Of a DNA stretch of 64,000 bases, positions 1 to 64,000 are shown in pieces. This stretch comes from an uncultured Bacillota bacterium. GTDB lineage: Bacteria > Bacillota_I > Bacilli_A > RFN20 > CAG-826. The translations under genes and the position numbers were made by a program. The stretch lies in assembly GCA_949298195.1 (NCBI GenBank), contig CASFVT010000007.1, forward strand, positions 1 through 64,000, given 5' to 3'. A model generated the notes under the pieces. That model saw only the letters and a list, made by a program, of their open reading frames with translations. It was not told the DNA's origin and searched no databases. Every line of letters starts with the position of its first letter. Position 1 is the first letter of the stretch.

Positions 1-74
1 GCTTTGTCGAGGGCCTCTACCTTCTTGAGGAGGTAGTCATCCACGAACGGGCCTTTTTTGCTTGAACGAGACAT
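1..74 (-). CDS. rpsS: 30S ribosomal protein S19 (N-terminal part, cut by window edge)
   Basis: Only the first 24 codons are present, beginning MSRSSKKGPFVDDYLLKK, which is the typical S19 N-terminus. S19 binds 16S rRNA in the head of the small subunit. The start lies 15 bases after the rplB stop, with an AAAGGAG ribosome binding site in the gap. Its place directly after rplB matches the conserved S10 operon order. The rest of the gene lies outside the window. Confidence 0.95.
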   Translation of the reverse strand, partial: MSRSSKKGPFVDDYLLKKVEALDK

Positions 75-89
75 TTTCTACTTCTCCTT

Positions 90-920
<831 letters not shown>

Positions 921-989
921 TTCTTGTCTCCTATATCGGTTCTTTTTCCTATTTATCAGATAGGGGGTCGTTTCCTACCCGCCTCTTCC

Positions 990-1412
990 TTATTCCTTGA
1001 AGAGGTCGACCGCATTCCCTTCCTTGAGGGTGACGACGGCTTTCTTGTAACCGCCGACGCGGCCCTTGTAACGGCTGCCCCGGGATTTCTCCTTCGGCTT
1101 CTGGTTGGCCACCTTGATGTCCTTGACCTCGGCTTTGTAGAGGCGTTGGAACGAGTCCTTGATCTCGGACTTGTTGGCCTTGGAATTCACCTTGACGGTG
1201 ACCTTGCCGGCGTTTTGGAGGAGAGCCATGCTCTTCTCGGTGATGACCGGTTCGAGGATGACCTCGTAATCGTGGGCATTGGGGGCGGCGAAGGTCTTCT
1301 TCGAGGTTTCTTCCGCCGCTTCTTCCTTCTTCACGCTTTTCTTCGCGGCCTTCTTCTTGGCCGGCTTCTCCGCCGCTTCCTCGGCGGCGGCTTTCTTGAT
1401 CTCTTCAGCCAT
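990..1412 (-). CDS. rplW: 50S ribosomal protein L23 with a charged N-terminal extension
   Basis: The L23 core starts near residue 48 (DYEVILEPVITEKS) and runs to the C-terminus, including the rRNA-binding loop rich in Lys, Arg and Gly (KPKEKSRGSRYKGRVGG). L23 forms part of the polypeptide exit site that docks trigger factor and SRP. The first ~45 residues are a low-complexity Ala/Lys/Glu tail absent from ordinary ~95-residue L23. Similar charged tails occur on ribosomal proteins of Mollicutes-related lineages. The ATG overlaps the rplD stop by one base (TAATG), so the two are probably translationally coupled. Confidence 0.95.
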   Translation of the reverse strand: MAEEIKKAAAEEAAEKPAKKKAAKKSVKKEEAAEETSKKTFAAPNAHDYEVILEPVITEKSMALLQNAGKVTVKVNSKANKSEIKDSFQRLYKAEVKDIKVANQKPKEKSRGSRYKGRVGGYKKAVVTLKEGNAVDLFKE

Positions 1413-2053
1413 TAGGCTAGGCCTCCTTGTAGTTTCTCAAGCGTCTCCTTGTCGAGGAGCAGCACATCGCAATTGAGGACATCGCGCACCGAGACATTGG
1501 AGTAGGCCCGGATGCCGACCTTGGCGAGGTTGTTGGCCGCGCGGATGGCCTTCTCGTCGCTCCCGTCGGTCACGAAGAGGACTTTCTTCGCGTCGAGCTT
1601 GAGGGCCTTGAGGAAGGCGTTGAATTCCTTGCTCGAGGTCTCCTTGAGGGCAATCTTTTCGATGACCACCAATCCATCCTTCTCCTTCTGGGAGAGAACG
1701 GTCCGAAGGGCCAATAGATGGGCCTTCTTGTTCTGGGAGAGCTTGTAGTTCTGGTTTCCGTCGGGACCGAAGACGGTGCCGCCTCCGACCCAGAGCGGGC
1801 TCCGGATCGATCCGGCACGGGCCCGACCGGTCCCCTTCTGGCGCCAGGGCTTCTTGCCGCCGCCGCTCACTTCGTGCCGCTTCTTGGTCTTGGCCGTCGC
1901 CTGACGGGCGTTGGCTTCTTCGGTCACGACCGCGTCATGGACGGATTGGATGTTGGCATCGAGCACCCCGAAGACCGAGGCGAGGAGCTTGACGGTGCCG
2001 GTCTTCTCCCCGCTCATGGAGAGGAGGTCGTGGGAAATGGTTTTCTCGGCCAT
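1412..2053 (-). CDS. rplD: 50S ribosomal protein L4
   Basis: 213 residues with the characteristic L4 loop ([20 protein letters not shown]) near residues 60-80; this loop reaches into the exit tunnel. In gamma-proteobacteria L4 also represses its own operon by binding the S10 leader. Whether it does so here is unknown, but the operon does have a structured leader (see 3170-3209). It starts 3 bases after the rplC stop and overlaps rplW by one base. Confidence 0.97.
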
Positions 2054-2056
2054 GTC

Positions 2057-2785
2057 TTATTCTCCTTTCGGCGCCTCGCTCGCGGGCGCGCTATCCTTGA
2101 CTTCGGGAGCCGGGGTCAGATCGACGAGTTCCTTGACAACGGGTTTCCGGAACTGGGTGAGGGTCGCGCTCCGGAGAACGACGAGGCTCTTCTTCGGGCC
2201 CGGCACCCCGCCTTTCACGAGGATGTAACCCTTCTCGGCATTGCTTTCGATGACGGTGACGTTGAGGATGGTCGCGTGCTCGGGTCCCCAGTGGCCGGAC
2301 ATCGTCTTGCCGGGAATGACCCGGTTATTGCAACGGCCGTTGTTGGCCAACGAGCCGATTTGGCGGTGGTAGCCGCTGCCGTGGGCCTTCGGACCGATGT
2401 GGTTGCCGTACTTCTTGATGGTGCCGCTATAGCCGTGGCCTTTGGTCGTGCCGAGGACATCGACGACCTCGCCCGAGGCGAAGATGGAAGCGTCGATACT
2501 GTCACCGACGTTCTTGCTTCCGTAGATCTCGTCGCCCTTGAGTTCGACGAGGTGGCGCTTCACCGCAACACCGGCCTTCTTGTAGATGCCGAGGCGCGGC
2601 TTGTTGCAAGTCCGCTCCGGGGCGTCTTCATAACCGACTTTGAGGGCTTCATAGCCGTCCTTCTCGATGGTCTTCTTCTGAACCACCACATTGGGCAGGA
2701 CCTCGATCACGGTGACGGGATACATCGTCCCGTCCTTCGCGAAGACCTCGGTCATCCCCATCTTTCTTCCAACGATGGATTTCAT
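2057..2785 (-). CDS. rplC: 50S ribosomal protein L3 with a C-terminal tail
   Basis: 242 residues. The start MKSIVGRKMGMTEVF and the central KGHGYSGTIKKYG and HWGPEHATILNV segments identify L3, which seeds 50S assembly and approaches the peptidyl transferase centre. Most bacterial L3 proteins are ~205-215 residues; the extra ~30 residues here are a Pro/Ala/Glu-rich C-terminal tail (ending SEAPKGE), likely disordered. It lies 12 bases after rpsJ. Confidence 0.97.
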   Translation of the reverse strand: MKSIVGRKMGMTEVFAKDGTMYPVTVIEVLPNVVVQKKTIEKDGYEALKVGYEDAPERTCNKPRLGIYKKAGVAVKRHLVELKGDEIYGSKNVGDSIDASIFASGEVVDVLGTTKGHGYSGTIKKYGNHIGPKAHGSGYHRQIGSLANNGRCNNRVIPGKTMSGHWGPEHATILNVTVIESNAEKGYILVKGGVPGPKKSLVVLRSATLTQFRKPVVKELVDLTPAPEVKDSAPASEAPKGE

Positions 2786-2797
2786 CTAAGTGCCTCC

Positions 2798-3112
2798 TTA
2801 CTTCGCGGTCACGTCGATGTCGACGCCGCTCGGGAGATCCAGCTTCCTGATGGCCTCGACCGTTTCCTTCTTGGGGTCGACGATGTCCATCAGACGTTTG
2901 TGGGTGCGAATCTCGAACTGTTCCCGGGAGTCCTTGTACTTGAAGGTCGCCCGAAGGATCGTGTAGACCTGCTTCTCGGTCGGAAGCGGGACGGGGCCCA
3001 CCACTTTGGCCCCGGTTTTCTTGGCCACTTCGAGGATCTTCTCGACGGCGAGGTCGAGGATCTTGTGGTCGTAAGCTTGCAGCCTAATCCGCAAGGCTTG
3101 TTGTTTCGCCAT
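2798..3112 (-). CDS. rpsJ: 30S ribosomal protein S10, first gene of the S10 operon
   Basis: 104 residues, normal length. The start [19 protein letters not shown] and the GPVPLPTEK segment are diagnostic for S10 (NusE), which sits in the 30S head and is also a transcription antitermination factor with NusB. The ATG is preceded by an AGGAGG ribosome binding site. It follows a ~127-base leader from a predicted promoter at 3246-3274, so it heads the ribosomal operon rather than continuing the queH transcript. Confidence 0.98.
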
Positions 3113-3169
3113 GTTTTTCCTCCTATTCGTGTCAACTTGGCTTCTGGCAATTAGCTCCGAGCGAGTTCC

Positions 3170-3209
3170 CCGACTAAGCCTAGATGCACAACGCCTCTAG
3201 GCGTGTCGG
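3170..3209 (-). ncRNA. structured leader hairpin upstream of the S10 operon
   Basis: Within the ~127-base untranslated leader of rpsJ there is a nested inverted repeat. The outer stem CCGAC/GTCGG (3170-3174 with 3205-3209) encloses a stem GCCTAGA/TCTAGGC (3178-3184 with 3196-3202). An alternative inner pairing is the palindrome ACGCCTCTAGGCGT. A structured leader in front of a ribosomal operon is often a target for autoregulation by one of its products; here that is inference. No U-run follows, so it is not an intrinsic terminator. Confidence 0.5.
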
Positions 3210-3245
3210 CAACATCGCGCTTCAACGCTAACGCCAGCGAGGTGA

Positions 3246-3274
3246 AATATACACTCGCGCGCGGAGTCATGCAA
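3246..3274 (-). promoter_or_regulatory. sigma-A-type promoter of the S10 operon
   Basis: On the minus strand, -35 TTGCAT (3269-3274) and -10 TATATT (3246-3251) are separated by exactly 17 bases. The predicted start is near 3239, giving a ~127-base leader to rpsJ. The -35 is covered by the inverted repeat at 3267-3280. Confidence 0.7.
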
Positions 3275-3280
3275 GCATGA
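3267..3280. repeat. inverted repeat TCATGC-N2-GCATGA over the S10 promoter -35
   Basis: A 6+6 inverted repeat with a 2-base spacer covers the -35 hexamer of the S10 operon promoter. The same 12 specified bases occur at 43074-43087 in the secA promoter. This looks like an operator site for an unidentified dimeric regulator. Confidence 0.5.
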
Positions 3281-3284
3281 AAAT

Positions 3285-4100
3285 TTAGATACAATGCGAT
3301 GTTTTGGTCATTGCCCGAACGGGCTCGGATTTATCGAGTTTTTCCTTCCCGGAATCTGATAGAAGTGCGAAATTTTTGTGCTCCATGCACAATTTTCCTT
3401 CTTCTTTCGATTGGTCTTTTTCCCTTCCCCGGACGTCAGGCATCAGTTCCGAGAGTCCTTTCTCCTTGGCCCGTTCGAGACCTGAGGCATAGGAATATTC
3501 ACAGCCGCAATACAGTTGCTGGTAAAGCCCATAACGATTCTGGATCAACTTGCCCTTGTCGATGCCACCACGCTTCTTGAAATCACTATGGAGGTAGATG
3601 ACCCCGGGGAATTCTTTTTGAAGCCGGGCGGCAATCTGGTTGATGGTTTGGGAAGGCTTGAATCTGGAAACGGTCAAGGTCGTTGTCAAATAGCGAAAAC
3701 CCCCCTCTCGAGCGACCTCGAAGGCCCGACGAAGGCGTTTTTCATAGCAAACCCGGCACCTTTTCCCGCCTTCTTTTTCCTCGGGGTAAACATGGAGATC
3801 TTCCATGTAGGTCTCATGATCGTAATCGTCGATGATGAGCCCTACTTCGTGACCGCGGTCTATTTTGAGACTGACGAGCAAACGACCAAGTTCCTCTTTG
3901 CGCCTTTCATATTCGCTTTTTGGAAAGATGTTCGGGTTCCCATAGAAGACAGTCACTTCGAAATAGGGAAGCAGTTCCTCGAGGGGATAGCAGGAGCAGG
4001 GACCGCAACAGGCGTGGAGGAGAAGCCGCGGTTTTTCCCCATCGAGCCGGGCGACGCTCGCCCGAAAAAGGCGGTCATAGTCAACGTAACGCTCGGCCAT
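3285..4100 (-). CDS. queH: epoxyqueuosine reductase QueH
   Basis: The product reduces epoxyqueuosine to queuosine in tRNA, the last step of queuosine synthesis, replacing QueG. The DUF208/QueH signature is clear: a vicinal Cys pair in LLLHACCGPCSCYPLEEL near residue 30, then CRVCYEKRL and YCGCEYS, which supply further metal/iron-sulfur ligands. The ATG at 4100 (MAERYVDYDRLF) starts 1 base after the queA stop; the reading frame is open further upstream but only over queA. The last ~45 residues are a charged Lys/Glu tail beyond the usual QueH end. It is the last gene of queT-tgt-queA-queH. Confidence 0.93.
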   Translation of the reverse strand: MAERYVDYDRLFRASVARLDGEKPRLLLHACCGPCSCYPLEELLPYFEVTVFYGNPNIFPKSEYERRKEELGRLLVSLKIDRGHEVGLIIDDYDHETYMEDLHVYPEEKEGGKRCRVCYEKRLRRAFEVAREGGFRYLTTTLTVSRFKPSQTINQIAARLQKEFPGVIYLHSDFKKRGGIDKGKLIQNRYGLYQQLYCGCEYSYASGLERAKEKGLSELMPDVRGREKDQSKEEGKLCMEHKNFALLSDSGKEKLDKSEPVRAMTKTSHCI

Positions 4101-4101
4101 C

Positions 4102-5151
4102 CTAATCTCCCCCGTAATCGTAATTACCGTAGATGAACATCGCATCCCCGAAGGAGAAGAAGCGGTACCGCTTCTCGATGGCATGGGAGTAGCACTCGAG
4201 GGTGAATTCCCGGCCCATGAAGGCCGAGACCAGCATGATCAGGGTGCTTTTGGGCAAATGGAAGTTGGTGATGAGGGCATCCACCGCTTTGTATCGATAA
4301 CCGGGGGAAATGAAAATCGAAGTGGCTTCGTCGACCGGAACGAAACGGCCGTACTTCCCGTAGACGGCCTCAAGGGTCCTGACGCTTGTCGTCCCCGTCG
4401 CGACAATCCGCCTGCCTTCTTCCTTGGCCTTATTGAGGGCGGTGGCGGCCTCGGCGCGGAGGTGAATGTCCTCGCTATGCATGTGGTGGTCGTCGGTGTC
4501 ATTTACCTTGACCGGGCGGAAGGTACCGAGTCCGATATCGAGCGTCAAATCGACGATCTCGACCCCTTTCTTCCTCAAGCGCTCGAGGAGTTGCTCGGTG
4601 AAATGGAAACCGGCCGTCGGCGCGGCGGCCGAACCCGGATGTTTGGCGTAGACGGTTTGGTATTCGTCATTATTTGCGCATTGCTTCCGGATGTATGGCG
4701 GAAGGGGCATCTCTCCGAGACTTTCGAGTACCTCGAGAAAAATCCCGTCATAAGAGAACTTGGCATGTCTGATTCCCTCGGGGAGGACCGCCGTACAGGT
4801 CGCGATCAGTTTCCCATCCCCAAAGACTAGGCGGCTCCCGACCCTGACGCTCCGTGAGTGGCCGACTAGACACTCCCATTCGTCACCTTGTAGTTGCTTG
4901 AGAAGGAGAAGCTCGACCTTGCCGCCGCTATCCTCCTTGACCCCGATCAAACGGGATGGAAGGACCTTGGTGTCGTTTCTCACAAGTACATCGCCAGGAT
5001 GGAGATAATCGTAGATGTCGGAAAACACCGCATCCCTGTACTTGCGGTGTTCACGGTCGATGAGTAGAAGGCGGCACCTATCGCGTTTTTCTTCAGGTGA
5101 CTGGGCAATGAGTTCTTCTGGCAAATCGAAGTTGAATAACTCAATATCCAC
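4102..5151 (-). CDS. queA: S-adenosylmethionine:tRNA ribosyltransferase-isomerase QueA
   Basis: 349 residues, standard length. The protein transfers and isomerises the ribosyl moiety of SAM onto preQ1-tRNA to make epoxyqueuosine. Typical segments are [17 protein letters not shown] at the N-terminus, [15 protein letters not shown] near residue 170 and [17 protein letters not shown] near the C-terminus. It lies 1 base downstream of tgt and 1 base upstream of queH, so the three enzyme genes are co-transcribed. Confidence 0.97.
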
Positions 5152-5152
5152 G

Positions 5153-6277
5153 CTAAAACCCCCTTAGGTCGCCGAATTTTTCTATTGCTTCACCCAAATA
5201 AGCACTGAACCTGTCTTCTTTGATGGCCCTTCTTGCCCCTTCCAAAAGAGAGATGAGGAACCGAAGGTTATGAAGGGTGTTCAAGCGCTTGCCGAGCTCT
5301 TCCCCGGTCACGAAAAGATGGTGCAAATAGGCCTTGGTGAAATGGGTGCAGGCATAGCAATCACAATCGGTGGAAAGGGGAGTGAAATCGTCTTTGTAGC
5401 GGGAGTCGCGGATGTTGATCCGCCCCGAGGAAGTCATGAGGGCCCCGTGCCGAGCCAGGCGCGTCGGAAGGACACAGTCGAACATGTCTACCCCTCGCAT
5501 GGCCCCTCCGAGGAGATAATCGATCGAACCAACCCCCATGAGATATCGTGGTTTGCTCTCCGGGAGGTAACGGACCGCATCCTCCACCATCGAGAAGCAA
5601 ATCTCCTTCGGCTCCCCGATGGAAGTCCCGCCAATCGAGTAACCGTCGAAAGGCAAGGCCGCGAGTTCCTTGGCACACATCTCCCGGAGATCCGGATAAG
5701 CCCCGCCCTGGACAATCCCAAAGAGGGCCTGGTCCAAGCGCCGATGGGCTGTCAGTCCGCGTTTTGCCCAGCGGATGGTCCGCTCGGTGGATTTCTTGAC
5801 GTACTCGAAATCAGCGGGATAGGGGATGCATTCGTCAAAGCTCATCGCAATGTCCGGTCCCAGCTTTTCCTCAATGGCAATCACCTTTTCGGGGGTGAAT
5901 TCCTCTAGGTTCCCATTGAAATCGTTCCGGAAAAAGACGCCTTCTTCCTTGATTTCCCGTTTCTTCGCAAGAGAAAAGACCTGGAAGCCGCCGGAATCGG
6001 TGAGAATCGGCCCGTCATAGCCCATGAAGGCATGGAGGCCACCCGCCCGTTCGACGATGTCTTCTCCTGGCCGGAGATGGAGATGATAGGCATTGGAAAG
6101 GATGACGCCGGAGCCAAGGCCTTTTATCTCATCCGGGTCGAGGGTCTTGACCGTGGCGAGGGTTCCAACCGGCATGAACATCGGGGTTTCCACATCCCCG
6201 TGGCGGGTATGGAGGATACCGGTCCGGGCCCCGGAAGGATCAACGTGGGTGACTTCAAAGCGAAACTTTGGATCCAT
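5153..6277 (-). CDS. tgt: tRNA-guanine transglycosylase
   Basis: 374 residues. It exchanges G34 of GUN-anticodon tRNAs for preQ1. Visible features are the [11 protein letters not shown] segment with the general-base Asp, the [12 protein letters not shown] substrate loop, the nucleophilic Asp in MFDCVLPTR and the zinc ligands CDCYAC followed by His. The start ATG has no good ribosome binding site; instead TAGAAT lies 7 bases upstream of it, so an internal promoter giving a leaderless message is possible in addition to read-through from queT, 30 bases away. Confidence 0.97.
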
Positions 6278-6307
6278 GATGTTAATTCTAGTCTTGTGAA
6301 GCCCCCT

Positions 6308-6820
6308 TCACCACTTCACCCCGAGGTGGAGTTCGGCCTTGAGGCTCCCCATGAAGGCCTTGTTCCGAAGGAGAAGGAGAAAGAGGGCATAGCCTGCGGC
6401 CATCACGGCCAGTTCGCCAAGGCCGACATAGAGGGCGTTGAGCCAGAAGGCCGACCAGGGCTCGTCGAAGACGAAAGTAAGTTCCGCCCCGACTATCAAG
6501 GCATTGAAGACGACCGGATAAATGGCCGCGACGAGAAGGCGGGGCGATAGATAAGAAACGGCAAGGCAGGAGAGGAATGTCGCAAGCGTTCCGAAGACGA
6601 TGTCAGGCCAACCCAAGGGAGAGACGAGATTGGCGAGGAAGCATCCGATGGTAAGCCCGCAAATGAAGTCCTTCCGGAAGAAAGGAAGGAGCATGAGACA
6701 TTCGGCGATCCGGAACTGGATAGCCTCATAGGAAAGGGAACCAAGGGCAATCGTCAAAACAAAATAAAGAGCCGCAACAACAGCGTTGGCGGCAATCTTC
6801 TTAGTGGTGTTTTCGGTCAT
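6308..6820 (-). CDS. queT: QueT family queuosine-precursor transporter
   Basis: A small membrane protein (170 residues, about five to six hydrophobic segments) of the QueT family, S-components of ECF-type vitamin transporters. The ALGSLSYEAIQFRIAECL and PLGWPDIVFGT segments are typical. The start at 6820 is chosen for its GGAGG site 6 bases upstream; an upstream TTG would lie inside the riboswitch. It is the first gene of an operon with tgt, queA and queH. No preQ1 synthesis genes are in the window, so the cell probably salvages a precursor through this protein. Confidence 0.9.
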   Translation of the reverse strand: MTENTTKKIAANAVVAALYFVLTIALGSLSYEAIQFRIAECLMLLPFFRKDFICGLTIGCFLANLVSPLGWPDIVFGTLATFLSCLAVSYLSPRLLVAAIYPVVFNALIVGAELTFVFDEPWSAFWLNALYVGLGELAVMAAGYALFLLLLRNKAFMGSLKAELHLGVKW

Positions 6821-6825
6821 ATCGA

Positions 6826-6865
6826 CCTCCTTGTTTTTTATACGTGGTTCAGAGGAGGAACACGT
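6826..6865 (-). promoter_or_regulatory. preQ1-I riboswitch (candidate) controlling queT-tgt-queA-queH
   Basis: Read on the minus strand, a 5-bp stem ACGTG/CACGT (6865-6861 with 6846-6842) encloses a pyrimidine-rich 14-base loop. It is followed by an A-rich tail ATAAAAAACAAGGAGG ending in the queT ribosome binding site. Loop bases CCTCCT (6858-6853) can pair with AGGAGG (6831-6826), giving the H-type pseudoknot of preQ1-I aptamers and hiding the ribosome binding site. The tail resembles the known consensus (AUAAAAAACUAAGGAG). Placement before queT is the classic context. It would act on translation. Confidence 0.72.
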
Positions 6866-6874
6866 TTTCGCCAA

Positions 6875-6902
6875 ATAATAAGCTTTTTGCGGGAAAAATC
6901 AA
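6875..6902 (-). promoter_or_regulatory. promoter of the queuosine operon
   Basis: Minus-strand -35 TTGATT (6897-6902) and -10 TATTAT (6875-6880), spacer 16 bases. The predicted start near 6868 puts the riboswitch at the very 5' end of the message. The -35 overlaps the last codons of prs, so the operon has its own promoter despite following prs closely. Confidence 0.6.
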
Positions 6903-7864
6903 TAAAATGCCATCCACGAATCAGGGACCGGGAGTCCTTCTTCGTTGGCTCGGATGATGCCGGCAATCATGGGGGCAATGGAAATCACGGAAGCATAGGG
7001 GGCAACATCTCGTTCGATCGAATTGGTGACGACGAGATCACCGACTTTGTCGTGGAGGAGTTGGGTGAGGGCATCGTTGGAGAAGACCCCGTGGGTGCCA
7101 CCTACGAAGACGGTCTTGGCCCCATGACGGTAAAGGGCTTCGACCGAGGCAATGGTCGTTCCAGCCGTATCGATGATGTCGTCGACAATGATGCAGTGCC
7201 GGCCTTGCACGTTGCCGACCACGTTGACAACCTCGGCCACGTTCGGGGCCGGCCGCCGCTTGTCGATGATGGCCATGTTCGAGTTCGGGATTTCGCTCGC
7301 GAGGTCGCGGGCCCGATGGGTCGAACCGTGGTCGGGAGAGACCACGCAGCAATCCTCGCTCTTGATCCCTTTCTCTTTGAGCAGCTTCCGGTAGTATTCG
7401 CCGAAAAGCGAAGTTGGGGAAAGGTCATCGACCGGACAGGAAAAGAAACCTTGGATTTGGGGGGTGTGAAGATCCATCGTCACTACCCGCGAAATGCCGA
7501 CCGTCTCGAGTAGATTGGCCACGAGTTTTGCCGTTATCGGCTCCCCTGAGCGGGCGACACGGTCCTGCCTGGAAAAACCGTAATACGGGATGACCAAGTT
7601 GATTTCGCGGGCTTTCGCGTTCCTCAATCCATCGATGAAGATCAGGAGTTCCATCAGTCTCTCGGCAACCGGGGTCGAGGTTGACTGGATGACATAAACG
7701 GTTTTGCCACGGACGTTGTCGAGGGGGCGGGCCAATACCTCACCATCGGCAAAATGGGTGACCTCGCTCCGAGAGAGGGGCAAGGAGAGTTCGTTGGCCA
7801 CTTCCCCGGCCAACTTCGGATTGGCCGTCAAAGAGAAGAGGGCAACGTTCGATAGGTTTGCCAT
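6899..7864 (-). CDS. prs: ribose-phosphate pyrophosphokinase (PRPP synthetase)
   Basis: Makes PRPP from ribose 5-phosphate and ATP for nucleotide, His, Trp and NAD synthesis. 321 residues from ATG 7864 (MANLSNVALF), the normal class I length. Motifs: HFADGEVLARP near residue 35, DLHTPQIQGFF with the metal-binding His, and the PRPP loop CIIVDDIIDTAGTT near residue 220. A longer open frame upstream is not supported by homology. TATAAT lies exactly 6 bases before the ATG and there is no ribosome binding site, suggesting a leaderless message. Confidence 0.97.
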   Translation of the reverse strand: MANLSNVALFSLTANPKLAGEVANELSLPLSRSEVTHFADGEVLARPLDNVRGKTVYVIQSTSTPVAERLMELLIFIDGLRNAKAREINLVIPYYGFSRQDRVARSGEPITAKLVANLLETVGISRVVTMDLHTPQIQGFFSCPVDDLSPTSLFGEYYRKLLKEKGIKSEDCCVVSPDHGSTHRARDLASEIPNSNMAIIDKRRPAPNVAEVVNVVGNVQGRHCIIVDDIIDTAGTTIASVEALYRHGAKTVFVGGTHGVFSNDALTQLLHDKVGDLVVTNSIERDVAPYASVISIAPMIAGIIRANEEGLPVPDSWMAFY

Positions 7865-7870
7865 ATGGGC

Positions 7871-7876
7871 ATTATA
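7871..7876 (-). promoter_or_regulatory. -10 element of a leaderless prs promoter
   Basis: TATAAT on the minus strand followed by 6 bases and the prs ATG; the usual +1 would be the A of the start codon. No convincing -35 is seen. Confidence 0.5.
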
Positions 7877-7961
7877 GAGCAATCCACCGCTTCTGACCCT
7901 TATTGACGGCGCTTTGATTCTCAAAAGCAAATTCGCTAAGGAAAGGAAGGCCTTTTCGCTG

Positions 7962-7967
7962 TAAGAT
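7962..7967 (+). promoter_or_regulatory. -10-like element before the AAA/kinase gene at 7976
   Basis: TAAGAT followed by 8 bases and the ATG, with no ribosome binding site between them. Consistent with a leaderless or 1-base-leader transcript. Confidence 0.4.
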
Positions 7968-7975
7968 ACCGCCGT

Positions 7976-8467
7976 ATGAGGACGATGATCTTGCTCTCGG
8001 CTCTCCCTGGAAGCGGGAAATCCACTTGGGCCAGAGCTTACAAGGAAAGACACCCGAATACCTACATCGTCGCCAGTGACGAGATTCGTCTCGAGTGCTT
8101 CGGGAAGGTTAATGACTTCCACGACGAATCATTCATCTGGAAGACATATTTGGACCGAATCAACGAATATGGGGCTTCCTCCAGCGACGTCACCGTCATT
8201 GCCGATGCGACGAACCTCCAGAACAAGTACCGCCGTTTCTATTTCGAGAACACTCCCGGCTTCGACCGCCACATCCTCGTCTATTTCGATATCCCCTACG
8301 AAATTTGCTGCCGCCAAAACAAGATGCGCGATAGCGACCGGATAGTACCGGACTACGCCATGGAAAAACTTTACCGGGAACTTGAACTGCCAGATCAAGA
8401 GACGGTTGCCCTCTACGACGAATACCTTGTCATCAACAAGGTGAATCCCAGCCACAAGGCAAAGTAA
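7976..8467 (+). CDS. P-loop ATP-binding protein, polynucleotide kinase/zeta-toxin-like fold
   Basis: 163 residues. A Walker A motif (LPGSGKST, residues 9-16) lies at the extreme N-terminus, followed by ASDEIRLECFG and a Walker B-like strand TVIADATNL near residue 76, then an Arg-rich lid region. This layout is shared by small P-loop kinases of the polynucleotide kinase/AAA_33 family. The substrate (nucleic acid end, sugar or antibiotic) cannot be told from sequence. It stands alone on the plus strand between prs and a bidirectional terminator, divergent from prs. Confidence 0.75.
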   Translation: MRTMILLSALPGSGKSTWARAYKERHPNTYIVASDEIRLECFGKVNDFHDESFIWKTYLDRINEYGASSSDVTVIADATNLQNKYRRFYFENTPGFDRHILVYFDIPYEICCRQNKMRDSDRIVPDYAMEKLYRELELPDQETVALYDEYLVINKVNPSHKAK

Positions 8468-8492
8468 AACGCCGGATCGAGCCGGCGTTTTT
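8467..8492. terminator. bidirectional intrinsic terminator
   Basis: CGCCGG (8470-8475) pairs with CCGGCG (8482-8487), flanked by A4 on the left and T5 on the right, so it can terminate both the plus-strand kinase gene and the minus-strand membrane-protein gene ending at 8507. Confidence 0.85.
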
Positions 8493-8506
8493 CAATGTAA
8501 CGGCAA

Positions 8507-9466
8507 TTAGGCCTCCGCCTTATGCGTCTTCGGGGTGACGCTGTAGATGATGAAGGCGATGGTACCGCCGCCAAGAAGAGCGCCGAGGATGACGAGCATC
8601 ACCGGATAACCATAGCCGACTGGGACGTTGTTGATGGTCAAGAGAGTGTAGAAGCCGTGTCCGTTATCGGCCCCGAGCCCGATGAGCTCGCAAACGCCGG
8701 TGACAATCATCGCAACGGCAATAGCCATGCCCGAGAAGCCGATGGAAAGACACGAAACAAGGGGATTTCCCTTGATTCCGTGCTTTTTGAAATGGAAACC
8801 AAGATAGACTAGCAAACCCCCGGAGATCAGACCGGCAAGAACCATCAGCCAGAGTTGAAGGGCGAAGTCGTTATCGCTGGCCAAATCGGTCGCGGCGTAA
8901 AGACCGGGGAGGGCGAAGAGGTTCAAGAAGCCGAGAACAAGCATCGACGTACCGGCCGCCCAAGCCAGGCGAGTGGCGAGGATCGAGGAGTCCTTGCCGT
9001 CGAACAGCTTCACCATCGGGATGTTGGTCGCGATGAGGAAGACGACGGCAAGCAGGAGGCCGGCGACAACGATGAAGGCCGGGCTGCTACTGGTGTCGGT
9101 ATGGGTCGTGAGGTCAAAAAGGAGCGCGCCTTGGAGTAGGAAGAAAATCGAGACGGCCCAACCATCGGCAATGAAGGCCGAGAAACTCTTCACGAGTTCC
9201 TCGTCGCTGTTCTTCACGATGGAAAGGCAAGCCTTGACGAGCCCGTAGGCAGAAACGAGGAAGAGGGTGAGTCCGATAACGGCGAGTTCGAGATAAAGGA
9301 GATAGGAGCCGGCGAAGAGATTTTGGGTGAAGAGTCCCTTGCTGACGGGATTGAAGAACTCCGGCACCACGAAGAAGCCGAAATACAAACCAAGAGCGCC
9401 AAAGGCGGCGACAATCAGGCCGTGGAAAACCACGCTCAGGCTACGTGCAGTTTGCGAATATTTCAT
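8507..9466 (-). CDS. multi-pass membrane protein of unknown function
   Basis: 319 residues with about eight strongly hydrophobic segments and short loops, the first at residues 12-35 and the last near the C-terminus (VMLVILGALLGGGTIAFIIYSV). No family was recognised. It is a single-gene unit with its own promoter (9524-9552) and a terminator at 8467-8492. The short Lys-rich ends (KTHKAEA at the C-terminus) probably face the cytoplasm. Confidence 0.8.
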   Translation of the reverse strand: MKYSQTARSLSVVFHGLIVAAFGALGLYFGFFVVPEFFNPVSKGLFTQNLFAGSYLLYLELAVIGLTLFLVSAYGLVKACLSIVKNSDEELVKSFSAFIADGWAVSIFFLLQGALLFDLTTHTDTSSSPAFIVVAGLLLAVVFLIATNIPMVKLFDGKDSSILATRLAWAAGTSMLVLGFLNLFALPGLYAATDLASDNDFALQLWLMVLAGLISGGLLVYLGFHFKKHGIKGNPLVSCLSIGFSGMAIAVAMIVTGVCELIGLGADNGHGFYTLLTINNVPVGYGYPVMLVILGALLGGGTIAFIIYSVTPKTHKAEA

Positions 9467-9523
9467 CTTTTTACCTCGCTAGGGCGCATCGGGCCTACCA
9501 AGGAGCGTCCGAGCGTCCCAGTA

Positions 9524-9552
9524 ATTTAATTCTATCTAGAAATGATAGTCAA
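9524..9552 (-). promoter_or_regulatory. promoter for the membrane-protein gene 8507-9466
   Basis: Minus strand -35 TTGACT (9547-9552) and -10 TTAAAT (9524-9529) with a 17-base spacer. The remaining intergenic DNA 9467-9596 shows nothing else recognisable. Confidence 0.55.
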
Positions 9553-9596
9553 TCTTTAGATTGAGGCGCCGCGTGATGCCTCGGCCAGCTCAAAGC

Positions 9597-10757
9597 CTAG
9601 ATGCCCAAAGCCACCTTTAATGCCGTTGCGATGGCCCAAGACAGGTTGTAACCTCCGCAAAGGCCGTCGACATCAAGGATCTCGCCAAGCAAGTAAATTC
9701 CCCGTTCCCTCCTAGAGGAGAGACGCTCGTCGATTTCCTCGAGAGCGACTCCCCCATGGGTAACTTGGCTTTCCTCGAATCCAGAAGGCTTGAGTGGACG
9801 GAAAGTGAGATCCTTGGCCAATTCGGGTACCGCCTTCCCCTCCTTCTTGGATCGAGAGGCAAGATAATCGGCCAACTTCTCCTCAAAGATGCCAACTGGA
9901 AGAACAAGCCCCCGGGCTTGGGATACCGCGATTTTCCCGGCAAGCGATTCGAGGTCGATATCTGGAAATAAATCGAGATGGAGGAGGGAAGAATCCCAGG
10001 CATCGTCCCAAGTAAGGATGCTTGAAAGATTGAAAGCAAGAATCCCGCTCAAGCCGTCGTTCCGGAAGAGAATTTCTCCATCTTCGCTGTAAGGAACTCC
10101 GCCCGGCATTTCGAGGCGGGCCTTTACTTGGTGTCGCACCCCTTTCAAAACGCCGAGCCCACCATCTTTGACAATGATCGGCGACAAGGCGGGGCGAGGT
10201 ACGTTGATCTTATAACCATGTCTTCCGAGGAGGTCGAAGAAGGAACCGTCACTTCCAAGCCGCGGTGTTGAAGAACCGCCGGTGGCAATGAGGAGTTCGT
10301 CGAATGGTCCCGCCTGACCTTCGGAAGTGAGAAGACGATATCCTGCTCTACCAGGAAGGTAATCGAGGATACGCACCCCAAGGTGAAGCTTGGCTTTCGA
10401 AGCGAAGAGCAGTTTTTCAAGAAGCGAAACCAGCGTCGGTGCGCTATAGGAAAGAGGGTAGATGCCCTCCTTCCTCTCCATGAGGGGAAGGGGGAGACTC
10501 TCAAGTTCGGTCTTGAGTCTATTTAAAGGGAATTCCTTGAATATTGGTTCAACAAACGAAGATGAATAACGCTCACTAGAGAGGGTTTTTGCAAGGATAT
10601 TGCAGTGACCGTTCCCGGTAGCCCCCAACTTCCGGGCAAGTTTTCCCTCCTTCTCGAAAAGTTCGACTTCATACTCTGGGTGGTACTTCTTGACAAAAAG
10701 AGCGGAGAAGACCCCGCTCGCGCCGGCTCCGATGATGGCAACCCGTTTCGCCCTCAT
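9597..10757 (-). CDS. BaiN/HI0933-family NAD(P)/FAD-dependent oxidoreductase
   Basis: 386 residues. The FAD Rossmann motif GAGASGVFSAL is at residues 10-20 and the family signature KLGATGNGHCN at residues 43-53, with a second conserved block LIATGGSSTPRLGSDG near 155 and the C-terminal GEILDVDGLCGGYN. These mark the HI0933/BaiN group of flavoproteins. Members include bile-acid dehydrogenating enzymes, but most are uncharacterised, so no substrate is assigned. It overlaps gtrA by 4 bases (ATGA). Confidence 0.88.
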   Translation of the reverse strand: MRAKRVAIIGAGASGVFSALFVKKYHPEYEVELFEKEGKLARKLGATGNGHCNILAKTLSSERYSSSFVEPIFKEFPLNRLKTELESLPLPLMERKEGIYPLSYSAPTLVSLLEKLLFASKAKLHLGVRILDYLPGRAGYRLLTSEGQAGPFDELLIATGGSSTPRLGSDGSFFDLLGRHGYKINVPRPALSPIIVKDGGLGVLKGVRHQVKARLEMPGGVPYSEDGEILFRNDGLSGILAFNLSSILTWDDAWDSSLLHLDLFPDIDLESLAGKIAVSQARGLVLPVGIFEEKLADYLASRSKKEGKAVPELAKDLTFRPLKPSGFEESQVTHGGVALEEIDERLSSRRERGIYLLGEILDVDGLCGGYNLSWAIATALKVALGI

Positions 10758-11566
10758 TTTCGAGTCGCTGGATGGCTTTTCCAGAACTTGTCCAGTTCCT
10801 CTTCGGTCAAAAGCCTGGCCTCCTTCTCGGTAATGAGAAGCTGGCTTTTCCCGTAATAAGAGAGAAGTTCCTCGTGGATGATTTTCTGAAGTGATTCCCT
10901 GCTTGCAACACGGGAATCCGGATCTTCCACCGGCTGTTCTACCGGAGCCGCATTTTCCACGGCAACGATAGGCTCGCTCTCCTCATCCTTCGGGGCCTTG
11001 AAGATAATGAATTTCCGGGTCAAGTAGTTGTAGACGAGGGTCACACAGGTCTTGATGACGAAGATGATGAGGAAGGCCCAGAAGGCCATCCCGCCTTCAT
11101 TGAAGAGATCAACCCAGCTGACCTTCGAGATATCGAGCCCGATGTTGAGACCCCAATAGGTATCCGATAGGTAGACGCCAACTTCCTGGATGCCAAGTCC
11201 AATGAGCCATCCGCCGACGGCCAGAAAAAAGTAAATCCAGAAGACCTTTGCCCGACCGGTATCGATGTTCTTGTCGACGTTCTTGAAGACAAAGAAGCGG
11301 GAGAGAAGGTAATTGACGAGGCAAGAAATGACAAAACCGACCGTTACGGCAATCGCGAAACTTAGGTAGGTACCCCATTCTGCAATGGTCGAGAGATTAC
11401 TGGAGAACGCAAACACCAAGAGGTAGGAGACAGCAAAATCAATGACTGTGCAGACGATGCCAGTTATGAGAAAGCGGAACAATTCCCATGAAAGCTTCTT
11501 GTTATGGGGTTTCGTGGCTTTATCCGTGTTTTCCGGCGCGGTGGCGACATTCTCTGTTTGATTCAT
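10754..11566 (-). CDS. GtrA-like membrane protein with C-terminal cytoplasmic tail
   Basis: 270 residues from ATG 11566 (MNQTENVA). Four to five hydrophobic segments between residues 28 and 190 carry the GtrA pattern (FLITGIVCTVIDFAVSYLL, NYLLSRFFVFK). GtrA proteins are thought to flip lipid-linked sugars or take part in cell-surface polysaccharide synthesis. The ~80-residue charged C-terminal tail is longer than usual. A TAAAAT hexamer lies 7 bases upstream of this ATG; another in-frame ATG at 11575 would fall almost on the -10, which is why the inner start was chosen. Confidence 0.8.
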   Translation of the reverse strand: MNQTENVATAPENTDKATKPHNKKLSWELFRFLITGIVCTVIDFAVSYLLVFAFSSNLSTIAEWGTYLSFAIAVTVGFVISCLVNYLLSRFFVFKNVDKNIDTGRAKVFWIYFFLAVGGWLIGLGIQEVGVYLSDTYWGLNIGLDISKVSWVDLFNEGGMAFWAFLIIFVIKTCVTLVYNYLTRKFIIFKAPKDEESEPIVAVENAAPVEQPVEDPDSRVASRESLQKIIHEELLSYYGKSQLLITEKEARLLTEEELDKFWKSHPATRK

Positions 11567-11573
11567 ATCATGC

Positions 11574-11579
11574 ATTTTA
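11574..11579 (-). promoter_or_regulatory. extended -10-like element before the GtrA gene
   Basis: TGCTAAAAT on the minus strand, 7 bases from ATG 11566, with no ribosome binding site; likely leaderless. Confidence 0.4.
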
Positions 11580-11598
11580 GCATTCCATGAACGAGCCT

Positions 11599-13728
11599 TT
11601 ATAGGCTTTCAGCCTCGGAAATGAATATTTCTGCATCCGCGTCGCTTGGCAAACGGAGATCGCCGCGTGGCGAAACTGCGACCGTCCCCACTTTCGGCCC
11701 GTCAGGGAGGCAGTTTCTCTTGAATTGGCTGGCATAGAACCGCCGGTAGAAAACAAGGAGCCATTTCTTGATTTCTTCCGTTGAGTAAGAAGAAGCAAAT
11801 GCATGCTTGGCAAGGAAGAAGACCTTCTGAGGTCGGAAATGGAACCGGAGATGGTAATAAAGGAAGAAGTCATGAAGTTCGTAGGGTCCGATCTTGTCTT
11901 CGGTCACTTGGCTGATCGCTCCCTCTTCATCTAGGGGAAGAAGTTCTGGGGAGATAGGGGTATCGAGAATGTCATCCAAGGCTTTAGAGGTCTCCGGATG
12001 CTCAATCGAATATCCTCTGACTAGGTAGCGGACGAGGGTCTTGGGTATCGAGGCATTCACCCCGTACATCGACATGTGGTCGCCATTGTAAGTGCACCAT
12101 CCCAGACACAGCTCGCTAAGATCCCCAGTCCCGATCATGAGACCACCAATGTCGTTGGCAATGTCCATCAACACTTGAGTGCGTTCGCGCGCCTGGGCGT
12201 TTTCGTAGGCGGTATTAAGGGCACCACCGTGGCCGATATCATTTAGATGTATTTGTATACTTTTGGATATATTTATTTCTCGGAAAGATATACCAAGTGA
12301 TTGAGCCAGCAGGACAGCGTTGTCGTGTGTTCTCTGACTGGTACCAAAGCAAGGCATCGTGATGGCGATGAGGTCTTTTTTATCGAGTCCTGCTTTTTGA
12401 AAAGCCAGGTGCCCAACTAGGAGGGCAAGCGTGGAATCAAGACCTCCCGAAAGCCCGACGACGGCCTTCTTAGCTTTTACGGCCCGAAGGCGGTTTTTGA
12501 GTCCTTCGGCTTGCATATCAAGAATGGAATCAACCCGTTTCAAATCAATGTTGCCGGCTGGCATGAATGGATGTGGTTCATATTCCCTAAGGAGATTCGG
12601 TATGGTTGGCAAGGGCAATTTGAAAGGAACGTAAACGTAACTATCCCGGTAGCAATCGTTAAAGCAATTATTCTTTCGCCGCTCTGAATCTATTAATTCC
12701 AAATCTATGTCTGTTACAGCATTTTCCATCGCAAAAAGACCGCTTTCTTTCAAAATACGGCCATTTTCAGCAATTATCCCATGCCCTGCGAAAACCAGAT
12801 CAGACGTGCTTTCACCATCCCCGGCATCCGCGTAGACATAGGCTGATGTTTGCTTGGCCGAGGCCATTGAAACGAGGCGGCGGCGATAATCGGCCTTCCC
12901 GACGATCTCATTGGATGCGGAAAGGTTGGCAATCACAGTGGCACCCGCCAAAACATGTTCGGAAGATGGAGAATTGGGCACCCAGAGATCTTCGCAAATC
13001 TCGGCGGCCAACTGGAGTTTCGGGTAGCTTGAATCAATGAAGACAAGGCGGCTGCCGAACGGCACTTCATTCCCAAGGAAGCGAACAAGTTGATTGACCT
13101 TGGGAGCCGGTGAGAAATGTCGCGCTTCATAGAACTCCGCGTAGTTGGGAAGATTTGTTTTTGGAACGATTCCAAGTAAGCGACCACCTATAATTACAAA
13201 GGCACAGTTGTATATTCTGGATAAATGTCTAAAAGGTGCACCAACCACAAGGATTGCCTTCAATTCACGGGAAGCTTCGATGATTTTGGCAAGGCTTCTG
13301 ACCACTGCTTTCCAAAGGGCGTCATCCAAGAAGAGGTCGCCGGAGGTGTATCCGGTAAGAGAAAGCTCTGGGAAGACAATCAATGAAACATCTTTTTCGG
13401 CCAGGGACTTGCCAGTTTCAATGATCTCGTTTGCATTGCGGTCAGGGTTTCCGAGGTGAATGAAATGCGTCGCTGCGGCTACTCGGCAGAATCCCATGGC
13501 CGGGTCTTCAGTGAGGTCATCGATCTGTAGCGGTTCAGAATTCAACTTTTTTATGCTGGATTCCTCCGCCTCCTTTTTCCCTCTCAGGTCTTCATATTGC
13601 TCCGGCGAGAGGACGTAAAACTTGATCTTGCCGTTTTTGGCAATCGGGAGTTCTCCGTTCGACAGCTTCAAATCCTCTTCCAATCTGGTCACATCTCGAA
13701 GGGCAGTAATGGGTTCCGCGTTTTTCAT
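11599..13728 (-). CDS. nadE: glutamine-dependent NAD+ synthetase with N-terminal Phd/YefM-like domain
   Basis: 709 residues. Residues ~78-360 are a nitrilase-type glutaminase with catalytic Glu (VFPELSLTGY), Lys (PKTNLPNYAEFYE) and Cys (AAEICEDLWVPN). Residues ~410-700 are the synthetase with the ATP-binding SGGLDST motif. It amidates deamido-NAD using Gln. Ordinary enzymes start near residue 78 (MGFCRVAAATHFI). The extra N-terminus resembles Phd/YefM antitoxins (ITALRDVTRLEED, then LPIAKNGKIKFYVLSPEQYE). The start at 13728 is supported by TAATAT exactly 6 bases upstream. It is divergent from an ATP-grasp gene. Confidence 0.93.
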   Translation of the reverse strand: MKNAEPITALRDVTRLEEDLKLSNGELPIAKNGKIKFYVLSPEQYEDLRGKKEAEESSIKKLNSEPLQIDDLTEDPAMGFCRVAAATHFIHLGNPDRNANEIIETGKSLAEKDVSLIVFPELSLTGYTSGDLFLDDALWKAVVRSLAKIIEASRELKAILVVGAPFRHLSRIYNCAFVIIGGRLLGIVPKTNLPNYAEFYEARHFSPAPKVNQLVRFLGNEVPFGSRLVFIDSSYPKLQLAAEICEDLWVPNSPSSEHVLAGATVIANLSASNEIVGKADYRRRLVSMASAKQTSAYVYADAGDGESTSDLVFAGHGIIAENGRILKESGLFAMENAVTDIDLELIDSERRKNNCFNDCYRDSYVYVPFKLPLPTIPNLLREYEPHPFMPAGNIDLKRVDSILDMQAEGLKNRLRAVKAKKAVVGLSGGLDSTLALLVGHLAFQKAGLDKKDLIAITMPCFGTSQRTHDNAVLLAQSLGISFREINISKSIQIHLNDIGHGGALNTAYENAQARERTQVLMDIANDIGGLMIGTGDLSELCLGWCTYNGDHMSMYGVNASIPKTLVRYLVRGYSIEHPETSKALDDILDTPISPELLPLDEEGAISQVTEDKIGPYELHDFFLYYHLRFHFRPQKVFFLAKHAFASSYSTEEIKKWLLVFYRRFYASQFKRNCLPDGPKVGTVAVSPRGDLRLPSDADAEIFISEAESL

Positions 13729-13734
13729 GCCATT

Positions 13735-13740
13735 ATATTA
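13735..13740 (-). promoter_or_regulatory. -10-like element for leaderless nadE
   Basis: TAATAT on the minus strand, 6 bases before ATG 13728. The divergent 61-base gap also holds a direct repeat ATTAGC (13737-13742 and 13754-13759), possibly an operator. Confidence 0.4.
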
Positions 13741-13777
13741 GCATTATTTTGTCATTAGCCCTTATCGACCTGCTGAC

Positions 13778-13783
13778 TATAAT
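13778..13783 (+). promoter_or_regulatory. -10 element for leaderless ATP-grasp gene
   Basis: TATAAT followed by exactly 6 bases and ATG 13790. There is no ribosome binding site. Confidence 0.5.
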
Positions 13784-13789
13784 TGTCGC

Positions 13790-14668
13790 ATGAGCAAAGG
13801 GCTGGCTATTCTCAATGGGTATTCACATCTTGAGGGGCCCGTCCACTTTTATGAAAGAATGAAAGAGGAACTGGCCGTCCTCAACGTCGGTCTCTCCGCA
13901 TGCAAGACCACGGATTTCCTCTCTTTGATCAAAGAAGACGGATCCATCGACATCCTTCCCGGCCTTTTTTCTTTCATCCTGTTCCTCGACAAGGATGCAT
14001 ACCTTTCCAAAGCCCTCGAAAAACAGCGTTATCGCCTTTTCAATACCGCAGAGGCAATACGTTTGAGTGATGACAAGATGCTGACGTATCTCCAACTTTC
14101 AAATCACGGTATTTCGATGCCCACGACGATTGGGGCTCCCCTCAATTATTCCGGCGGCTTCTCTTCTAGCTTCCTTGACCATGTGGAAAGGAAGCTCAGC
14201 TATCCCCTGATTGCCAAGGGCAGCTACGGCTCAATGGGACGTGAAGTGTCACTTGTTTCATCACGGATCGAGCTTGAGATTTATGAGAAAGAGCATGCAA
14301 AAACCCCTCATCTTTACCAAAAATACATTGAATCATCTAAGGGCGTTGATTATCGAATAATCGTCGTTGGTGGCCATGTCGTCACCGGCATGAAAAGGGA
14401 AAACCATGATGATTGGAGAAGCAACATCGCCCAAGGCGGAGTTGGGATAAAATGCGAGATTCCAGATGGCTATTCCTACGTAGCCGAGAAGGCCGCTTCT
14501 CTCATGGGCCTCGACTATGCCGGCGTCGACATCCTCATTGGGAAAAACGGCGAGCCGATTCTCTGCGAGGTCAATTCCAATGCCTTTTTGGACGGGATTG
14601 AGAAAACGACCGAGGTCAACGTCGCCGCCTCCTACGCGAGACACATCGTCAAGACCCTCGGCCTTTGA
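13790..14668 (+). CDS. RimK-like ATP-grasp ligase
   Basis: 292 residues with an ATP-grasp architecture: DDKMLTYLQLSNHGISMP near residue 93, the P-loop-like segment IAKGSYGSMGREVSLV near 145, YQKYIESSKGVDYRIIVVGG near 180 and the metal-binding Glu/Asn in ILCEVNSNAF near 265. RimK relatives attach glutamate or other amino acids to proteins or small molecules; the acceptor here is unknown. It is divergent from nadE with a leaderless-type promoter. Its 3' end overlaps the convergent phosphatase gene by 20 bases. Confidence 0.82.
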   Translation: MSKGLAILNGYSHLEGPVHFYERMKEELAVLNVGLSACKTTDFLSLIKEDGSIDILPGLFSFILFLDKDAYLSKALEKQRYRLFNTAEAIRLSDDKMLTYLQLSNHGISMPTTIGAPLNYSGGFSSSFLDHVERKLSYPLIAKGSYGSMGREVSLVSSRIELEIYEKEHAKTPHLYQKYIESSKGVDYRIIVVGGHVVTGMKRENHDDWRSNIAQGGVGIKCEIPDGYSYVAEKAASLMGLDYAGVDILIGKNGEPILCEVNSNAFLDGIEKTTEVNVAASYARHIVKTLGL

Positions 14669-15758
14669 TTTTTCGGAAAGCCCAGCTCAAGGCATTTTTG
14701 TCAGATTGAAACGTCAGGGCCTTCAAGGCTTCTTCGTACGGAAGAAAGCGGGCTTCTACAACTTCCTCCTGATCGCAGGTCAAGTCAATGTCGCCGTTCA
14801 CTTCGGCTACTGCGAACTCAACCCGCTTGATGTGGCCTTCCCTCGGAGAATAGACAATTGGATAACGCTCATCATCGAGGAAGCGATATGAAGATCGGTC
14901 GATGGATAGTTCTTCCTTTAGTTCGCGGTGGATCGTGGCCCATAGATCTTCATCGATCGCTTCCATGTGGCCCTTGGGGAGGGAGACATGGCCTAATCCC
15001 ATTTTCTCGATCAAGGCCTTCCCGTCCTTGAACAAAATGGCCCCATAGGAACGTTCTTGTGTTCCCAATAGGTTCGCCAGGCTCTCTCTTTCAACCTTGT
15101 TCAATCCGATGAAATTGAAATAATTGTCCATCGAACGGTATTTCGCAAAAAAGAGCTCTAGGAATTTCGGGAAGAAATCCGGTGATGGATAAAGGACGGC
15201 CCTTGGAAAGTCGGGATAGCTCTTCAGCGTCTCGTCTCTCGTGCGCTTCAATAATGGCAAAGACAGATAGTAATCCGCGCTTACGTCAACTTGATCAACC
15301 CCGTTTGCCAATAGAAGAAGAGCCACAAAAACGCCGGTGCGATCCTTCCCCGCCGTGCAATGAATGAGGAGGGGTTTTTCGCCGTTGATGAGGGCCCGGA
15401 AGATTCTCGCAGCGCTCACGGGTTCATCGATCATCTCGAAATAACTGTCCATCATGTCGTTTTCATCGACCGCGATACGCCCACCGCCATTGACGGGAAG
15501 AGCGTGGTATTCACGGATGTTCAGTAGCGACAAAGGGTCTGGATGTTCTTCCCGTACATCGTCGCTCCGGAGGTCGATGATCGTTTGGATATTCAAAGCA
15601 AAAAGAGAGGGAAGATCCCCCTCTTGCAGTTTCGAAATATCGGCTGAACGGTATATCGCCCCGAAGGAAGTGACCCCATAAGAGGCCCCGTAGCCCCCGA
15701 TGTCACGGAAGTTGTCTCCGTTTAAGAGGTCGATCCTCCGGAGCGGGATACCGGACAT
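14649..15758 (-). CDS. tyrosine/dual-specificity phosphatase fused to a Nudix hydrolase domain
   Basis: 369 residues from ATG 15758 (MSGIPLRRIDL). Residues 1-~235 are a Y_phosphatase3-type domain: NFRDIGGYGA near residue 15 and the catalytic P-loop HCTAGKDRTG near 140. Residues ~240-369 are a Nudix domain whose box is KGHMEAIDED followed by RELKEELSI, with one extra residue before the Glu and Ser in place of the final Gly. The phosphatase could act on phosphotyrosine or phosphoinositide-like substrates; the Nudix part cleaves nucleoside diphosphate-X compounds. It starts 7 bases after mscL, so they are co-transcribed. Confidence 0.82.
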   Translation of the reverse strand: MSGIPLRRIDLLNGDNFRDIGGYGASYGVTSFGAIYRSADISKLQEGDLPSLFALNIQTIIDLRSDDVREEHPDPLSLLNIREYHALPVNGGGRIAVDENDMMDSYFEMIDEPVSAARIFRALINGEKPLLIHCTAGKDRTGVFVALLLLANGVDQVDVSADYYLSLPLLKRTRDETLKSYPDFPRAVLYPSPDFFPKFLELFFAKYRSMDNYFNFIGLNKVERESLANLLGTQERSYGAILFKDGKALIEKMGLGHVSLPKGHMEAIDEDLWATIHRELKEELSIDRSSYRFLDDERYPIVYSPREGHIKRVEFAVAEVNGDIDLTCDQEEVVEARFLPYEEALKALTFQSDKNALSWAFRKIKGRGS

Positions 15759-15765
15759 GAAATGA

Positions 15766-16458
15766 CTACTCCGTCTTCTTTTCGACAGCTTCGGCCGTGG
15801 CCGCGTTCTTGGCCAATTGATCGCGAATCTGGAGAAGGACGTCGAGTTCGGTCGGTTTCGGGGCATCGGGTGCCACCGGAGCCGGGCGCTCCTCGGGATG
15901 ACGCTCGTAGTATTCCTCGCGGGCCTTGGCCGCAAGGGCTTCCCGCTTTTTCTGCAGATAGTTGAAGACCCGGACGATGACAAAGAGGGTGACGGCGATG
16001 ATCAGGAAGCTAATGATCGCGTTGATGAAGGTGCCCCAGTCGATGATGGCCGAGTTGTTGTAGTAGTAAGTCGAACCGTGGAGCGTGTACTTCGAAAGGA
16101 GCTCCGTTCTGGCCGCGACGATGTTGTCGGTCAGGTTGTTGAGTTCGGCGTAGGTTTCGGCCGCGGCCGTGATGGCATCGGGAGTCGCGGCAAAGGTCTG
16201 CCCGATTCCCTCAATGCCGGCTTGGGCCGGATTGGCCGCCGGAAGGACGGTGACGAGCCCAGAGATGCCACCCGGGACGCCCCAGGTGCAGACGCTCATC
16301 AAGATGGCGACGAACGCATTGACGATCGCGTTGAATGCCCCGCCGATGATAACGCCAACGGCGAGATCAAGAACCGATCCCCTCGAGATGAAGGCCTTGA
16401 ACGCTTCCCAAGTCTCCTTGACCTTGCCTTTGGCTTTTTTAGCTTTTTCTTTAGCCAT
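15766..16458 (-). CDS. mscL: large-conductance mechanosensitive channel MscL
   Basis: 230 residues. TM1 with the pore signature SRGSVLDLAVGVIIGGAFNAI lies at residues ~24-45 and TM2 at ~150-170 (FINAIISFLIIAVTLFVIV), ending in the cytoplasmic helix that begins YLQKK. Most MscL proteins are ~130-150 residues; here the external loop is ~90 residues and the C-terminal tail is Pro/Ala rich. ATG 16458 is chosen because it has GGAGG 10 bases upstream and begins the conserved region. The channel releases solutes on hypo-osmotic shock. Confidence 0.9.
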   Translation of the reverse strand: MAKEKAKKAKGKVKETWEAFKAFISRGSVLDLAVGVIIGGAFNAIVNAFVAILMSVCTWGVPGGISGLVTVLPAANPAQAGIEGIGQTFAATPDAITAAAETYAELNNLTDNIVAARTELLSKYTLHGSTYYYNNSAIIDWGTFINAIISFLIIAVTLFVIVRVFNYLQKKREALAAKAREEYYERHPEERPAPVAPDAPKPTELDVLLQIRDQLAKNAATAEAVEKKTE

Positions 16459-16540
16459 TAAAATATTCCTCCGCGGCGTATTTTCCTTAAGGAAAGGCCA
16501 AAAAACAACCAAATGTTTTCATTGCCATGCCTCATTGGAC

Positions 16541-16568
16541 TTGAAAGCCGGCATCCTTTCTCTATATT
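16541..16568 (+). promoter_or_regulatory. promoter of the CvpA-like gene, leaderless
   Basis: -35 TTGAAA (16541-16546), 16-base spacer, -10 TATATT (16563-16568), then 6 bases to GTG 16575. The best-formed example of the leaderless arrangement in this window. Confidence 0.65.
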
Positions 16569-16574
16569 AAGGCC

Positions 16575-17330
16575 GTGTTTTTCGATTGGATTTCCATTGT
16601 CTACATCGTCATTCTCCTGCTGGGACTCGCCATCGGGATCCACCGCGGATTCATTTCCTCGATTGGGACATTGATCATGGTGGCCGTCGCTTTCGTGGCC
16701 GCGATTTTCCTTTCCGAACCGATTGCCAGGGCCATAATGGACGCTGAGCTGGGCGAGCAGATTGCCACCCCGATCAAGGAATACGTCTCCTCTTCCCTCC
16801 CATTGCAGGTGTCGATGATTCCGATCAATTCGACCATCATGGAAGGAAACATCGGGACTGGCATCTTGGAGCAAGCCTTCGAATACCTCTCCATTCCGTC
16901 TTTCCTCCTCGAACCGCTAAGAACCGTCCTCATCGACGTAATCGGCAACAACTCCACCCTCCTAGGCAATGCGCTGACCGAGGCAATAACGGTTTTTGCC
17001 GTGACGCTGGTTGCCTTCGCCATCGTCTTCACTGGTGTCGTCGTGCTGTTCCTCGTCGTCAAGCTCATCGTGTGGATCATTCGCCACGCGGCGAGGAAAA
17101 AGCCTTCCATGCTCTCAAGACTCGGAGGCGGCATCATCAAGCTGGTCGAGGCCTTCGCCATCGTCTATGTGATTTCCTTCGCGTTGTCGTTGGCCGCGAC
17201 ATGCTCCAACGAAGTATCCCAGTATCTCAACACTACCCTTCGTCTTAACGAGGAAGGGTGGTCGTTGGCCAAGTGGATGGTCAGCGACAATCTCATCCTC
17301 GATTGGATTTCCGCTCTCATAGGTGCCTAA
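16575..17330 (+). CDS. CvpA-like membrane protein
   Basis: 251 residues starting at GTG (MFFDWISIVYIVILLLG). The N-terminal two segments (LGLAIGIHRGFISSIGTLIMV) match the CvpA/colicin V production family, followed by an external loop of ~80 residues and two or three further membrane segments. The family is linked to colicin V export and cell-envelope stress, but its biochemical role is unsettled. It is a single-gene unit divergent from mscL. Confidence 0.78.
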   Translation: MFFDWISIVYIVILLLGLAIGIHRGFISSIGTLIMVAVAFVAAIFLSEPIARAIMDAELGEQIATPIKEYVSSSLPLQVSMIPINSTIMEGNIGTGILEQAFEYLSIPSFLLEPLRTVLIDVIGNNSTLLGNALTEAITVFAVTLVAFAIVFTGVVVLFLVVKLIVWIIRHAARKKPSMLSRLGGGIIKLVEAFAIVYVISFALSLAATCSNEVSQYLNTTLRLNEEGWSLAKWMVSDNLILDWISALIGA

Positions 17331-17361
17331 AAAAGTTTTCCCGTCTCCATCGGATCAAACG

Positions 17362-17390
17362 CCGGTTTTCTATACTCTGTCTAAAACCGG
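17362..17390. repeat. 8-bp inverted repeat around a -10-like sequence
   Basis: CCGGTTTT (17362-17369) and AAAACCGG (17383-17390) flank 13 bases containing TATACT. No U-run follows on either strand, so a terminator is unlikely; an operator or hairpin is possible. It lies in the 327-base gap between the CvpA gene and nrdD. Confidence 0.35.
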
Positions 17391-17501
17391 ACGATTGGCG
17401 GTTGACAGACGGAAAAGCATCTTTTCGACATTCAAAAAGAGGCTATTTGTGCCCAAAAATCGGAATTTGTTAAATCGCCTTTTCCCAAAGGAGGGCGAAG
17501 T

Positions 17502-17546
17502 GTGGAAAAATGCCCAAGCAAATTGATTGAAAAAGGGGTCGGCTAG
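17502..17546 (+). CDS. possible 14-residue leader peptide upstream of nrdD
   Basis: A GTG codon sits 6-7 bases after an excellent ribosome binding site (AAAGGAGGG, 17487-17495) and opens a 14-codon frame, MEKCPSKLIEKGVG, ending in TAG. A promoter-like TTGTGC-N17-TTAAAT (17447-17475) precedes it. The strength of the ribosome binding site is the only real argument; the peptide matches nothing known. It could be a regulatory leader or an untranslated coincidence. Confidence 0.35.
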   Translation: MEKCPSKLIEKGVG

Positions 17547-17624
17547 ACTAAGATAACAGCCGCTAGGAAGTTCTGAAGTCTGGCCGTATTTCCTGAAAAG
17601 CACCGCTCAGGATTTTGCGACCCC
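17527..17624 (+). promoter_or_regulatory. promoter and inverted repeats in the nrdD leader
   Basis: TTGAAA (17527-17532), 16 bases, TAAGAT (17549-17554) forms a plausible promoter with a start near 17561. The region also has a 7-bp inverted repeat GGGGTCG/CGACCCC (17535-17541 with 17618-17624) and a hairpin TCCTGA/TCAGGA (17591-17596 with 17607-17612) followed by TTTT. AGGAA/TTCCT (17565-17569 with 17590-17594) is a competing stem. If transcription starts upstream, the long repeat could close a multibranched leader RNA. No known riboswitch class was recognised. Confidence 0.4.
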
Positions 17625-17657
17625 CGAACAAGCTCCTGGTCTAAGAGAGGTAGAAGT

Positions 17658-20045
17658 ATGCTGAGAGTCAAGAAAAGAGACGGATCCATCGTGGATTTCG
17701 AATTGAGCAAGATCGAAGGGGCGATGCTCAAGGCCTTTGATGCCGAGCACGTCGAGATCAACAAGGAAATCCTCGAGCGTCTGGCCCTCCGGGTTTCGAG
17801 CGACATCCAAAGCAAGATCAAAGAGCAAGTCGTGGGCGTCGAGGACATTCAGGACTCGGTCGAGGTCGTTCTCATCGAGAGCGGTTACGTGGCGGTAGCC
17901 CGGAGCTACATGGACTACCGGAAGAAGCACGAAGAGCTCCGGGAAATGAAGAACACCGAGCTCAACTACGCGAAGGTCGTCGACAATTACCTCAAGATCA
18001 ATGACTGGCGGGTCAAGGAGAATTCCACCGTCACCTACTCGGTCGGCGGCCTCATCCTTTCGAATTCCGGGGCTGTCACGGCCAACTACTGGCTCTCCCA
18101 GATCTACGACAAGGAGATCGCCGATGCCCACCGGAACGCCGACATGCACATCCACGACCTCTCGATGCTCACCGGTTATTGCGCCGGATGGAGTCTCAAA
18201 CAACTCATCCAGGAAGGCCTCGGCGGGGTCACCGGGAAGATCACCTCTGCTCCGGCCAAGCATCTCATGACTCTCTGCAACCAGATGGTCAATTTCCTTG
18301 GAATCATGCAAAACGAATGGGCTGGTGCTCAGGCTTTTTCGAGTTTTGACACCTACCTTGCGCCCTTCGTGAAGGTCGATAACCTTTCCTACAAGGAAGT
18401 CAAACAAGCCGTCCAGAGTTTCATTTACGGGGTCAACACCCCGTCTCGCTGGGGAACCCAAGCCCCGTTTACCAACATCACACTCGATTGGACCGTCCCC
18501 GACGACATGGCCGAACTCAACTGCATCGTCGGCGGGAAAGAAATGCCCTTCAAATACAAGGACTGCGTGGAAGAGATGGCCATGGTCAACAAGGCCTTCA
18601 TCGAGGTCATGATCGAAGGAGATGCCAACGGACGCGGCTTCCAGTACCCGATCCCAACCTACTCCATAACCAAGGATTTCGATTGGTCGGACACCGAAAA
18701 CAACCGCCTCCTCTTCACGATGACGGCCAAGTACGGCACCCCCTACTTCTCCAACTACATCAATAGCGACATGAAGCCGAGCGACGTCCGGAGCATGTGC
18801 TGCCGGCTCCGCCTCGACCTTCGGGAACTCCGGAAGAAGATGGGCGGCTACTTCGGCTCAGGCGAATCGACCGGCTCGATTGGCGTCGTTACCCTCAACA
18901 TGCCGCGTCTGGCTTATCTTGCCACCGATAGGGATGACTTCTATGCCCGCCTCGACCACCTCATGGACATCGCGGCGCGTTCCCTCTCAGTCAAGAGGAA
19001 AACCGTCACCGCCCTCCTCGAGGCCGGTCTATATCCATACACCAAGCACTATCTCGGAAGCTTCAACAACCACTTCTCTACCATCGGTCTCGTCGGCATG
19101 AACGAGGCCTGTCTCAATGCCCGTTGGATCAGGAAAGACCTCACCAACAAGGAGGCCGATGATTTCACCGTCGAGGTCCTCAACCACATGCGGACGCGGC
19201 TAAGCGATTACCAAGAACGGTATGGCGACCTCTACAACCTCGAAGCCACCCCGGCCGAATCGACCGCCTATCGTCTGGCCAAACATGACCGCGAACGTTA
19301 CCCGGACATCATCTGCGCCGGGGATAACACGGGGACTCCGTATTATACGAACAGCTCACACCTCCCGGTCGGCTTCACGAGCGACATCTTCGAGGCCCTC
19401 GACATCGAAGACCAATTCCAGACCCTCTACACCTCCGGGACCGTCTTCCATGCCTTCCTCGGCCAACGTCTCCCCAATTACGAAAGCTGCATGAAACTCG
19501 TCCGTAAGATTGCCGAGAACTACAAACTCCCTTACTACACGATGAGTCCGACTTACTCGGTCTGCCCCGATCACGGCTACATCACCGGCGAACAGTGGAA
19601 ATGCCCCGTCTGCGGGAAGACCACCGAAGTCTATTCACGCATCACCGGTTATTACCGCCCGGTCAAGAACTGGAACGAAGGGAAGGTGCAGGAATTCAAG
19701 GATCGAAAGACCTACGTCATCCGGGAAAACGAGAATCCGGTTATCCACGAGAACGCGACTTGCTCGGTCCAAACCCCTAGCAAGAAGAACAACGTGCCCA
19801 ATCACGCCATTCTCTTCACTTCCCCGACGTGCCCCAACTGCAAAATGGCCAAGATGATGCTCGACCGCGAACACATCAGCTATGAGAACGTCGACGCGAT
19901 GGAGAAGCAGGACCTTGCCAGGGCCTATGGCATTAGCAAGGCTCCAACCCTCCTGGTCCCGAACGGGGATTCATACGAAGTCTATGACAATGCTTCCCTC
20001 ATCCGCGGCTACATCGAAGCCACCAAGGGCAGCCATGCGTCATGA
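17658..20045 (+). CDS. nrdD: anaerobic (class III) ribonucleotide reductase with C-terminal glutaredoxin-like domain
   Basis: 795 residues. An ATP-cone occupies residues 1-~95. The catalytic barrel has the radical Cys in LTGYCAGWSL near 175 and MCCRLRLDL near 380. The zinc site CPDHGYITGEQWKCPVCG near 640 and the glycyl-radical loop RITGYYRPV near 665 follow. After ~residue 710 a separate domain carries SPTCPNCKMAKMML, a CxxC redox site, then a thioredoxin-fold KAPTLLVPNG. It reduces NTPs to dNTPs without oxygen. The fused redoxin plus the neighbouring reductase suggest thiol-based rather than formate-based reduction. GAGG ribosome binding site. Confidence 0.93.
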   Translation: MLRVKKRDGSIVDFELSKIEGAMLKAFDAEHVEINKEILERLALRVSSDIQSKIKEQVVGVEDIQDSVEVVLIESGYVAVARSYMDYRKKHEELREMKNTELNYAKVVDNYLKINDWRVKENSTVTYSVGGLILSNSGAVTANYWLSQIYDKEIADAHRNADMHIHDLSMLTGYCAGWSLKQLIQEGLGGVTGKITSAPAKHLMTLCNQMVNFLGIMQNEWAGAQAFSSFDTYLAPFVKVDNLSYKEVKQAVQSFIYGVNTPSRWGTQAPFTNITLDWTVPDDMAELNCIVGGKEMPFKYKDCVEEMAMVNKAFIEVMIEGDANGRGFQYPIPTYSITKDFDWSDTENNRLLFTMTAKYGTPYFSNYINSDMKPSDVRSMCCRLRLDLRELRKKMGGYFGSGESTGSIGVVTLNMPRLAYLATDRDDFYARLDHLMDIAARSLSVKRKTVTALLEAGLYPYTKHYLGSFNNHFSTIGLVGMNEACLNARWIRKDLTNKEADDFTVEVLNHMRTRLSDYQERYGDLYNLEATPAESTAYRLAKHDRERYPDIICAGDNTGTPYYTNSSHLPVGFTSDIFEALDIEDQFQTLYTSGTVFHAFLGQRLPNYESCMKLVRKIAENYKLPYYTMSPTYSVCPDHGYITGEQWKCPVCGKTTEVYSRITGYYRPVKNWNEGKVQEFKDRKTYVIRENENPVIHENATCSVQTPSKKNNVPNHAILFTSPTCPNCKMAKMMLDREHISYENVDAMEKQDLARAYGISKAPTLLVPNGDSYEVYDNASLIRGYIEATKGSHAS

Positions 20046-20952
20046 CGTCTTGATCGTCGGTGGAGGGCCCGCGGGAATGACCGCGGCCCTTTACTGTTTA
20101 CGGGCTGGCAAAAAGACCATCCTTCTGGAAAAGGCAGCCTTCGGGGGGCAAATCGCCGATAGCCCGCTTGTCGAAAACATCCCCTCCATCAAGTCGATCA
20201 GCGGCAACGAATACGCGGCCCTTCTTTTCGATCAAATAAGCGAACTGGGGGTCGATTTCGACATGGACGATGTCAGAGCCGTCTCCCGGGAAGACGATCA
20301 CTTCACGGTTCAAGGACAGTACGGCACCTACGAATCCAAAACCGTCATCATCGCGAACGGATGCCGTCATCGCAAGCTCGCCATCCCCGGTGAGGATATC
20401 TACCTAGGGAAGGGCGTCAGCTACTGTGCGGTCTGCGACGGCGCTTTCTACCAAGGAAGGGACGTTATCGTGATTGGGGACGGTAACTCGGCCATTTCCT
20501 ATGCCCGGAGCCTTTCCGACATCTGCTCCAGCGTGACCGTGGCGACTCTCTTTGACCGTTTCTACGGTGAAGAAAACGCTGCAAAAGCCCTCTTGAACAA
20601 GAAAAACGTCAAAGTCATCCACAACGTCTCAGCCTCTGCCTTCCTCGGCGACGAAGAACTACGGAAAGTTCGCTTCAAGTCCAAGGACGGAAACGAATTC
20701 GACCTTGACGCCAGTGGTTGCTTCATCGCCATTGGGCACATCCCCGACAACCAACGATTCGAAGGGCTCGTCCGTCTTGACGGGAACGGTTTCATTCTCG
20801 TTGACGAGAACATGATGGCCGCTACCGAGGGGGTCTACGCGGCCGGCGATACCAGGGCCAAGAAAATACGCCAGGTGACGACCGCGGAGGGTGACGGGGC
20901 CGTCGCGGCCCTCTCGGCCATCGATTACCTCAATAGGCTCGAGGCCGCTTAA
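20035..20952 (+). CDS. thioredoxin reductase-like flavoprotein
   Basis: 305 residues from ATG 20035, overlapping nrdD by 11 bases. FAD motif IVGGGPAGMTAAL at the N-terminus, redox-active CAVC in VSYCAVCDGAFY near residue 128, NAD(P) motif VIGDGNSAISYA near 150 and GVYAAGDTRAK near 270. This is the low-molecular-weight thioredoxin reductase fold. Translational coupling to NrdD with its fused redoxin makes that domain the obvious electron acceptor, by inference. Confidence 0.9.
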   Translation: MRHDVLIVGGGPAGMTAALYCLRAGKKTILLEKAAFGGQIADSPLVENIPSIKSISGNEYAALLFDQISELGVDFDMDDVRAVSREDDHFTVQGQYGTYESKTVIIANGCRHRKLAIPGEDIYLGKGVSYCAVCDGAFYQGRDVIVIGDGNSAISYARSLSDICSSVTVATLFDRFYGEENAAKALLNKKNVKVIHNVSASAFLGDEELRKVRFKSKDGNEFDLDASGCFIAIGHIPDNQRFEGLVRLDGNGFILVDENMMAATEGVYAAGDTRAKKIRQVTTAEGDGAVAALSAIDYLNRLEAA

Positions 20953-21644
20953 TCGTAGCCGCGAAGTTCCGAACAAGCCACGTAGCGAAGCAATATGGCC
21001 CGGTAAAGCTGGGCCTTTTCCTTTTCGATGGGATGGAATCCCCGTTCGATGCAGTGCTCGTTGTCGATGAAGAACTGGAGGAAATGCGCTTTGGCTCCCC
21101 TGACGAATTTCCCCATTTCCTCAATCGAATCCGGGGTATGGAATTCCTTCACGAGGGTGGTCCTGAATTCATAGGGAATCCCTCGATGGAGGAGATAATC
21201 GACAGATTCCCTGATCGGCTCGATGTCATATGATGATAGGCCAATCGTCTCGGCATAGCGGGATGGTCCATTCTTGATGTCCATCGCCACATAATCGACG
21301 AGGCCCTGCTCGACGGCGATTCTCAACATTTCCGGGTTGGAACCGTTGGTGTCGAGTTTCACCTTGTAGCCGAGTTCCTTGATTTCGGAAAGTTTGTCAA
21401 GGAGATCAGGCATGTAAGTCGGTTCCCCGCCGGTGACACAGACGGCATCGAGGACGTTCTTGCGACGGCTCAGGTATTCCTTGATCTCTACCCAAGGAAT
21501 CGGATGCGCGTTCCCCAAATTGACCACCAGGTCGCCGTTATGGCACCACGGGCAGCGGAATGGACACCCAGAAGTGAAAAGGGTAGTCGTGATGTTATCG
21601 TCGTAATCGACAAGAGAGAGTTTTTCCCACCCAGTGAAATCCAC
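20949..21644 (-). CDS. nrdG: anaerobic ribonucleotide reductase activating protein (radical SAM)
   Basis: 231 residues. The radical-SAM cluster motif [10 protein letters not shown] lies near residue 28 (CxxxCxxC), with GGEPTYMP near 73 as the SAM-binding GGE. It installs the glycyl radical in NrdD. The gene is convergent with the nrdD-reductase pair, overlapping the reductase stop by 4 bases, so it is transcribed separately. The GTG start is 6 bases after TAATAT, with no ribosome binding site. Confidence 0.92.
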
Positions 21645-21650
21645 GGATAG

Positions 21651-21656
21651 ATATTA
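21651..21656 (-). promoter_or_regulatory. -10-like element for leaderless nrdG
   Basis: TAATAT on the minus strand, exactly 6 bases before GTG 21644; same hexamer and spacing as nadE. Confidence 0.45.
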
Positions 21657-21699
21657 ACATCGTCACACTCCCTTTGACTCTGGAGAAGACAAGGGCAAG

Positions 21700-21742
21700 C
21701 AAAGGAAAATGCCTGCCGCTAGACAGGACAAGCGGCAGGCAT
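21700..21742 (-). terminator. intrinsic terminator of the tRNA-Ala gene
   Basis: A 12-bp perfect stem, ATGCCTGCCGCT with its complement (21709-21720 and 21731-21742), followed on the minus strand by TTTTCCTTT. Confidence 0.9.
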
Positions 21743-21753
21743 GCTCTTCGACT

Positions 21754-21829
21754 TGGTGGAGCTAACGGGGATCGAACCCGCGACCTCATCGTTGCGAACG
21801 ATACGCTCTCCCAACTGAGCTACAGCCCC
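21754..21829 (-). tRNA. tRNA-Ala (anticodon CGC)
   Basis: Minus-strand cloverleaf of 76 bases with encoded CCA. The acceptor stem GGGGCTG pairs with TAGCTCC and includes the G3-U70 wobble that is the Ala identity element. The anticodon loop TTCGCAA gives anticodon CGC for codon GCG. D-arm GCTC/GAGC and T-arm GCGGG-TTCGATC-CCCGT are regular. Confidence 0.95.
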
Positions 21830-21840
21830 AGAGCCCCGTC

Positions 21841-21869
21841 ATTATAGGTTCGGGCTCCCCACCCGTAAA
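21841..21869 (-). promoter_or_regulatory. promoter of the tRNA-Ala gene
   Basis: Minus-strand -35 TTTACG (21864-21869), 17-base spacer, -10 TATAAT (21841-21846), 11 bases before the mature tRNA 5' end. Confidence 0.65.
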
Positions 21870-21879
21870 GGAAAACCGC

Positions 21880-23199
21880 TCATTCCTCCTCGAGGGGAAC
21901 TGGGCTCTCTTCTTCCCCCTCTTCGTAATCGATGGCTTCCCCCTCGGGTGGGGCAATCCGGTTCTTGCTGATTCCGTCGAATTGGTTGGTGATCTTTCTC
22001 ACCGTCGTCGAGAAATCGCGTGTCTTGGCCGAAATGGCGTTCATGCTGCCCTCCAGTTTGCCCCACCGTTCGGCGAGGCGGCGGAACTCCTGGCCAAGGC
22101 GTTGGAGTTGCTCGTTGATGACTTGGAGGTTTTTGGTTCGCTCGGCATCGACGGCCGCGTTATGGAAGAGGACGATGATGGCTTGAAGGGTCGAGGGGCA
22201 GGCGATGATGACTTTTTTGACCCGGGCTTCGGCGACGAGGTCGGGGAATTCACTACTCAAATAGGCAAAGAGGCCATCACTCGGGATGAAGAGGGCAGCG
22301 GCATCGATGGTCTTGCCCGGCACAATGTATTTCTCGGCTACTTCTGTTACCTCCGTCTTGACCGCGGCCTTGAGTTTCTTCTTGAGGGAAACGGCCTCTT
22401 CCTCGTCCTGATTTCCACCCTCGAGTATCTTCCGATAATCCGAGAAGGAGAATTTGGAGTCGATGGCGAATTTGACAGGGCCATTCTGACCATGGAAGAC
22501 AATGGTCGCGTCTGGCCGGACTTTCTCACCGTCGATTGAATAGCCAAAGTCGTCTTGGATGAAGTAGTAACGCCCCTTCCCATCCGGGAAGGTAGATTCG
22601 AGGAGCATCTCAAGTTGGAGTTCTCCGAAGTGGCCGCGGGCTTGGCTATTGGTGAGAAGCCCATTGAGATTGATGACTTCCTTCTGGAGGCCATCGAGGT
22701 TTTTCTGGGCGAGGTCGATCCGTTCCAACCGCACCTTGACCTCAGTCATGGCCTCGGCGTTTTGTTGAAAGCCGCTTTCAAGGGAGGTAGCAACCTTCTT
22801 GTTGATGTCGAGGAGGTTGGCGTTGATCTTTTCGGACAGTTCCTGAACACGGCGGCTGACCGTCTCGTTCATCTTGTCGACCCGTTCATTGAGAACCCGG
22901 CTTGTTTCGAGTAGCGATTTGGCGAGGGCTTCGCTCGTCTCCTTCTCGAAAGCGGAAAGGCGGGTGACGGTCTGGGTGTTGTTTTCACCAAGGTTTTTGT
23001 TAAGTTCGGCCATTTTCTCCGCAAAAACGAGTTGGATTTTTTGATTGATGTCATTTCCAAGGCGAACGATTTCCGACTCGAAACGCGAACCGACACCCGG
23101 GTTCAACCCTGATTTTCCACGCCGTAAGAGAAGAAACAGGATTACCCCAAAGGCAATGACCAGGGTGATCAGAAGGACAAGGATGATATATTCGATCAT
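21880..23199 (-). CDS. rmuC: RmuC family DNA recombination protein
   Basis: 439 residues. An N-terminal membrane anchor (residues 4-27), a long coiled coil to ~residue 160 and a C-terminal PD-(D/E)xK-like core with VRPDATIVFHGQNG, FAIDSKFSFSDY and FIPSDGLFAYL. RmuC limits recombination at inverted repeats in E. coli. The C-terminus is acidic (EEGEEES). A ribosome binding site (GAGGTG) and an extended -10 (TGCTAAAAT) lie upstream. It is divergent from the translesion polymerase. Confidence 0.92.
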   Translation of the reverse strand: MIEYIILVLLITLVIAFGVILFLLLRRGKSGLNPGVGSRFESEIVRLGNDINQKIQLVFAEKMAELNKNLGENNTQTVTRLSAFEKETSEALAKSLLETSRVLNERVDKMNETVSRRVQELSEKINANLLDINKKVATSLESGFQQNAEAMTEVKVRLERIDLAQKNLDGLQKEVINLNGLLTNSQARGHFGELQLEMLLESTFPDGKGRYYFIQDDFGYSIDGEKVRPDATIVFHGQNGPVKFAIDSKFSFSDYRKILEGGNQDEEEAVSLKKKLKAAVKTEVTEVAEKYIVPGKTIDAAALFIPSDGLFAYLSSEFPDLVAEARVKKVIIACPSTLQAIIVLFHNAAVDAERTKNLQVINEQLQRLGQEFRRLAERWGKLEGSMNAISAKTRDFSTTVRKITNQFDGISKNRIAPPEGEAIDYEEGEEESPVPLEEE

Positions 23200-23355
23200 G
23201 TTTTCACCTCGGTTTTGATTTTAGCATCCGCCAGACTGGTCAAAGAGACAAAACCATGGCAGGAGAATGGCAAAAATTCTCTTTTCAGAAGCCATCGGAC
23301 ATCCTCTTTGTCAACCCCTTTCTTACACGACTTTCTCGATTAGAATGGGGCTCCC

Positions 23356-24600
23356 ATGGAGCGGACAGTGGCGGTCATCGACCTCAAAAGCTTTTATGCC
23401 TCTTGCGAGTGCGTGGCCCGCCATCTCGACCCCTTAAAGACCCCTCTCGTCTGCTGCGACCCCTACCGTTCCGATTCCTCGGTCGTCATGAGCGTCTCCC
23501 CCTATTTGAAACGCACCTATCGGATTCCCAACGTCTGCCGAAAGAAAGACCTTCCATCCCTCAAAGGCCTCATTTACGCCGTCCCGCGGATGAGCTACTA
23601 CCTTCGGATGTCGGCCAAAATCATCGCTATCTTCCTCGAGTACGTGGCCATGGAGGATATCCATGTCTATTCTGTCGACGAATCCTTCCTGGAGCTGACA
23701 CCCTACCTCAGGCTTTACCGTCGCTCCCCGGAGGTGCTCGTCCGGGAAATCCAAAAGAAGATAAAGGAGAGGACCGGAATCACGGCCACGGCTGGCATTG
23801 CCGACAACATGTTCCTGGCCAAATGCTCTCTCGACCTCGAAGGCAAGAAGAAGCCACCTTACATCAGCCATTGGAAGGAAGAGAACGCCAAGGAAAAGCT
23901 TGCTTCGGTTTATCCCCTTTCTTCCGTCTGGGGCATCGCGGAAGGGATATCGCGGCGCCTTCACTCCCACGGCATCCGAACCTTTGGAGATCTCTCTATG
24001 GCAAACGAGGAAATGCTCAGGGAAGAATTCGGTTTGATGGGCAGCCAATTGAAGGCAATGGCCAACGGCCATGACGAGGCACGGATTGGCGAAGGATACG
24101 TTCCCCAAAATCCCTCCCTCACCCTCGGGCAGACCCTCAACCGCGGCTACGGATTCGATGAGATAACCCTCCTTCTCCAGGAGATGGCAGAAGAACTGTC
24201 CCGAAGGCTCCGTTCCAGCAAGCAGACGGCCGCGAAAGTCGGACTCGTCCTCCAATACGAGGATGGGCACACCCACTTTTCCCGTGAACGGTCGCTTCTT
24301 TCTCCGACCGACGACATAAACGAATTGACTTCCGCCCTTCTCGCCATCCACCGCGCTTCTTCCTCCCACTTGCCAGTCCGCGCCCTCTCGATTGCCTTTG
24401 AACGATTGGGCAATCCCACCTATGAGCAGCTCTCGTTGCTCGAGGATCCCGAGGAGAGCCTTAGAAGGCGAAACCTCGCGAAGGCGGAGGACATGATCAA
24501 ATCACTATACGGACGCGATGCGGTACTCCCCTGCTCCTCCCTATTGGCAAGCTCGACCCTCAAGATGCGGCACGGTCAGATCGGAGGCCACAAGCGATGA
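23356..24600 (+). CDS. Y-family translesion DNA polymerase, UvrX/YolC-like
   Basis: 414 residues. Metal-binding acidic residues lie in AVIDLKSFYASCECV near residue 8 and YSVDESFLEL near 105; a helix-hairpin-helix and little-finger domain follow (VWGIAEGISRRL, then LTLGQTLNRGYG). The Cys-rich start and the partner YolD match the Firmicutes UvrX/YqjW group rather than DinB1. The next gene overlaps by 4 bases (ATGA). TAGAAT lies 9 bases upstream of the ATG. No LexA box was seen. Confidence 0.9.
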   Translation: MERTVAVIDLKSFYASCECVARHLDPLKTPLVCCDPYRSDSSVVMSVSPYLKRTYRIPNVCRKKDLPSLKGLIYAVPRMSYYLRMSAKIIAIFLEYVAMEDIHVYSVDESFLELTPYLRLYRRSPEVLVREIQKKIKERTGITATAGIADNMFLAKCSLDLEGKKKPPYISHWKEENAKEKLASVYPLSSVWGIAEGISRRLHSHGIRTFGDLSMANEEMLREEFGLMGSQLKAMANGHDEARIGEGYVPQNPSLTLGQTLNRGYGFDEITLLLQEMAEELSRRLRSSKQTAAKVGLVLQYEDGHTHFSRERSLLSPTDDINELTSALLAIHRASSSHLPVRALSIAFERLGNPTYEQLSLLEDPEESLRRRNLAKAEDMIKSLYGRDAVLPCSSLLASSTLKMRHGQIGGHKR

Positions 24601-24914
24601 ACGACCGTGGGATGAAAAAATGGCTGCCCTACAAATCGCTGGATGAACAGTATCCCTACCTCGAAAGGGAATTGTCCCGTCACGCATCGGTGGCAAAACC
24701 GACCCTCTTGCCAGACGAAGAGGAGAAGATAAACGACTTCCTGTTGTCTTACGATGGGGTTTCCCCGGTAAAGCTCGTCTACCATGCGGCCGGGATGTTC
24801 CACCACCTCGAGGTACCTTCCTTCAGGCTCGACCCCTATCATGGCTTGCTCAAAACCGAAAGACAGGAAATCAGGCTGGCGGACATTACCGTGATCGGCT
24901 ACCTCGAAGGATAA
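24597..24914 (+). CDS. YolD-like protein
   Basis: 105 residues starting NDRGMKKWLPYKSL, the family's typical R-G-x-x-K-W opening, followed by a small beta-rich domain. YolD proteins occur next to UvrX/YqjW-type polymerases in Bacillota and resemble the UmuD partner role, but their function is not established. It overlaps the polymerase gene by 4 bases. Confidence 0.8.
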   Translation: MNDRGMKKWLPYKSLDEQYPYLERELSRHASVAKPTLLPDEEEKINDFLLSYDGVSPVKLVYHAAGMFHHLEVPSFRLDPYHGLLKTERQEIRLADITVIGYLEG

Positions 24915-24950
24915 CCAACAAAGTTTGCCGCTTGCTTATTTATTAAATGA

Positions 24951-24967
24951 GTTCCACTATGTGGAAC
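24951..24967. repeat. 7-bp inverted repeat GTTCCAC-TAT-GTGGAAC before the sigma gene
   Basis: A perfect 7+7 inverted repeat with a 3-base loop, 31 bases upstream of the sigma-factor ATG. It contains GGAAC on both strands, the core of many ECF -35 elements, but no matching -10 was found. An operator or short RNA hairpin is possible. Confidence 0.4.
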
Positions 24968-24998
24968 CCGTGCACCATAACGAAAAGCGGGATCGAAA

Positions 24999-25562
24999 AT
25001 GAACGAGGAAAAATTGGAAAAGGCGATGGTTGCACTCCAAAAAGGCGATGGGAATGCTTTGGCCGACATCTATTCCCTCACCAACAAAGGGGTCTTCACT
25101 TTCGTTTTGCCAATTCTCCACGACTACCAATTGGCCGAGGACGTCATGCAGGATACCTATGTCAGTTGCTACGAAAACATCTCCTCTTACCGTCCGGGCA
25201 CCAATCCACGCAACTGGTTGCTGACGATTGCCAAGAACTCGGCCCTTTCCAAGCTCCGCAAGAGGAACCGGGAAGTCAGCTTCGACTTCGATCAGGAGCC
25301 AAGCCAAGGTGGGGTCTATTACCTCGGCGACATCGATAGCCCGACCATCAAGTTGGCCAACTCCGTGCTGGCCGAAGATGAGTTCAACATCGTCATGATG
25401 TATGCAATCGGCGGCTACAAGCACAAGGAAATTGCCGAATTCCTCCACATGCCAATTGGAACCGTGACCTGGAAATACGCGACTGCCCTGAAGAAACTGC
25501 GGAAGGCCCTAAGCGATGAAGAAGCGAAATACGCCCTCAGACAGCAAGCCCAGGAAAATTAG
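24999..25562 (+). CDS. ECF-type RNA polymerase sigma factor (module 1)
   Basis: 187 residues. Region 2 spans residues ~25-95 (QLAEDVMQDTYVSCYENISSY, then NPRNWLLTIAKNSALSKLRK) and region 4 ~125-175 (YAIGGYKHKEIAEFLHMPIG with a helix-turn-helix). Regions 1 and 3 are missing, as in ECF factors. The following gene overlaps by 47 bases and encodes a membrane protein, the usual anti-sigma partner. The target promoter is unknown; the inverted repeat at 24951-24967 is a candidate control site. Confidence 0.9.
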   Translation: MNEEKLEKAMVALQKGDGNALADIYSLTNKGVFTFVLPILHDYQLAEDVMQDTYVSCYENISSYRPGTNPRNWLLTIAKNSALSKLRKRNREVSFDFDQEPSQGGVYYLGDIDSPTIKLANSVLAEDEFNIVMMYAIGGYKHKEIAEFLHMPIGTVTWKYATALKKLRKALSDEEAKYALRQQAQEN

Positions 25563-26988
25563 CCGAAGCGAGGCCCTCGAGACCCGTAAGCGGCTCGAGA
25601 CACTCGAGGAAGCGCCCATCCTGGCCCTATTGAAACGGGAAGCCGACGCCTTCGTTCCCGATGTCTACACAAAAGCGGAACTGGCAACCGGACTATTCAA
25701 GGCAATCGCGACCCAAGACGAATTCAGCCTCACCGAGATCCTCGGCAATGAAGCAAAAGGCATCATTCCCGATCTTGAAAAGAACATCCTGGCCCAAACC
25801 GGTATCAAGAAGGGGCTGCGTTTCGGCCGCCTCATCAATCTCCAGCGGGCCCTCGCCATCGGTGGCGCGGCGGTTTCCCTTGCCCTCATCATCGCCAGTT
25901 CGGTCGCAATCTCCGCCCCGGCACCGGCCGTCGTGGCCCCGGGGGGCTTGGTCAACGTGAGCATCACCCCGGCCTCGCGGAGTCTCACAGAGGCCGATTC
26001 GACCTATTCGCCGGAATTCGTCATCGTCCCTACTGAAAAGACGGCCGTCCGCAAAGGCGGTTTCGTGCCCCTCAACCTCTCGGCTTCCTACGTGGCTTCA
26101 TCCCTCCCAAGTGGGAATGAGGCCGAACTGCCCCTCGTCTCGGCAGTCACGAGCATCATGGATGCCTCCTATGAACAAGGCTACATCGAAGCAAAGGAGA
26201 CCGGGGCCTACAACCACATCCAAATCGAGGTATTCTCCGGCCATCCCGAAAACGCGGAAGCATGTCTTAACGGCATGATAACCGGAATAAAGAAGAGCCT
26301 CGAAGGCAAAAAAGTCTACGCCAAGATCGATTGGAAACTGAACATTACGGATGTCGAAATGACCGATTGGGATTACGAAGAAGCCTCTTCCCTCCTCTCG
26401 GCCTACGCCCTGTTCGAAGGGATGGTGCCCGTCGATGTCCTCAAGAAGGAAGCCGGATCAATCATCACGTCCTTCGACTCGATTGCCAAGGCAATGGCTA
26501 GAGCCAAACTAAGTGACATCACCCGCACGGCTTTCAAACGGGGACTTACCAAGTCGTACGCCCGTTACCTCGATGGTCCAAGTCAGGAGTTCGACACGGC
26601 AAAGACGATCCAAAGCCTCAAGAAGCGCCTCGAGAAAATCGCCGGCCAAATCCCATGGCTCATCGGCGACGGCAGTATCCTCGAGGACAACGTCTACTAC
26701 CTCCTCTCCGATAGCGAACTTTTTTCCGCCGATATGCCCGGCAGCCGGGAGGCTGTGGATCTCTTCCTCGGGATCCAGGATGCCCTGTTTGACTGGGCGG
26801 CCATCAACAAGGAACATTACCTCAGTTTCCTTTCGGCCGTCTCTTCCTTCCTCACCTATCTATCGGAGGATGCCCATGCATGCCCAGATCCTTATGGCTC
26901 GAGCTTCGACCCGGGTAATCACGAACCGGGTTCTGGTCCTTTGACCCCCGGTTGGGGAAACGGCGAAATCATCGTCTCCTCCATTTGA
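25516..26988 (+). CDS. single-pass membrane protein, probable anti-sigma factor of module 1
   Basis: 490 residues. A ~115-residue cytoplasmic N-terminal region (charged and helical, with SRSEALETRKRLETLEEAP) precedes one membrane segment at ~117-138 (ALAIGGAAVSLALIIASSVAI) and a ~350-residue extracytoplasmic domain that matched no known family. The topology and the 47-base overlap with the sigma gene support an anti-sigma role; this is inference. No HxxxCxxC zinc motif is present. A start later than 25516 would remove much of the cytoplasmic part. Confidence 0.7.
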   Translation: MKKRNTPSDSKPRKISRSEALETRKRLETLEEAPILALLKREADAFVPDVYTKAELATGLFKAIATQDEFSLTEILGNEAKGIIPDLEKNILAQTGIKKGLRFGRLINLQRALAIGGAAVSLALIIASSVAISAPAPAVVAPGGLVNVSITPASRSLTEADSTYSPEFVIVPTEKTAVRKGGFVPLNLSASYVASSLPSGNEAELPLVSAVTSIMDASYEQGYIEAKETGAYNHIQIEVFSGHPENAEACLNGMITGIKKSLEGKKVYAKIDWKLNITDVEMTDWDYEEASSLLSAYALFEGMVPVDVLKKEAGSIITSFDSIAKAMARAKLSDITRTAFKRGLTKSYARYLDGPSQEFDTAKTIQSLKKRLEKIAGQIPWLIGDGSILEDNVYYLLSDSELFSADMPGSREAVDLFLGIQDALFDWAAINKEHYLSFLSAVSSFLTYLSEDAHACPDPYGSSFDPGNHEPGSGPLTPGWGNGEIIVSSI

Positions 26989-27022
26989 AAAGGCGCGGAA
27001 CATATCATTCCGTGGCTTTTTT
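26988..27022 (+). terminator. intrinsic terminator after sigma module 1
   Basis: CGGAA (26996-27000) pairs with TTCCG (27008-27012) inside an imperfect AAAGGC/GGCTTTT extension, followed by TTTTTT. With the flanking A-run it could also stop the minus-strand aminopeptidase transcript. Confidence 0.65.
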
Positions 27023-27036
27023 GCAGGTGTTTTCCC

Positions 27037-28266
27037 TTAAATGGCCCAGGTTCCGTTATCGAAGATAAGGACGGTCGATCCGTCTTCCTTCGTTCCGACG
27101 ATCCTGAGGTCACGGGTACCGATCATGAAATCGACGTGGGAGGTTGAATAGTTGATGCCGGCCGCGGTCAATTCGTCCAAGCTCATCTTCTCGAAACCGG
27201 GATAGAGGTTGGTGAAACCGCGACCGAGGGCCAAGTGGCAAGCCGCGTTTTCGTCGAAGAGGGTGTTGTAGAAAAGGAACCCCGCTTGATTGATCGGCGA
27301 TTCATAAGGCACGAGGGCGCATTCGCCTAAATAGGCAGATCCCTCGTCGATCGAGAGAATGGAGCGTAGGGCTTGCTCTCCCTTTTCGGCATGGACCTCA
27401 ACGGCCTTCCCGCCTTTGAAGACAACCGAGAAGTTCTCAATCAACTGTCCTTGATAGGAAAGGGGCTTGGAAGCGACCACCACCCCCTCCGCTTCCCCTC
27501 TCATCGGGGAAGTGAAAGCTTCCTCCGAGGGGATATTGGGCTGAAACAGCGTTCCATCCAAGGTCTTCTCCCCGCCCCCGAGGAAGATGACCCCGGGAAT
27601 GAGCCCAACCGTGAAGTCGGTGCCGTTCGAAGAAGTGTAATGGAGTTTCCGGAGGCGGAGGGCGTTGAGTTTCGCGCATTTCTCTTTGAGGGTCTTTTCG
27701 TGCTCCTCCCAATTGGAAATCCCATTCCCGTCCTCGGCTCGGGCCGCCTTCAAGATGGCCTCCCAGAGGGCCTCGACGGCCTCTCCTTTGGGAAGGTGCG
27801 GGAAGACTTTCTTGGCCCAAGCCACGGACGGGACCCCGGCAATCGTCCACTGGTATTTGTTCTCCCGGGCCGTCCGGTAGGGGGCAAAGACCTTCATCTT
27901 GGATGCGGTGACGCGCCCATGCTTTTCACTATCGATGCCTTTCAGTCCATCGGGATCGTCGCCATTAAGCCAGATAAGAACGGGAAGATGGTCGGTTTCA
28001 TACTCCTGGAGGCCGACTTCCATCGGGGTTGGGACGCTAATTACCTTCTCGCGGCCGTATTTGGCCTCGAGGCGGCTGATCTTGCTCGAACACCATTCCA
28101 TGACGACCCGGCTGGCCCCGCACCGATAACACTCGCGGGCCACGATTTCGGCAAATGGTTCGAGTTCCACTTGGGCCCGGATAACGACCTCCTGGCCCTT
28201 CTTCACGGCCCCGCCAGTCTTGACGAGGAGTTCGGCATAGGCTTTCAAAAGCGATTTCTTGATCAT
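27037..28266 (-). CDS. M29 family aminopeptidase (AmpS-like)
   Basis: 409 residues from ATG 28266 (MIKKSLLKAYAELLV), preceded by AAGGTAG. The M29 fold is shown by NGTDFTVGLIPGVIFLGG near residue 230, NIPSEEAFTSPMRGEAEG near 260 with the metal-binding Glu, and the C-terminal SHVDFMIGTRDLRIVG with metal-binding His and Asp. It is a cytosolic metallo-aminopeptidase removing N-terminal residues from peptides. It stands alone between sigma module 1 and the lipoprotein cluster. Confidence 0.92.
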   Translation of the reverse strand: MIKKSLLKAYAELLVKTGGAVKKGQEVVIRAQVELEPFAEIVARECYRCGASRVVMEWCSSKISRLEAKYGREKVISVPTPMEVGLQEYETDHLPVLIWLNGDDPDGLKGIDSEKHGRVTASKMKVFAPYRTARENKYQWTIAGVPSVAWAKKVFPHLPKGEAVEALWEAILKAARAEDGNGISNWEEHEKTLKEKCAKLNALRLRKLHYTSSNGTDFTVGLIPGVIFLGGGEKTLDGTLFQPNIPSEEAFTSPMRGEAEGVVVASKPLSYQGQLIENFSVVFKGGKAVEVHAEKGEQALRSILSIDEGSAYLGECALVPYESPINQAGFLFYNTLFDENAACHLALGRGFTNLYPGFEKMSLDELTAAGINYSTSHVDFMIGTRDLRIVGTKEDGSTVLIFDNGTWAI

Positions 28267-28347
28267 AACTACCTTCTTTCGGCGATATTTAAGCACAACG
28301 GCAACCGAAGGCAACGTAACATCGATCGGTTCCAACGTAGGCCAAGC

Positions 28348-29265
28348 TCATTCCGGGTAACGCCAATTGTCAGAGGCATCTGCCAGTATCCCTAGGAGCC
28401 GAAACAAATTGATTTCCTTTTGAATGGCTTGGTAAAGGACGGTTCCGGAATCTGGCGATCCGGAAACCGCATCGAAAGAAACGGATTCGTAACTCCCTGT
28501 CGCTCCGCCAAACCAGTAAACCCCGTTGGTGAACGGCGCATCCGAGCCCGGGTCCTTGTAAAGAGCGAGGTTCATTGCCGTCCCCGAAGGTCCATACGTG
28601 CCGATGGTCCGGTAAAGGAGGCTTGGACTATCGGTTAACGTCATCGTGGAATCCCAATCGATGTAGGACAACGGGTCATCCATGTACTCACTGAAGAGAA
28701 GTGATTCCTGAAAGCCATTCCCGAGAGACACGAATTCGCCATCTCCCTGCTGAACGAAACGCCGCAACCAAAAATGGCAAAGGGTGCCGACTACAGTTTC
28801 CCCGTCACTCACGGTTACGACATAGTTCTCGCTCCAAAATGGGTTCTCGTTCCCTGCCGAGGACGGGAATTCGAGGCAAACTATCGCCCATGTTCCGACT
28901 GCTTCCCGTCCGAAGTTTTGACTGGGCAACCATGCATGATCGTCTTCGAACAACACATTGAAGCTGAAGCCGCCTAGTATAAGTGCCTTTTTGGCCATGT
29001 ATTTCGGGGCATACGAAAAAGCCGTGTTCTCATACCCCCGACCAGCCTCTTTCATGACATACGGTGCTTGAGGAGGTTGGGCACTGGGGGCGGATGCATG
29101 AGAGCTTCCGAACGAAGCGGACATGACTTCGTTGTGGATCAAACTCCAGAACGGATGGCTGACGGCCGCGTAGCCATAGGAGAAGTGTTCAAATTGAGGT
29201 CGGCACGAAGAAAGCAAAAACCCAATCAAGGCAACAAATGGAAACAGTAGGTTATTTTTCCTCAT
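28348..29265 (-). CDS. lipoprotein of unknown function, family B (intact copy)
   Basis: 305 residues from ATG 29265 (MRKNNLLFPF), 9 bases after GGAGG. A signal peptide ends in the lipobox LLSSC (Cys near residue 20). The mature part begins with FSYGYAAVSHPFWSLIHNEV and contains WLPSQNFGREAVGTWAI and DDPLSYIDWDS; no known family was recognised. It is paralogous to the broken gene 30345-31270 and always follows a family A gene, here overlapping it by 14 bases. The two families probably act together on the outside of the membrane. Confidence 0.8.
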   Translation of the reverse strand: MRKNNLLFPFVALIGFLLSSCRPQFEHFSYGYAAVSHPFWSLIHNEVMSASFGSSHASAPSAQPPQAPYVMKEAGRGYENTAFSYAPKYMAKKALILGGFSFNVLFEDDHAWLPSQNFGREAVGTWAIVCLEFPSSAGNENPFWSENYVVTVSDGETVVGTLCHFWLRRFVQQGDGEFVSLGNGFQESLLFSEYMDDPLSYIDWDSTMTLTDSPSLLYRTIGTYGPSGTAMNLALYKDPGSDAPFTNGVYWFGGATGSYESVSFDAVSGSPDSGTVLYQAIQKEINLFRLLGILADASDNWRYPE

Positions 29266-30163
29266 CGCCAAAAGCCTCCATTAGCAATTCTTCCCGCAAA
29301 TCCATGGACAATTGACCGAATTCGTGCTTTTCATATTGCCCTTGGAGGGCGATGAGCGAATCGTCGAATTCGACTGCCTCTTGATAAGCACCGGATTGTG
29401 GGGACTCCGCCGAATAGGCCAAAAGGAGCGAAATCGGAATGAACGAATGCGCGTTATTGAGATTTGATGTTACAGCCAATATGTCGAAATAGGCGTTTAG
29501 TGGCCTGCCGGTCGCCATTAGATATCCATCGAATAGCGAATAGGCTTCCTTGTAAAAATAACCGTTGGCGGACAAAGTCGAACGAGATTGCCGCCCCAGC
29601 ATGAGTATTGCCTCTTCGGTGGCGTAAAAAATAAGGCCACGGTCGTCCTTGGACGTCTCGACAACGACGCAGTCCACTGTCTTACCGCGAAATAAATTGC
29701 TTGGGAGAAGAGCATCAGGTGGGGCACTAACCTCTAGCGTGGCATGGTAAATGGTATCTATCGTGAACTTGGCAAGCATGCCCAGGCTGGACTTGTCGCC
29801 AGCCAAAACGATTGTGTCGGCATATGGGTAGGGTCGAAAGACCCTTTCCCGCAATGTTTCATAAAAGATGCCGTTTTCCTGAGTCGGCTCGCAGGCCGTG
29901 ACCGGCAGGAAGAGACCGGTCATTTCGGCTATTGCGTTATAGATCGTCCTGGAATTCTTCCAATACGTTTCCTCGGTGACGGCATCGTATGGGGGGAGGT
30001 AACCATCCTCCGGCTCGAAGGAGAGCGGACCTGATGAATTGGTTTCGGACGTATTGCAAGAAAACAAGGAAAGCAAACCAGCGGCAAAAAACATTAATGC
30101 CATGCCGACGGAGGAGACACGTCGACTGTTTAGTTCACTTGAAAATCGTCTTCTCTTGTTCAT
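29252..30163 (-). CDS. lipoprotein of unknown function, family A (intact copy)
   Basis: 303 residues from ATG 30163 (MNKRRRFSSELNSRR). A long positive n-region, a hydrophobic core and the lipobox LSLFSC (Cys near residue 36) mark a lipoprotein. The mature part opens with EPEDGYLPPYDAVTEETYW and ends with LSMDLREELLMEAFGDE. No family was recognised. CATAAT lies 9 bases before the ATG. It is paralogous to the broken gene at 31257-32113, with the same gene order A then B. Confidence 0.8.
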   Translation of the reverse strand: MNKRRRFSSELNSRRVSSVGMALMFFAAGLLSLFSCNTSETNSSGPLSFEPEDGYLPPYDAVTEETYWKNSRTIYNAIAEMTGLFLPVTACEPTQENGIFYETLRERVFRPYPYADTIVLAGDKSSLGMLAKFTIDTIYHATLEVSAPPDALLPSNLFRGKTVDCVVVETSKDDRGLIFYATEEAILMLGRQSRSTLSANGYFYKEAYSLFDGYLMATGRPLNAYFDILAVTSNLNNAHSFIPISLLLAYSAESPQSGAYQEAVEFDDSLIALQGQYEKHEFGQLSMDLREELLMEAFGDEEK

Positions 30164-30344
30164 ACATTTTCGATTATGTTTAGCGTATTCTGCTGCAATG
30201 AAACATATGACTGGTCGTGAGCATTGCAGAAGCGGCAAAGATGCGAATTCCATAGGAACGTGTGAGCAACGGTTTGGGCTCCCCAAAACAAGGCATCCCC
30301 GCTCATCGCCTTAATCGTCGCTGCAGCAAGGCTCAAAAACAGTT

Positions 30345-31270
30345 CTATCCTTGATAATGCCATTGATCCCTTGCCCCCTCCGGTATCCCGAAAATATCAA
30401 ATAAGGAGAAGTCTCGGTGAATCTCTCGGTAGTCGAAACCGTTGCTTCCATAACTCTCTTCGGCAACTTCGAATGCAACCGACTCATAGCTAATGTCCGG
30501 TCCGACAATGCTATAAAGGCCATGGCTGAATGGGCCCTCGAATTCGGGCACTTTGTAGAGATCGAGATAAATCGAAGGCGAGTTGATATCATCTACTCCT
30601 ATGACCCTAAAAAGGACGGAGAAAGTGTCTGTGTACGTACTTGGCAATTCAAAGTCAATGTACCCAATCGGGTCGGAAATAAAATCTTCATACAAAATGG
30701 TGGACTCTGCATTTCCGCTTTCCGCGACTTTCCCGTAGAAGGCTCCATTCTCGTTTTTCACAAATGTAAAACCCCCGAATCGTTGATGGCTCCCACAACC
30801 GTTTTCCCATCACTGGCGGTAACGACCATATCGACTTTCCAGAACGGGGTCGTGTATATCGACGGATTGTCGTAATAGAAGGCGAGAAGAGACCAAGTCC
30901 CCACCGCTTCCTTGGAAAAGTTTTGGGAAGGCAGCCAAGTATCTTCGCTCTCAAAACAGATGCTAAAGGAACATCCTCCGACGATAAGTGCTTCCCCGGG
31001 CATGAAAAGGGGATAGTATTCGGCGCCGCCTGCCATTAATCCTGTCCCTGGGTCTTTCAGTAGATAGGGTTCCTGACTGGGCTGACTACTTTGGGCTGGC
31101 TCGAAACCATCGCCGAAAAAACGTGAGGCGACTTCGTTGTGGACGAAGCTCCAAAGAGGGTGGACCATCGCCGCATAGGAATACGAATACGGTTCTTTGG
31201 TGCTGTTACAGGCAGTGAGGGAAAGGGCAAGAAGCGAAAACACAAAAGCGGCTAGGTTACCTGCTTTCAT
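30345..31270 (-). pseudogene. lipoprotein family B, second copy, split by a frameshift
   Basis: Two frames together match the intact family B protein. The first (31270 down to 30758) starts MKAGNLAAFVFSLLAL with lipobox LSLTAC and includes WLPSQNFSKEAVGTW; the second (30761 down to 30345) continues from VKNENGAFYG through SDPIGYIDFE to the end. Homology changes frame at a GGGGGTTTT run near 30770-30785: one extra base there would restore a single protein. The first frame ends TGA overlapped by a GTG (GTGA), so reinitiation is conceivable. It could be decay, phase variation or an assembly error. Confidence 0.7.
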
Positions 31271-32113
31271 TTCCGAAAGCCTCCCGGATCATTGCTTCGC
31301 GCAAATCGAATTCGAGACCATCGAATTGGCTTTTCTGATAATCAGCGGGATTGGCAGTCATGGAGGGGTGGAATTCGATTGCCTTCAGTTCATCAGTGGA
31401 ATAGTCGGCTTCATAAGCCATCAAAAGGGCCCATGGGAAAAGGTAGGAGTCTTGCGCATCGTATTTGTCATGCCGTAATGCGACGATGCCGAAATAGGCA
31501 TTGAGGGGGCATCCGGTGACCAAAAGGTATGCATCGTGAAACGAATAGGCGTAGCGGCTGGATAAGCGCCCGAAATAGACGCTGACACTCGGATCAGAAT
31601 CGATGGAAGAGGCGAGCATGAGAACGGCATCGTCGCACGCGTAGAAGAACAGTCTTGAATCTCCGCCATTTGTCTCGACGATCACCGAGTCGATGGTCTT
31701 TCCCCTGAAAAACCACTTGGGAGAAAGGCATCGGTGGAAGAATCGATCGCAAGTTTTGCGTGATAAACGGCATCCACCGTGAAATTGGTCAACATCCCGG
31801 CTACTTCGCGGCCCGAATAAGCATCATAAGCGTCCCGTTCATCGTATGGGACGAGAAGTTTCCCTTCCAATCTATCACGGAAGATGTCTTTTTCCTCTGT
31901 TGGTTCGCTAGCCGAAATTGGTGAAAACAGACCAGTGCGTTCAGCTATCGCATTGTAGATCGTTCTGGAATTCCGCCAATAAATTCCCTCGGTAACCGCA
32001 TCGTAGGGTGGGAGATATCCGTCTTGTGGAATCGGTTTGAAAACACGCGGGGAAAGCCCACAAGAAGCAAACGAAAGCAAAGAAAGCGCTGCTAGTGGGA
32101 TATGCGAGTTCAC
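31257..32113 (-). pseudogene. lipoprotein family A, second copy, split by a frameshift
   Basis: The first frame (32113 down to 31682) begins at GTG with MNSHIPLAALSLLSFASC, a lipoprotein signal, and shares PPYDAVTEGIYWRNSRTIYN with the intact copy. The second frame (31685 down to 31257) continues with VIVETNGGDSRLFFYACDD. A run of five T (minus strand) between them needs one more base to join the frames. As in the neighbouring family B copy, the stop overlaps a GTG as GTGA. TATATT lies exactly 6 bases before GTG 32113, supporting this start over an upstream ATG at 32137. Confidence 0.7.
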
Positions 32114-32119
32114 GTTTTC

Positions 32120-32125
32120 AATATA
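32120..32125 (-). promoter_or_regulatory. -10-like element for the leaderless family A lipoprotein
   Basis: TATATT on the minus strand, 6 bases from GTG 32113. The GTG start also gives a clean signal peptide, independent support for the position. Confidence 0.5.
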
Positions 32126-32171
32126 CGCCAGTGCCATTTCGGTCGCACCAGCACTACTTTACAACTTAAAC

Positions 32172-32195
32172 AAAAAAGGAGGCCGCGTGACCTCC
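32172..32195 (-). terminator. intrinsic terminator after the lipoprotein gene 32214-33182
   Basis: Minus-strand hairpin GGAGGTC-ACGC-GGCCTCC followed by TTTTTT, just after the stop of the gene at 32214. Confidence 0.85.
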
Positions 32196-32213
32196 CCATG
32201 GAATTAAGCTTGC

Positions 32214-33182
32214 TTAGACGGCCTTTCGGTAGACTTTGTCCTGCCCAAGGAACCTGAGAGTGAAGACGGTCTCCCCGTTCTCACCGGTCTCAACCCCGAT
32301 CACGCCCTCGATTTCGCGGCCGTTCCGAAGTTCGACTTCAACGACCGCGCCCTTGATGCCGTCTTCGGTGGCAAGCAGCTCGATCTCGAATTCCTGCCCG
32401 TTCACTTCCCGTTCGAGGGAGACGACGAGGCGGCCCCGGCGGTCGGTCTCGAAACTGAATTCCTCGTTGGCCACTTCACGCCCATTCTTGATGAGAGTGT
32501 ATTCGTATTCGTTTTCCCGGTCTTCCATCTCCTGGGAAATGAGGACGTAGTTCCCTTCGTCGAGCCGGACCGCGAATTCGAGTTCGGTCTCGATTTCCCC
32601 CCGCCCCTCTTCCTCGACGGTCTTGAGGCCAGTGACGGTGTATTCGAGCTCCCCCATCACCACAAGGCCCTTGAGGCTGGTGAAGGTTTCCTTTTCGTCA
32701 TCGTCTTGCTCGACCCAGGTCTTTTCATTGAGGTGGAATTCGTAGGAGACGCTCCCGGTTGCGAGGCTCGGCATCGTGATCTGATACATCTTCTCGTAAC
32801 CCTCGCGGTCGCTCACTCCCTCGACGACGGAAGTCGCGTCGAAGCCGATGATCGACATGAGTCCCTCGATGCCGGAGAGAACCTCCTCGGCTACCTGATC
32901 GTAGATGCTCGGGGCTTCCGCGCTCGTGGATCCAGCGGCCGGAGCTTGGGCCCGACGGGCGAGGGGGACGTTGGAATTGACGCTGCAGCCGAGGAGGTTC
33001 ACCGACATGACCGCCTGGGCCATGTAAGTAGTCTCGCTCGAAACGGTTTGGGAAGTTCCCCCACCGCTTTCAATGGTGGCATTCCCATTCGAGTCTCCGT
33101 TCTCTCCAGGGGTGCCAGCCGCTGTGCAGCTGGCGAGCGCGGTGGCCGCGCCGAGGATGGCAAGTAGTCCTAGTTTTTTCAT
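32214..33182 (-). CDS. lipoprotein resembling the ectodomain of the module 2 anti-sigma factor
   Basis: 322 residues from ATG 33182 with a GGAG ribosome binding site. Signal peptide MKKLGLLAILGAATALASC, lipobox Cys at residue 19, then a Ser/Gly/Asn-rich linker and a beta-rich acidic domain. Residues ~190-300 (ETFTSLKG, then QEMEDRENEYEYTLIKNGRE) align by eye with the outer part of the anti-sigma protein at 33347-34435 (DTLTSFSG, then QEIEHGENEYSYSFYSGG). Its promoter shares an unusual motif with the sigma gene, so it is probably a target of that sigma factor. Function unknown. Confidence 0.82.
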   Translation of the reverse strand: MKKLGLLAILGAATALASCTAAGTPGENGDSNGNATIESGGGTSQTVSSETTYMAQAVMSVNLLGCSVNSNVPLARRAQAPAAGSTSAEAPSIYDQVAEEVLSGIEGLMSIIGFDATSVVEGVSDREGYEKMYQITMPSLATGSVSYEFHLNEKTWVEQDDDEKETFTSLKGLVVMGELEYTVTGLKTVEEEGRGEIETELEFAVRLDEGNYVLISQEMEDRENEYEYTLIKNGREVANEEFSFETDRRGRLVVSLEREVNGQEFEIELLATEDGIKGAVVEVELRNGREIEGVIGVETGENGETVFTLRFLGQDKVYRKAV

Positions 33183-33218
33183 TTTCTGTTCTCCTTTCGG
33201 GGCCTTTTTGACCCCTGA

Positions 33219-33254
33219 CACCTACCAAACTGAGAAGGGGTCGGTTTTATTACA
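33219..33254 (-). promoter_or_regulatory. putative ECF-sigma promoter of the lipoprotein gene
   Basis: On the minus strand TGTAATAAAA (33245-33254), 14 bases, then GTTTGGTAGGTG (33219-33230). The same two blocks at the same spacing precede the sigma gene at 34967-35002, which points to one sigma factor reading both. Confidence 0.65.
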
Positions 33255-33300
33255 ACGAGATGCACTTTTTCTTTTTTTCTTTGGAATATCCCCCTTTTGC

Positions 33301-33332
33301 AAAGAAAAAAAGGAAGAGGAAGGCCCTCTTCC
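33301..33332 (-). terminator. intrinsic terminator after sigma module 2
   Basis: Minus-strand stem GGAAGAGG/CCTCTTCC (33325-33332 with 33312-33319), 5-base loop, followed by TTTTTTTCTTT. It separates the sigma-anti-sigma pair from the lipoprotein gene. Confidence 0.88.
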
Positions 33333-33346
33333 CTCTGCTCGTCCGT

Positions 33347-34435
33347 TCAAGGGAGGACGATCCTTGTTTCCCCAAAGAGATATTCGTGACTGGTTTCGCT
33401 CAACTTGTTGATCAAGATGTCTTCGGCCTCGAGCTCCTCGTCTTTAGAGGTGTCCTCACGCTTATATTCGGCTCGGAAACTCTCACCCATTCCCTCACTG
33501 GAAGTGGCTAGGTGCTCGAACTCGCATTCGCGGATGGTGGTTCCCTCTTGCACCTCGAGGCTGCTCTCCCCTTCCCGGCCCTCGATTTCCCGTTCGTAGG
33601 AGACGGTCCGATAGGGATGTGGGTTCCCTCCACTATAGAAGGAATAGGAGTACTCGTTCTCCCCATGTTCGATTTCCTGCTCGGCCTCGATCCTTTCCCC
33701 ATTCGGAAGGAGGAGGATCATCACGACTTCACGTTCGTCGCCCTCCGTCTCGACCCGGCCCTCAAAATCGAGGGGTTTGCCCCCGCCATAGTCGATGGTG
33801 CCGGAGAAACTGGTCAAAGTATCGCTCACTACCTCTTCCTCATAATCGATGAGGTAGGTGGCTTCGCCATCCTCGATCTTGATTTCGGTAAGGGAGGCTT
33901 CGAGGACAATCGACCATCCGTCGGAACCATTGAAGTCCTCGATCATGTAGATGAAGTCGTCGATGTCATTGGCGACCATGAGCATTTGTTGGTAGCTGAG
34001 TCCATCGCCTTCGTCATTGGGGGCATCCTTACGGCGGGCCCGGAAGGCAAGGTGATCCCCGTCTTCGCTAAAGGAGGACGCGAGGGCCAATAGAGAGACG
34101 GCTTGCCTTCCGAAAGCGGTTGCTTCCTTCAAATCGAGGGTCGTCGTGACCGGGGGGAGGGGCGGGAGGGTGGTTTGCCCGCTCGAAGTCGGCCCCGGGG
34201 GATTACTGCCCGGAAGGCCGACGGCCAAACCGACCGCGAGGCCAACCACGAGGGCTGCCGAGACGGTGCCGAGGGCCGGTAGGGCCCACTTGGCCTTCTT
34301 CTTCGGAGCGGTTTGAAGAGTCTCCTTGTCCTGGGGAATCTGTTTGATGAGACGGCATGTCTCCTCGAGATCCGAGGGAACGCGGGCGGAGGACGCGGCA
34401 CTCTTGAGCCTATTTTCGATGTCGCGTTTCTTCAT
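33347..34435 (-). CDS. single-pass membrane protein, probable anti-sigma factor of module 2
   Basis: 362 residues. Cytoplasmic residues 1-48 (DIENRLKSAASSARVPSDLE), one membrane segment at ~50-72 (LGTVSAALVVGLAVGLAVGL), a Pro/Thr/Ser linker and a ~260-residue acidic outer domain. It overlaps the sigma gene by 4 bases. The outer domain resembles the downstream lipoprotein (QEIEHGENEYSYS against QEMEDRENEYEYT). The anti-sigma role is inferred from topology and coupling; no zinc anti-sigma motif is seen. Confidence 0.75.
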   Translation of the reverse strand: MKKRDIENRLKSAASSARVPSDLEETCRLIKQIPQDKETLQTAPKKKAKWALPALGTVSAALVVGLAVGLAVGLPGSNPPGPTSSGQTTLPPLPPVTTTLDLKEATAFGRQAVSLLALASSFSEDGDHLAFRARRKDAPNDEGDGLSYQQMLMVANDIDDFIYMIEDFNGSDGWSIVLEASLTEIKIEDGEATYLIDYEEEVVSDTLTSFSGTIDYGGGKPLDFEGRVETEGDEREVVMILLLPNGERIEAEQEIEHGENEYSYSFYSGGNPHPYRTVSYEREIEGREGESSLEVQEGTTIRECEFEHLATSSEGMGESFRAEYKREDTSKDEELEAEDILINKLSETSHEYLFGETRIVLP

Positions 34436-34941
34436 CTAGTGCTCTCCTTTTCCTTCATTTTCTTGATGGCCCGGTGGTAAGTGACGAGGACGGTACTGAG
34501 TTTCTTCCTGGTGATTTCGGCGATTTCCCGGAACTTCAGCTCGTCGAGGACATGGAGGATGACGATTTCCCGTTCGTCCTTATTCAAGGGGGCGAGCAGA
34601 CGTTCCACCTCGTCCATCCCGTCATGTCTATCGAGTGTCGAGGTCTCGACGAGCCCCTCTTCGTAAGGGGTGTCCCTTCCGTTTCTTTTCAGGTGGTCGT
34701 AGGAGAGGTTCCGGGCAATGGTCGCCAGATACGCATAGGGATTGCTCCCCTTCTCGAAGCGTTCGAGGGAAGAGATGAAGCGGACATAGGTCTCTTGCAT
34801 CACGTCCTTCGCGTCATCTTCCGAGGAGAGAAGACCGTAGGAGATGTAATAGACCTTCCGATGCGTCTCCTCGTAAAAGAGGGGAAACCTGGCATAATCG
34901 CCGGTCCGGAACTCCTCGATGAGCGTTTCCAAGCTGTCCAT
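34432..34941 (-). CDS. ECF-type RNA polymerase sigma factor (module 2)
   Basis: 169 residues. Region 2 covers residues ~10-80 (LLSSEDDAKDVMQETYVRFI, then NPYAYLATIARNLSYDHLKR) and region 4 ~110-165 (LNKDEREIVILHVLDELKFR, then EITRKKLSTVLVTYHRAI). It overlaps its anti-sigma partner by ATGA. The upstream sequence 34967-35002 carries the motif also found before the lipoprotein gene, so the factor probably activates itself. Confidence 0.92.
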   Translation of the reverse strand: MDSLETLIEEFRTGDYARFPLFYEETHRKVYYISYGLLSSEDDAKDVMQETYVRFISSLERFEKGSNPYAYLATIARNLSYDHLKRNGRDTPYEEGLVETSTLDRHDGMDEVERLLAPLNKDEREIVILHVLDELKFREIAEITRKKLSTVLVTYHRAIKKMKEKESTR

Positions 34942-34966
34942 GTTCCAGTTTGAGCCTAGCCCCGCT

Positions 34967-35002
34967 CACTAACCAAACGGGGAAAAGGCCCTTTTTATTA
35001 CA
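34967..35002 (-). promoter_or_regulatory. putative autoregulated ECF promoter of sigma module 2
   Basis: TGTAATAAAA (34993-35002), 14 bases, GTTTGGTTAGTG (34967-34978) on the minus strand, 26 bases from the sigma start. Ten of ten and eleven of twelve block positions match 33219-33254, while the spacer differs. Confidence 0.65.
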
Positions 35003-35596
35003 TCAATCTTCGATTCCGATCAATTCCTTGAACATCGGGAGCGTTTTGGCCCAGTCGCAGAAGACATGCCACTCGCGTAGCTTGTGGTCCTTGCGCTGGA
35101 AATACATCGTCTTCAATTGTTGGTAATTGGTCACCATCGTGGCCCCGAGGCAGAAGCCCGAGGGAAGGGAAGCGACGATGACGCGCCACGCTTTCTGACG
35201 TCCTTCCCGGTCTTCTTCGGGAATGGCATTGTAATAATCGATCAATTCCTTGACCCGGTTCACGATGAGGGGATCGGTCTCGTCGACGCATTGGGAAGCG
35301 ACGTCGAACTTCAAAAGGCAGTGCATTGTCGACTGGCTGGAGACGAAATCGAACCAGTGGTAACGCTGGGCCTCCTTCCACCAGTAAAGGGGGGCAATCA
35401 CATCGAGTTGAACAGTGATGCCCTTCAGAAAATTGTCATGGCCCTCGCCCCCACGGGTCGCGGCCAGGCGGCGGGCTCGGAGGACGTCTTTCTCGGTGAT
35501 GGGACTCGTCTCGAGTTTTGTCCGCATCGGGTTGCCCGAGGCCTTGATGGCCCGTTCGAGCCCATAGACAGATTCGTTTCCAATCCAGTAATTCAT
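35003..35596 (-). CDS. ThyX-like protein, divergent
   Basis: 197 residues. The middle part (DNFLKGITVQLDVIAPLYWW, then EAQRYHWFDFVSSQSTMH) recalls the flavin-dependent thymidylate synthase fold and the place of its RHRxxSxNExS motif, but the canonical Arg-His-Arg is replaced by QRYHW and the substrate loop differs. It is coupled to folD by a 4-base overlap, and FolD makes the methylene-tetrahydrofolate that ThyX uses. A ThyX-related enzyme is the best guess; it may not make dTMP. Confidence 0.5.
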   Translation of the reverse strand: MNYWIGNESVYGLERAIKASGNPMRTKLETSPITEKDVLRARRLAATRGGEGHDNFLKGITVQLDVIAPLYWWKEAQRYHWFDFVSSQSTMHCLLKFDVASQCVDETDPLIVNRVKELIDYYNAIPEEDREGRQKAWRVIVASLPSGFCLGATMVTNYQQLKTMYFQRKDHKLREWHVFCDWAKTLPMFKELIGIED

Positions 35597-36396
35597 TCTC
35601 CGTGTTCCTTTCTGGCCTTCATCACGTTCTCCATGAGGGATAGCCTCGTCAAGAGCCCGACCCCGCCGGGCACCGGTGATTGAAAAGCCACTTCCCTACC
35701 GGGAAGGATGTCTCCGTGGAGATGTCCGTCATCACCCCTCGAGATTCCTACGTCAATGAGGTAGGCGTTAGGCTTGAAGCTGAAGCGGGTATCGATGAAA
35801 CCAGGGCGGCCAATGGCCACGACGAGGAGATCGGCGTGGGCAAGATAGAAGGCCATGTCGACTTCCTTGGTCCGCGAGTGAAGCACCGTGACGTTCATGT
35901 TTTTCTTGAGGAGGAGGTTGGCCATCGGCTTCCCGACGATGTCGCTTCGGCCGATGACGACGGCATTTTTGCCTTCGAAGGGGAAATCCTGGGCCTCGAG
36001 ATAGGAAACGATTCCTGCAGGGGTACAGGGAAAATAAGGGCTCTCCGAGAGGAATCCATCGACGTCTTTGTCGAGCGGTATTGCCTGGGTGAGCGACTTC
36101 CCATTGAGCGAGGGAGGAAGGGGAAGCTGGACGATGATTCCGTCGATTGAACGGTCGGCGGCATCCTCGGAGATGGCTTTTAGGAGTTCCTTTTCCTCAA
36201 TGCCTGCATCGAACCACCGGTGAAGGGCCAGAAAACCGAGCTCAGCGGCATCCTTGAGCTTGCCGCGAATGTAGGAATCGCTCCCGGCATCGTGTCCGAC
36301 TTGGAAAATAGAAAGGCACGGTGGCCTCTTGAGCGAAGCGGCTTCGAGCAATAGCTCCTTTTTCCGCCGGGCGACGAATTCCTTGATGGTTTCCAC
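35593..36396 (-). CDS. folD: methylenetetrahydrofolate dehydrogenase/cyclohydrolase
   Basis: 267 residues from GTG 36396 (METIKEFVARRKKELL). FolD signatures are present: GSDSYIRGKLKDAAELG near residue 40 with the catalytic Tyr and Lys, DGIIVQLPLPPSLNG near 90, DKDVDGFLSESPY near 110, VIGRSDIVGKPMANLLL near 155 and PVPGGVGLLTRLSL at the end. It interconverts one-carbon tetrahydrofolate forms. The open frame continues upstream without similarity, so the GTG is preferred; TATCCT lies 7 bases before it. It overlaps the ThyX-like gene by 4 bases. Confidence 0.93.
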   Translation of the reverse strand: METIKEFVARRKKELLLEAASLKRPPCLSIFQVGHDAGSDSYIRGKLKDAAELGFLALHRWFDAGIEEKELLKAISEDAADRSIDGIIVQLPLPPSLNGKSLTQAIPLDKDVDGFLSESPYFPCTPAGIVSYLEAQDFPFEGKNAVVIGRSDIVGKPMANLLLKKNMNVTVLHSRTKEVDMAFYLAHADLLVVAIGRPGFIDTRFSFKPNAYLIDVGISRGDDGHLHGDILPGREVAFQSPVPGGVGLLTRLSLMENVMKARKEHGE

Positions 36397-36431
36397 TTGG
36401 AGAAGGATATCATCTTTTCGCCTATGCGCAG

Positions 36432-36454
36432 CAAAAAAGGGGCCTAAGCCCTTT
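36432..36454 (-). terminator. intrinsic terminator after secG
   Basis: Minus strand AAAGGGC-TTAG-GCCCCTTTTTT, stem of about 6 bp with a U-run, located between secG and folD. Confidence 0.75.
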
Positions 36455-36469
36455 CGCGTAGTGACCCCC

Positions 36470-36784
36470 TCAATGGATGAGGCCAAGGGCCGCCGCGACC
36501 GAGGCCGAGGCATCCGCCGCTTCGCTGCTCGAGGCGGCTGCCGCCGCATTCACCGAGTTGAGGACCATGATGAGAAGGGCCATGAAGAGGAAGACGACCG
36601 CGAAGCCGAAGGTCAACCAACTGATGACCTTCTCGCTGCCCCTCTCCTTGGTCTTGGCGAAGACATTGAGGCCGCCCCCGGTGATGGCACCGGAAGCACC
36701 TTCGCTTTTACCGCCTTGGAGAAGGCTCAAGACGATGACGACGAGGGCCACGATGACGAATATGTAGTCGTACCATTGAAGCAT
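36470..36784 (-). CDS. secG: SecG preprotein translocase subunit
   Basis: 104 residues with two membrane segments (YIFVIVALVVIVLSLLQGG and ISWLTFGFAVVFLFMALLIM) separated by the conserved loop SGAITGGGLNVFAKTKERG. SecG assists SecYEA-driven export. The C-terminal ~25 residues are an Ala/Ser-rich tail beyond the usual ~75-residue protein. No ribosome binding site is seen; TATAAC near 36822 may be its -10, ~35 bases upstream. Confidence 0.92.
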   Translation of the reverse strand: MLQWYDYIFVIVALVVIVLSLLQGGKSEGASGAITGGGLNVFAKTKERGSEKVISWLTFGFAVVFLFMALLIMVLNSVNAAAAASSSEAADASASVAAALGLIH

Positions 36785-36828
36785 ATCGATAAAAACCCAT
36801 GCGCCCTTTTGGGCTTCGTTATATTAGT

Positions 36829-37485
36829 TTAGTTGTGGGGAGTAATCAACGCCGTTTTCTCGCCTAGGAGCTCTAGGAGGGAGGATATCTTCTCGTAATC
36901 CTCTTCGGGGTGTTCGCCCTGTCGATCGATGAGGATCCCCTCGATGCCGGCGGCCTCGGCCGCCTCGAGATCTTGGAGGGAGTCGCCGACGTAAACCGTC
37001 TCCCCGGGAGCAATGTCCGGATAAAGGGCCATGGCTGCGAGGAGGGGGTCGGGATAAGGCTTCGGCCGCCTATTGGATGAACTGCCGACGACTCCGCCGA
37101 ACAGGCTCTCGATGCCCTTAGTTTTGAGAATCCGGCGAATGTGCCCCTCGGTGTTCCCGGAAACGATCGAGAGTTTCTTGCCCGCGGCATGGAGGTTCTT
37201 CATAACGGGCACGCTTTCGGGAAAGAAGTCGATGGCTTCGAGGTTCTCAGGATAATCGAGGGCTTCAACGATCTTATAGGCGAAACGGGCATAGTCTTTC
37301 TCGTCGTGGATACCAACCAACTTGGCAGTCTGGTCTAGCGACATGTGCATGTAGACGGAGGCCATCTTCGGGTCATACGGGAGACCGAGTTCGTCAAAGC
37401 CGGCTTTGTAGACATTGACGAGGGAACGGGCCGAGTCAGCCAAGGTTCCGTCGAAATCAATGAGGTAGAGTCAATATTCCTTCAT
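36829..37485 (-). pseudogene. HAD-family phosphatase (Gph/PpaX-like) with in-frame TGA at codon 5
   Basis: The ATG at 37485 overlaps the uvrB stop (ATGA), the normal coupling in this genome. It reads MKEY, then TGA (37473-37471), then LYLIDFDGTLADSARS. The segment after the stop carries the HAD nucleophile motif DFDGTLADS; motifs SIVSGN, KPYPDP and GDSLQDLEAAEAAG follow in one intact frame to 36829. The next conventional start would lose the nucleophile. The rest is well preserved, so this is a recent nonsense mutation, a sequencing error for TGG, or a rare non-AUG start (an ATT codon precedes DFDGT). Confidence 0.75.
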
Positions 37486-39467
37486 AGGCTTCCTTTCAGT
37501 TCGATGATGGCATCGCGGATTTGGGCCGCCCGTTCGAAGTCGTAGTTCTTCGCGGCTTCCCGCATCTCCTTCTCCATCTTCTTGACGTGTTTTTCTATTT
37601 CACTTCGAGGGGCTTTTGCGGAGATTTTGACGATTTCGTCTAGTTCGGATTCGTCGTTGGTAAGCGGGGGGCGGATTTCTTTGACGATAGTGGTCGGGAC
37701 GATGCCGTTCTCCTCGTTATAGGCTTCCTGGATTCTCCTCCGGCGGTTTGTCTCGTCAATCGCCTCGCGCATCGAGGAAGTGACCTCGTCCGCGTACATG
37801 ATGACTTCCCCGTGGGCATTCCGGGCCGCCCGTCCGATGATTTGGATGAGGGAGGTCGTAGAACGGAGGAAGCCTTCCTTGTCCGCATCGAGGATGGCGA
37901 TGAGGCTGACCTCCGGGATGTCGAGTCCCTCCCGGAGGAGGTTGATCCCGACGAGCACGTCGAACTTTCCCTTCCGGAGTTGATAGATGATGGCCGTCCG
38001 TTCGAGGGTCTTCGTCTCGTTGTGGAGATAGGTCACCTTGATGTCCCGTTCCTTCAGGAACTTGGTGAGATCTTCGGCCATCCGAATGGTTAGGGTAACG
38101 ATCATCACCCGTTCGTTCCTCTCGATCCTTGCCCTGATTTCGCTGAGGAGGTCATCGATCTGCCCAAGAGTCGGACGGACGTTGATCTTCGGGTCGAGGA
38201 GCCCGGTCGGACGGATGATCTGCTCGACGTAGGTTCCGCCGGCTTTCTTCAATTCATATTCTCCCGGGGTGGCCGAGGTGCAGACGACGTGATTGGGGTA
38301 GAGGGACTCGAATTCCTCAAAATTGAGGGGCCGGTTATCGAGGGCGCTCGGAAGACGGAAGCCATATTCGACGAGGGTCGATTTCCGCGATCTGTCGCCG
38401 TTGTACATTCCACTGACCTGAGGGAAGCTCACGTGGGATTCATCGACGAGGAGGAGGTAGTCTTTCGGGAAATAGTCCATGAGGGTCCATGGCCGTTGGC
38501 CGGGTTTCCGCCCATCGATGTGACGGGAATAATTCTCAATCCCGGGGCAGATGCCGAATTCCTTGAGACTCTCGATGTCTTGCTTGGTGCGCAGTTCGAG
38601 GCGCTCGGCCTCGAGGAGTTTCCCTTCGCTTCGAAAATAGGCGAGGCGCTCAGCGAGTTCCTCCTCAATCGAATCGCAGGCCCGGAGGATCCGTTCGCGG
38701 GTAGCCGCGTGGTCGTAGGCAGGATAGATGGGGCAAGTCTTCATCGATTTCAGGACGACCCCATTGAGTCGGTCGATTTCCCTAATCGACTCAATCTCGT
38801 CCCCAAAGGTGGAAATGCGGATGTAATAGTCCTTGGAGACCATCGGGGCAATGTCGATGACATCACCCCGTACCCGGAAGCTGCCGGGAGGGAGATCGGC
38901 GTTGTCCCGATGGAACTGCGATTCGACCAGGCGGGAGAAGAAGCGTTTCCGGTCGAGTTCCTCGCCGACCCGGATCTCGAAGACGAGACCCCGGTATTCC
39001 TCGGGGTCGCTGAGACCGTAGATGGCCGCGACCGAGGCAACGACGATGGTGTCGTTCCGCTCGAGGATGGAATTGACGGCCGAGGTGCGGAGCATCTCGA
39101 TGTCATCATTCATCACCGCATTCTTCTCGATGTAGGTGTCGCTCTTTGGAATATAGGCTTCAGGCTGATAGAAATCGAAGTTGGAAACGAAATATTCGAC
39201 GCGGTTTTGCGGGAAAAGTTCTTTGAATTCCCCATATAACTGGGAGGCGAGGGTCTTGTTGTGGACCAAAACGAGGGTCGGGCGGTCGAGGGCGCTTACG
39301 ATGTTCGCGTCGGTAAAGGTCTTACCTGTCCCAGTCGCCCCCATGATGACTTGGAATCGCCGCCCTTCCTCAAAGCCCTTGAGGATTCTGGCGATGGCCT
39401 TGGGCTGGTCACCAGTCGGCTTGTACTCCGAAGTCAAGGCAAAATGCCCAGGAAGCGCAGAGGGCAT
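37482..39467 (-). CDS. uvrB: excinuclease ABC subunit B
   Basis: 661 residues, standard. Walker A GATGTGKTFTDANIV near residue 44, the beta-hairpin FDFYQPEAYIPKSDTYIEKN near 98, helicase motifs including LLVDESHVSFPQVSGMY near 335, and a C-terminal UVR motif (EIEKHVKKMEKEMREAAKNY). It verifies DNA damage and loads UvrC. The start is 1 base after the prfB stop, and the HAD gene follows with a 4-base overlap. uvrA and uvrC are not in the window. Confidence 0.97.
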   Translation of the reverse strand: MPSALPGHFALTSEYKPTGDQPKAIARILKGFEEGRRFQVIMGATGTGKTFTDANIVSALDRPTLVLVHNKTLASQLYGEFKELFPQNRVEYFVSNFDFYQPEAYIPKSDTYIEKNAVMNDDIEMLRTSAVNSILERNDTIVVASVAAIYGLSDPEEYRGLVFEIRVGEELDRKRFFSRLVESQFHRDNADLPPGSFRVRGDVIDIAPMVSKDYYIRISTFGDEIESIREIDRLNGVVLKSMKTCPIYPAYDHAATRERILRACDSIEEELAERLAYFRSEGKLLEAERLELRTKQDIESLKEFGICPGIENYSRHIDGRKPGQRPWTLMDYFPKDYLLLVDESHVSFPQVSGMYNGDRSRKSTLVEYGFRLPSALDNRPLNFEEFESLYPNHVVCTSATPGEYELKKAGGTYVEQIIRPTGLLDPKINVRPTLGQIDDLLSEIRARIERNERVMIVTLTIRMAEDLTKFLKERDIKVTYLHNETKTLERTAIIYQLRKGKFDVLVGINLLREGLDIPEVSLIAILDADKEGFLRSTTSLIQIIGRAARNAHGEVIMYADEVTSSMREAIDETNRRRRIQEAYNEENGIVPTTIVKEIRPPLTNDESELDEIVKISAKAPRSEIEKHVKKMEKEMREAAKNYDFERAAQIRDAIIELKGSL

Positions 39468-40584
39468 CTAAGCGTTGCCTCCCTCCCTGGAAAGCATTTC
39501 AAGATAGGCGTACATGAAACGGTCGACTTCCCCATCCATGACACCGTTCACGTCCGAGGTCTCCTCCCCGGTCCGATTGTCCTTGACGAGAGTATATGGG
39601 CAGAAAACGTAACTTCTGATTTGACTCCCCCACTCGATGTTCTTCTGCTCTCCGACGATCGACTTGAGCTTTTTTTCTCTCTCCTCGAGTTTGAGGGCCA
39701 TGAGACGGTCGGTAAGCATCTGCATGCAGGTTGCCTTGTTCATGAGCTGGGACCGTTCGATTTCACATTGAACGACAATCCCCGTGGGGAGGTGGGTGAT
39801 GCGGACGGCCGATGATACTTTGTTCACGTTTTGGCCACCGGCCCCACCGGAACGGAAAGTGTCGACCCGGAGATCCTTCGGATCGATTACGACGTCGGCG
39901 ACTTCGCCGAATTCGGGAACGACGTTGACCGAGGCGAAGGAAGTATGCCGCCGGGCATTCGCGTCGAAGGGGGAAATCCGGACGAGGCGATGAACCCCTT
40001 TCTCGCTTTTGAGGAGCCCATAGGCGTTATGACCCTCGACCTTGATCGTGGCCGACTTGAGCCCGGCCTCGTCCCCGGCCTCCAGGGCGAGGGGAGTCAC
40101 CTTGAAACGGTGCTTCTCGGCCCAGCGTTGATACATCCTGAGGAGCATGTCTGCCCAATCCTGGGCCTCGGTTCCCCCGGCCCCGGGGTGGATTTCCAAG
40201 GTGGCGTTCCGATTATCGTATTCCCCTGAGAAAAGGAGGAGGTTTCGAAGTTCCCCGATTTCCCGGTCGAGGGTTGATAGCAAATCGTTGGTGAGTTCGA
40301 GCATCTCGGCCTCCGCGGCTTCGGGGGCGTTCAAAAGGCCGATGAAGTCCTCATAATCGCCTTTGATCTTCTTGTATGAGTTGACCTTCCACCGAAGATC
40401 GTTGAGTTCATTGACTACCCCAAGGGCCGTCTTCCGGTCATCCCAAAAAGAGGGGCTGTTCTCCTCTTTTTCCAGTTCGGTTATCTTCCCTTCCAGTTTC
40501 GGGAGGTCAAAGAGAATCACCGAGCTGCGAGACGAGGAGCCCGATCCGTTGGGCTTCTTGCCTTAATTCGACTAGCTCTTTCAT
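39468..40584 (-). CDS. prfB: peptide chain release factor 2, with programmed +1 frameshift
   Basis: Translation starts at ATG 40584 (MKELVELRQEAQRIGLLVSQ), reaches CTT-TGA at 40512-40507 after 25 codons, and must shift +1 to GAC CTC to continue as DLPKLEGKITELEKEE. Just upstream GGTGAT can pair with the AUCACC part of the 16S 3' end. This is the classic autoregulatory site: low RF2 slows termination at UGA and favours the shift. The body has the SPF recognition motif and GGQ (RSGGAGGQNVNKVSS). The ATG overlaps the secA stop. Confidence 0.95.
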
Positions 40585-43025
40585 TTATTCCCTTCTTTGC
40601 TTTCTTCGCTGTTGGCAGCTTTTTCCCCGGCATTGACTTCCTTAGCTTCGCCTTCGACCCGGGCCGGGCTCTCCGGGGCCTTACGCACCAGTTTGACGTT
40701 GAGGAGATTGAGTGCGGTATCGACGGCAATCCGCTCATTCATCTCCCGGAAGAGGTCGTAGCCCTCGTTTACGTAATCCTGAAGAGGGTTGGTATGGGCA
40801 TAACTGCGAAGCCCAATGCCTTCCCGAAGGTGGCTCATGGTATCGATGTGAGTTTGCCAATTCCGATCGATGACCCGGAGTGATAGCTGGCGTTCAACCA
40901 TGTCGGCATCCTTGGCCGGCCACTGCTTCCGCTTCTCAAGATAGGCCCCATAGAGCATGTCTCCGAGGTCTTCGCCCGCCTCTTCCATCGGAGCCCCGTC
41001 ATAGGCTTCGACGTAGATGCTCCCCTCGGGGAGGAACCGCGGTTCGACCGTTGATTTGAGGAGGGAGCCGACAATGACTTCGTCGTTGGTGTTTTTATCG
41101 ACGGACTTCTTGGCCAATTCCCGCCCGGTCGTCTTGAAGAAGTCATTGATGAGGTCAACGATGTCCTCGGCCATCAAGATGGCATCCCGTTTCTTGTAGA
41201 TGATGTCACGTTGCTTGGCCAAGACGTCGTCGTAATCCTTGAGGTTTTTCCGGATGTCGAAGTTCTTGCCTTCGATCTGCTTCTGGGCATTGGTAACGGC
41301 ATTGGTGAGCATCTTGTTCTCGTAGCTGTCGTCTTGAAGGTTCTCAGCGAAGAGCTTCCGGATGTTCTCAGGGGCAAACCTCCGCATCAACTCGTCGTCG
41401 AAACTGACGAAGAAGCGGGAATAGCCGGGGTCGCCCTGCCGGCCGGAGCGTCCACGGAGCTGATTGTCGATACGGCGCGATTCGTGGCGTTCGGTGCCAA
41501 AGACGCATAGGCCGCCAAGCTCAGCCACCCCGGGGGCCAACTTGATGTCGGTGCCACGTCCGGCCATGTTGGTGGCCAGGGTGACCGCGCCCTTTTCCCC
41601 GGCGTGGGAAATGATTTCGGCCTCGCGGGCCTGGTTCTTGGCATTCAAGACCTCATGGGGAATCTCGGCTTGGTCGAGGAGATGGCTGATCTCGAGGTTG
41701 CTTTCGACCGAAACAGTGCCGATGAGAATCGGCTGTCCTTTCTCGTGGCGTTCCTTAACGGCCAATACGAGGGCCTTCAACTTGGCATCGTGGGTCGCGA
41801 AGATGAGGTCGGTGTCGTCGATCCGCTGAACCGGACGGTTGGTCGGGATGCAGATGACCTTCATGTTGTAGATGGTCTGGAATTCCTCTTCCTCGGTCTT
41901 GGCCGTGCCGGTCATGCCGGAGAGCTTGGTGTAAAGGCGGAAGAAATTCTGGTAGGTGATGGTGGCAAGGACGACCGTCTCCTGCTTGATTTCCACCCCT
42001 TCCTTGGCCTGGATGGCCTGCTGGAGGCCGTCGTTGTACTCCCGTCCCGGCATGATGCGGCCGGTGAATTGGTCGATGAGCTGGATCTTGCGTTCCTTGT
42101 CGACCATGTATTCGACATCCCGGGCCATGATGTAATTGGCTTTGAGGGCTTGGTGAATCCGGTGGACGAGATCGCTGTTCTCGGGGTCGTAGAGGGAGTG
42201 GATGCCGAACATCCGCTCGGCCTTGTCGTTACCCGAATCAGTGAGGGAGGCCGTCTTGTCCTTGACGTCGATGCTGAAGTCGACGCCTTTCTTGAGCCGT
42301 TTGACGAAGCGGTCGGCAACTTGGTATTGGCTTGCCGGGGCCCTCGAGCCACCGGAAATGATGAGTGGGGTCCGCGATTCATCGATGAGGATGGAGTCGG
42401 CTTCGTCGACGATGGCGAAGTTGAGCCCCCGGAGGACCCGTCCCTTGAGTGACGGGGCCATGTTGTCCCGAAGGTAATCGAAACCCAGCTCGCTATTGGT
42501 CGTATAGGTAATGTCACAGGCATAGGCCTCGCGTTTCTCGAGGGTGGATTTCGAGGCGAGGTTCACTCCAACCGTAAGGCCGAGGAAACGGTAGATCTGG
42601 CCCATCCAGTCCGCGTCACGGGCGGCCAAGTATTCGTTGACGGTGACAACGTGGACCCCCTTGCCGGTGAGGGCGTTGAGGTAGACCGCCATAGTAGCCG
42701 TCAAAGTCTTCCCTTCACCTGTCTTCATCTCGGCCACATCGCCGTTATTGAGGACGAGGGCACCGACGATCTGGACCTTGAAGGGCTTTTGGTGGAGGGT
42801 CCGCCAAGCCGCTTCGCGGGCGACGGCAAACGCCTCGTACTTGATTTCCTCAAGAGGGGTGCCGTTTTTCAGCTTCTCTTGGAATTCGCGGGTCTTGGCA
42901 ACGAGCTCCTCGTCGCTTTTCTTGCCCATTTCCTCGTCATAAGCGAGGACACGGTCGGCTTCCCGCATGTAACGGTTCAGCTCGCGCTTTTCGAGCTGGA
43001 AGATCTTCTCGATGATGTTGGCCAT
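40581..43025 (-). CDS. secA: preprotein translocase ATPase SecA
   Basis: 814 residues. Walker A AEMKTGEGKTLTATM near residue 102, Walker B IVDEADSILIDESRTPL near 208, the preprotein cross-linking domain, and TNMAGRGTDIKLAPGVAELG near 490. It drives proteins through SecYEG. The end is a Glu/Lys/Ala tail and lacks the Cys-rich zinc-binding SEC-C domain of many SecA proteins. The start has GAGGTGAG upstream. Its promoter (43065-43093) contains the same inverted repeat as the S10 promoter. Confidence 0.97.
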   Translation of the reverse strand: MANIIEKIFQLEKRELNRYMREADRVLAYDEEMGKKSDEELVAKTREFQEKLKNGTPLEEIKYEAFAVAREAAWRTLHQKPFKVQIVGALVLNNGDVAEMKTGEGKTLTATMAVYLNALTGKGVHVVTVNEYLAARDADWMGQIYRFLGLTVGVNLASKSTLEKREAYACDITYTTNSELGFDYLRDNMAPSLKGRVLRGLNFAIVDEADSILIDESRTPLIISGGSRAPASQYQVADRFVKRLKKGVDFSIDVKDKTASLTDSGNDKAERMFGIHSLYDPENSDLVHRIHQALKANYIMARDVEYMVDKERKIQLIDQFTGRIMPGREYNDGLQQAIQAKEGVEIKQETVVLATITYQNFFRLYTKLSGMTGTAKTEEEEFQTIYNMKVICIPTNRPVQRIDDTDLIFATHDAKLKALVLAVKERHEKGQPILIGTVSVESNLEISHLLDQAEIPHEVLNAKNQAREAEIISHAGEKGAVTLATNMAGRGTDIKLAPGVAELGGLCVFGTERHESRRIDNQLRGRSGRQGDPGYSRFFVSFDDELMRRFAPENIRKLFAENLQDDSYENKMLTNAVTNAQKQIEGKNFDIRKNLKDYDDVLAKQRDIIYKKRDAILMAEDIVDLINDFFKTTGRELAKKSVDKNTNDEVIVGSLLKSTVEPRFLPEGSIYVEAYDGAPMEEAGEDLGDMLYGAYLEKRKQWPAKDADMVERQLSLRVIDRNWQTHIDTMSHLREGIGLRSYAHTNPLQDYVNEGYDLFREMNERIAVDTALNLLNVKLVRKAPESPARVEGEAKEVNAGEKAANSEESKEGNK

Positions 43026-43064
43026 TTCTCACCTCGGAACAAAAGTCATGAAAAACCGACGTAG

Positions 43065-43093
43065 ATAATACCATCATGCGCGCATGAGGGCAA
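43065..43093 (-). promoter_or_regulatory. sigma-A-type promoter of secA
   Basis: Minus-strand -35 TTGCCC (43088-43093), 17-base spacer, -10 TATTAT (43065-43070). The spacer is largely made of the 14-base inverted repeat 43074-43087. Confidence 0.7.
43074..43087. repeat. inverted repeat TCATGC-N2-GCATGA inside the secA promoter
   Basis: A perfect 14-base palindrome (central GC) lying between the -35 and -10 of secA. The 12 outer bases are identical to those at 3267-3280. Probable operator. Confidence 0.5.
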
Positions 43094-43102
43094 ACCCGGT
43101 GA

Positions 43103-43744
43103 CTACGGGCCAAAATCCCGATTGAGACTTGTTTCTTGGCCTTTTCTAGCGACCTTGGAAAGAAAGAGGAAATCCACGCTTTTGGCGCCGGCTCCCCTTA
43201 GTAACGAGGCCGCGGCCATGGCAGTCGAGCCACTCGTCATCACGTCGTCGACGAAGAGGATCTTTTTCCCTTTTGCCTTCTCGGGGGAAACAATTCCCAT
43301 CCTCTTGCCAACTCCTTTCCGGACGTCTAAGGGGCTGCCGGCTTGCTTGATCCTTTCCGTCTTCACAAGGAGTTTTTCCGTGGGTAGATGGAGTAGGCGG
43401 AAGGCTTCCTCGACATGGTTGAATCCCCGCTCTTCGTCGTCGAGGGCGTGGCTGGGGGCCGGTACCAAGAGACGGCCTTTAAAGAAAATGCGAAGGAAAA
43501 AAGCCGTTTTGCATAGGAAAACCGGCGCAAGGGCAATATCAGAACAGCCCTTGAACCGGTACAGGGCATTCCGGAAGGTCTCATTATAGGGATAAAGGGA
43601 ATATGCCCGTCCCCCATCGAAACGGAATTCCCTGAAATCGGGCTGGAAGCTTTCATAGCACTTCGGGCAGAGGAGGGAGTCACTGAAAAAATCACTCCAA
43701 CTCGCGTCTTTGAATTCAGCGAGGCAGTTTAAGCAGAAACTCAT
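43103..43744 (-). CDS. comFC: ComF family protein (ComFC-like phosphoribosyltransferase)
   Basis: 213 residues. An N-terminal zinc site (FCLNC near residue 5 and LCPKC near 27) and a C-terminal phosphoribosyltransferase loop ILFVDDVMTSGSTAMAAA near 165. ComFC is needed for DNA uptake in naturally competent Bacillota. It overlaps comFA by 29 bases, forming the comF pair. Confidence 0.9.
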   Translation of the reverse strand: MSFCLNCLAEFKDASWSDFFSDSLLCPKCYESFQPDFREFRFDGGRAYSLYPYNETFRNALYRFKGCSDIALAPVFLCKTAFFLRIFFKGRLLVPAPSHALDDEERGFNHVEEAFRLLHLPTEKLLVKTERIKQAGSPLDVRKGVGKRMGIVSPEKAKGKKILFVDDVMTSGSTAMAAASLLRGAGAKSVDFLFLSKVARKGQETSLNRDFGP

Positions 43745-44885
43745 TGTTCTTCCTTATCTCCCGAATGGCATCTTTCATCGCGTCGGTCTCACGTTCGGCA
43801 AGGAAGAGTACTTCCCCGTCCGGTGAACGCATCTTCCGGCCGACCCGGCCGGCAATCTGGATCAAGGTCGACGATCCATATACCCATTCTTCGTCCGCAT
43901 CGGCGACTATCAGGTTGAGTCCTTCCACCGTCACCCCCCGTTCAAGGACGGAGGTTGTCACCAAGTAGTCGAGTTTCCGCCGTTTGAAAAGGGATATCTT
44001 CCTTTCCCGTCCCGGGTCCTCGCTATGGACATAGGAACCATTTCGGAAAAATGGGCGGAGAAAAGCGGCAAGGCGTTCGGCTCCGGCCTTGCTCGGAGTA
44101 AAGACGAGGGCCGGCTTCCCCTGCTTCTTCCATTCGCGCAGTTTCTTCGCGACATAAAACCCCTTGAAGGGGGAAGGGATGACGATGATCCGCGGAACCG
44201 GCATCGGATGACGATGGAACCTCGTTCGTAGTTCGAGTATTTCATGCCCCGGGGCGGAAAATTCCCGAAGGACCTCCTCTGAAGGGGTTGCCGTTAGCAA
44301 AACGACATGGCCTCTCACCGACTGCCGGTAAAAAGACACGAGGGTTTCGTTGCCTTTGAAGGGGAAGGCATCGATCTCGTCCATCACCAACAAGTCAAAA
44401 TAACGTTCGTAACGGTAGAGTTGATGAGTCGTGAGGACGATGATGTCCCCGCTCAATTCCTCTTCGTGGCCACCATAGACACCCACGACCCGGTTCTTCG
44501 GGAAAGCTTCTTTGATCCGGCCGATAAGCTCGATCACCACGTCACGCCGGGGAAGGGCAAACCCAACTTGTAGTCCACGGGAGAGGGCCGCGGCCATCAC
44601 CCCGTAGCTGAGCTCGGTCTTCCCGGCTCCGCAGACGGCATAGACAAGGGAATCCTTGCCTTTTATGAAATTGGAAATCAGGTTTTCGGAGATAGGTTTC
44701 TGTTCAGGGGAAAGGGGAAAGGAGAGTCTCAACTCCGGTTCGACCGGGCGCTCTGGAAGTGGTTGCGCTTTCTTGCCATTGAAGGAGATGCACTTCCGGC
44801 AATAAGGCTTCCCATTTAGAAACCCGAAAGTCCGCGGATCCTCGTTTCCGCAGCGCGCGCAACGTAATGCCACTCCGCTTCCCAC
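43716..44885 (-). CDS. comFA: ComFA-like DNA helicase/translocase
   Basis: 389 residues. A four-Cys zinc finger at the N-terminus (CARCGNEDP and YCRKC), Walker A VYAVCGAGKTELSYG near residue 82, DEID box (LVMDEIDAFPFKG) near 167 and motif VI QIAGRVGRKM near 345. ComFA drives single-stranded DNA import during transformation. TATATA lies 5 bases before the GTG at 44885, with no ribosome binding site. An inner GTG four codons on is an alternative start. Confidence 0.92.
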   Translation of the reverse strand: MGSGVALRCARCGNEDPRTFGFLNGKPYCRKCISFNGKKAQPLPERPVEPELRLSFPLSPEQKPISENLISNFIKGKDSLVYAVCGAGKTELSYGVMAAALSRGLQVGFALPRRDVVIELIGRIKEAFPKNRVVGVYGGHEEELSGDIIVLTTHQLYRYERYFDLLVMDEIDAFPFKGNETLVSFYRQSVRGHVVLLTATPSEEVLREFSAPGHEILELRTRFHRHPMPVPRIIVIPSPFKGFYVAKKLREWKKQGKPALVFTPSKAGAERLAAFLRPFFRNGSYVHSEDPGRERKISLFKRRKLDYLVTTSVLERGVTVEGLNLIVADADEEWVYGSSTLIQIAGRVGRKMRSPDGEVLFLAERETDAMKDAIREIRKNNEFLLKLPR

Positions 44886-44918
44886 ACCCCTATATAGGCG
44901 TGAAATGGGAAGATGGCC

Positions 44919-45356
44919 CTATTCGATTTGATCAAGTTCCTCGACCCTACGGAGGTGACGGCCTCCGGCAAAGGGAGTTGTAAGAAAGAGATCAAGCCGT
45001 CGAAGGACATCGTTTTCGTCCATCTCGCGTTCACCGAAGGCAATCATGTTCGCGTCGTTGTGTTCCCGCATCAAAGAGGCGACCTCGTCGTTATAGGCAA
45101 TGCCGCAACGGATGCCCTTCACTTTGTTCGCGGCGATGGATATGCCAATGGCCGAACCGCAAACGACAACCCCGAAATCGGCCTCTTTGGAGGCTACCGC
45201 CCGGGCCGCCTTTTCCCCGTAGATCGGGTAATCGACGGAGGTAGTTCCATCATCAGTACCAACGTCGAGCACCTCATAACCTTTTTGTAACAGGTGTTTC
45301 TTAATTGCTTGCTTCAATTTATACCCGGCATGATCACTTCCGATGGCTATCTTCAT
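44919..45356 (-). CDS. rpiB: ribose 5-phosphate isomerase B
   Basis: 145 residues from ATG 45356 (MKIAIGSDHAGYKLKQ), overlapping the preceding gene's stop by ATGA. DHAG at the N-terminus, the catalytic Cys in VVCGSAIGISIAANK near residue 65 (Ala replaces the usual Gly of CGSGIG) and HNDANMIAFGER near 100. It interconverts ribulose 5-phosphate and ribose 5-phosphate. It is the last gene of prfA-prmC-sua5-rpiB. Confidence 0.94.
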   Translation of the reverse strand: MKIAIGSDHAGYKLKQAIKKHLLQKGYEVLDVGTDDGTTSVDYPIYGEKAARAVASKEADFGVVVCGSAIGISIAANKVKGIRCGIAYNDEVASLMREHNDANMIAFGEREMDENDVLRRLDLFLTTPFAGGRHLRRVEELDQIE

Positions 45357-45958
45357 GATGCTTCCTCCCATGCTTTCAATATGTCCTCGAACTTGATTTT
45401 CCCGGCTCGAATCAGGCGCGGCTCAAATCCCACGCAGTCGACGATGGTCGTGGCAAGGTTCGACTCGCAGGGCCCATCGACATAGGCATCGACTCCGGTT
45501 GGGAAATAATCTTTGGCCATTCCAAGGGTGGTGGCAGCTGGTTCCCCTGAAAGATTGGCACTCGTGACCAGGCAAGGCTCATCGACCGCCTCCATCAACA
45601 GGCGCGCAACCTCGCCACTAGGCACCCGTACCCCGATGATGCCGCTACCGTGGTCGCATTGATGGGGGAGTTTCCATTTGGCCCGGCATAGAAAGGTTAC
45701 CTCACCCGGGAGAAAGCGTTCCATCGTCTTCAAGAGGCGGGGGCTTGCATCCAGATATCCGCGGGCTTGCTCAAGGCTCTTGAACATCATGGAAAACGGC
45801 TTTTCAGGAGGCCTTTTCTTCAATTCTAAGAGCTTTTTGTAGGCGTTTTCGGAGTTATACACCACTCCAATCCCATAAACCGTCTCGGTTGGGAAGACAG
45901 CAATCCCACCATTTTTTAGGCTTGATGCGGCTTTGAATATGTTTTCATTCGCTACCAT
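45353..45958 (-). CDS. L-threonylcarbamoyladenylate synthase (Sua5/YrdC)
   Basis: 201 residues from ATG 45958 (MVANENIFKAASSLKNGG), 4 bases after the prmC stop. The YrdC fold shows in GGIAVFPTETVYGIGVV near residue 19, KKRPPEKPFSMM near 48, IIGVRVPSGEVARLL near 122 and LVTSANLSGEPAATT near 145. It makes threonylcarbamoyl-AMP for t6A37 in ANN-decoding tRNAs. It has the short YrdC form, without the C-terminal Sua5 domain. Confidence 0.93.
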   Translation of the reverse strand: MVANENIFKAASSLKNGGIAVFPTETVYGIGVVYNSENAYKKLLELKKRPPEKPFSMMFKSLEQARGYLDASPRLLKTMERFLPGEVTFLCRAKWKLPHQCDHGSGIIGVRVPSGEVARLLMEAVDEPCLVTSANLSGEPAATTLGMAKDYFPTGVDAYVDGPCESNLATTIVDCVGFEPRLIRAGKIKFEDILKAWEEAS

Positions 45959-45962
45959 GTCC

Positions 45963-46805
45963 TCACCCCACATCGATAACCAAGAACCGGACGAAGCCAT
46001 TGCTGTCTTCTAGAAAAGAAAAGCGGTAATCGCTCAAGGTCGAGGCCATCAGCTGCTTCAGGTAATCCACCAGTTGGGGGGATATCTCAAAGAAGAGGAC
46101 AATCGGCCCGTTCCGAACCTTGTCTAGGCTCTCAAGGACGGATTTATAAACATTGCTCTCCTCGTGGAAGAAAAGGGCGGATGCCGGCTCATGGTTGAGG
46201 ACTGATGGCTGAACATACTCGCCTTCCGTGATGTAAGGAGGGTTGGAAACGATCAGATCGAGCTTTCGACCGGAAGAGATATAAGGCTCGATGGCATTTC
46301 CCTCTAAGACGATGATGTCTTTACCGCTCCTGGCGATGTTTTCCTTTGCCACTTCCAAGGCATTTTTCGATACATCTGACGCATAGACCAGGAAGGACGG
46401 AAACGCATCCTTGATGGCAATGGCAATGCAGCCGGAGCCAGTCCCGATGTCCGCGACGGCCAACATGTTCTTGGGGTTGAAATACTCGTTGATCCGTTCG
46501 CTGAAGACGGAGACTAGTTCCTCGGTTTCCAAACGGGGGATGAGGACATGCTCGTTTATCTTGAGACGGTGGGTCAGGAATTCCGCTTCCCCGATGATGT
46601 ATTCGATCGGTTCATCGTTCAAAAGGCGGTCCAGATCGGAAAAGAAAGCTTCCACGTTGCTCATTTCCCGGTTCTTTTCGGTAATGACATCCAACTGGTC
46701 ACGGAGATTTTCGTGATGGACGAGAAGGCGACGGATGTCCTGTGAAAAAAAGCCCTTGCCCTTGGCTTTATTGACGGCAATTGAATAGGCTTCCCCGATG
46801 GTCAT
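45963..46805 (-). CDS. prmC: release factor glutamine methyltransferase PrmC
   Basis: 280 residues from ATG 46805 (MTIGEAYSIAVNKAKG), overlapping the prfA stop by ATGA. SAM motif VADIGTGSGCIAIAI near residue 125 and the catalytic NPPY in LIVSNPPYITEGEYV near 195. It methylates the GGQ glutamine of both release factors. The pairing with prfA upstream is the normal arrangement. Confidence 0.95.
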   Translation of the reverse strand: MTIGEAYSIAVNKAKGKGFFSQDIRRLLVHHENLRDQLDVITEKNREMSNVEAFFSDLDRLLNDEPIEYIIGEAEFLTHRLKINEHVLIPRLETEELVSVFSERINEYFNPKNMLAVADIGTGSGCIAIAIKDAFPSFLVYASDVSKNALEVAKENIARSGKDIIVLEGNAIEPYISSGRKLDLIVSNPPYITEGEYVQPSVLNHEPASALFFHEESNVYKSVLESLDKVRNGPIVLFFEISPQLVDYLKQLMASTLSDYRFSFLEDSNGFVRFLVIDVG

Positions 46806-47872
46806 TTCATCTCCAAGAGCTTCTGTTCCTGGTCGAAGTGGATGAGAGCCTCGATAATCGGCTCGAGTTCCCCTTCCATCACCCGGTCGAGGGTGTTTAC
46901 GGTGAAGCCGATCCGGTGGTCGGTTACCCGGTTTTGCGGATAATTGTAGGTTCGAATCTTCTCGCTCCGCTCGCCGGTGCCGACCTTGAGTTTCCGTTCC
47001 GAGGAACGGGCTTCGTCGATTTTGGACTGGTAATAGTCGTGAACCTTCGCCCGGATCATCTGCATGCAGATTTCCTTGTTCTGGAGTTGGGCCTTCTCGG
47101 TCTGGCATGAAACGACGATTCCGGTTGGGAGGTGGGTGATTCGGACGGCCGATTCGGTCTTGTTGACGTTCTGGCCCCCGGCCCCTTGGGAACGGTAGGT
47201 GTCTATTTTGAGGTCACTTGGGGCGATTTTGACATCGACTTCCTCGGCCTCGGGCATCACGAGAACCGTGGCCGTCGAGGTGTGGATGCGGCCGCTCGCC
47301 TCGGTCTTCGGAACCCGTTGGACCCGGTGAGCCCCGCTTTCGAACTTCAGCTTCGAATAGACATTCTCGCCCTTGACCATGAAGGAAACGTAGGAATAGC
47401 CGCCTGCCGTTCCTTCGACACTGTCTATGTACTTGACCTTCCAACCTTGGCCTTCGGCGTAGCGAACATACATCCGTTCGAGGTCACCGGCGAAGAGGCT
47501 GGCCTCGTCACCACCGACCGCGCCCCGGATCTCGACGATGATGTTTTTCTTGTCGTTGGGGTCGACGGGAATGAGTTCTACTTCGAACGCCTTCTCCATT
47601 TCCTCAAGTTCGGTGACGATTCTCTTCCGCTCGTCCTTCATTAATTCGGCTAGTTCGTTATCCCCCGAATCGTCGATGTCATGGAGGTCCTGTTCCAATT
47701 TAAGGTAATGGAGGTACTCGTCGTTGGTCCTCTCGAGGGTCGAACGTTCCTTGCTCAATTCGGTAAGGCGCCGCACGTCGTTCCCCACATCCGGCTTTTC
47801 GAGTTCGGATTCGATTTCCGCAAAGCGCTTCTTTACCGCCTCGAGGCGGTTTCTCATTGTTTCTTCCATCAT
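46802..47872 (-). CDS. prfA: peptide chain release factor 1
   Basis: 356 residues. GGQ motif RSQGAGGQNVNKTESAV near residue 230; the stop-codon recognition loop lies in HRVQRVPKTEASGRIHTST near 188. It terminates at UAA and UAG. Two adjacent ATG codons (47872 and 47869) are possible starts. TATAAT lies 17 bases upstream, in a short divergent gap shared with dnaX. Confidence 0.96.
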   Translation of the reverse strand: MMEETMRNRLEAVKKRFAEIESELEKPDVGNDVRRLTELSKERSTLERTNDEYLHYLKLEQDLHDIDDSGDNELAELMKDERKRIVTELEEMEKAFEVELIPVDPNDKKNIIVEIRGAVGGDEASLFAGDLERMYVRYAEGQGWKVKYIDSVEGTAGGYSYVSFMVKGENVYSKLKFESGAHRVQRVPKTEASGRIHTSTATVLVMPEAEEVDVKIAPSDLKIDTYRSQGAGGQNVNKTESAVRITHLPTGIVVSCQTEKAQLQNKEICMQMIRAKVHDYYQSKIDEARSSERKLKVGTGERSEKIRTYNYPQNRVTDHRIGFTVNTLDRVMEGELEPIIEALIHFDQEQKLLEMK

Positions 47873-47933
47873 AATTCCAGGCGAAGGGATTATATCACCG
47901 GACACCCTTCCTTTATGGAAGGAGGAAGCACTA

Positions 47934-49733
47934 ATGGCTATAATCCAAGGGATGCCATACAAAGCCCTGTACCTCAAATACCGGCCCCAGTCTTTCGACG
48001 AGGTAGCTGGTCAAAAAGCCGTTGTTGCCACCCTTCGAAATGCCCTACTGACTGGAAAAATTGCCCATGCCTATCTCTTCGCCGGGCCCCGTGGAACCGG
48101 CAAGACATCGATGGCCCGTCTTTTTGCCAAGGCCCTCGATTGCGAAGAAGGGATTGGAAAGCAGTGCAACCTCTGCTCGAATTGCTTGGCCATCACCGAT
48201 GGTTCGCATCCTGATGTCATCGAGATCGACGCAGCCAGCAACAACGGGGTCGAACAAGTCAGGGAACTCATCGACAAAATCCGCTACGCGGCAATGAAGG
48301 GCCGTTACAAGGTCTATATCATCGACGAAGTGCACATGATGTCGACTGGAGCCTTTAATGCCCTTCTAAAGACCCTCGAGGAACCACCCGAGAACGTCAT
48401 CTTCATTCTCTGCACCACGGAACCACACAAAGTCCTCCCGACCATCGTGAGTCGTTGCCAACGCTTCGACTTTGCCAAGCTCACCGAAGAGGAAATCAAA
48501 TCGAAGCTGGTCGAGGTTCTGGGTAAAGAGGGGATCGCTTACGACGAGGAAGCCATCAATGCCATCGTGTCTTTGGCCGACGGCGGGATGCGCGATGCCT
48601 ATTCGATCCTCGATCAGACCCTCGCCTATAGCGGCGCTAGCCTCTCCGAGGACGATGTGCTTACCATCTACGGCCTCGCCTCGAAAGAAGAGAAAATAGA
48701 CCTAGTCGAAGCCATCCTGAATGGCGACCTTCCGCGGGTGATGGGGAAAATCGAAGCCTATGCCCTCAAGGGAATCGATTTCCGTCGCCTCACCAGCGAT
48801 CTCATCGCCGTCTTCCGCGACGTCCTCGTCTATGTCAAAAGCCAAGACAAAGCGCTTCTCCGCTTCCTCAAGGGCAAAGAGGCCGAACAGATTGCCCAAA
48901 AAATCGACGTTACCCATTTGCTGAAGTTCATCGACGAACTGCTCGCTGCCCAGAATTCCTACAAATCGATCACGGATGTGCGGTCGCTTTTCGAATTGAC
49001 GGTTCTCAAAATGTGCTCAATCAATGATACCTACATGCTTCTTTCCACTAGGGAGGAGGCGATACCCGGGCCAGCCCCAACCATTAAGAGGCCGACTCCG
49101 GAACCGGTCGCCGAGAAGATACCCGAAACCAAGGCGCCGCTTTCCGAGCCGGTGCCGGAAAAGAAGAAGACGGAGACTCCGCCGGCCTTCCTCTTCGAGC
49201 CCGATGAAACCCCAGTATCCAAGAAGCCCGATCCGGTGGCCGAGACCAAGCCAGAACCTCCTCGAAAAAGCCTACCGAAGATCGACCCTTCCAAAATCCC
49301 CCACCCCCACTTGGCCATCAGCGGGGAATCTTATTCCCTCGGGGAAGAGGACATGATTTCGATCATCGTCAACGCGAACAAGCGTGAGCGCAAGGAACTC
49401 GTCGAAGCCTGGGAACGCCTTGAGACCCTCCGCGATGACGAGGAACTCGCCCCCATGGCCGATCTTCTCATCCAAGGGAATCCTTTCTGCCTCTCTTCCG
49501 AGGCTCTCATCCTCACTTACGACTTCGACCGTCTCAAGGAGAAGGCCAATCTCAAGGCCAACCAAAAGGGGATCGAGGAAGTCGTCCAAGTGCTCCTTGG
49601 CCGCAAGGTGTTCGTTTATAGCCTCGGGCCATCCGAACGGAGCAACATCATGAACCTCTACTACACACGGCTCCGTTCCTCAAGCTTGCCTTCTCCCGGG
49701 ACGAGCAAGCCGAATTTACCGAACATCGACTGA
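47934..49733 (+). CDS. dnaX: DNA polymerase III gamma/tau subunit
   Basis: 599 residues from ATG 47934, 8 bases after AAGGAGG. Clamp-loader AAA+ domain: Walker A FAGPRGTGKTSMARLF near residue 44, zinc module CEEGIGKQCNLCSNC near 65, IDEVHMMSTGAFNALLKTLE near 127. Domain III ends near 360, then a Pro/Glu/Lys-rich linker (~375-460) and a C-terminal tau-like domain. It loads the sliding clamp. It leads the dnaX-ybaB-recR-tmk-holB-ricT-rsmI cluster. A longer open frame upstream runs over prfA and is not supported. Confidence 0.95.
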   Translation: MAIIQGMPYKALYLKYRPQSFDEVAGQKAVVATLRNALLTGKIAHAYLFAGPRGTGKTSMARLFAKALDCEEGIGKQCNLCSNCLAITDGSHPDVIEIDAASNNGVEQVRELIDKIRYAAMKGRYKVYIIDEVHMMSTGAFNALLKTLEEPPENVIFILCTTEPHKVLPTIVSRCQRFDFAKLTEEEIKSKLVEVLGKEGIAYDEEAINAIVSLADGGMRDAYSILDQTLAYSGASLSEDDVLTIYGLASKEEKIDLVEAILNGDLPRVMGKIEAYALKGIDFRRLTSDLIAVFRDVLVYVKSQDKALLRFLKGKEAEQIAQKIDVTHLLKFIDELLAAQNSYKSITDVRSLFELTVLKMCSINDTYMLLSTREEAIPGPAPTIKRPTPEPVAEKIPETKAPLSEPVPEKKKTETPPAFLFEPDETPVSKKPDPVAETKPEPPRKSLPKIDPSKIPHPHLAISGESYSLGEEDMISIIVNANKRERKELVEAWERLETLRDDEELAPMADLLIQGNPFCLSSEALILTYDFDRLKEKANLKANQKGIEEVVQVLLGRKVFVYSLGPSERSNIMNLYYTRLRSSSLPSPGTSKPNLPNID

Positions 49734-49760
49734 TTATTCCCACGAATAGGAGGATCAAAC

Positions 49761-50066
49761 ATGAATCAGATGCAGCAGATGCTCATGCAAGCCCAGAAGA
49801 TGCAACGCGAGCTCGTCAAGGCCCGCGAGGCCTTGGCCGCCAAGGACTTCCCGGTTTCCAAGGCCGGGATGGTCGAAATCGTCTTAAAAGGCGACAAGAC
49901 GATCAAGAAGATCGCAATCGACAAGGAAGCCCTCGACCCTGAGAACAAGGACATGCTCGAGGAGAGCATTGCCCTGGCCATCAATGAGGGTCTCAAGAAG
50001 ATCGACGAGGAGTCGGAAGCCATCGACGAGGAAATTACCGGGCGGAAGGGAGCCCTGCCGTTCTGA
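49761..50066 (+). CDS. YbaB/EbfC family nucleoid-associated protein
   Basis: 101 residues, MNQMQQMLMQAQKMQREL at the N-terminus, GMVEIVLKGDKTIKKIAID in the middle. It is a small dimeric DNA-binding protein always found between dnaX and recR. AGGAGG precedes the ATG by 6 bases. The stop shares one base with the recR start (TGATG). Confidence 0.94.
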   Translation: MNQMQQMLMQAQKMQRELVKAREALAAKDFPVSKAGMVEIVLKGDKTIKKIAIDKEALDPENKDMLEESIALAINEGLKKIDEESEAIDEEITGRKGALPF

Positions 50067-50662
50067 TGAAAGGACTTCCTTCCATCGAGAATCTTTCCCT
50101 TTCCTTCGCTAGGCTCCCCGGGATCGGGAGCAAGACCGCTGAACGCATGGCCTACGCAGTACTCCGAATGGAGGAAGAGGATCGGATTTCCTTTGCGAAG
50201 AACATCATCGCGGTTGGGGAACGGATTTCGAAGTGCCCCGTCTGCGGCCTCTACATGGAAGGGGAAGAATGCCCTTCTTGCGGTGATCCCGAGCGAGATT
50301 CCTCTTTTCTTTGCGTCGTCACCGAAGGCCGCGATGCCGAGACAATCGAGAAAGCCGGTGGATACCATGGCCTTTACCACGTCCTCGGGGGGCTCATTTC
50401 CCCGAGCAAGGGACTGCTGCCGGAAGGGCTAGGCATCGAGCACCTTCTCCAACGGGTGAAGGAAGGGAACTTTGAGGAAGTCATCCTCGCCCTCAGCCCC
50501 ACCATCGAGGGAGAGACGACATCGCTCTACGTCTCAAAGCTCTTGGCCCCGACCGGGGTGAAGGTCTCGAGACTCGGTTATGGCCTACCGATGGGCGGAT
50601 CGATCGACTACGCGGACGGTCTTACCATCGCCAAGGCCTTCGAAGGGCGGAGGAAGATCTGA
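50066..50662 (+). CDS. recR: recombination protein RecR
   Basis: 198 residues. N-terminal helix-hairpin-helix (LPGIGSKTAERMAYAVL), zinc finger CPVCGLYMEGEECPSC near residue 55 and Toprim domain LCVVTEGRDAETIEKAGGY near 80. It acts with RecF/RecO to load RecA at gaps. The stop shares one base with the tmk start. Confidence 0.97.
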   Translation: MKGLPSIENLSLSFARLPGIGSKTAERMAYAVLRMEEEDRISFAKNIIAVGERISKCPVCGLYMEGEECPSCGDPERDSSFLCVVTEGRDAETIEKAGGYHGLYHVLGGLISPSKGLLPEGLGIEHLLQRVKEGNFEEVILALSPTIEGETTSLYVSKLLAPTGVKVSRLGYGLPMGGSIDYADGLTIAKAFEGRRKI

Positions 50663-51285
50663 TGTTCATTACCTTTGAAGGTGGGGAAGGTTCGGGCAAA
50701 AGCACCGTCATCCGGGAGCTGGCCAAGCGCATCGAGGAGGCCGGGCGAGAGGTAGTTGTTACCCGCGAGCCCGGAGGCACCCCCATCAGCGAGAAAATCC
50801 GCGACGTAATCCTCGATCGTTCCAGCGGCGAAATGGATGCCAGGACGGAAGCGCTTCTATATGCCGCCTCAAGACGCCAACACGTGGTTGAGAAAATCAT
50901 ACCAGCCCTCAAGGAAGGCAAGGTCGTCATCAGCGACCGTTACCTCGACTCCTCCTTGGCCTACCAAGGAATGGCCCGAGGGCTGGGGATGGCCGAGGTC
51001 TATGAACTGAACATGTTCGCGACCGGAGGGCTCGAACCAGATCTAACCCTATTCTTCGACCTCGCACCGGAGGAGGGAATGGAAAGGATCGAAGCCAATC
51101 CCAACCGGGAAATTAACCGCCTCGACCTAGAGGGAATGCCCTTCCACCAGAAAGTTCGTTTAGGTTTCGAAACACTCGCCCGCGAAAACCCGCACCGCAT
51201 CGTCAAGATCGATGCCTCCAAACCGCTGGAAGAGGTCATTTCCGCGGCATGGGCAGTGGTCGGAAACAGGCTCCGTTATCGATGA
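50662..51285 (+). CDS. tmk: thymidylate kinase
   Basis: 207 residues. P-loop FEGGEGSGKSTVIREL at residues 4-19, the dTMP-binding TREPGGTPISEKIRD near 35 and SDRYLDSSLAYQG near 93. It phosphorylates dTMP to dTDP. It overlaps holB by 4 bases (ATGA). Confidence 0.97.
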   Translation: MFITFEGGEGSGKSTVIRELAKRIEEAGREVVVTREPGGTPISEKIRDVILDRSSGEMDARTEALLYAASRRQHVVEKIIPALKEGKVVISDRYLDSSLAYQGMARGLGMAEVYELNMFATGGLEPDLTLFFDLAPEEGMERIEANPNREINRLDLEGMPFHQKVRLGFETLARENPHRIVKIDASKPLEEVISAAWAVVGNRLRYR

Positions 51286-52259
51286 AATTCCTTGAATATC
51301 TCCGCAAAAACGAGCCGGTTGCCTTGAAAATCCTAACCGGTGCCTTCGAAAACGGCCGCCTGAGCCACGGTTATCTCCTCGTCGGGGAACCTGGTCTCCC
51401 CCTCAAGGAAGCGGCCTATTTCATCGCCCAGTCGCTCGTCTGCGACCACCCATCCCCGCTCGCCGACGAAACCTGTAAGACCTGCCAACGGCTTCGTCGC
51501 GGGAGTTTCGCCGACTTCCTTTTCCTCGACGGCTCCCTTGCCTCCATCAAGAAAGAGGAGATCCAAGCCGTCCTCGGGGATTTCTCGAAGACCCCAATCG
51601 AACGGAAAGGAAAGATGATCTACGTCATCCACCTCGTGGAGAACATGACCCAGGAAGCCGTCAATTCCGTCCTCAAGTTCCTCGAGGAACCACCGGATTC
51701 CTGCTATGCAATCCTCACGACCGAGAATATCGCCCGTGTCCTCCCGACCATCGTCTCCCGGGTTGAGACGATCCATCTCGTCAAGGCCCCTTATGAAGAT
51801 GTCGTTGCCGGCTCGATTGCCCTTGGGGTCGAGCCGAAGGACGCAGATCTCCTTTCCCTATTCCACAACGACCCCTCCCTCGTGAAGGAGGCTACCGAAA
51901 ACGAGGAATATCCCGCCTTCAAGGAATTGATGGAGGAAGCCCTCGGTGATTTCGCGAGGGAAAAAGAAGAAGGGCTCTACCGCTTCGAGAAAGTGGTCAT
52001 TCCGGCCTTCGGAAAAAAGGAAGATGCCCGAAAACTCCTGCTTCTGCTCTCGATGCTGTTCCGCGATGCGGCCCTTGCATCCCGGGGACTCGCACCCCGC
52101 CTCAGCGCCTATGCTACAATCATCGATGCCGTTTCGGCGGCCCGGAGTCACTTGGAACTGACTCTCCAAGCCTCCCTCGAGGCCCGTTCGGAGCTCGACA
52201 TGAACATGGCCCCGGCCCTCGTCCTCGAGCATCTGGCCCGCACAGCCTTCAAGGAATGA
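51282..52259 (+). CDS. holB: DNA polymerase III delta' subunit
   Basis: 325 residues from ATG 51282 (MKFLEYLRKNEPVALKIL). AAA+ clamp-loader subunit: degenerate P-loop GYLLVGEPGLPLKEAA near residue 29 lacking the Lys-Ser/Thr of an active site, zinc module CDHPSPLADETCKTCQRLRR near 55, and SVLKFLEEPPDSCYAILTTE near 130. The inactive P-loop is typical of delta'. It overlaps tmk by ATGA, and ricT starts 4 bases after its stop. Confidence 0.92.
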   Translation: MKFLEYLRKNEPVALKILTGAFENGRLSHGYLLVGEPGLPLKEAAYFIAQSLVCDHPSPLADETCKTCQRLRRGSFADFLFLDGSLASIKKEEIQAVLGDFSKTPIERKGKMIYVIHLVENMTQEAVNSVLKFLEEPPDSCYAILTTENIARVLPTIVSRVETIHLVKAPYEDVVAGSIALGVEPKDADLLSLFHNDPSLVKEATENEEYPAFKELMEEALGDFAREKEEGLYRFEKVVIPAFGKKEDARKLLLLLSMLFRDAALASRGLAPRLSAYATIIDAVSAARSHLELTLQASLEARSELDMNMAPALVLEHLARTAFKE

Positions 52260-52263
52260 TCTT

Positions 52264-53256
52264 ATGCTCAATGCCCTCACCCACTTCGTAGCCGTCATCT
52301 TGCCTGGAACCAACAAGAAGTATTTCTTCGCCACCTCGATGTCCGACCTCCGGCCCGGTGACGATGTCATCGTCGAGACCAGCGAAGGACGCGGGATGGC
52401 CAAGGTAGCCAGCGTTCCGGTCAAACTCGAGGCCTACACAAGCGATATTCCCCTGAAACCGATCCTCCGCCGGCCAACCGAAGACGATTACGAGGCCGAA
52501 AAACTCAACCGGGACGGCGAGAGGGCCGCCCTTTACGTGGCCGAACGTGAAATCAAGCGCCTCAACCTCCCCATGAGGGCCATGAATGCCCATTTCGATC
52601 TCGAGGGAAGCAAGTGCACCATCAACTTCTCTTCCGAGAACCGGGTCGATTTCCGGGAACTGGTCAAGATCCTCTCCCGGGAACTTGATTGCCGGATCGA
52701 GCTCCACCAAGTGGCCTCCCGGGACCGGGCCAAGATGATCGGCGGGGTCGGCGTCTGCGGACTCCCCCTCTGCTGCTCCACCTTCATCCAGGATTTCTCG
52801 AGCGTCGGTCTCTCCTTGGCCAAGAACCAGATGCTCACCATCAACATCCCCAAGTTATCCGGGCACTGCGGGAAGCTCATTTGCTGCCTCACCTACGAAG
52901 ACGAGACCTATACCGAAGCGAAACGGGAATTCCCGCGCCTTGGTTCCCTTGTGAACATCGATGGCGACCAATACCGGGTCGACGGCTACAACATCCTCTC
53001 CCGCAAGGTAAAACTCACCGCCCCCGGTGACGTGAAGAACGTGACACTCGACGAATACCGGGCCTATGAACGCCGGCCTCTCAGGCAAACGGAGAAACGA
53101 TCGCCCGAGACTGACGGGGGAAAGAAAGCCGACCCCCTCAGGCAAGAAAGGCCGAAACCGGAAAGACAGTCCGAACCGCGTCATGATCAAGGCCGTCAAC
53201 GGGGTGGTCAACGTGGACGGCCCAATCCCCAAGGAAACAAAGGCGGGCATGCTTAA
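52264..53256 (+). CDS. ricT: PSP1 domain protein RicT (YaaT)
   Basis: 330 residues. The PSP1 core spans ~residues 60-250, with the Cys clusters CGLPLCCSTFIQDFSS near 162 and HCGKLICCLTYEDETY near 203, which in YaaT/RicT bind iron-sulfur clusters with partners RicA and RicF. In Bacillus it supports RNA processing by RNase Y and development. The C-terminal ~60 residues are a Lys/Arg/Gln/Gly-rich tail, possibly RNA-binding. It overlaps rsmI by 8 bases. Confidence 0.93.
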   Translation: MLNALTHFVAVILPGTNKKYFFATSMSDLRPGDDVIVETSEGRGMAKVASVPVKLEAYTSDIPLKPILRRPTEDDYEAEKLNRDGERAALYVAEREIKRLNLPMRAMNAHFDLEGSKCTINFSSENRVDFRELVKILSRELDCRIELHQVASRDRAKMIGGVGVCGLPLCCSTFIQDFSSVGLSLAKNQMLTINIPKLSGHCGKLICCLTYEDETYTEAKREFPRLGSLVNIDGDQYRVDGYNILSRKVKLTAPGDVKNVTLDEYRAYERRPLRQTEKRSPETDGGKKADPLRQERPKPERQSEPRHDQGRQRGGQRGRPNPQGNKGGHA

Positions 53257-54109
53257 ATACCTCCCCTCCTTCGATGGACGCCCCCTCCTATATTTCGTTG
53301 TCACTCCCCTTGGGAACCTTTCCGACATCTCCCCACGGGTCAGAGAAACTCTTCTGGGCGTCCATGCCGTCTACGCCGAAGACACCAGGAATGCCCGGAA
53401 ACTTCTTTCTCATCTTCGTATAGAGGGAAAGAAAGTCTTTTCCATCCGTTCCCAAAACGAATCGGAGGAAGCCAAAAAAGCCATTGATGGGCTTTTGAAA
53501 ACCGGGGGTTCCATCGCCTACATGTCCGATGCCGGCCACCCCTGCTTGAGCGATCCCGGGGCCCGTTTGGCCAAGGAAGCGTTCGAGCATGAAGTCGGGG
53601 TAAGCGTCGTTCCTGCTACCTCGGCCGCCCTCGCGGCCTATTGCCAAAGCGGCTTCCAATCCCCGCGTTTCTATTTCCAAGGCTTCCTGCCCCTCAAGGG
53701 AAAGGAGAGGAAAAGAACCATTCTCGAACTCGCGAATAGAAGTGAGGCCACCATCGTCTACGAATCGCCCCTCCGCATCCAAAAGACCTTGAAGGATCTC
53801 TCGGAGGTCTTGGAAGAGACGAGGGAAGTAGCCCTGTGCCGGGAAATCAGCAAGGTCCACGAGGAAAGCATCCATGGCTGCATCCGCGATTTCCTCGACC
53901 TGAGGGAAGAGTCCATCCGGGGTGAAATGGTGTTGGTAATCGAGGGGGCCGCCTCCTCACTTGGGAAGGCACCCGAAATCGATTTGGCTATCTACATGGA
54001 AGAGCACGCGAAAGAGGGTACCAAGGCGGTCAAAAAGGCCGTCTCCGAACTCGGGGTAAGCCGAAAGGAGGCTTATCAGGCTTATCTTTCGGTTAAATCC
54101 GGCGACTGA
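53249..54109 (+). CDS. rsmI: 16S rRNA 2'-O-ribose methyltransferase RsmI (C1402)
   Basis: 286 residues from ATG 53249 (MLKYLPSFDGRPLLYFVV). SAM methyltransferase of the tetrapyrrole-methylase fold: VVTPLGNLSDISPRVRE near residue 17, AEDTRNARKLLSHL near 43, SDAGHPCLSDPGARLAKEA near 90. It methylates C1402 in the P site of 16S rRNA. Its stop abuts the convergent yfhO stop with no base between and no terminator visible there. Confidence 0.95.
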   Translation: MLKYLPSFDGRPLLYFVVTPLGNLSDISPRVRETLLGVHAVYAEDTRNARKLLSHLRIEGKKVFSIRSQNESEEAKKAIDGLLKTGGSIAYMSDAGHPCLSDPGARLAKEAFEHEVGVSVVPATSAALAAYCQSGFQSPRFYFQGFLPLKGKERKRTILELANRSEATIVYESPLRIQKTLKDLSEVLEETREVALCREISKVHEESIHGCIRDFLDLREESIRGEMVLVIEGAASSLGKAPEIDLAIYMEEHAKEGTKAVKKAVSELGVSRKEAYQAYLSVKSGD

Positions 54110-57100
54110 TTACCGGCGGATTCTCAATTCCAGCGATTCGCCGTTTTCTTTTAGCTTTTTACGGTAGGAGATGGCCGTTTTGCCGAGGAAAACGGCGGTC
54201 AGGCCAAAGAAGGCCGCCGTGTAGAGAATGGCCGCGAGTTCCAAATATGGGGTCATGTAACAGAGTGTTACCGTATAATCGCCTTCTGGTACGTAGTAAC
54301 CAAGGAAGCCTCCGTTCACATTGAATTTCTCGGTCTCGAAGCTCCGTTCCCCGTCATCCAGATAGACATGCCAACCCTCATCGTAGGCAAGGACGGTGTT
54401 CATGATCCCGGCCCTTGCGAAATGCCCTTTCCCCTCGAAGCGGTCGCTTGTGTAGACGATGTCTTCGAGCGCTGATTCCTGAAGGGGCTTGAGGAATTCC
54501 TCGAGGGTCGACCTTTCCATCATGTAAATCCGTAGGGTCTGGGCCACGTAGTAGTCGCTTCTCTCGCTCGGCTTCCCCAAAAAGACGATGGCCCGCACCC
54601 GTCCGTCTGGATAGAAACCGTAAACCGGCCCCGCGCTGGAAACATGGTAGGAATTCCAATTATTGATGGCCGCGTATTCGTAATTCAGGAGGGCGTATTC
54701 CTCGCTTACTTCCCCGTTCTCGTCGAAGCGGTCACCAATCATGTAGACGCGGACGTTGCCCATGCTTCCGGGGATGTACATGGCAAAGTAAGCCCCGCGT
54801 TCATCTTTGTTGAAATATTCCTCGCCCCGCGGCTCGAGAACGATTTTCTCGAAGTCGCTTTCGACCTTGACCGACAGCGAATATGGTTCTATTTCCGTCG
54901 TTATGAGGTCCCTGGTCTTCGGGTCGTAGAAAGCCGTCGGGCCGTACATCGTCCCATCGACCGGCCCATAATAGGTGTAGGTGTCGACCGTCTTGTAAAC
55001 GGATGGCTTGAAAGAGGCCGAGGTCCAACTCCGGTCATAAGCCGTCGAACCGAAGGACGGGGCCGTCTCGAACCCGAGTCCGAGTTTCGAAATCCGTTCC
55101 TTGTCAGCGTCCTTGATGATTGAACCGGAAAGGTAGATTTCCTCGTTGCGGAGAACCTCCTCGGCCGCGGCCGTGCCCGAATATGTCGGATGGTGCCACG
55201 GGGAGCTATAGAGACCGGTGCCCGAAGCCCCGGCCGTGTTCTCATTGTCCTCGGCGTAGATGTTCTCGCTCATCCAGGAGAAATAGAGGCTCTCGGGTAG
55301 GGAGGAACGGTAGACCCGGTACTGATCGTCGGAGACGATGAGCTCCGAGTCGAAGGGGACATTGGGTGCCCCGAAGTCGAATCCGGAGCCGTAACCCTCG
55401 CCCCGGACGGCGTAATAGCCGATTCCGAAGGCCATGTCGAGGCCGAGGCGCTTGTTGCCGTAGTAGGCGCTCCATCCGCCCGTATCGAGGCGGGAATAGG
55501 CATTGAGGGCCGCCGTCTCGTAGTTGTATAGGGAATCGAAATGGGAAGTGCCGTTGACCCCGAAGGCAATCTGGGTGTTGCGTTCGACGAGGCCTTCGAT
55601 GTTGACGCGGTAATAACGGCCTTCCCCGTCATCGTTGACCTCGCTCATCCGCTTGGTCATCGCCTCGGCGAAAGACCGGCCCCCATTGTAGTTGTACTCG
55701 TAAGACCAGCTGCTCCCATAGATGAATGAGCAGTTCCCGGCGACGATGGTCTCGACGGCCACCATGGCAATGAAGAAGTCGACAAGGTGCTTCCGATAGC
55801 GGAAGACGATGAGGGCGGCCCCGCCGATCGCATAGAGGGCAAACTGGTAATAAACCATCCACTGGAGGCTATGGATGATTCCGTCCCTGGATCCCCAGGC
55901 CGGGAAGTCGTATTGGTTGGGCCAATAGGTGACCGGCTGGTTGGATGGCGGTTCGAAGTCCATGCCGTTGAAATAAAGGGCGTAGAGGCACCAGACGGTG
56001 ATGGCGAGGGCAAGGGAAAGCCCGGCCCCAGTGGCCACCACCCACTTCGGCTCTTCTTTTATCCGGTCGAATTCCCGGACTCCGTAATAGACGATGAGGG
56101 GCACGAGGACGAGGTACCACCGGCCATAGCCGTCGCCGGCGAAGGCATAGAAGAAGTAATAGGCGAAGTTCGTGAAGAGGAGATATGAGCAAAGAGCAAA
56201 AATGAGTAGTTCCCCGATTTTCTTCCGCCGAATGGCCGAGACAAGAGCCACGCAGAAGAGAATGACAATCGGGGTATAGGTGAAGATCGAGGCCGTCCAG
56301 GAATCGTAAGTGGCCCCGACGACGGGCTTGGCGAGGGGGAGCCAAAGGTAGTTGACGGTCGGGAAAAGGAAACTGGTGATGCCTTGCATCTCCCGAATCG
56401 GGTGGTTTCCGACCATTTGGAAAAGGGAGGCGAATAGCGAGCCGATATCGAATTCCTCAATGGCCCTCACGAGGTTTTCGAGATAAAGGGCCCCGATGGA
56501 AGTGGTTCTCCCGGAAATGGTCGATTCCCGGAGGGAAGGAAAGAGAACCCAAGCCCCGAGCATGATGCCGAAGAGGAAGCCGAGGAAGCCGAGACCCACG
56601 GTCGAAAGCTGCTCCTTGACATTGCTTCTGAGTTTCCAGGTCATGAAGTAGCGGATGAGCGCGTAGAAGACCCCGAAAAGACAAATGACGACGAGGAAGA
56701 AGAAAGAGGACATCCCCATGAGGGGAAGGGAAAGGCTCAGTAGATACGGCTTTCGGTCCTTCAATACCTTCTCGATCCCTAGGAGGACAAAGGGGACGAG
56801 GACGGCCGCGGAAACCATCGTCGGGAAACCGACCATGAAGTTCACGTACCCGTTGAAGGCAAAGGCCACCGCACCGAGACGGGAAGAGGATTCCTTGACT
56901 CCGAGATAACGGCAATACCACCGCATCCCAAGGCCTCCGACCATCCCCTTGACGATGGTGAGTAGGGCGTACATCTGGGGAATCCACGACCGCGGGGTGA
57001 GGATGTAGGCGACGAGCATGAACGGGTCGAAAAGGCCATAATAGGCGTTGGCCCCGATCTGGTCGACACCAAGGTAGGTGTTGGTCGAATAAAGCTCGAA

Positions 57101-57373
57101 ATAGCCCGTCTTGAAAAACTTCTGCCACGTATCGTGAAAACCATAGGCCATGGTGACGAACTGGCTTTGGTAATCCCACCCGTAGAGCTGGGTGAAGGAA
57201 TTGTTGAGAAGCGAATACCCCATCCAGAAGAAGCCGAGAAGGGCGAGGGTGAGGGCGAAGTAAAAAAGGCTATGGATATCGAAAAGAAATGGGGCTTTTG
57301 CGTGCAAAAAATCCTTGATTGACGTTCTTTTTTTCTCCAACTCGGAGAGACGGACCATCGGGGCGTCGCTCAT
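54110..57373 (-). CDS. YfhO family large membrane protein
   Basis: 1087 residues. Around 12 or more membrane segments occupy residues ~30-545, with YGWDYQSQFVTMAYGFHD and LGMRWYCRYLGVKESSSRLG near the N-terminus as in YfhO. A ~490-residue extracytoplasmic domain follows and a last hydrophobic pair closes the protein (near 1040-1065). YfhO proteins have a GT-C glycosyltransferase-like fold; in Bacillus and Listeria they are tied to glycosylation of lipoteichoic acid. It is the last gene of the mntP-to-yfhO run, overlapping the PII-like gene by 4 bases. Confidence 0.85.
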   Translation of the reverse strand: MSDAPMVRLSELEKKRTSIKDFLHAKAPFLFDIHSLFYFALTLALLGFFWMGYSLLNNSFTQLYGWDYQSQFVTMAYGFHDTWQKFFKTGYFELYSTNTYLGVDQIGANAYYGLFDPFMLVAYILTPRSWIPQMYALLTIVKGMVGGLGMRWYCRYLGVKESSSRLGAVAFAFNGYVNFMVGFPTMVSAAVLVPFVLLGIEKVLKDRKPYLLSLSLPLMGMSSFFFLVVICLFGVFYALIRYFMTWKLRSNVKEQLSTVGLGFLGFLFGIMLGAWVLFPSLRESTISGRTTSIGALYLENLVRAIEEFDIGSLFASLFQMVGNHPIREMQGITSFLFPTVNYLWLPLAKPVVGATYDSWTASIFTYTPIVILFCVALVSAIRRKKIGELLIFALCSYLLFTNFAYYFFYAFAGDGYGRWYLVLVPLIVYYGVREFDRIKEEPKWVVATGAGLSLALAITVWCLYALYFNGMDFEPPSNQPVTYWPNQYDFPAWGSRDGIIHSLQWMVYYQFALYAIGGAALIVFRYRKHLVDFFIAMVAVETIVAGNCSFIYGSSWSYEYNYNGGRSFAEAMTKRMSEVNDDGEGRYYRVNIEGLVERNTQIAFGVNGTSHFDSLYNYETAALNAYSRLDTGGWSAYYGNKRLGLDMAFGIGYYAVRGEGYGSGFDFGAPNVPFDSELIVSDDQYRVYRSSLPESLYFSWMSENIYAEDNENTAGASGTGLYSSPWHHPTYSGTAAAEEVLRNEEIYLSGSIIKDADKERISKLGLGFETAPSFGSTAYDRSWTSASFKPSVYKTVDTYTYYGPVDGTMYGPTAFYDPKTRDLITTEIEPYSLSVKVESDFEKIVLEPRGEEYFNKDERGAYFAMYIPGSMGNVRVYMIGDRFDENGEVSEEYALLNYEYAAINNWNSYHVSSAGPVYGFYPDGRVRAIVFLGKPSERSDYYVAQTLRIYMMERSTLEEFLKPLQESALEDIVYTSDRFEGKGHFARAGIMNTVLAYDEGWHVYLDDGERSFETEKFNVNGGFLGYYVPEGDYTVTLCYMTPYLELAAILYTAAFFGLTAVFLGKTAISYRKKLKENGESLELRIRR

Positions 57374-58116
57374 TGCCCCTCCTCACCGGAGAGTCCGAGG
57401 GCATCCGCGATCGGCATGGCGAAGACAATCCCCTGGCCTTTGGTGGAGATGCCGGCATCGCGGTAGATGGCTTCCATGACGGGGGATTTGATTTCCTCCT
57501 TGACGATGATCATGACGATTTCCTTCTCCGGGGTGATGGCAATGCCAAAGAAGCGTTCGATTTCCTTGTTCCCGGTTCCATGGGCGGTGAGGATTGTCCC
57601 CCCGCGGGCCCCGGCCCTTTTGGCGGCTTCCATGACGATGTCGGTGAATCCGTCGTTCACCACGGCCCAAATGGCCACGTAAGGCGATTTTTCCATCTTT
57701 GGCTTCTCCTTCTTCCCGTCACTCGTCTTCAGGTAACGCACGTCGTTGACCAAGCGGTAGGCGGCTACTCCCATGAAGGAATCGATCGGCATCGCGAAGG
57801 CGATTCCCTTCGCGTAGGTAGACACCTTGAAACGCGATTGGAGGTATTCCCTGAGAGAAAGATATAACGATAGGCGCATCGGGGCAAAGAAAGCCCGCTT
57901 TTCCTGGTTTCCGAGTCCGAAGACATCATAGAAATCACTGGAGGCCGTGCCCCTCCCGTGCATTGAGAGGAAGAAACTGGCCCCAGTCGAGAGGATAGCC
58001 TTCCCGGTGCTGGAGGCCTGACCGTCGTTGACGATGACAACCCCAAGGACAGTCGGCTCGAGTTCGTAAGTCGAGTCGAAGGAAGGGGTGTTCAAAGCAT
58101 TTTTCTTCCTAACCAT
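57370..58116 (-). CDS. protein with two PII-like domains
   Basis: 248 residues made of two similar halves. Residues ~20-125 (TVLGVVIVNDGQASSTGKAI, ending GIAFAMPIDSFMG) and ~145-245 (YVAIWAVVNDGFTDIVMEAA, with GGTILTAHGTGNKE, ending GIVFAMPIADALG) both look like PII-family signal-transduction domains; the second has the better-kept nucleotide loop. PII proteins sense nucleotides and bind transporters. It overlaps the DUF1538 membrane protein gene by 8 bases, so that protein is the likely partner. What it senses is unknown. Confidence 0.78.
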   Translation of the reverse strand: MVRKKNALNTPSFDSTYELEPTVLGVVIVNDGQASSTGKAILSTGASFFLSMHGRGTASSDFYDVFGLGNQEKRAFFAPMRLSLYLSLREYLQSRFKVSTYAKGIAFAMPIDSFMGVAAYRLVNDVRYLKTSDGKKEKPKMEKSPYVAIWAVVNDGFTDIVMEAAKRAGARGGTILTAHGTGNKEIERFFGIAITPEKEIVMIIVKEEIKSPVMEAIYRDAGISTKGQGIVFAMPIADALGLSGEEGQ

Positions 58117-59713
58117 GGGATACCCCCGCGAGATCGATGAGTTGGCAATCGTCTTCCCCGATGAAGCCGGTACGGATCTTCCGGTCGATGACCCGGCGCT
58201 TGACGACCGCGTATAGGCCCATCAGCTGGATGACGATGAGGGGCATGAGGGCAATCATGGCCACACAACCAAAGGCGTTCTCGAATACATTGTCGACCCC
58301 GTGGCTCCCGACCGTGAAACCGATGACGAAGGGCATGACGAAAGTCGAGGCCATCGGGCCGGAGGCAACCCCGCCGGAGTCAAAGGCCATTGAAGTGTAA
58401 ATATGGGGCACGAGGAAGGTGAGGCCGAGGGCCAGAATGTAACCGGGAACCATGTAATAGAGGATTGAGAAGCCAAAGTGGGCCCTGACGACGGCGAGGG
58501 CCACCCCTCCTCCGATGGCGAGAGCCATCACGAGGAGGACGTTGAAACTCTTGATCGTCCCCTCGGAAATCTTCTCGATTTGGTGGACGAGGATGTGGAC
58601 GGCCGGTTCGGCAAAGACCCCGAAAAGGCCGAAGAGGGCCCCGAGGATGACGGCAAGGTAAAGAAGCGAGGAGTTGTTACCGAGGTATTGACCGATGCTT
58701 TGGGCGATCGGGAGGAAGCCGATTTCGACCGTAGTCATGAAAACGACCAATCCGAGATAGGCATAAATGAGGCCGATGAAGATCTTCGCGAGGCTCTTGA
58801 AAGAGAGTTTGACGAAGAGGAGGTCGTAGACGAGGAAGAAAGCAGCTATCGGACAGATGGCCAGGGCCACCGAACCGAGCTGGCCAAGGACGGCCTCCCC
58901 GAGGATCGGGACAAAGAGGGGGCCGAATTCCCCGAAATCGGCCGCGGACATGTAAGCTTCCGGTTCGAAGGAGTATTCCATCGCCCCGGTGTCGATGAAA
59001 AGACTGAGGATCATGACCATGAGAATCGGCCCGACCGAGGCGAGGGCCGTAAGGCCGAAACTATCCTCACTGCTTTTCCCGCCGTGACTCCGGCTTGAGG
59101 CGAGTCCCGCCCCAAAGGCGAGGATGAACGGAACGGTGACCGGTCCGGTCGTCACCCCGCCCGAATCGAAGGAAATCGGTAGAAGCTTCGGATCGACGAT
59201 GCCGGCGAGGGCAAAGACGATGCCATAGAAGGCGAGGAACATGACATTGAGCGATTTCTGGAAGAGGATGCGGGTAGCCCCGATGACGAGGAAGAGCCCG
59301 ACCCCGAGGCCAATCGAACAAATGAGCATCGCCTCGTCGATTCCGATTTGGGAAGCCATGACCGAAAGATCGGGTTCGGCCACGGTGATGAGGAAGCCGA
59401 GGACGAAAGTCATCAGCAGGACGACATAGAGCCGCTTTTGCCGGAAGAGGGTTTCCCCGATGACCTCACCGATCTTCGACATCGAACGGTCACATCCGAT
59501 CTGGAAGAAAGTAAGGCCAAGGCCAATGAAGAAGCTCGAGACGAGGAAGAGGACGAAGGCCGGGAGCGAGAGGGCCGGGACAAGCCCGGTGAGGTAGATG
59601 ACCGTTACGAGGAAAACGATTGGGATGACCGAGAGGAAGCTTTCGCCGACTTTTTGGAGCCATGACCAGTTGAAGTTGATTTTTTTTCTTTTATGAATGG
59701 CTTTCATGTTCAT
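58109..59713 (-). CDS. DUF1538 membrane protein, two repeats
   Basis: 534 residues and about twelve to fourteen membrane segments. The DUF1538 unit occurs twice: ISFDSGGVTTGPVTVPFILA near residue 190 and MAFDSGGVASGPMASTFVMP near 440, each with the signature FDSGGV-x-(T/S)GP, and SVGPILMVMIL/ALMPLIVIQL after each. The internal duplication is like that of many transporters. DUF1538 proteins are uncharacterised and often sit beside PII-like genes, as here. The start at 59713 overlaps the pseudouridine synthase stop (ATGA). Confidence 0.85.
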   Translation of the reverse strand: MNMKAIHKRKKINFNWSWLQKVGESFLSVIPIVFLVTVIYLTGLVPALSLPAFVLFLVSSFFIGLGLTFFQIGCDRSMSKIGEVIGETLFRQKRLYVVLLMTFVLGFLITVAEPDLSVMASQIGIDEAMLICSIGLGVGLFLVIGATRILFQKSLNVMFLAFYGIVFALAGIVDPKLLPISFDSGGVTTGPVTVPFILAFGAGLASSRSHGGKSSEDSFGLTALASVGPILMVMILSLFIDTGAMEYSFEPEAYMSAADFGEFGPLFVPILGEAVLGQLGSVALAICPIAAFFLVYDLLFVKLSFKSLAKIFIGLIYAYLGLVVFMTTVEIGFLPIAQSIGQYLGNNSSLLYLAVILGALFGLFGVFAEPAVHILVHQIEKISEGTIKSFNVLLVMALAIGGGVALAVVRAHFGFSILYYMVPGYILALGLTFLVPHIYTSMAFDSGGVASGPMASTFVMPFVIGFTVGSHGVDNVFENAFGCVAMIALMPLIVIQLMGLYAVVKRRVIDRKIRTGFIGEDDCQLIDLAGVSHG

Positions 59714-60639
59714 CTACCCTGCCCTCCTTTCTTGAAGAAGAGGCCCTTGAAAGAAGCCGGCATCGGACTTTTGAAGTCAAGGATCCGCCCGTCGAGGGGG
59801 GAGATGAGTTTCAATTCGTAGGCATGGAGGCCGAGCCGTTTCAAGGGGTTGGACGGCTCACCGTATTTATCGTCACCGATGACAAAATGACCCCGGTGCC
59901 CGAGCTGAACGCGGATCTGGTTTTTCCGGCCGGTCTTGATGTCGATGTCGAGGAGGGAATAGGAAGGGTTTGAGGCAATGACGGAATAGGAAGTGACGGC
60001 CAATTTGGCCCCGCGGAAGGCGTGGCCTACCCGCATGAGGTTGGTCTTGTCCTCGAAGAGGTAATCCCGGTAAGTATCTTCTTTCTTCTCCATCGCCCCT
60101 TCGACGATTGCGTAATAACCACGTTTCACGACGATGTCGTTCCATTTCTTCTGGAGGGCTTCCTGGGTGGCTCGGTCCTTGGCAAAAAGAAGGATTCCCG
60201 ATGTATCCTCATCGAGACGGTGGACGATGAAAAGACGGGCCGAGCGGTCCTTCATCATGAGGTAATCGCTCATCATCCTGTAGGCAGTCGCCTTCCTCTC
60301 CTTGTCGGAAGCCACCGAAAGAAGACCTGAGGGCTTGTCGATGACGAGTAGGTGTTCGTCTTCATGGACAATCGGGAGGTCCCTGCGTTTCCTTTTCCTT
60401 ATCGGCGACCAGGAGAGGGTCACTTCGTCCTCGGGATACAAGCGAAAGGAAAAGAGGGAAACCGGGGCCCCTCCGACTGCCACTTGGTGATTGGCGATGA
60501 TCCGTTGGACGTTCCGTTTCGACTGGTTGGGAAGGCACTTGAGGAGAAAGGAAAGGAGGTCGCACTCGGAAAAGACGACGAAGGTCTTGTCGGAGTACTC
60601 GCTTCTACGTTCGCTTCGTGACTTCCTCTGAAACCGCAT
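59710..60639 (-). CDS. RluA family pseudouridine synthase
   Basis: 309 residues. An S4-like RNA-binding domain at ~25-85 (NQSKRNVQRIIANHQVAVGG), then the catalytic domain with VIDKPSGLLSVAS near 100 and the catalytic Asp in IVHRLDEDTSGILLFAKD near 138, and TGRKNQIRVQLGHRGHFVIG near 240. It converts uridine to pseudouridine in rRNA or tRNA; the exact site cannot be told. It overlaps the DUF1538 gene by 4 bases and starts 2 bases after the patatin gene's stop. Confidence 0.92.
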   Translation of the reverse strand: MRFQRKSRSERRSEYSDKTFVVFSECDLLSFLLKCLPNQSKRNVQRIIANHQVAVGGAPVSLFSFRLYPEDEVTLSWSPIRKRKRRDLPIVHEDEHLLVIDKPSGLLSVASDKERKATAYRMMSDYLMMKDRSARLFIVHRLDEDTSGILLFAKDRATQEALQKKWNDIVVKRGYYAIVEGAMEKKEDTYRDYLFEDKTNLMRVGHAFRGAKLAVTSYSVIASNPSYSLLDIDIKTGRKNQIRVQLGHRGHFVIGDDKYGEPSNPLKRLGLHAYELKLISPLDGRILDFKSPMPASFKGLFFKKGGQGR

Positions 60640-60641
60640 GG

Positions 60642-61502
60642 CTAAATTCTACCCGGTCTTGTCTTAGACAAGAAGGCCAGAATGCCACGCATCTTCCCTT
60701 TCGCATCGCTTCGCCCGAGTTTATAAGCCTCGTTGAGGACCTCGGGATTGCGTTCCGTCGTTTTGACACGTAATGGTTTTGAAGGGTAAATTGCCAGCAA
60801 ATCCCCTTTTTCATCAAGGAAATCGAGCTCATCGAAGAGGGGATTGTAGACCCTTTCCGGATGTTTGATCTTTTCTTCGGAGAGAGGGAAACGCTCATAT
60901 AGCCCCCTCAAGACGGCGCTCGCATTTATCCGGTGGCTTTTCTTGCGGTAACCCTTCTCCCTTGTCGAGATGACAATGAGGGGGTTGTCGCCCATTCCCA
61001 TCGCCTCGTGGATGGCAATTGGGGCAGCCACCCCACCATCGAGGTAATGGCTTCCGGATATTTCGACGGGCGAAGCAAATAGGGGAAGAGAACAAGACGC
61101 GGCAAGCCCTTTGAAGAAATTCTGGTCATTCTTCTCAAAGAGGACGCTTCTCGCGTTTTCGAGTTTGGTGGCCACCGCATAGAAATAGGTCGGGGAGGAG
61201 AGCAGTTCCTCCCTGCGGGCGAATTTGGAGAAAAGGTAATCGAAGTCGAAAAGCCCATCTTTCTTGACGAAGTTCCGAAGTGACATGAATTCGCCATCCT
61301 CGACCATCGTAAGCATCGTCTTCTGCCCTTCTTGGTAACCACCCGAAAGATAGCTGGCAAGAACCAGGGCCCCGGCCGAAGTGCCGAGGGCCAATGAGGG
61401 CATGATACCCTCCTCGAGGAAGGCGTCGAGGACACCTGAGGCATAGATTCCGCGAACCGACCCTCCCTGGACGACCAAAGTGAACGGCAGGATTCTCATC
61501 AT
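60642..61502 (-). CDS. patatin-like phospholipase
   Basis: 286 residues. Oxyanion-hole segment VVQGGSVRGIYASGVLDAF near residue 12, nucleophilic Ser in LGTSAGALVLASYLSGG near 42 and the dyad Asp in YLDGGVAAPIAIHEAM near 155. This is the bacterial RssA/YjjU type of patatin, an acyl hydrolase. Its first ATG overlaps the nucleotidase stop (ATGA). No signal peptide, so it is cytosolic. Confidence 0.9.
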   Translation of the reverse strand: MMRILPFTLVVQGGSVRGIYASGVLDAFLEEGIMPSLALGTSAGALVLASYLSGGYQEGQKTMLTMVEDGEFMSLRNFVKKDGLFDFDYLFSKFARREELLSSPTYFYAVATKLENARSVLFEKNDQNFFKGLAASCSLPLFASPVEISGSHYLDGGVAAPIAIHEAMGMGDNPLIVISTREKGYRKKSHRINASAVLRGLYERFPLSEEKIKHPERVYNPLFDELDFLDEKGDLLAIYPSKPLRVKTTERNPEVLNEAYKLGRSDAKGKMRGILAFLSKTRPGRI

Positions 61503-63334
61503 AGGCTCCGCAGGTAATCCGCCATGATGTCGCGGAGGCGGTGAACGGAATCGCGGGCGACCTCCTCGATGAAGAAGTCGCCATAGAAGTCATCCTCGTA
61601 GACGTAGGAAATGACCGCGACGGTATAAACCTCGTCGTCTACCAAGGAAAGATAACGGGGATAGGAAACCTCACTCGACATGATATAGGAGAGGTCGGCT
61701 CCTTTTATCGTCGCGAAAACATGGTCGTTATCGAAGGGGAAGACAGCATATAGATCCCCGTAGGTAATCGGCCCCGGTTGGATGTTCTGACGGGCGCAAC
61801 CGCTGTTGACGATTGTGCAGGCCACCTCCGGATAGGCGCGAGAGGGATCGTCGTTGTAATAACGGTACATCTGCTCGGCCGCCAGAAGCGGAAGGTCGTA
61901 ACGGTCATAGCCGGAAGAACTCTCCCCCACCACCTCATTCATTACGTCGTCGAAGGCCGATTCGTAATGGTCAATGAGTTCCAAGGTGGCCCCATCATCG
62001 CCCAAGGAGGAGGCGTCACCGAACTCAGTGACCCGTTCCTGACGCTCGTAATACCAGTTGCCCGCCCGATCTTTCACAAAACGCACGGAGCGGACATTCG
62101 ATCCGTTCGCATAACACTGGATGTGAGGAATTCCATATGTATCGACCGAATAGTCGTTTTGATGGGTATGGCCGAGGAGAACGGCATCGATGTTATGGCA
62201 AAGACGGGTATTGAAATCACCATTGTGGACGGCAACGACGACGAGCTCACAGCCCTCCTCGATCCGAAGGCGATCGGCTTCCGAGGAGACAAGGTCGTAA
62301 TAGTCCTCGAAGTGATAACCGCCGAGGCTGGAGGGGAGGATCGATCCCTCGAGGAGGCCAATGCCCCCGATGATGCCGATCCTGACCCCACCCCGGGCAA
62401 TTACCGTGCTCGGGGCCAAGAAGGAAGGCAGGGCCCCTTCCTCATCGCGGACGTTGATCCCGAGGAAAGGGAAATTGGCGATTTCGGCATTTTCGGCAAT
62501 GATCGAGGTTCCCCAATCGAATTCGTGATTCCCAATGCTCATCGAGTCAAAGCCGACTAGGTTCATCCATTCGACCATGATGCGGCCATAGCTGAGATTA
62601 GAAATCGCGCTCCCCTGCCACATGTCCCCGACCGAGATGATGGCCGTCCCGTCGGGATTTTCGGCGTAAAGGTCTTTGTAAAGGGAAGAAAGCTTCGCAA
62701 GACCGAGTTGGTAAGTCCCGTCCCCGTAGATGTAATCGACCGCCCCGTGGGTGTCGTTGATGGAATAGATGTCGATGGCCTCCAGTTCCTGGACTGGGTT
62801 ATCGGGAACGTGGATAGAAGTGATCTCAATGCCCGAGACGACGAAGTCCCCGACGGCTGCATAGATGGAGAAGTAACGGTTTCCGTCGATGAATTCAACG
62901 GTTTCACCAGAAGCGAGCCGCTCAGCCCCGATTGAGCCGTTGTCGATGGGGAAATAGGATGACTTGGCCATCAGGAAGGCGTTCTCGCCCGCGCTGGAGA
63001 ATTCGACGGTGAGGCCATCCCAAGAAGAATAGGCGGCCGCATTGGTCAAAGTCCCGCCTTGCTCGATGACGATGTCGTTCCCGTCTAGGTAACCGCCTTT
63101 GAGGACGAAGCCGGGGCCAAGATCGAAATAGACGCCTCCGTCCCTATCCGTGCCGACATTCGCCTCGATTTCAATCAAGGCCGGAATTTCATCCTCATGG
63201 ACGGTTTCGCTGGAACCGACATAGGACACGAAGGAACGTGAGGAGGAATCCCCGTGAGAACCACTGACCGGCTCGCAGGATGCGGTCAAAAAGGCGAATA
63301 GGAGGACCGAGGCTAGAATTGGGGCTTTGTTCAT
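61499..63334 (-). CDS. lipoprotein 5'-nucleotidase/metallophosphoesterase (UshA-like)
   Basis: 611 residues. Signal peptide and lipobox MNKAPILASVLLFAFLTASC (Cys at 20). Residues ~30-185 are a beta-rich extra domain not found in UshA. The metallophosphoesterase core follows with IYSINDTHGAVDYIYG near 195, SVGDMWQGSAISN near 237, IGNHEFDWGTS near 270 and HNGDFNTRL/LGHTHQNDY near 370-390; the C-terminal 5'-nucleotidase domain starts near 465. It probably hydrolyses extracellular nucleotides for salvage. TAAGAT lies exactly 6 bases before the ATG, overlapping the mntP stop. Confidence 0.9.
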   Translation of the reverse strand: MNKAPILASVLLFAFLTASCEPVSGSHGDSSSRSFVSYVGSSETVHEDEIPALIEIEANVGTDRDGGVYFDLGPGFVLKGGYLDGNDIVIEQGGTLTNAAAYSSWDGLTVEFSSAGENAFLMAKSSYFPIDNGSIGAERLASGETVEFIDGNRYFSIYAAVGDFVVSGIEITSIHVPDNPVQELEAIDIYSINDTHGAVDYIYGDGTYQLGLAKLSSLYKDLYAENPDGTAIISVGDMWQGSAISNLSYGRIMVEWMNLVGFDSMSIGNHEFDWGTSIIAENAEIANFPFLGINVRDEEGALPSFLAPSTVIARGGVRIGIIGGIGLLEGSILPSSLGGYHFEDYYDLVSSEADRLRIEEGCELVVVAVHNGDFNTRLCHNIDAVLLGHTHQNDYSVDTYGIPHIQCYANGSNVRSVRFVKDRAGNWYYERQERVTEFGDASSLGDDGATLELIDHYESAFDDVMNEVVGESSSGYDRYDLPLLAAEQMYRYYNDDPSRAYPEVACTIVNSGCARQNIQPGPITYGDLYAVFPFDNDHVFATIKGADLSYIMSSEVSYPRYLSLVDDEVYTVAVISYVYEDDFYGDFFIEEVARDSVHRLRDIMADYLRSL

Positions 63335-63340
63335 GGGGAT

Positions 63341-63346
63341 ATCTTA
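63341..63346 (-). promoter_or_regulatory. -10-like element before the 5'-nucleotidase gene
   Basis: TAAGAT on the minus strand, 6 bases from ATG 63334 and overlapping the mntP stop codon. The gene could also be read through from mntP, so this is weaker than the intergenic examples. Confidence 0.35.
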
Positions 63347-63958
63347 ACCCATGATGCCAAGGCCTTCGAGAAGGATGAAAACTCCGAGGATGACGAGGAC
63401 CGAACCACCGATTATCTCGGTTATCTCGACTTTTCCCCTAAACAGTCTGTTGAAGAAGCGACCACCGTAGATGCCAAGGAGGGATACGCCGAAACTGATC
63501 ACGGCAATGATGAGGAAGCAGAGGTAGATTTGGTAATCGGAGGTGGCCTGGATATTCGTCTTAACAGTCACCCCAATGGCGAGGGCATCAATCGAATCGG
63601 CCACGCCCTGAATCAAAATCATTGGATATGTAAGCTTTTTGCCGGAGCTTTCCCCTTCGTTTTCCTTTTTCTTTTTCACTAGCTCAACTACGCTTTCGAT
63701 GATCATCTTCAGCCCGATGGCTAGTAACAGGGCAAAGCCGACCCAGTGGTCATAAAAATCGATCCATTCGCTGAAGGCAAGACCAAGGAGGAAGCCAGCC
63801 AAGGGGAACAGTCCTTGGAAAAGGCCGAAGGCCCCGGCCGTGAAAAAGGCCTTCTTCCTCCCCATGTCCGGATAGGCGAGCCCGTCCGAGACACTGAGCG
63901 CGAAGCAATCAAGGGAGAGGGCAAAGGCGAAGACGATGGAGAGCCAAAGCCATTCCAT
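63344..63958 (-). CDS. mntP: manganese efflux pump MntP
   Basis: 204 residues with six membrane segments in two repeats. Each repeat has the family's acidic motif: FALSLDCFALSVSDGL near residue 12 and GVADSIDALAIGVTVK near 117. It exports Mn(II). A GGAAGG ribosome binding site lies upstream. It heads the run of minus-strand genes down to yfhO. A yybP-ykoY manganese riboswitch often precedes mntP, but only 42 upstream bases are in the window and they show none. Confidence 0.93.
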   Translation of the reverse strand: MEWLWLSIVFAFALSLDCFALSVSDGLAYPDMGRKKAFFTAGAFGLFQGLFPLAGFLLGLAFSEWIDFYDHWVGFALLLAIGLKMIIESVVELVKKKKENEGESSGKKLTYPMILIQGVADSIDALAIGVTVKTNIQATSDYQIYLCFLIIAVISFGVSLLGIYGGRFFNRLFRGKVEITEIIGGSVLVILGVFILLEGLGIMG

Positions 63959-64000
63959 TATTGGCCTTCCACACTATCATTGAGGCGATGAAAAAGCCCG

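Follow-up and report, generated by a model that had tools for sequence, protein, structure and literature searches.

Antitoxins of the Phd/YefM family (PF02604), such as Escherichia coli YefM of the YefM-YoeB system, P1 Phd, and Axe, share an N-terminal fold with basic residues, and their own promoters carry palindromic boxes spaced by roughly one turn of the helix. YefM cannot bind DNA without residues R10 and R31, and the N termini of the family are dimerization domains (PMC4803016). At yefM-yoeB, two TGTACA cores with a 12-bp spacing lie over the promoter (PMC7730913), and both cores can be seen in the E. coli K-12 sequence. Known regulators of NAD genes include NiaR, NrtR, and the enzyme-repressor NadR (PMC6800001), as well as NadQ (PMC5343134). 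NadR of the Enterobacteriaceae combines a repressor with an NMN adenylyltransferase and a ribosylnicotinamide kinase (PMC6800001), and its targets include nadA-pnuC and others (PMC5343134). BirA (PMC5343134) and NrtR (PMC6800001) are likewise enzymes or enzyme-derived proteins that act as DNA-binding repressors, often of their own pathway. An enzyme that represses its own pathway is a known arrangement; building one from an antitoxin would be new. PutA, too, is an enzyme that doubles as a DNA-binding repressor, and we know of no antitoxin-derived Phd/YefM domain in BirA, PutA, or NrtR.

Here we analyzed a 64,000-nucleotide stretch of DNA (the window) in which an open reading frame of 709 codons with an ATG start (positions 11599..13728, minus strand) encodes a Phd-NadE fusion protein that has orthologous fusions in related genomes. 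The N-terminal fold, the basic residues, and the presence of closely spaced palindromic boxes over the promoter are shared with Phd/YefM antitoxins. Unlike these antitoxins, Phd-NadE has no toxin partner that we could find and no conserved toxin-binding tail, its Phd domain is joined to an essential enzyme of 630 amino acids, and its boxes are TGNCA at 11 bp rather than TGTACA at 12 bp. A close parallel in NAD metabolism is NadR, also a NAD-synthesis enzyme with an N-terminal repressor domain, although the DNA-binding domain and the enzyme both differ, and NadR has several targets whereas here the sole perfect-match site lies in the promoter region between nadE and a rimK-like gene. NadE catalyzes the final step of NAD synthesis; compared with glutamine-dependent NAD+ synthetase (NF002730; PRK02628), the whole enzyme part is alike and Phd-NadE adds an N-terminal DNA-binding domain. 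A literature search for NadE or NAD synthetase together with Phd/YefM returned no description of such a protein.

The Phd/YefM domain and the start of NadE

The C-terminal bulk of the protein (11599..13500, minus strand) comprises glutaminase (CN_hydrolase) and NAD synthase domains (PF00795, PF02540, NF002730). Profile NF002730 matched the 709-residue protein with 807 bits (cut-off, 473) from residue 76 to residue 707, covering profile positions 8 to 671 of 677, so the enzyme part belongs to this family. NadE proteins outside the order mostly start at what is residue 76 to 78 in window numbering; the window protein therefore carries about 76 extra N-terminal residues, in line with the earlier note, which had placed additional residues ahead of the normal NadE start. 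That note had also favored the long start and pointed to a TAATAT 6 nt upstream of its ATG. The hexamer is present, and the long start is borne out by domain conservation and by the adjoining promoter and operator. The chance that the stretch is untranslated, with translation beginning near residue 77 as in non-fused NadE proteins and the antitoxin resemblance an artifact, is practically nil, as the domain keeps 46% mean identity in frame across 62 fused proteins, promoter and operator adjoin the long ATG, and a ribosome-binding-site-like GGAGG precedes that ATG in two relatives (L109 and L186).

Against PF02604, window residues 1 to 77 scored 15.3 bits (E = 0.017; curated cut-off, 29.8 bits). 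The window domain is divergent, with A30, K34, K36, and Y38 where relatives mostly have T, Y, D, and V. In a whole-genome search of 61 relatives, orthologous fused N termini exceeded the cut-off (G004, 37.7 bits; G045, 36.8 bits; G059, 30.6 bits), each match lying within an open frame of about 710 amino acids. Nineteen of 20 fused N termini matched PF02604 at E ≤ 1 (best, 1e-9), and a profile built from these 20 retrieved both fused NadE proteins and stand-alone antitoxins of 77 to 110 amino acids from the same order. We then modeled residues 1 to 80 as a monomer with AlphaFold2 from an alignment of 46 rows, in which Phd relatives from viral contigs served as rows. The model showed a pLDDT of about 90 across residues 11 to 50, elements in the order H-H-E-E-H, and low confidence past residue 65. 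The first Foldseek hit was a prevent-host-death protein (probability, 0.97; E = 0.2), and Phd and YefM were also among the first hits; the E-values are weak (≥0.2) because the domain is small, about 50 residues, and the family assignment does not depend on Foldseek by itself. After VIA realignment, ranks 1 to 23 were all Phd/YefM-type or other antitoxin chains (Z, 5.7 to 3.6), with unrelated CBS-domain rows at Z ≤ 3.4. Operator-bound Phd was among the top structures in these comparisons. Taking profile matches and modeled structure together, we assign residues 1 to 50 (13579..13728, minus strand) to the Phd/YefM DNA-binding domains. The antitoxin likeness that the earlier note had read from the letters thus holds, through orthologous fusions above the PF02604 cut-off and through the AlphaFold2 model, for which Phd/YefM chains were retrieved first.

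The alignment of 62 fused proteins revealed which parts of this N terminus are kept. Mean pairwise identity was 46% for residues 1 to 48, 45% for the CN_hydrolase part, and 12% for residues 49 to 76. Residues P6, I7, L10, R11, K31, N32, and G33 were invariant or nearly so: R11 and G33 were found in 62 of 62 proteins and K31 in 61, with R in the remaining one. K31 aligned with YefM R31. R11 probably corresponds to YefM R10 or its neighbor, the gapless alignment being off by one residue, and the fused proteins would thus possess basic residues equivalent to those with which YefM binds DNA. They do not possess a conserved toxin-binding C-terminal segment. In its place, judging from the alignment, stands a variable linker (approximately residues 51 to 76; 13501..13578, minus strand).

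Operator and promoter of the fused gene

Aligned upstream regions of fused nadE genes share the array TGNCA-N6-TGNYA-N6-TGNCA. In the window, the candidate operator reads TGACA-AAATAA-TGCTA-ATATAA-TGGCA (13728..13754, minus strand), three TGNNA boxes 11 bp apart that overlap the -10 box and the first base of the ATG. Neighboring boxes form 16-bp inverted repeats (TGNCATAATTATGNCA), giving the adjacent palindromic boxes in the gene's own promoter that are typical of Phd/YefM loci. The middle box coincides with an extended -10 element (TGC-TAATAT, 13735..13740, minus strand; family consensus, TGCTATAAT), as read from the sequence, and part of the motif is therefore promoter rather than operator. 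From this arrangement, the nadE mRNA would be leaderless or nearly so, with transcription starting at or next to the ATG. Across the window, 5 of 64 open reading frames of at least 180 amino acids have a -10-like hexamer 4 to 9 nt before the ATG and 29 have ribosome-binding-site-like motifs; the window may mix leaderless and leadered genes. The divergent intergenic region is 61 bp long, as the earlier note had stated, but the ATTAGC direct repeats that it had pointed to there show no conservation as an operator; what is conserved is the TGNCA array, which contains one of the two GCTAAT copies.

Of the 28 fused promoters from the genus, 19 matched at least 11 of the 12 motif positions, compared to 0.04% of dinucleotide shuffles; the rows compared are related species, so that counts are not independent events, and training across genera is the fairer test. 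None of 89 upstream regions of non-fused nadE genes reached 10 of 12 positions. A position matrix trained exclusively on fused promoters from other genera (n = 40; consensus, ttaCATAATTATGCTATAATaATGtc) separated the de-duplicated fused promoters of the genus from 209 other open reading frames with an AUC of 0.993. The window site scored 24.3 bits, with the best negative at 8.6 and the negative median at -13.9. These 209 frames, together with the 89 non-fused nadE genes, rule out a generic-promoter artifact as the source of the motif. The array varies among relatives: seven have two boxes instead of three (L094, L101 to L105, and L108), one has a 10-bp spacing between the first two boxes (L082), and in other genera the matrix gave low scores to about 20% of the fused promoters.

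The perfect array occurs once in the 1.22-Mb genome, and allowing one mismatch adds two further places. A search of 25 genomes from the genus yielded six perfect sites, of which five lie at a fused nadE. We considered a second target at an RmuC gene (23246-23272), which has one mismatch and a matrix score of 8.6 bits, and judged it a chance match. A regulon beyond nadE and its divergent neighbor was also rejected, there being no other perfect match in the genome.

The same array precedes the nearest stand-alone antitoxin genes, both in the same order (L194, L214, and L216) and elsewhere in the class (L256, L257, and L258), and the matrix reached an AUC of 0.974 on 39 stand-alone antitoxin promoters. 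Many of these antitoxin genes have a ParE/RelE-like open reading frame directly downstream, at a distance of -20 to 0 bp; the two downstream frames that we compared with PF05016 scored 37.3 and 44.8 bits (cut-off, 23). On these sequence comparisons, we regard the operator of the fused genes as that of the ancestral toxin-antitoxin (TA) system. One antitoxin subgroup with the N terminus MQIVPxRDLKDT (L213, L217, L220, L226, and L228) is preceded by an element of another kind, longer and palindrome-like (TGTGGCTAAATATAGTATATAATTAAGTCACA), and operator type may track antitoxin subfamily. Scanning viral contigs with the fused domains gave no match; scanning them with stand-alone antitoxins identified 79 viral contigs with Phd relatives of the stand-alone type (L274 to L352).

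Regulatory role of the fused domain

Apart from the domain on NadE, no Phd protein was detected in the window genome at PF02604 E ≤ 1, and no ParE-family toxin was found with PF05016, in an assembly about 96% complete and a genome-wide toxin search that covered ParE/RelE-type toxins only. Given both results, NadE itself is the obvious predicted ligand of the operator. The earlier note's suggestion that NadE autoregulates through its N-terminal domain at the divergent promoter gains support at the sequence level from the operator shared with TA loci, the basic residues, and the lack of another Phd protein. In our judgment, it is likely that a domesticated Phd/YefM domain with a retained operator makes NadE a self-repressing enzyme comparable to NadR or BirA, with no toxin involved. 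A chromosomal phd-type gene would have been joined to nadE in an ancestor within the order; the toxin and the toxin-binding tail would have been dropped, while the promoter-operator of the antitoxin stayed upstream of the fusion. The Phd domains of two NadE subunits would form a pair that contacts the TGNCA boxes, set 11 bp apart, across the -10 element and the start codon. Bound NadE would then block RNA polymerase sterically, resulting in negative autoregulation of nadE and probably also of the divergent RimK-like gene, and a NadE oligomer engaging more than one box would bridge neighboring operator sites, the part played by the toxin in TA complexes. That the effect would be repression rather than activation is suggested by the operator position and by analogy to TA systems.

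It is conceivable, though rather doubtful, that Phd-NadE is in addition a direct sensor-repressor, in which occupancy of the active site by nicotinate adenine dinucleotide (NaAD), ATP, glutamine, or NAD+ alters how far apart or how flexible the Phd pairs of the oligomer are, and with that how firmly they hold the operator. If so, the enzyme would gauge how much NAD is available and adjust its own transcription accordingly, NadE would take the part of the toxin in conditional cooperativity, and NAD status would spill into TA control where ParE TA operons have the same operator.

Autoregulation was weighed against three other roles for the translated domain. Because Phd/YefM N termini dimerize, the domain could be an assembly module alone, with another regulator binding the operator. 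We consider this improbable: the operator is common to stand-alone Phd loci and absent upstream of the non-fused nadE genes, a perfect copy is kept in a genome with no second Phd protein detected, and conservation extends to the basic R11 and K31 rather than to core residues alone. Cross-talk could instead dominate where fused and stand-alone proteins coexist, with a stand-alone Phd repressing nadE or Phd-NadE repressing TA operons, as the same operator type lies ahead of nadE and of TA operons in the order and class. Several genomes, including that of the window, nevertheless keep the operator with the fused copy as their sole PF02604 match, making this quite improbable as the main role; in other genomes, such cross-talk may be compatible with autoregulation. 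The third role, raised in the earlier note, is that of a guard, in which the domain neutralizes a toxin that would be released when NadE is lost or attacked, for instance by phage. Phd/YefM domains do neutralize toxins in TA systems, and ParE/RelE-type toxins follow the nearest stand-alone relatives. However, the genes flanking the fusion are GtrA-like, HI0933-like, and RimK-like, so that no cognate toxin gene is adjacent, as the note itself had observed; the window genome has no ParE-family gene by PF05016 search; where a genus-mate has a ParE match alongside a fused nadE, they sit on separate contigs; and it is the operator and the DNA-binding residues that selection has preserved, the linker having replaced the toxin-binding segment. 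A guard function is thus very improbable.

If autoregulation is the correct reading, this locus is a clear case of a TA repressor that was domesticated together with its operator and joined to an enzyme essential for metabolism, and relatives that are still TA systems can be recognized within the order and the class. NAD synthesis would gain a regulator distinct from NadR, NiaR, NrtR, and NadQ, with an exact predicted binding site, and the locus would suggest how an orphan antitoxin can turn into a regulator of metabolism.

Neighboring genes and distribution of the fusion

The gene sharing the 61-bp region with nadE (13790..14668, plus strand) encodes a RimK-family ATP-grasp ligase (PF08443, 119 bits; TIGR00768) and is the divergent neighbor in 28 of 63 fused loci. 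It is probably a second target under the same control as nadE. A TATAAT lies 6 nt before its ATG, which suggests that its transcript is leaderless. On the other side, a GtrA-like membrane protein gene (10754-11575, minus strand) begins 23 bp after nadE on the same strand; 26 of 63 fused loci have such a gene in this downstream position, and from this arrangement the two likely form an operon. A frame at 14649-15905 (minus strand) combines tyrosine-phosphatase-like (PF13350) and NUDIX domain matches, and 17 of 63 fused loci have a relative of it on the upstream side of nadE.

A survey of NadE homologs for the same fusion, a check proposed in the earlier note, covered 279 genomes of the order and detected it in about 70 of them, 29 in the genus of the window and about 41 elsewhere, across four families. 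In a tree built from the NadE part only, the 62 fused sequences formed one clade (SH-aLRT, 97), with eight non-fused NadE sequences from the same order outside it; the simplest reading of this tree is that the fusion arose once within the order. Outside the order, no fusion was seen among the matches listed for a class sample (395 genomes) and a phylum sample (392 genomes), all of which lay in short frames of 44 to 206 amino acids, that is, stand-alone antitoxins. Within the genus, some genomes lack the fusion (G021, G011, G018, G025, and G032). In four of these (L238 to L241, from G011, G018, G032, and G025), the NadE match covers only the synthase part, with about 51% identity from residue 386, in open frames of about 560 to 577 amino acids that carry no Phd domain. 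By sequence, these four have another type of NadE, the enzyme apparently having been replaced within the genus.
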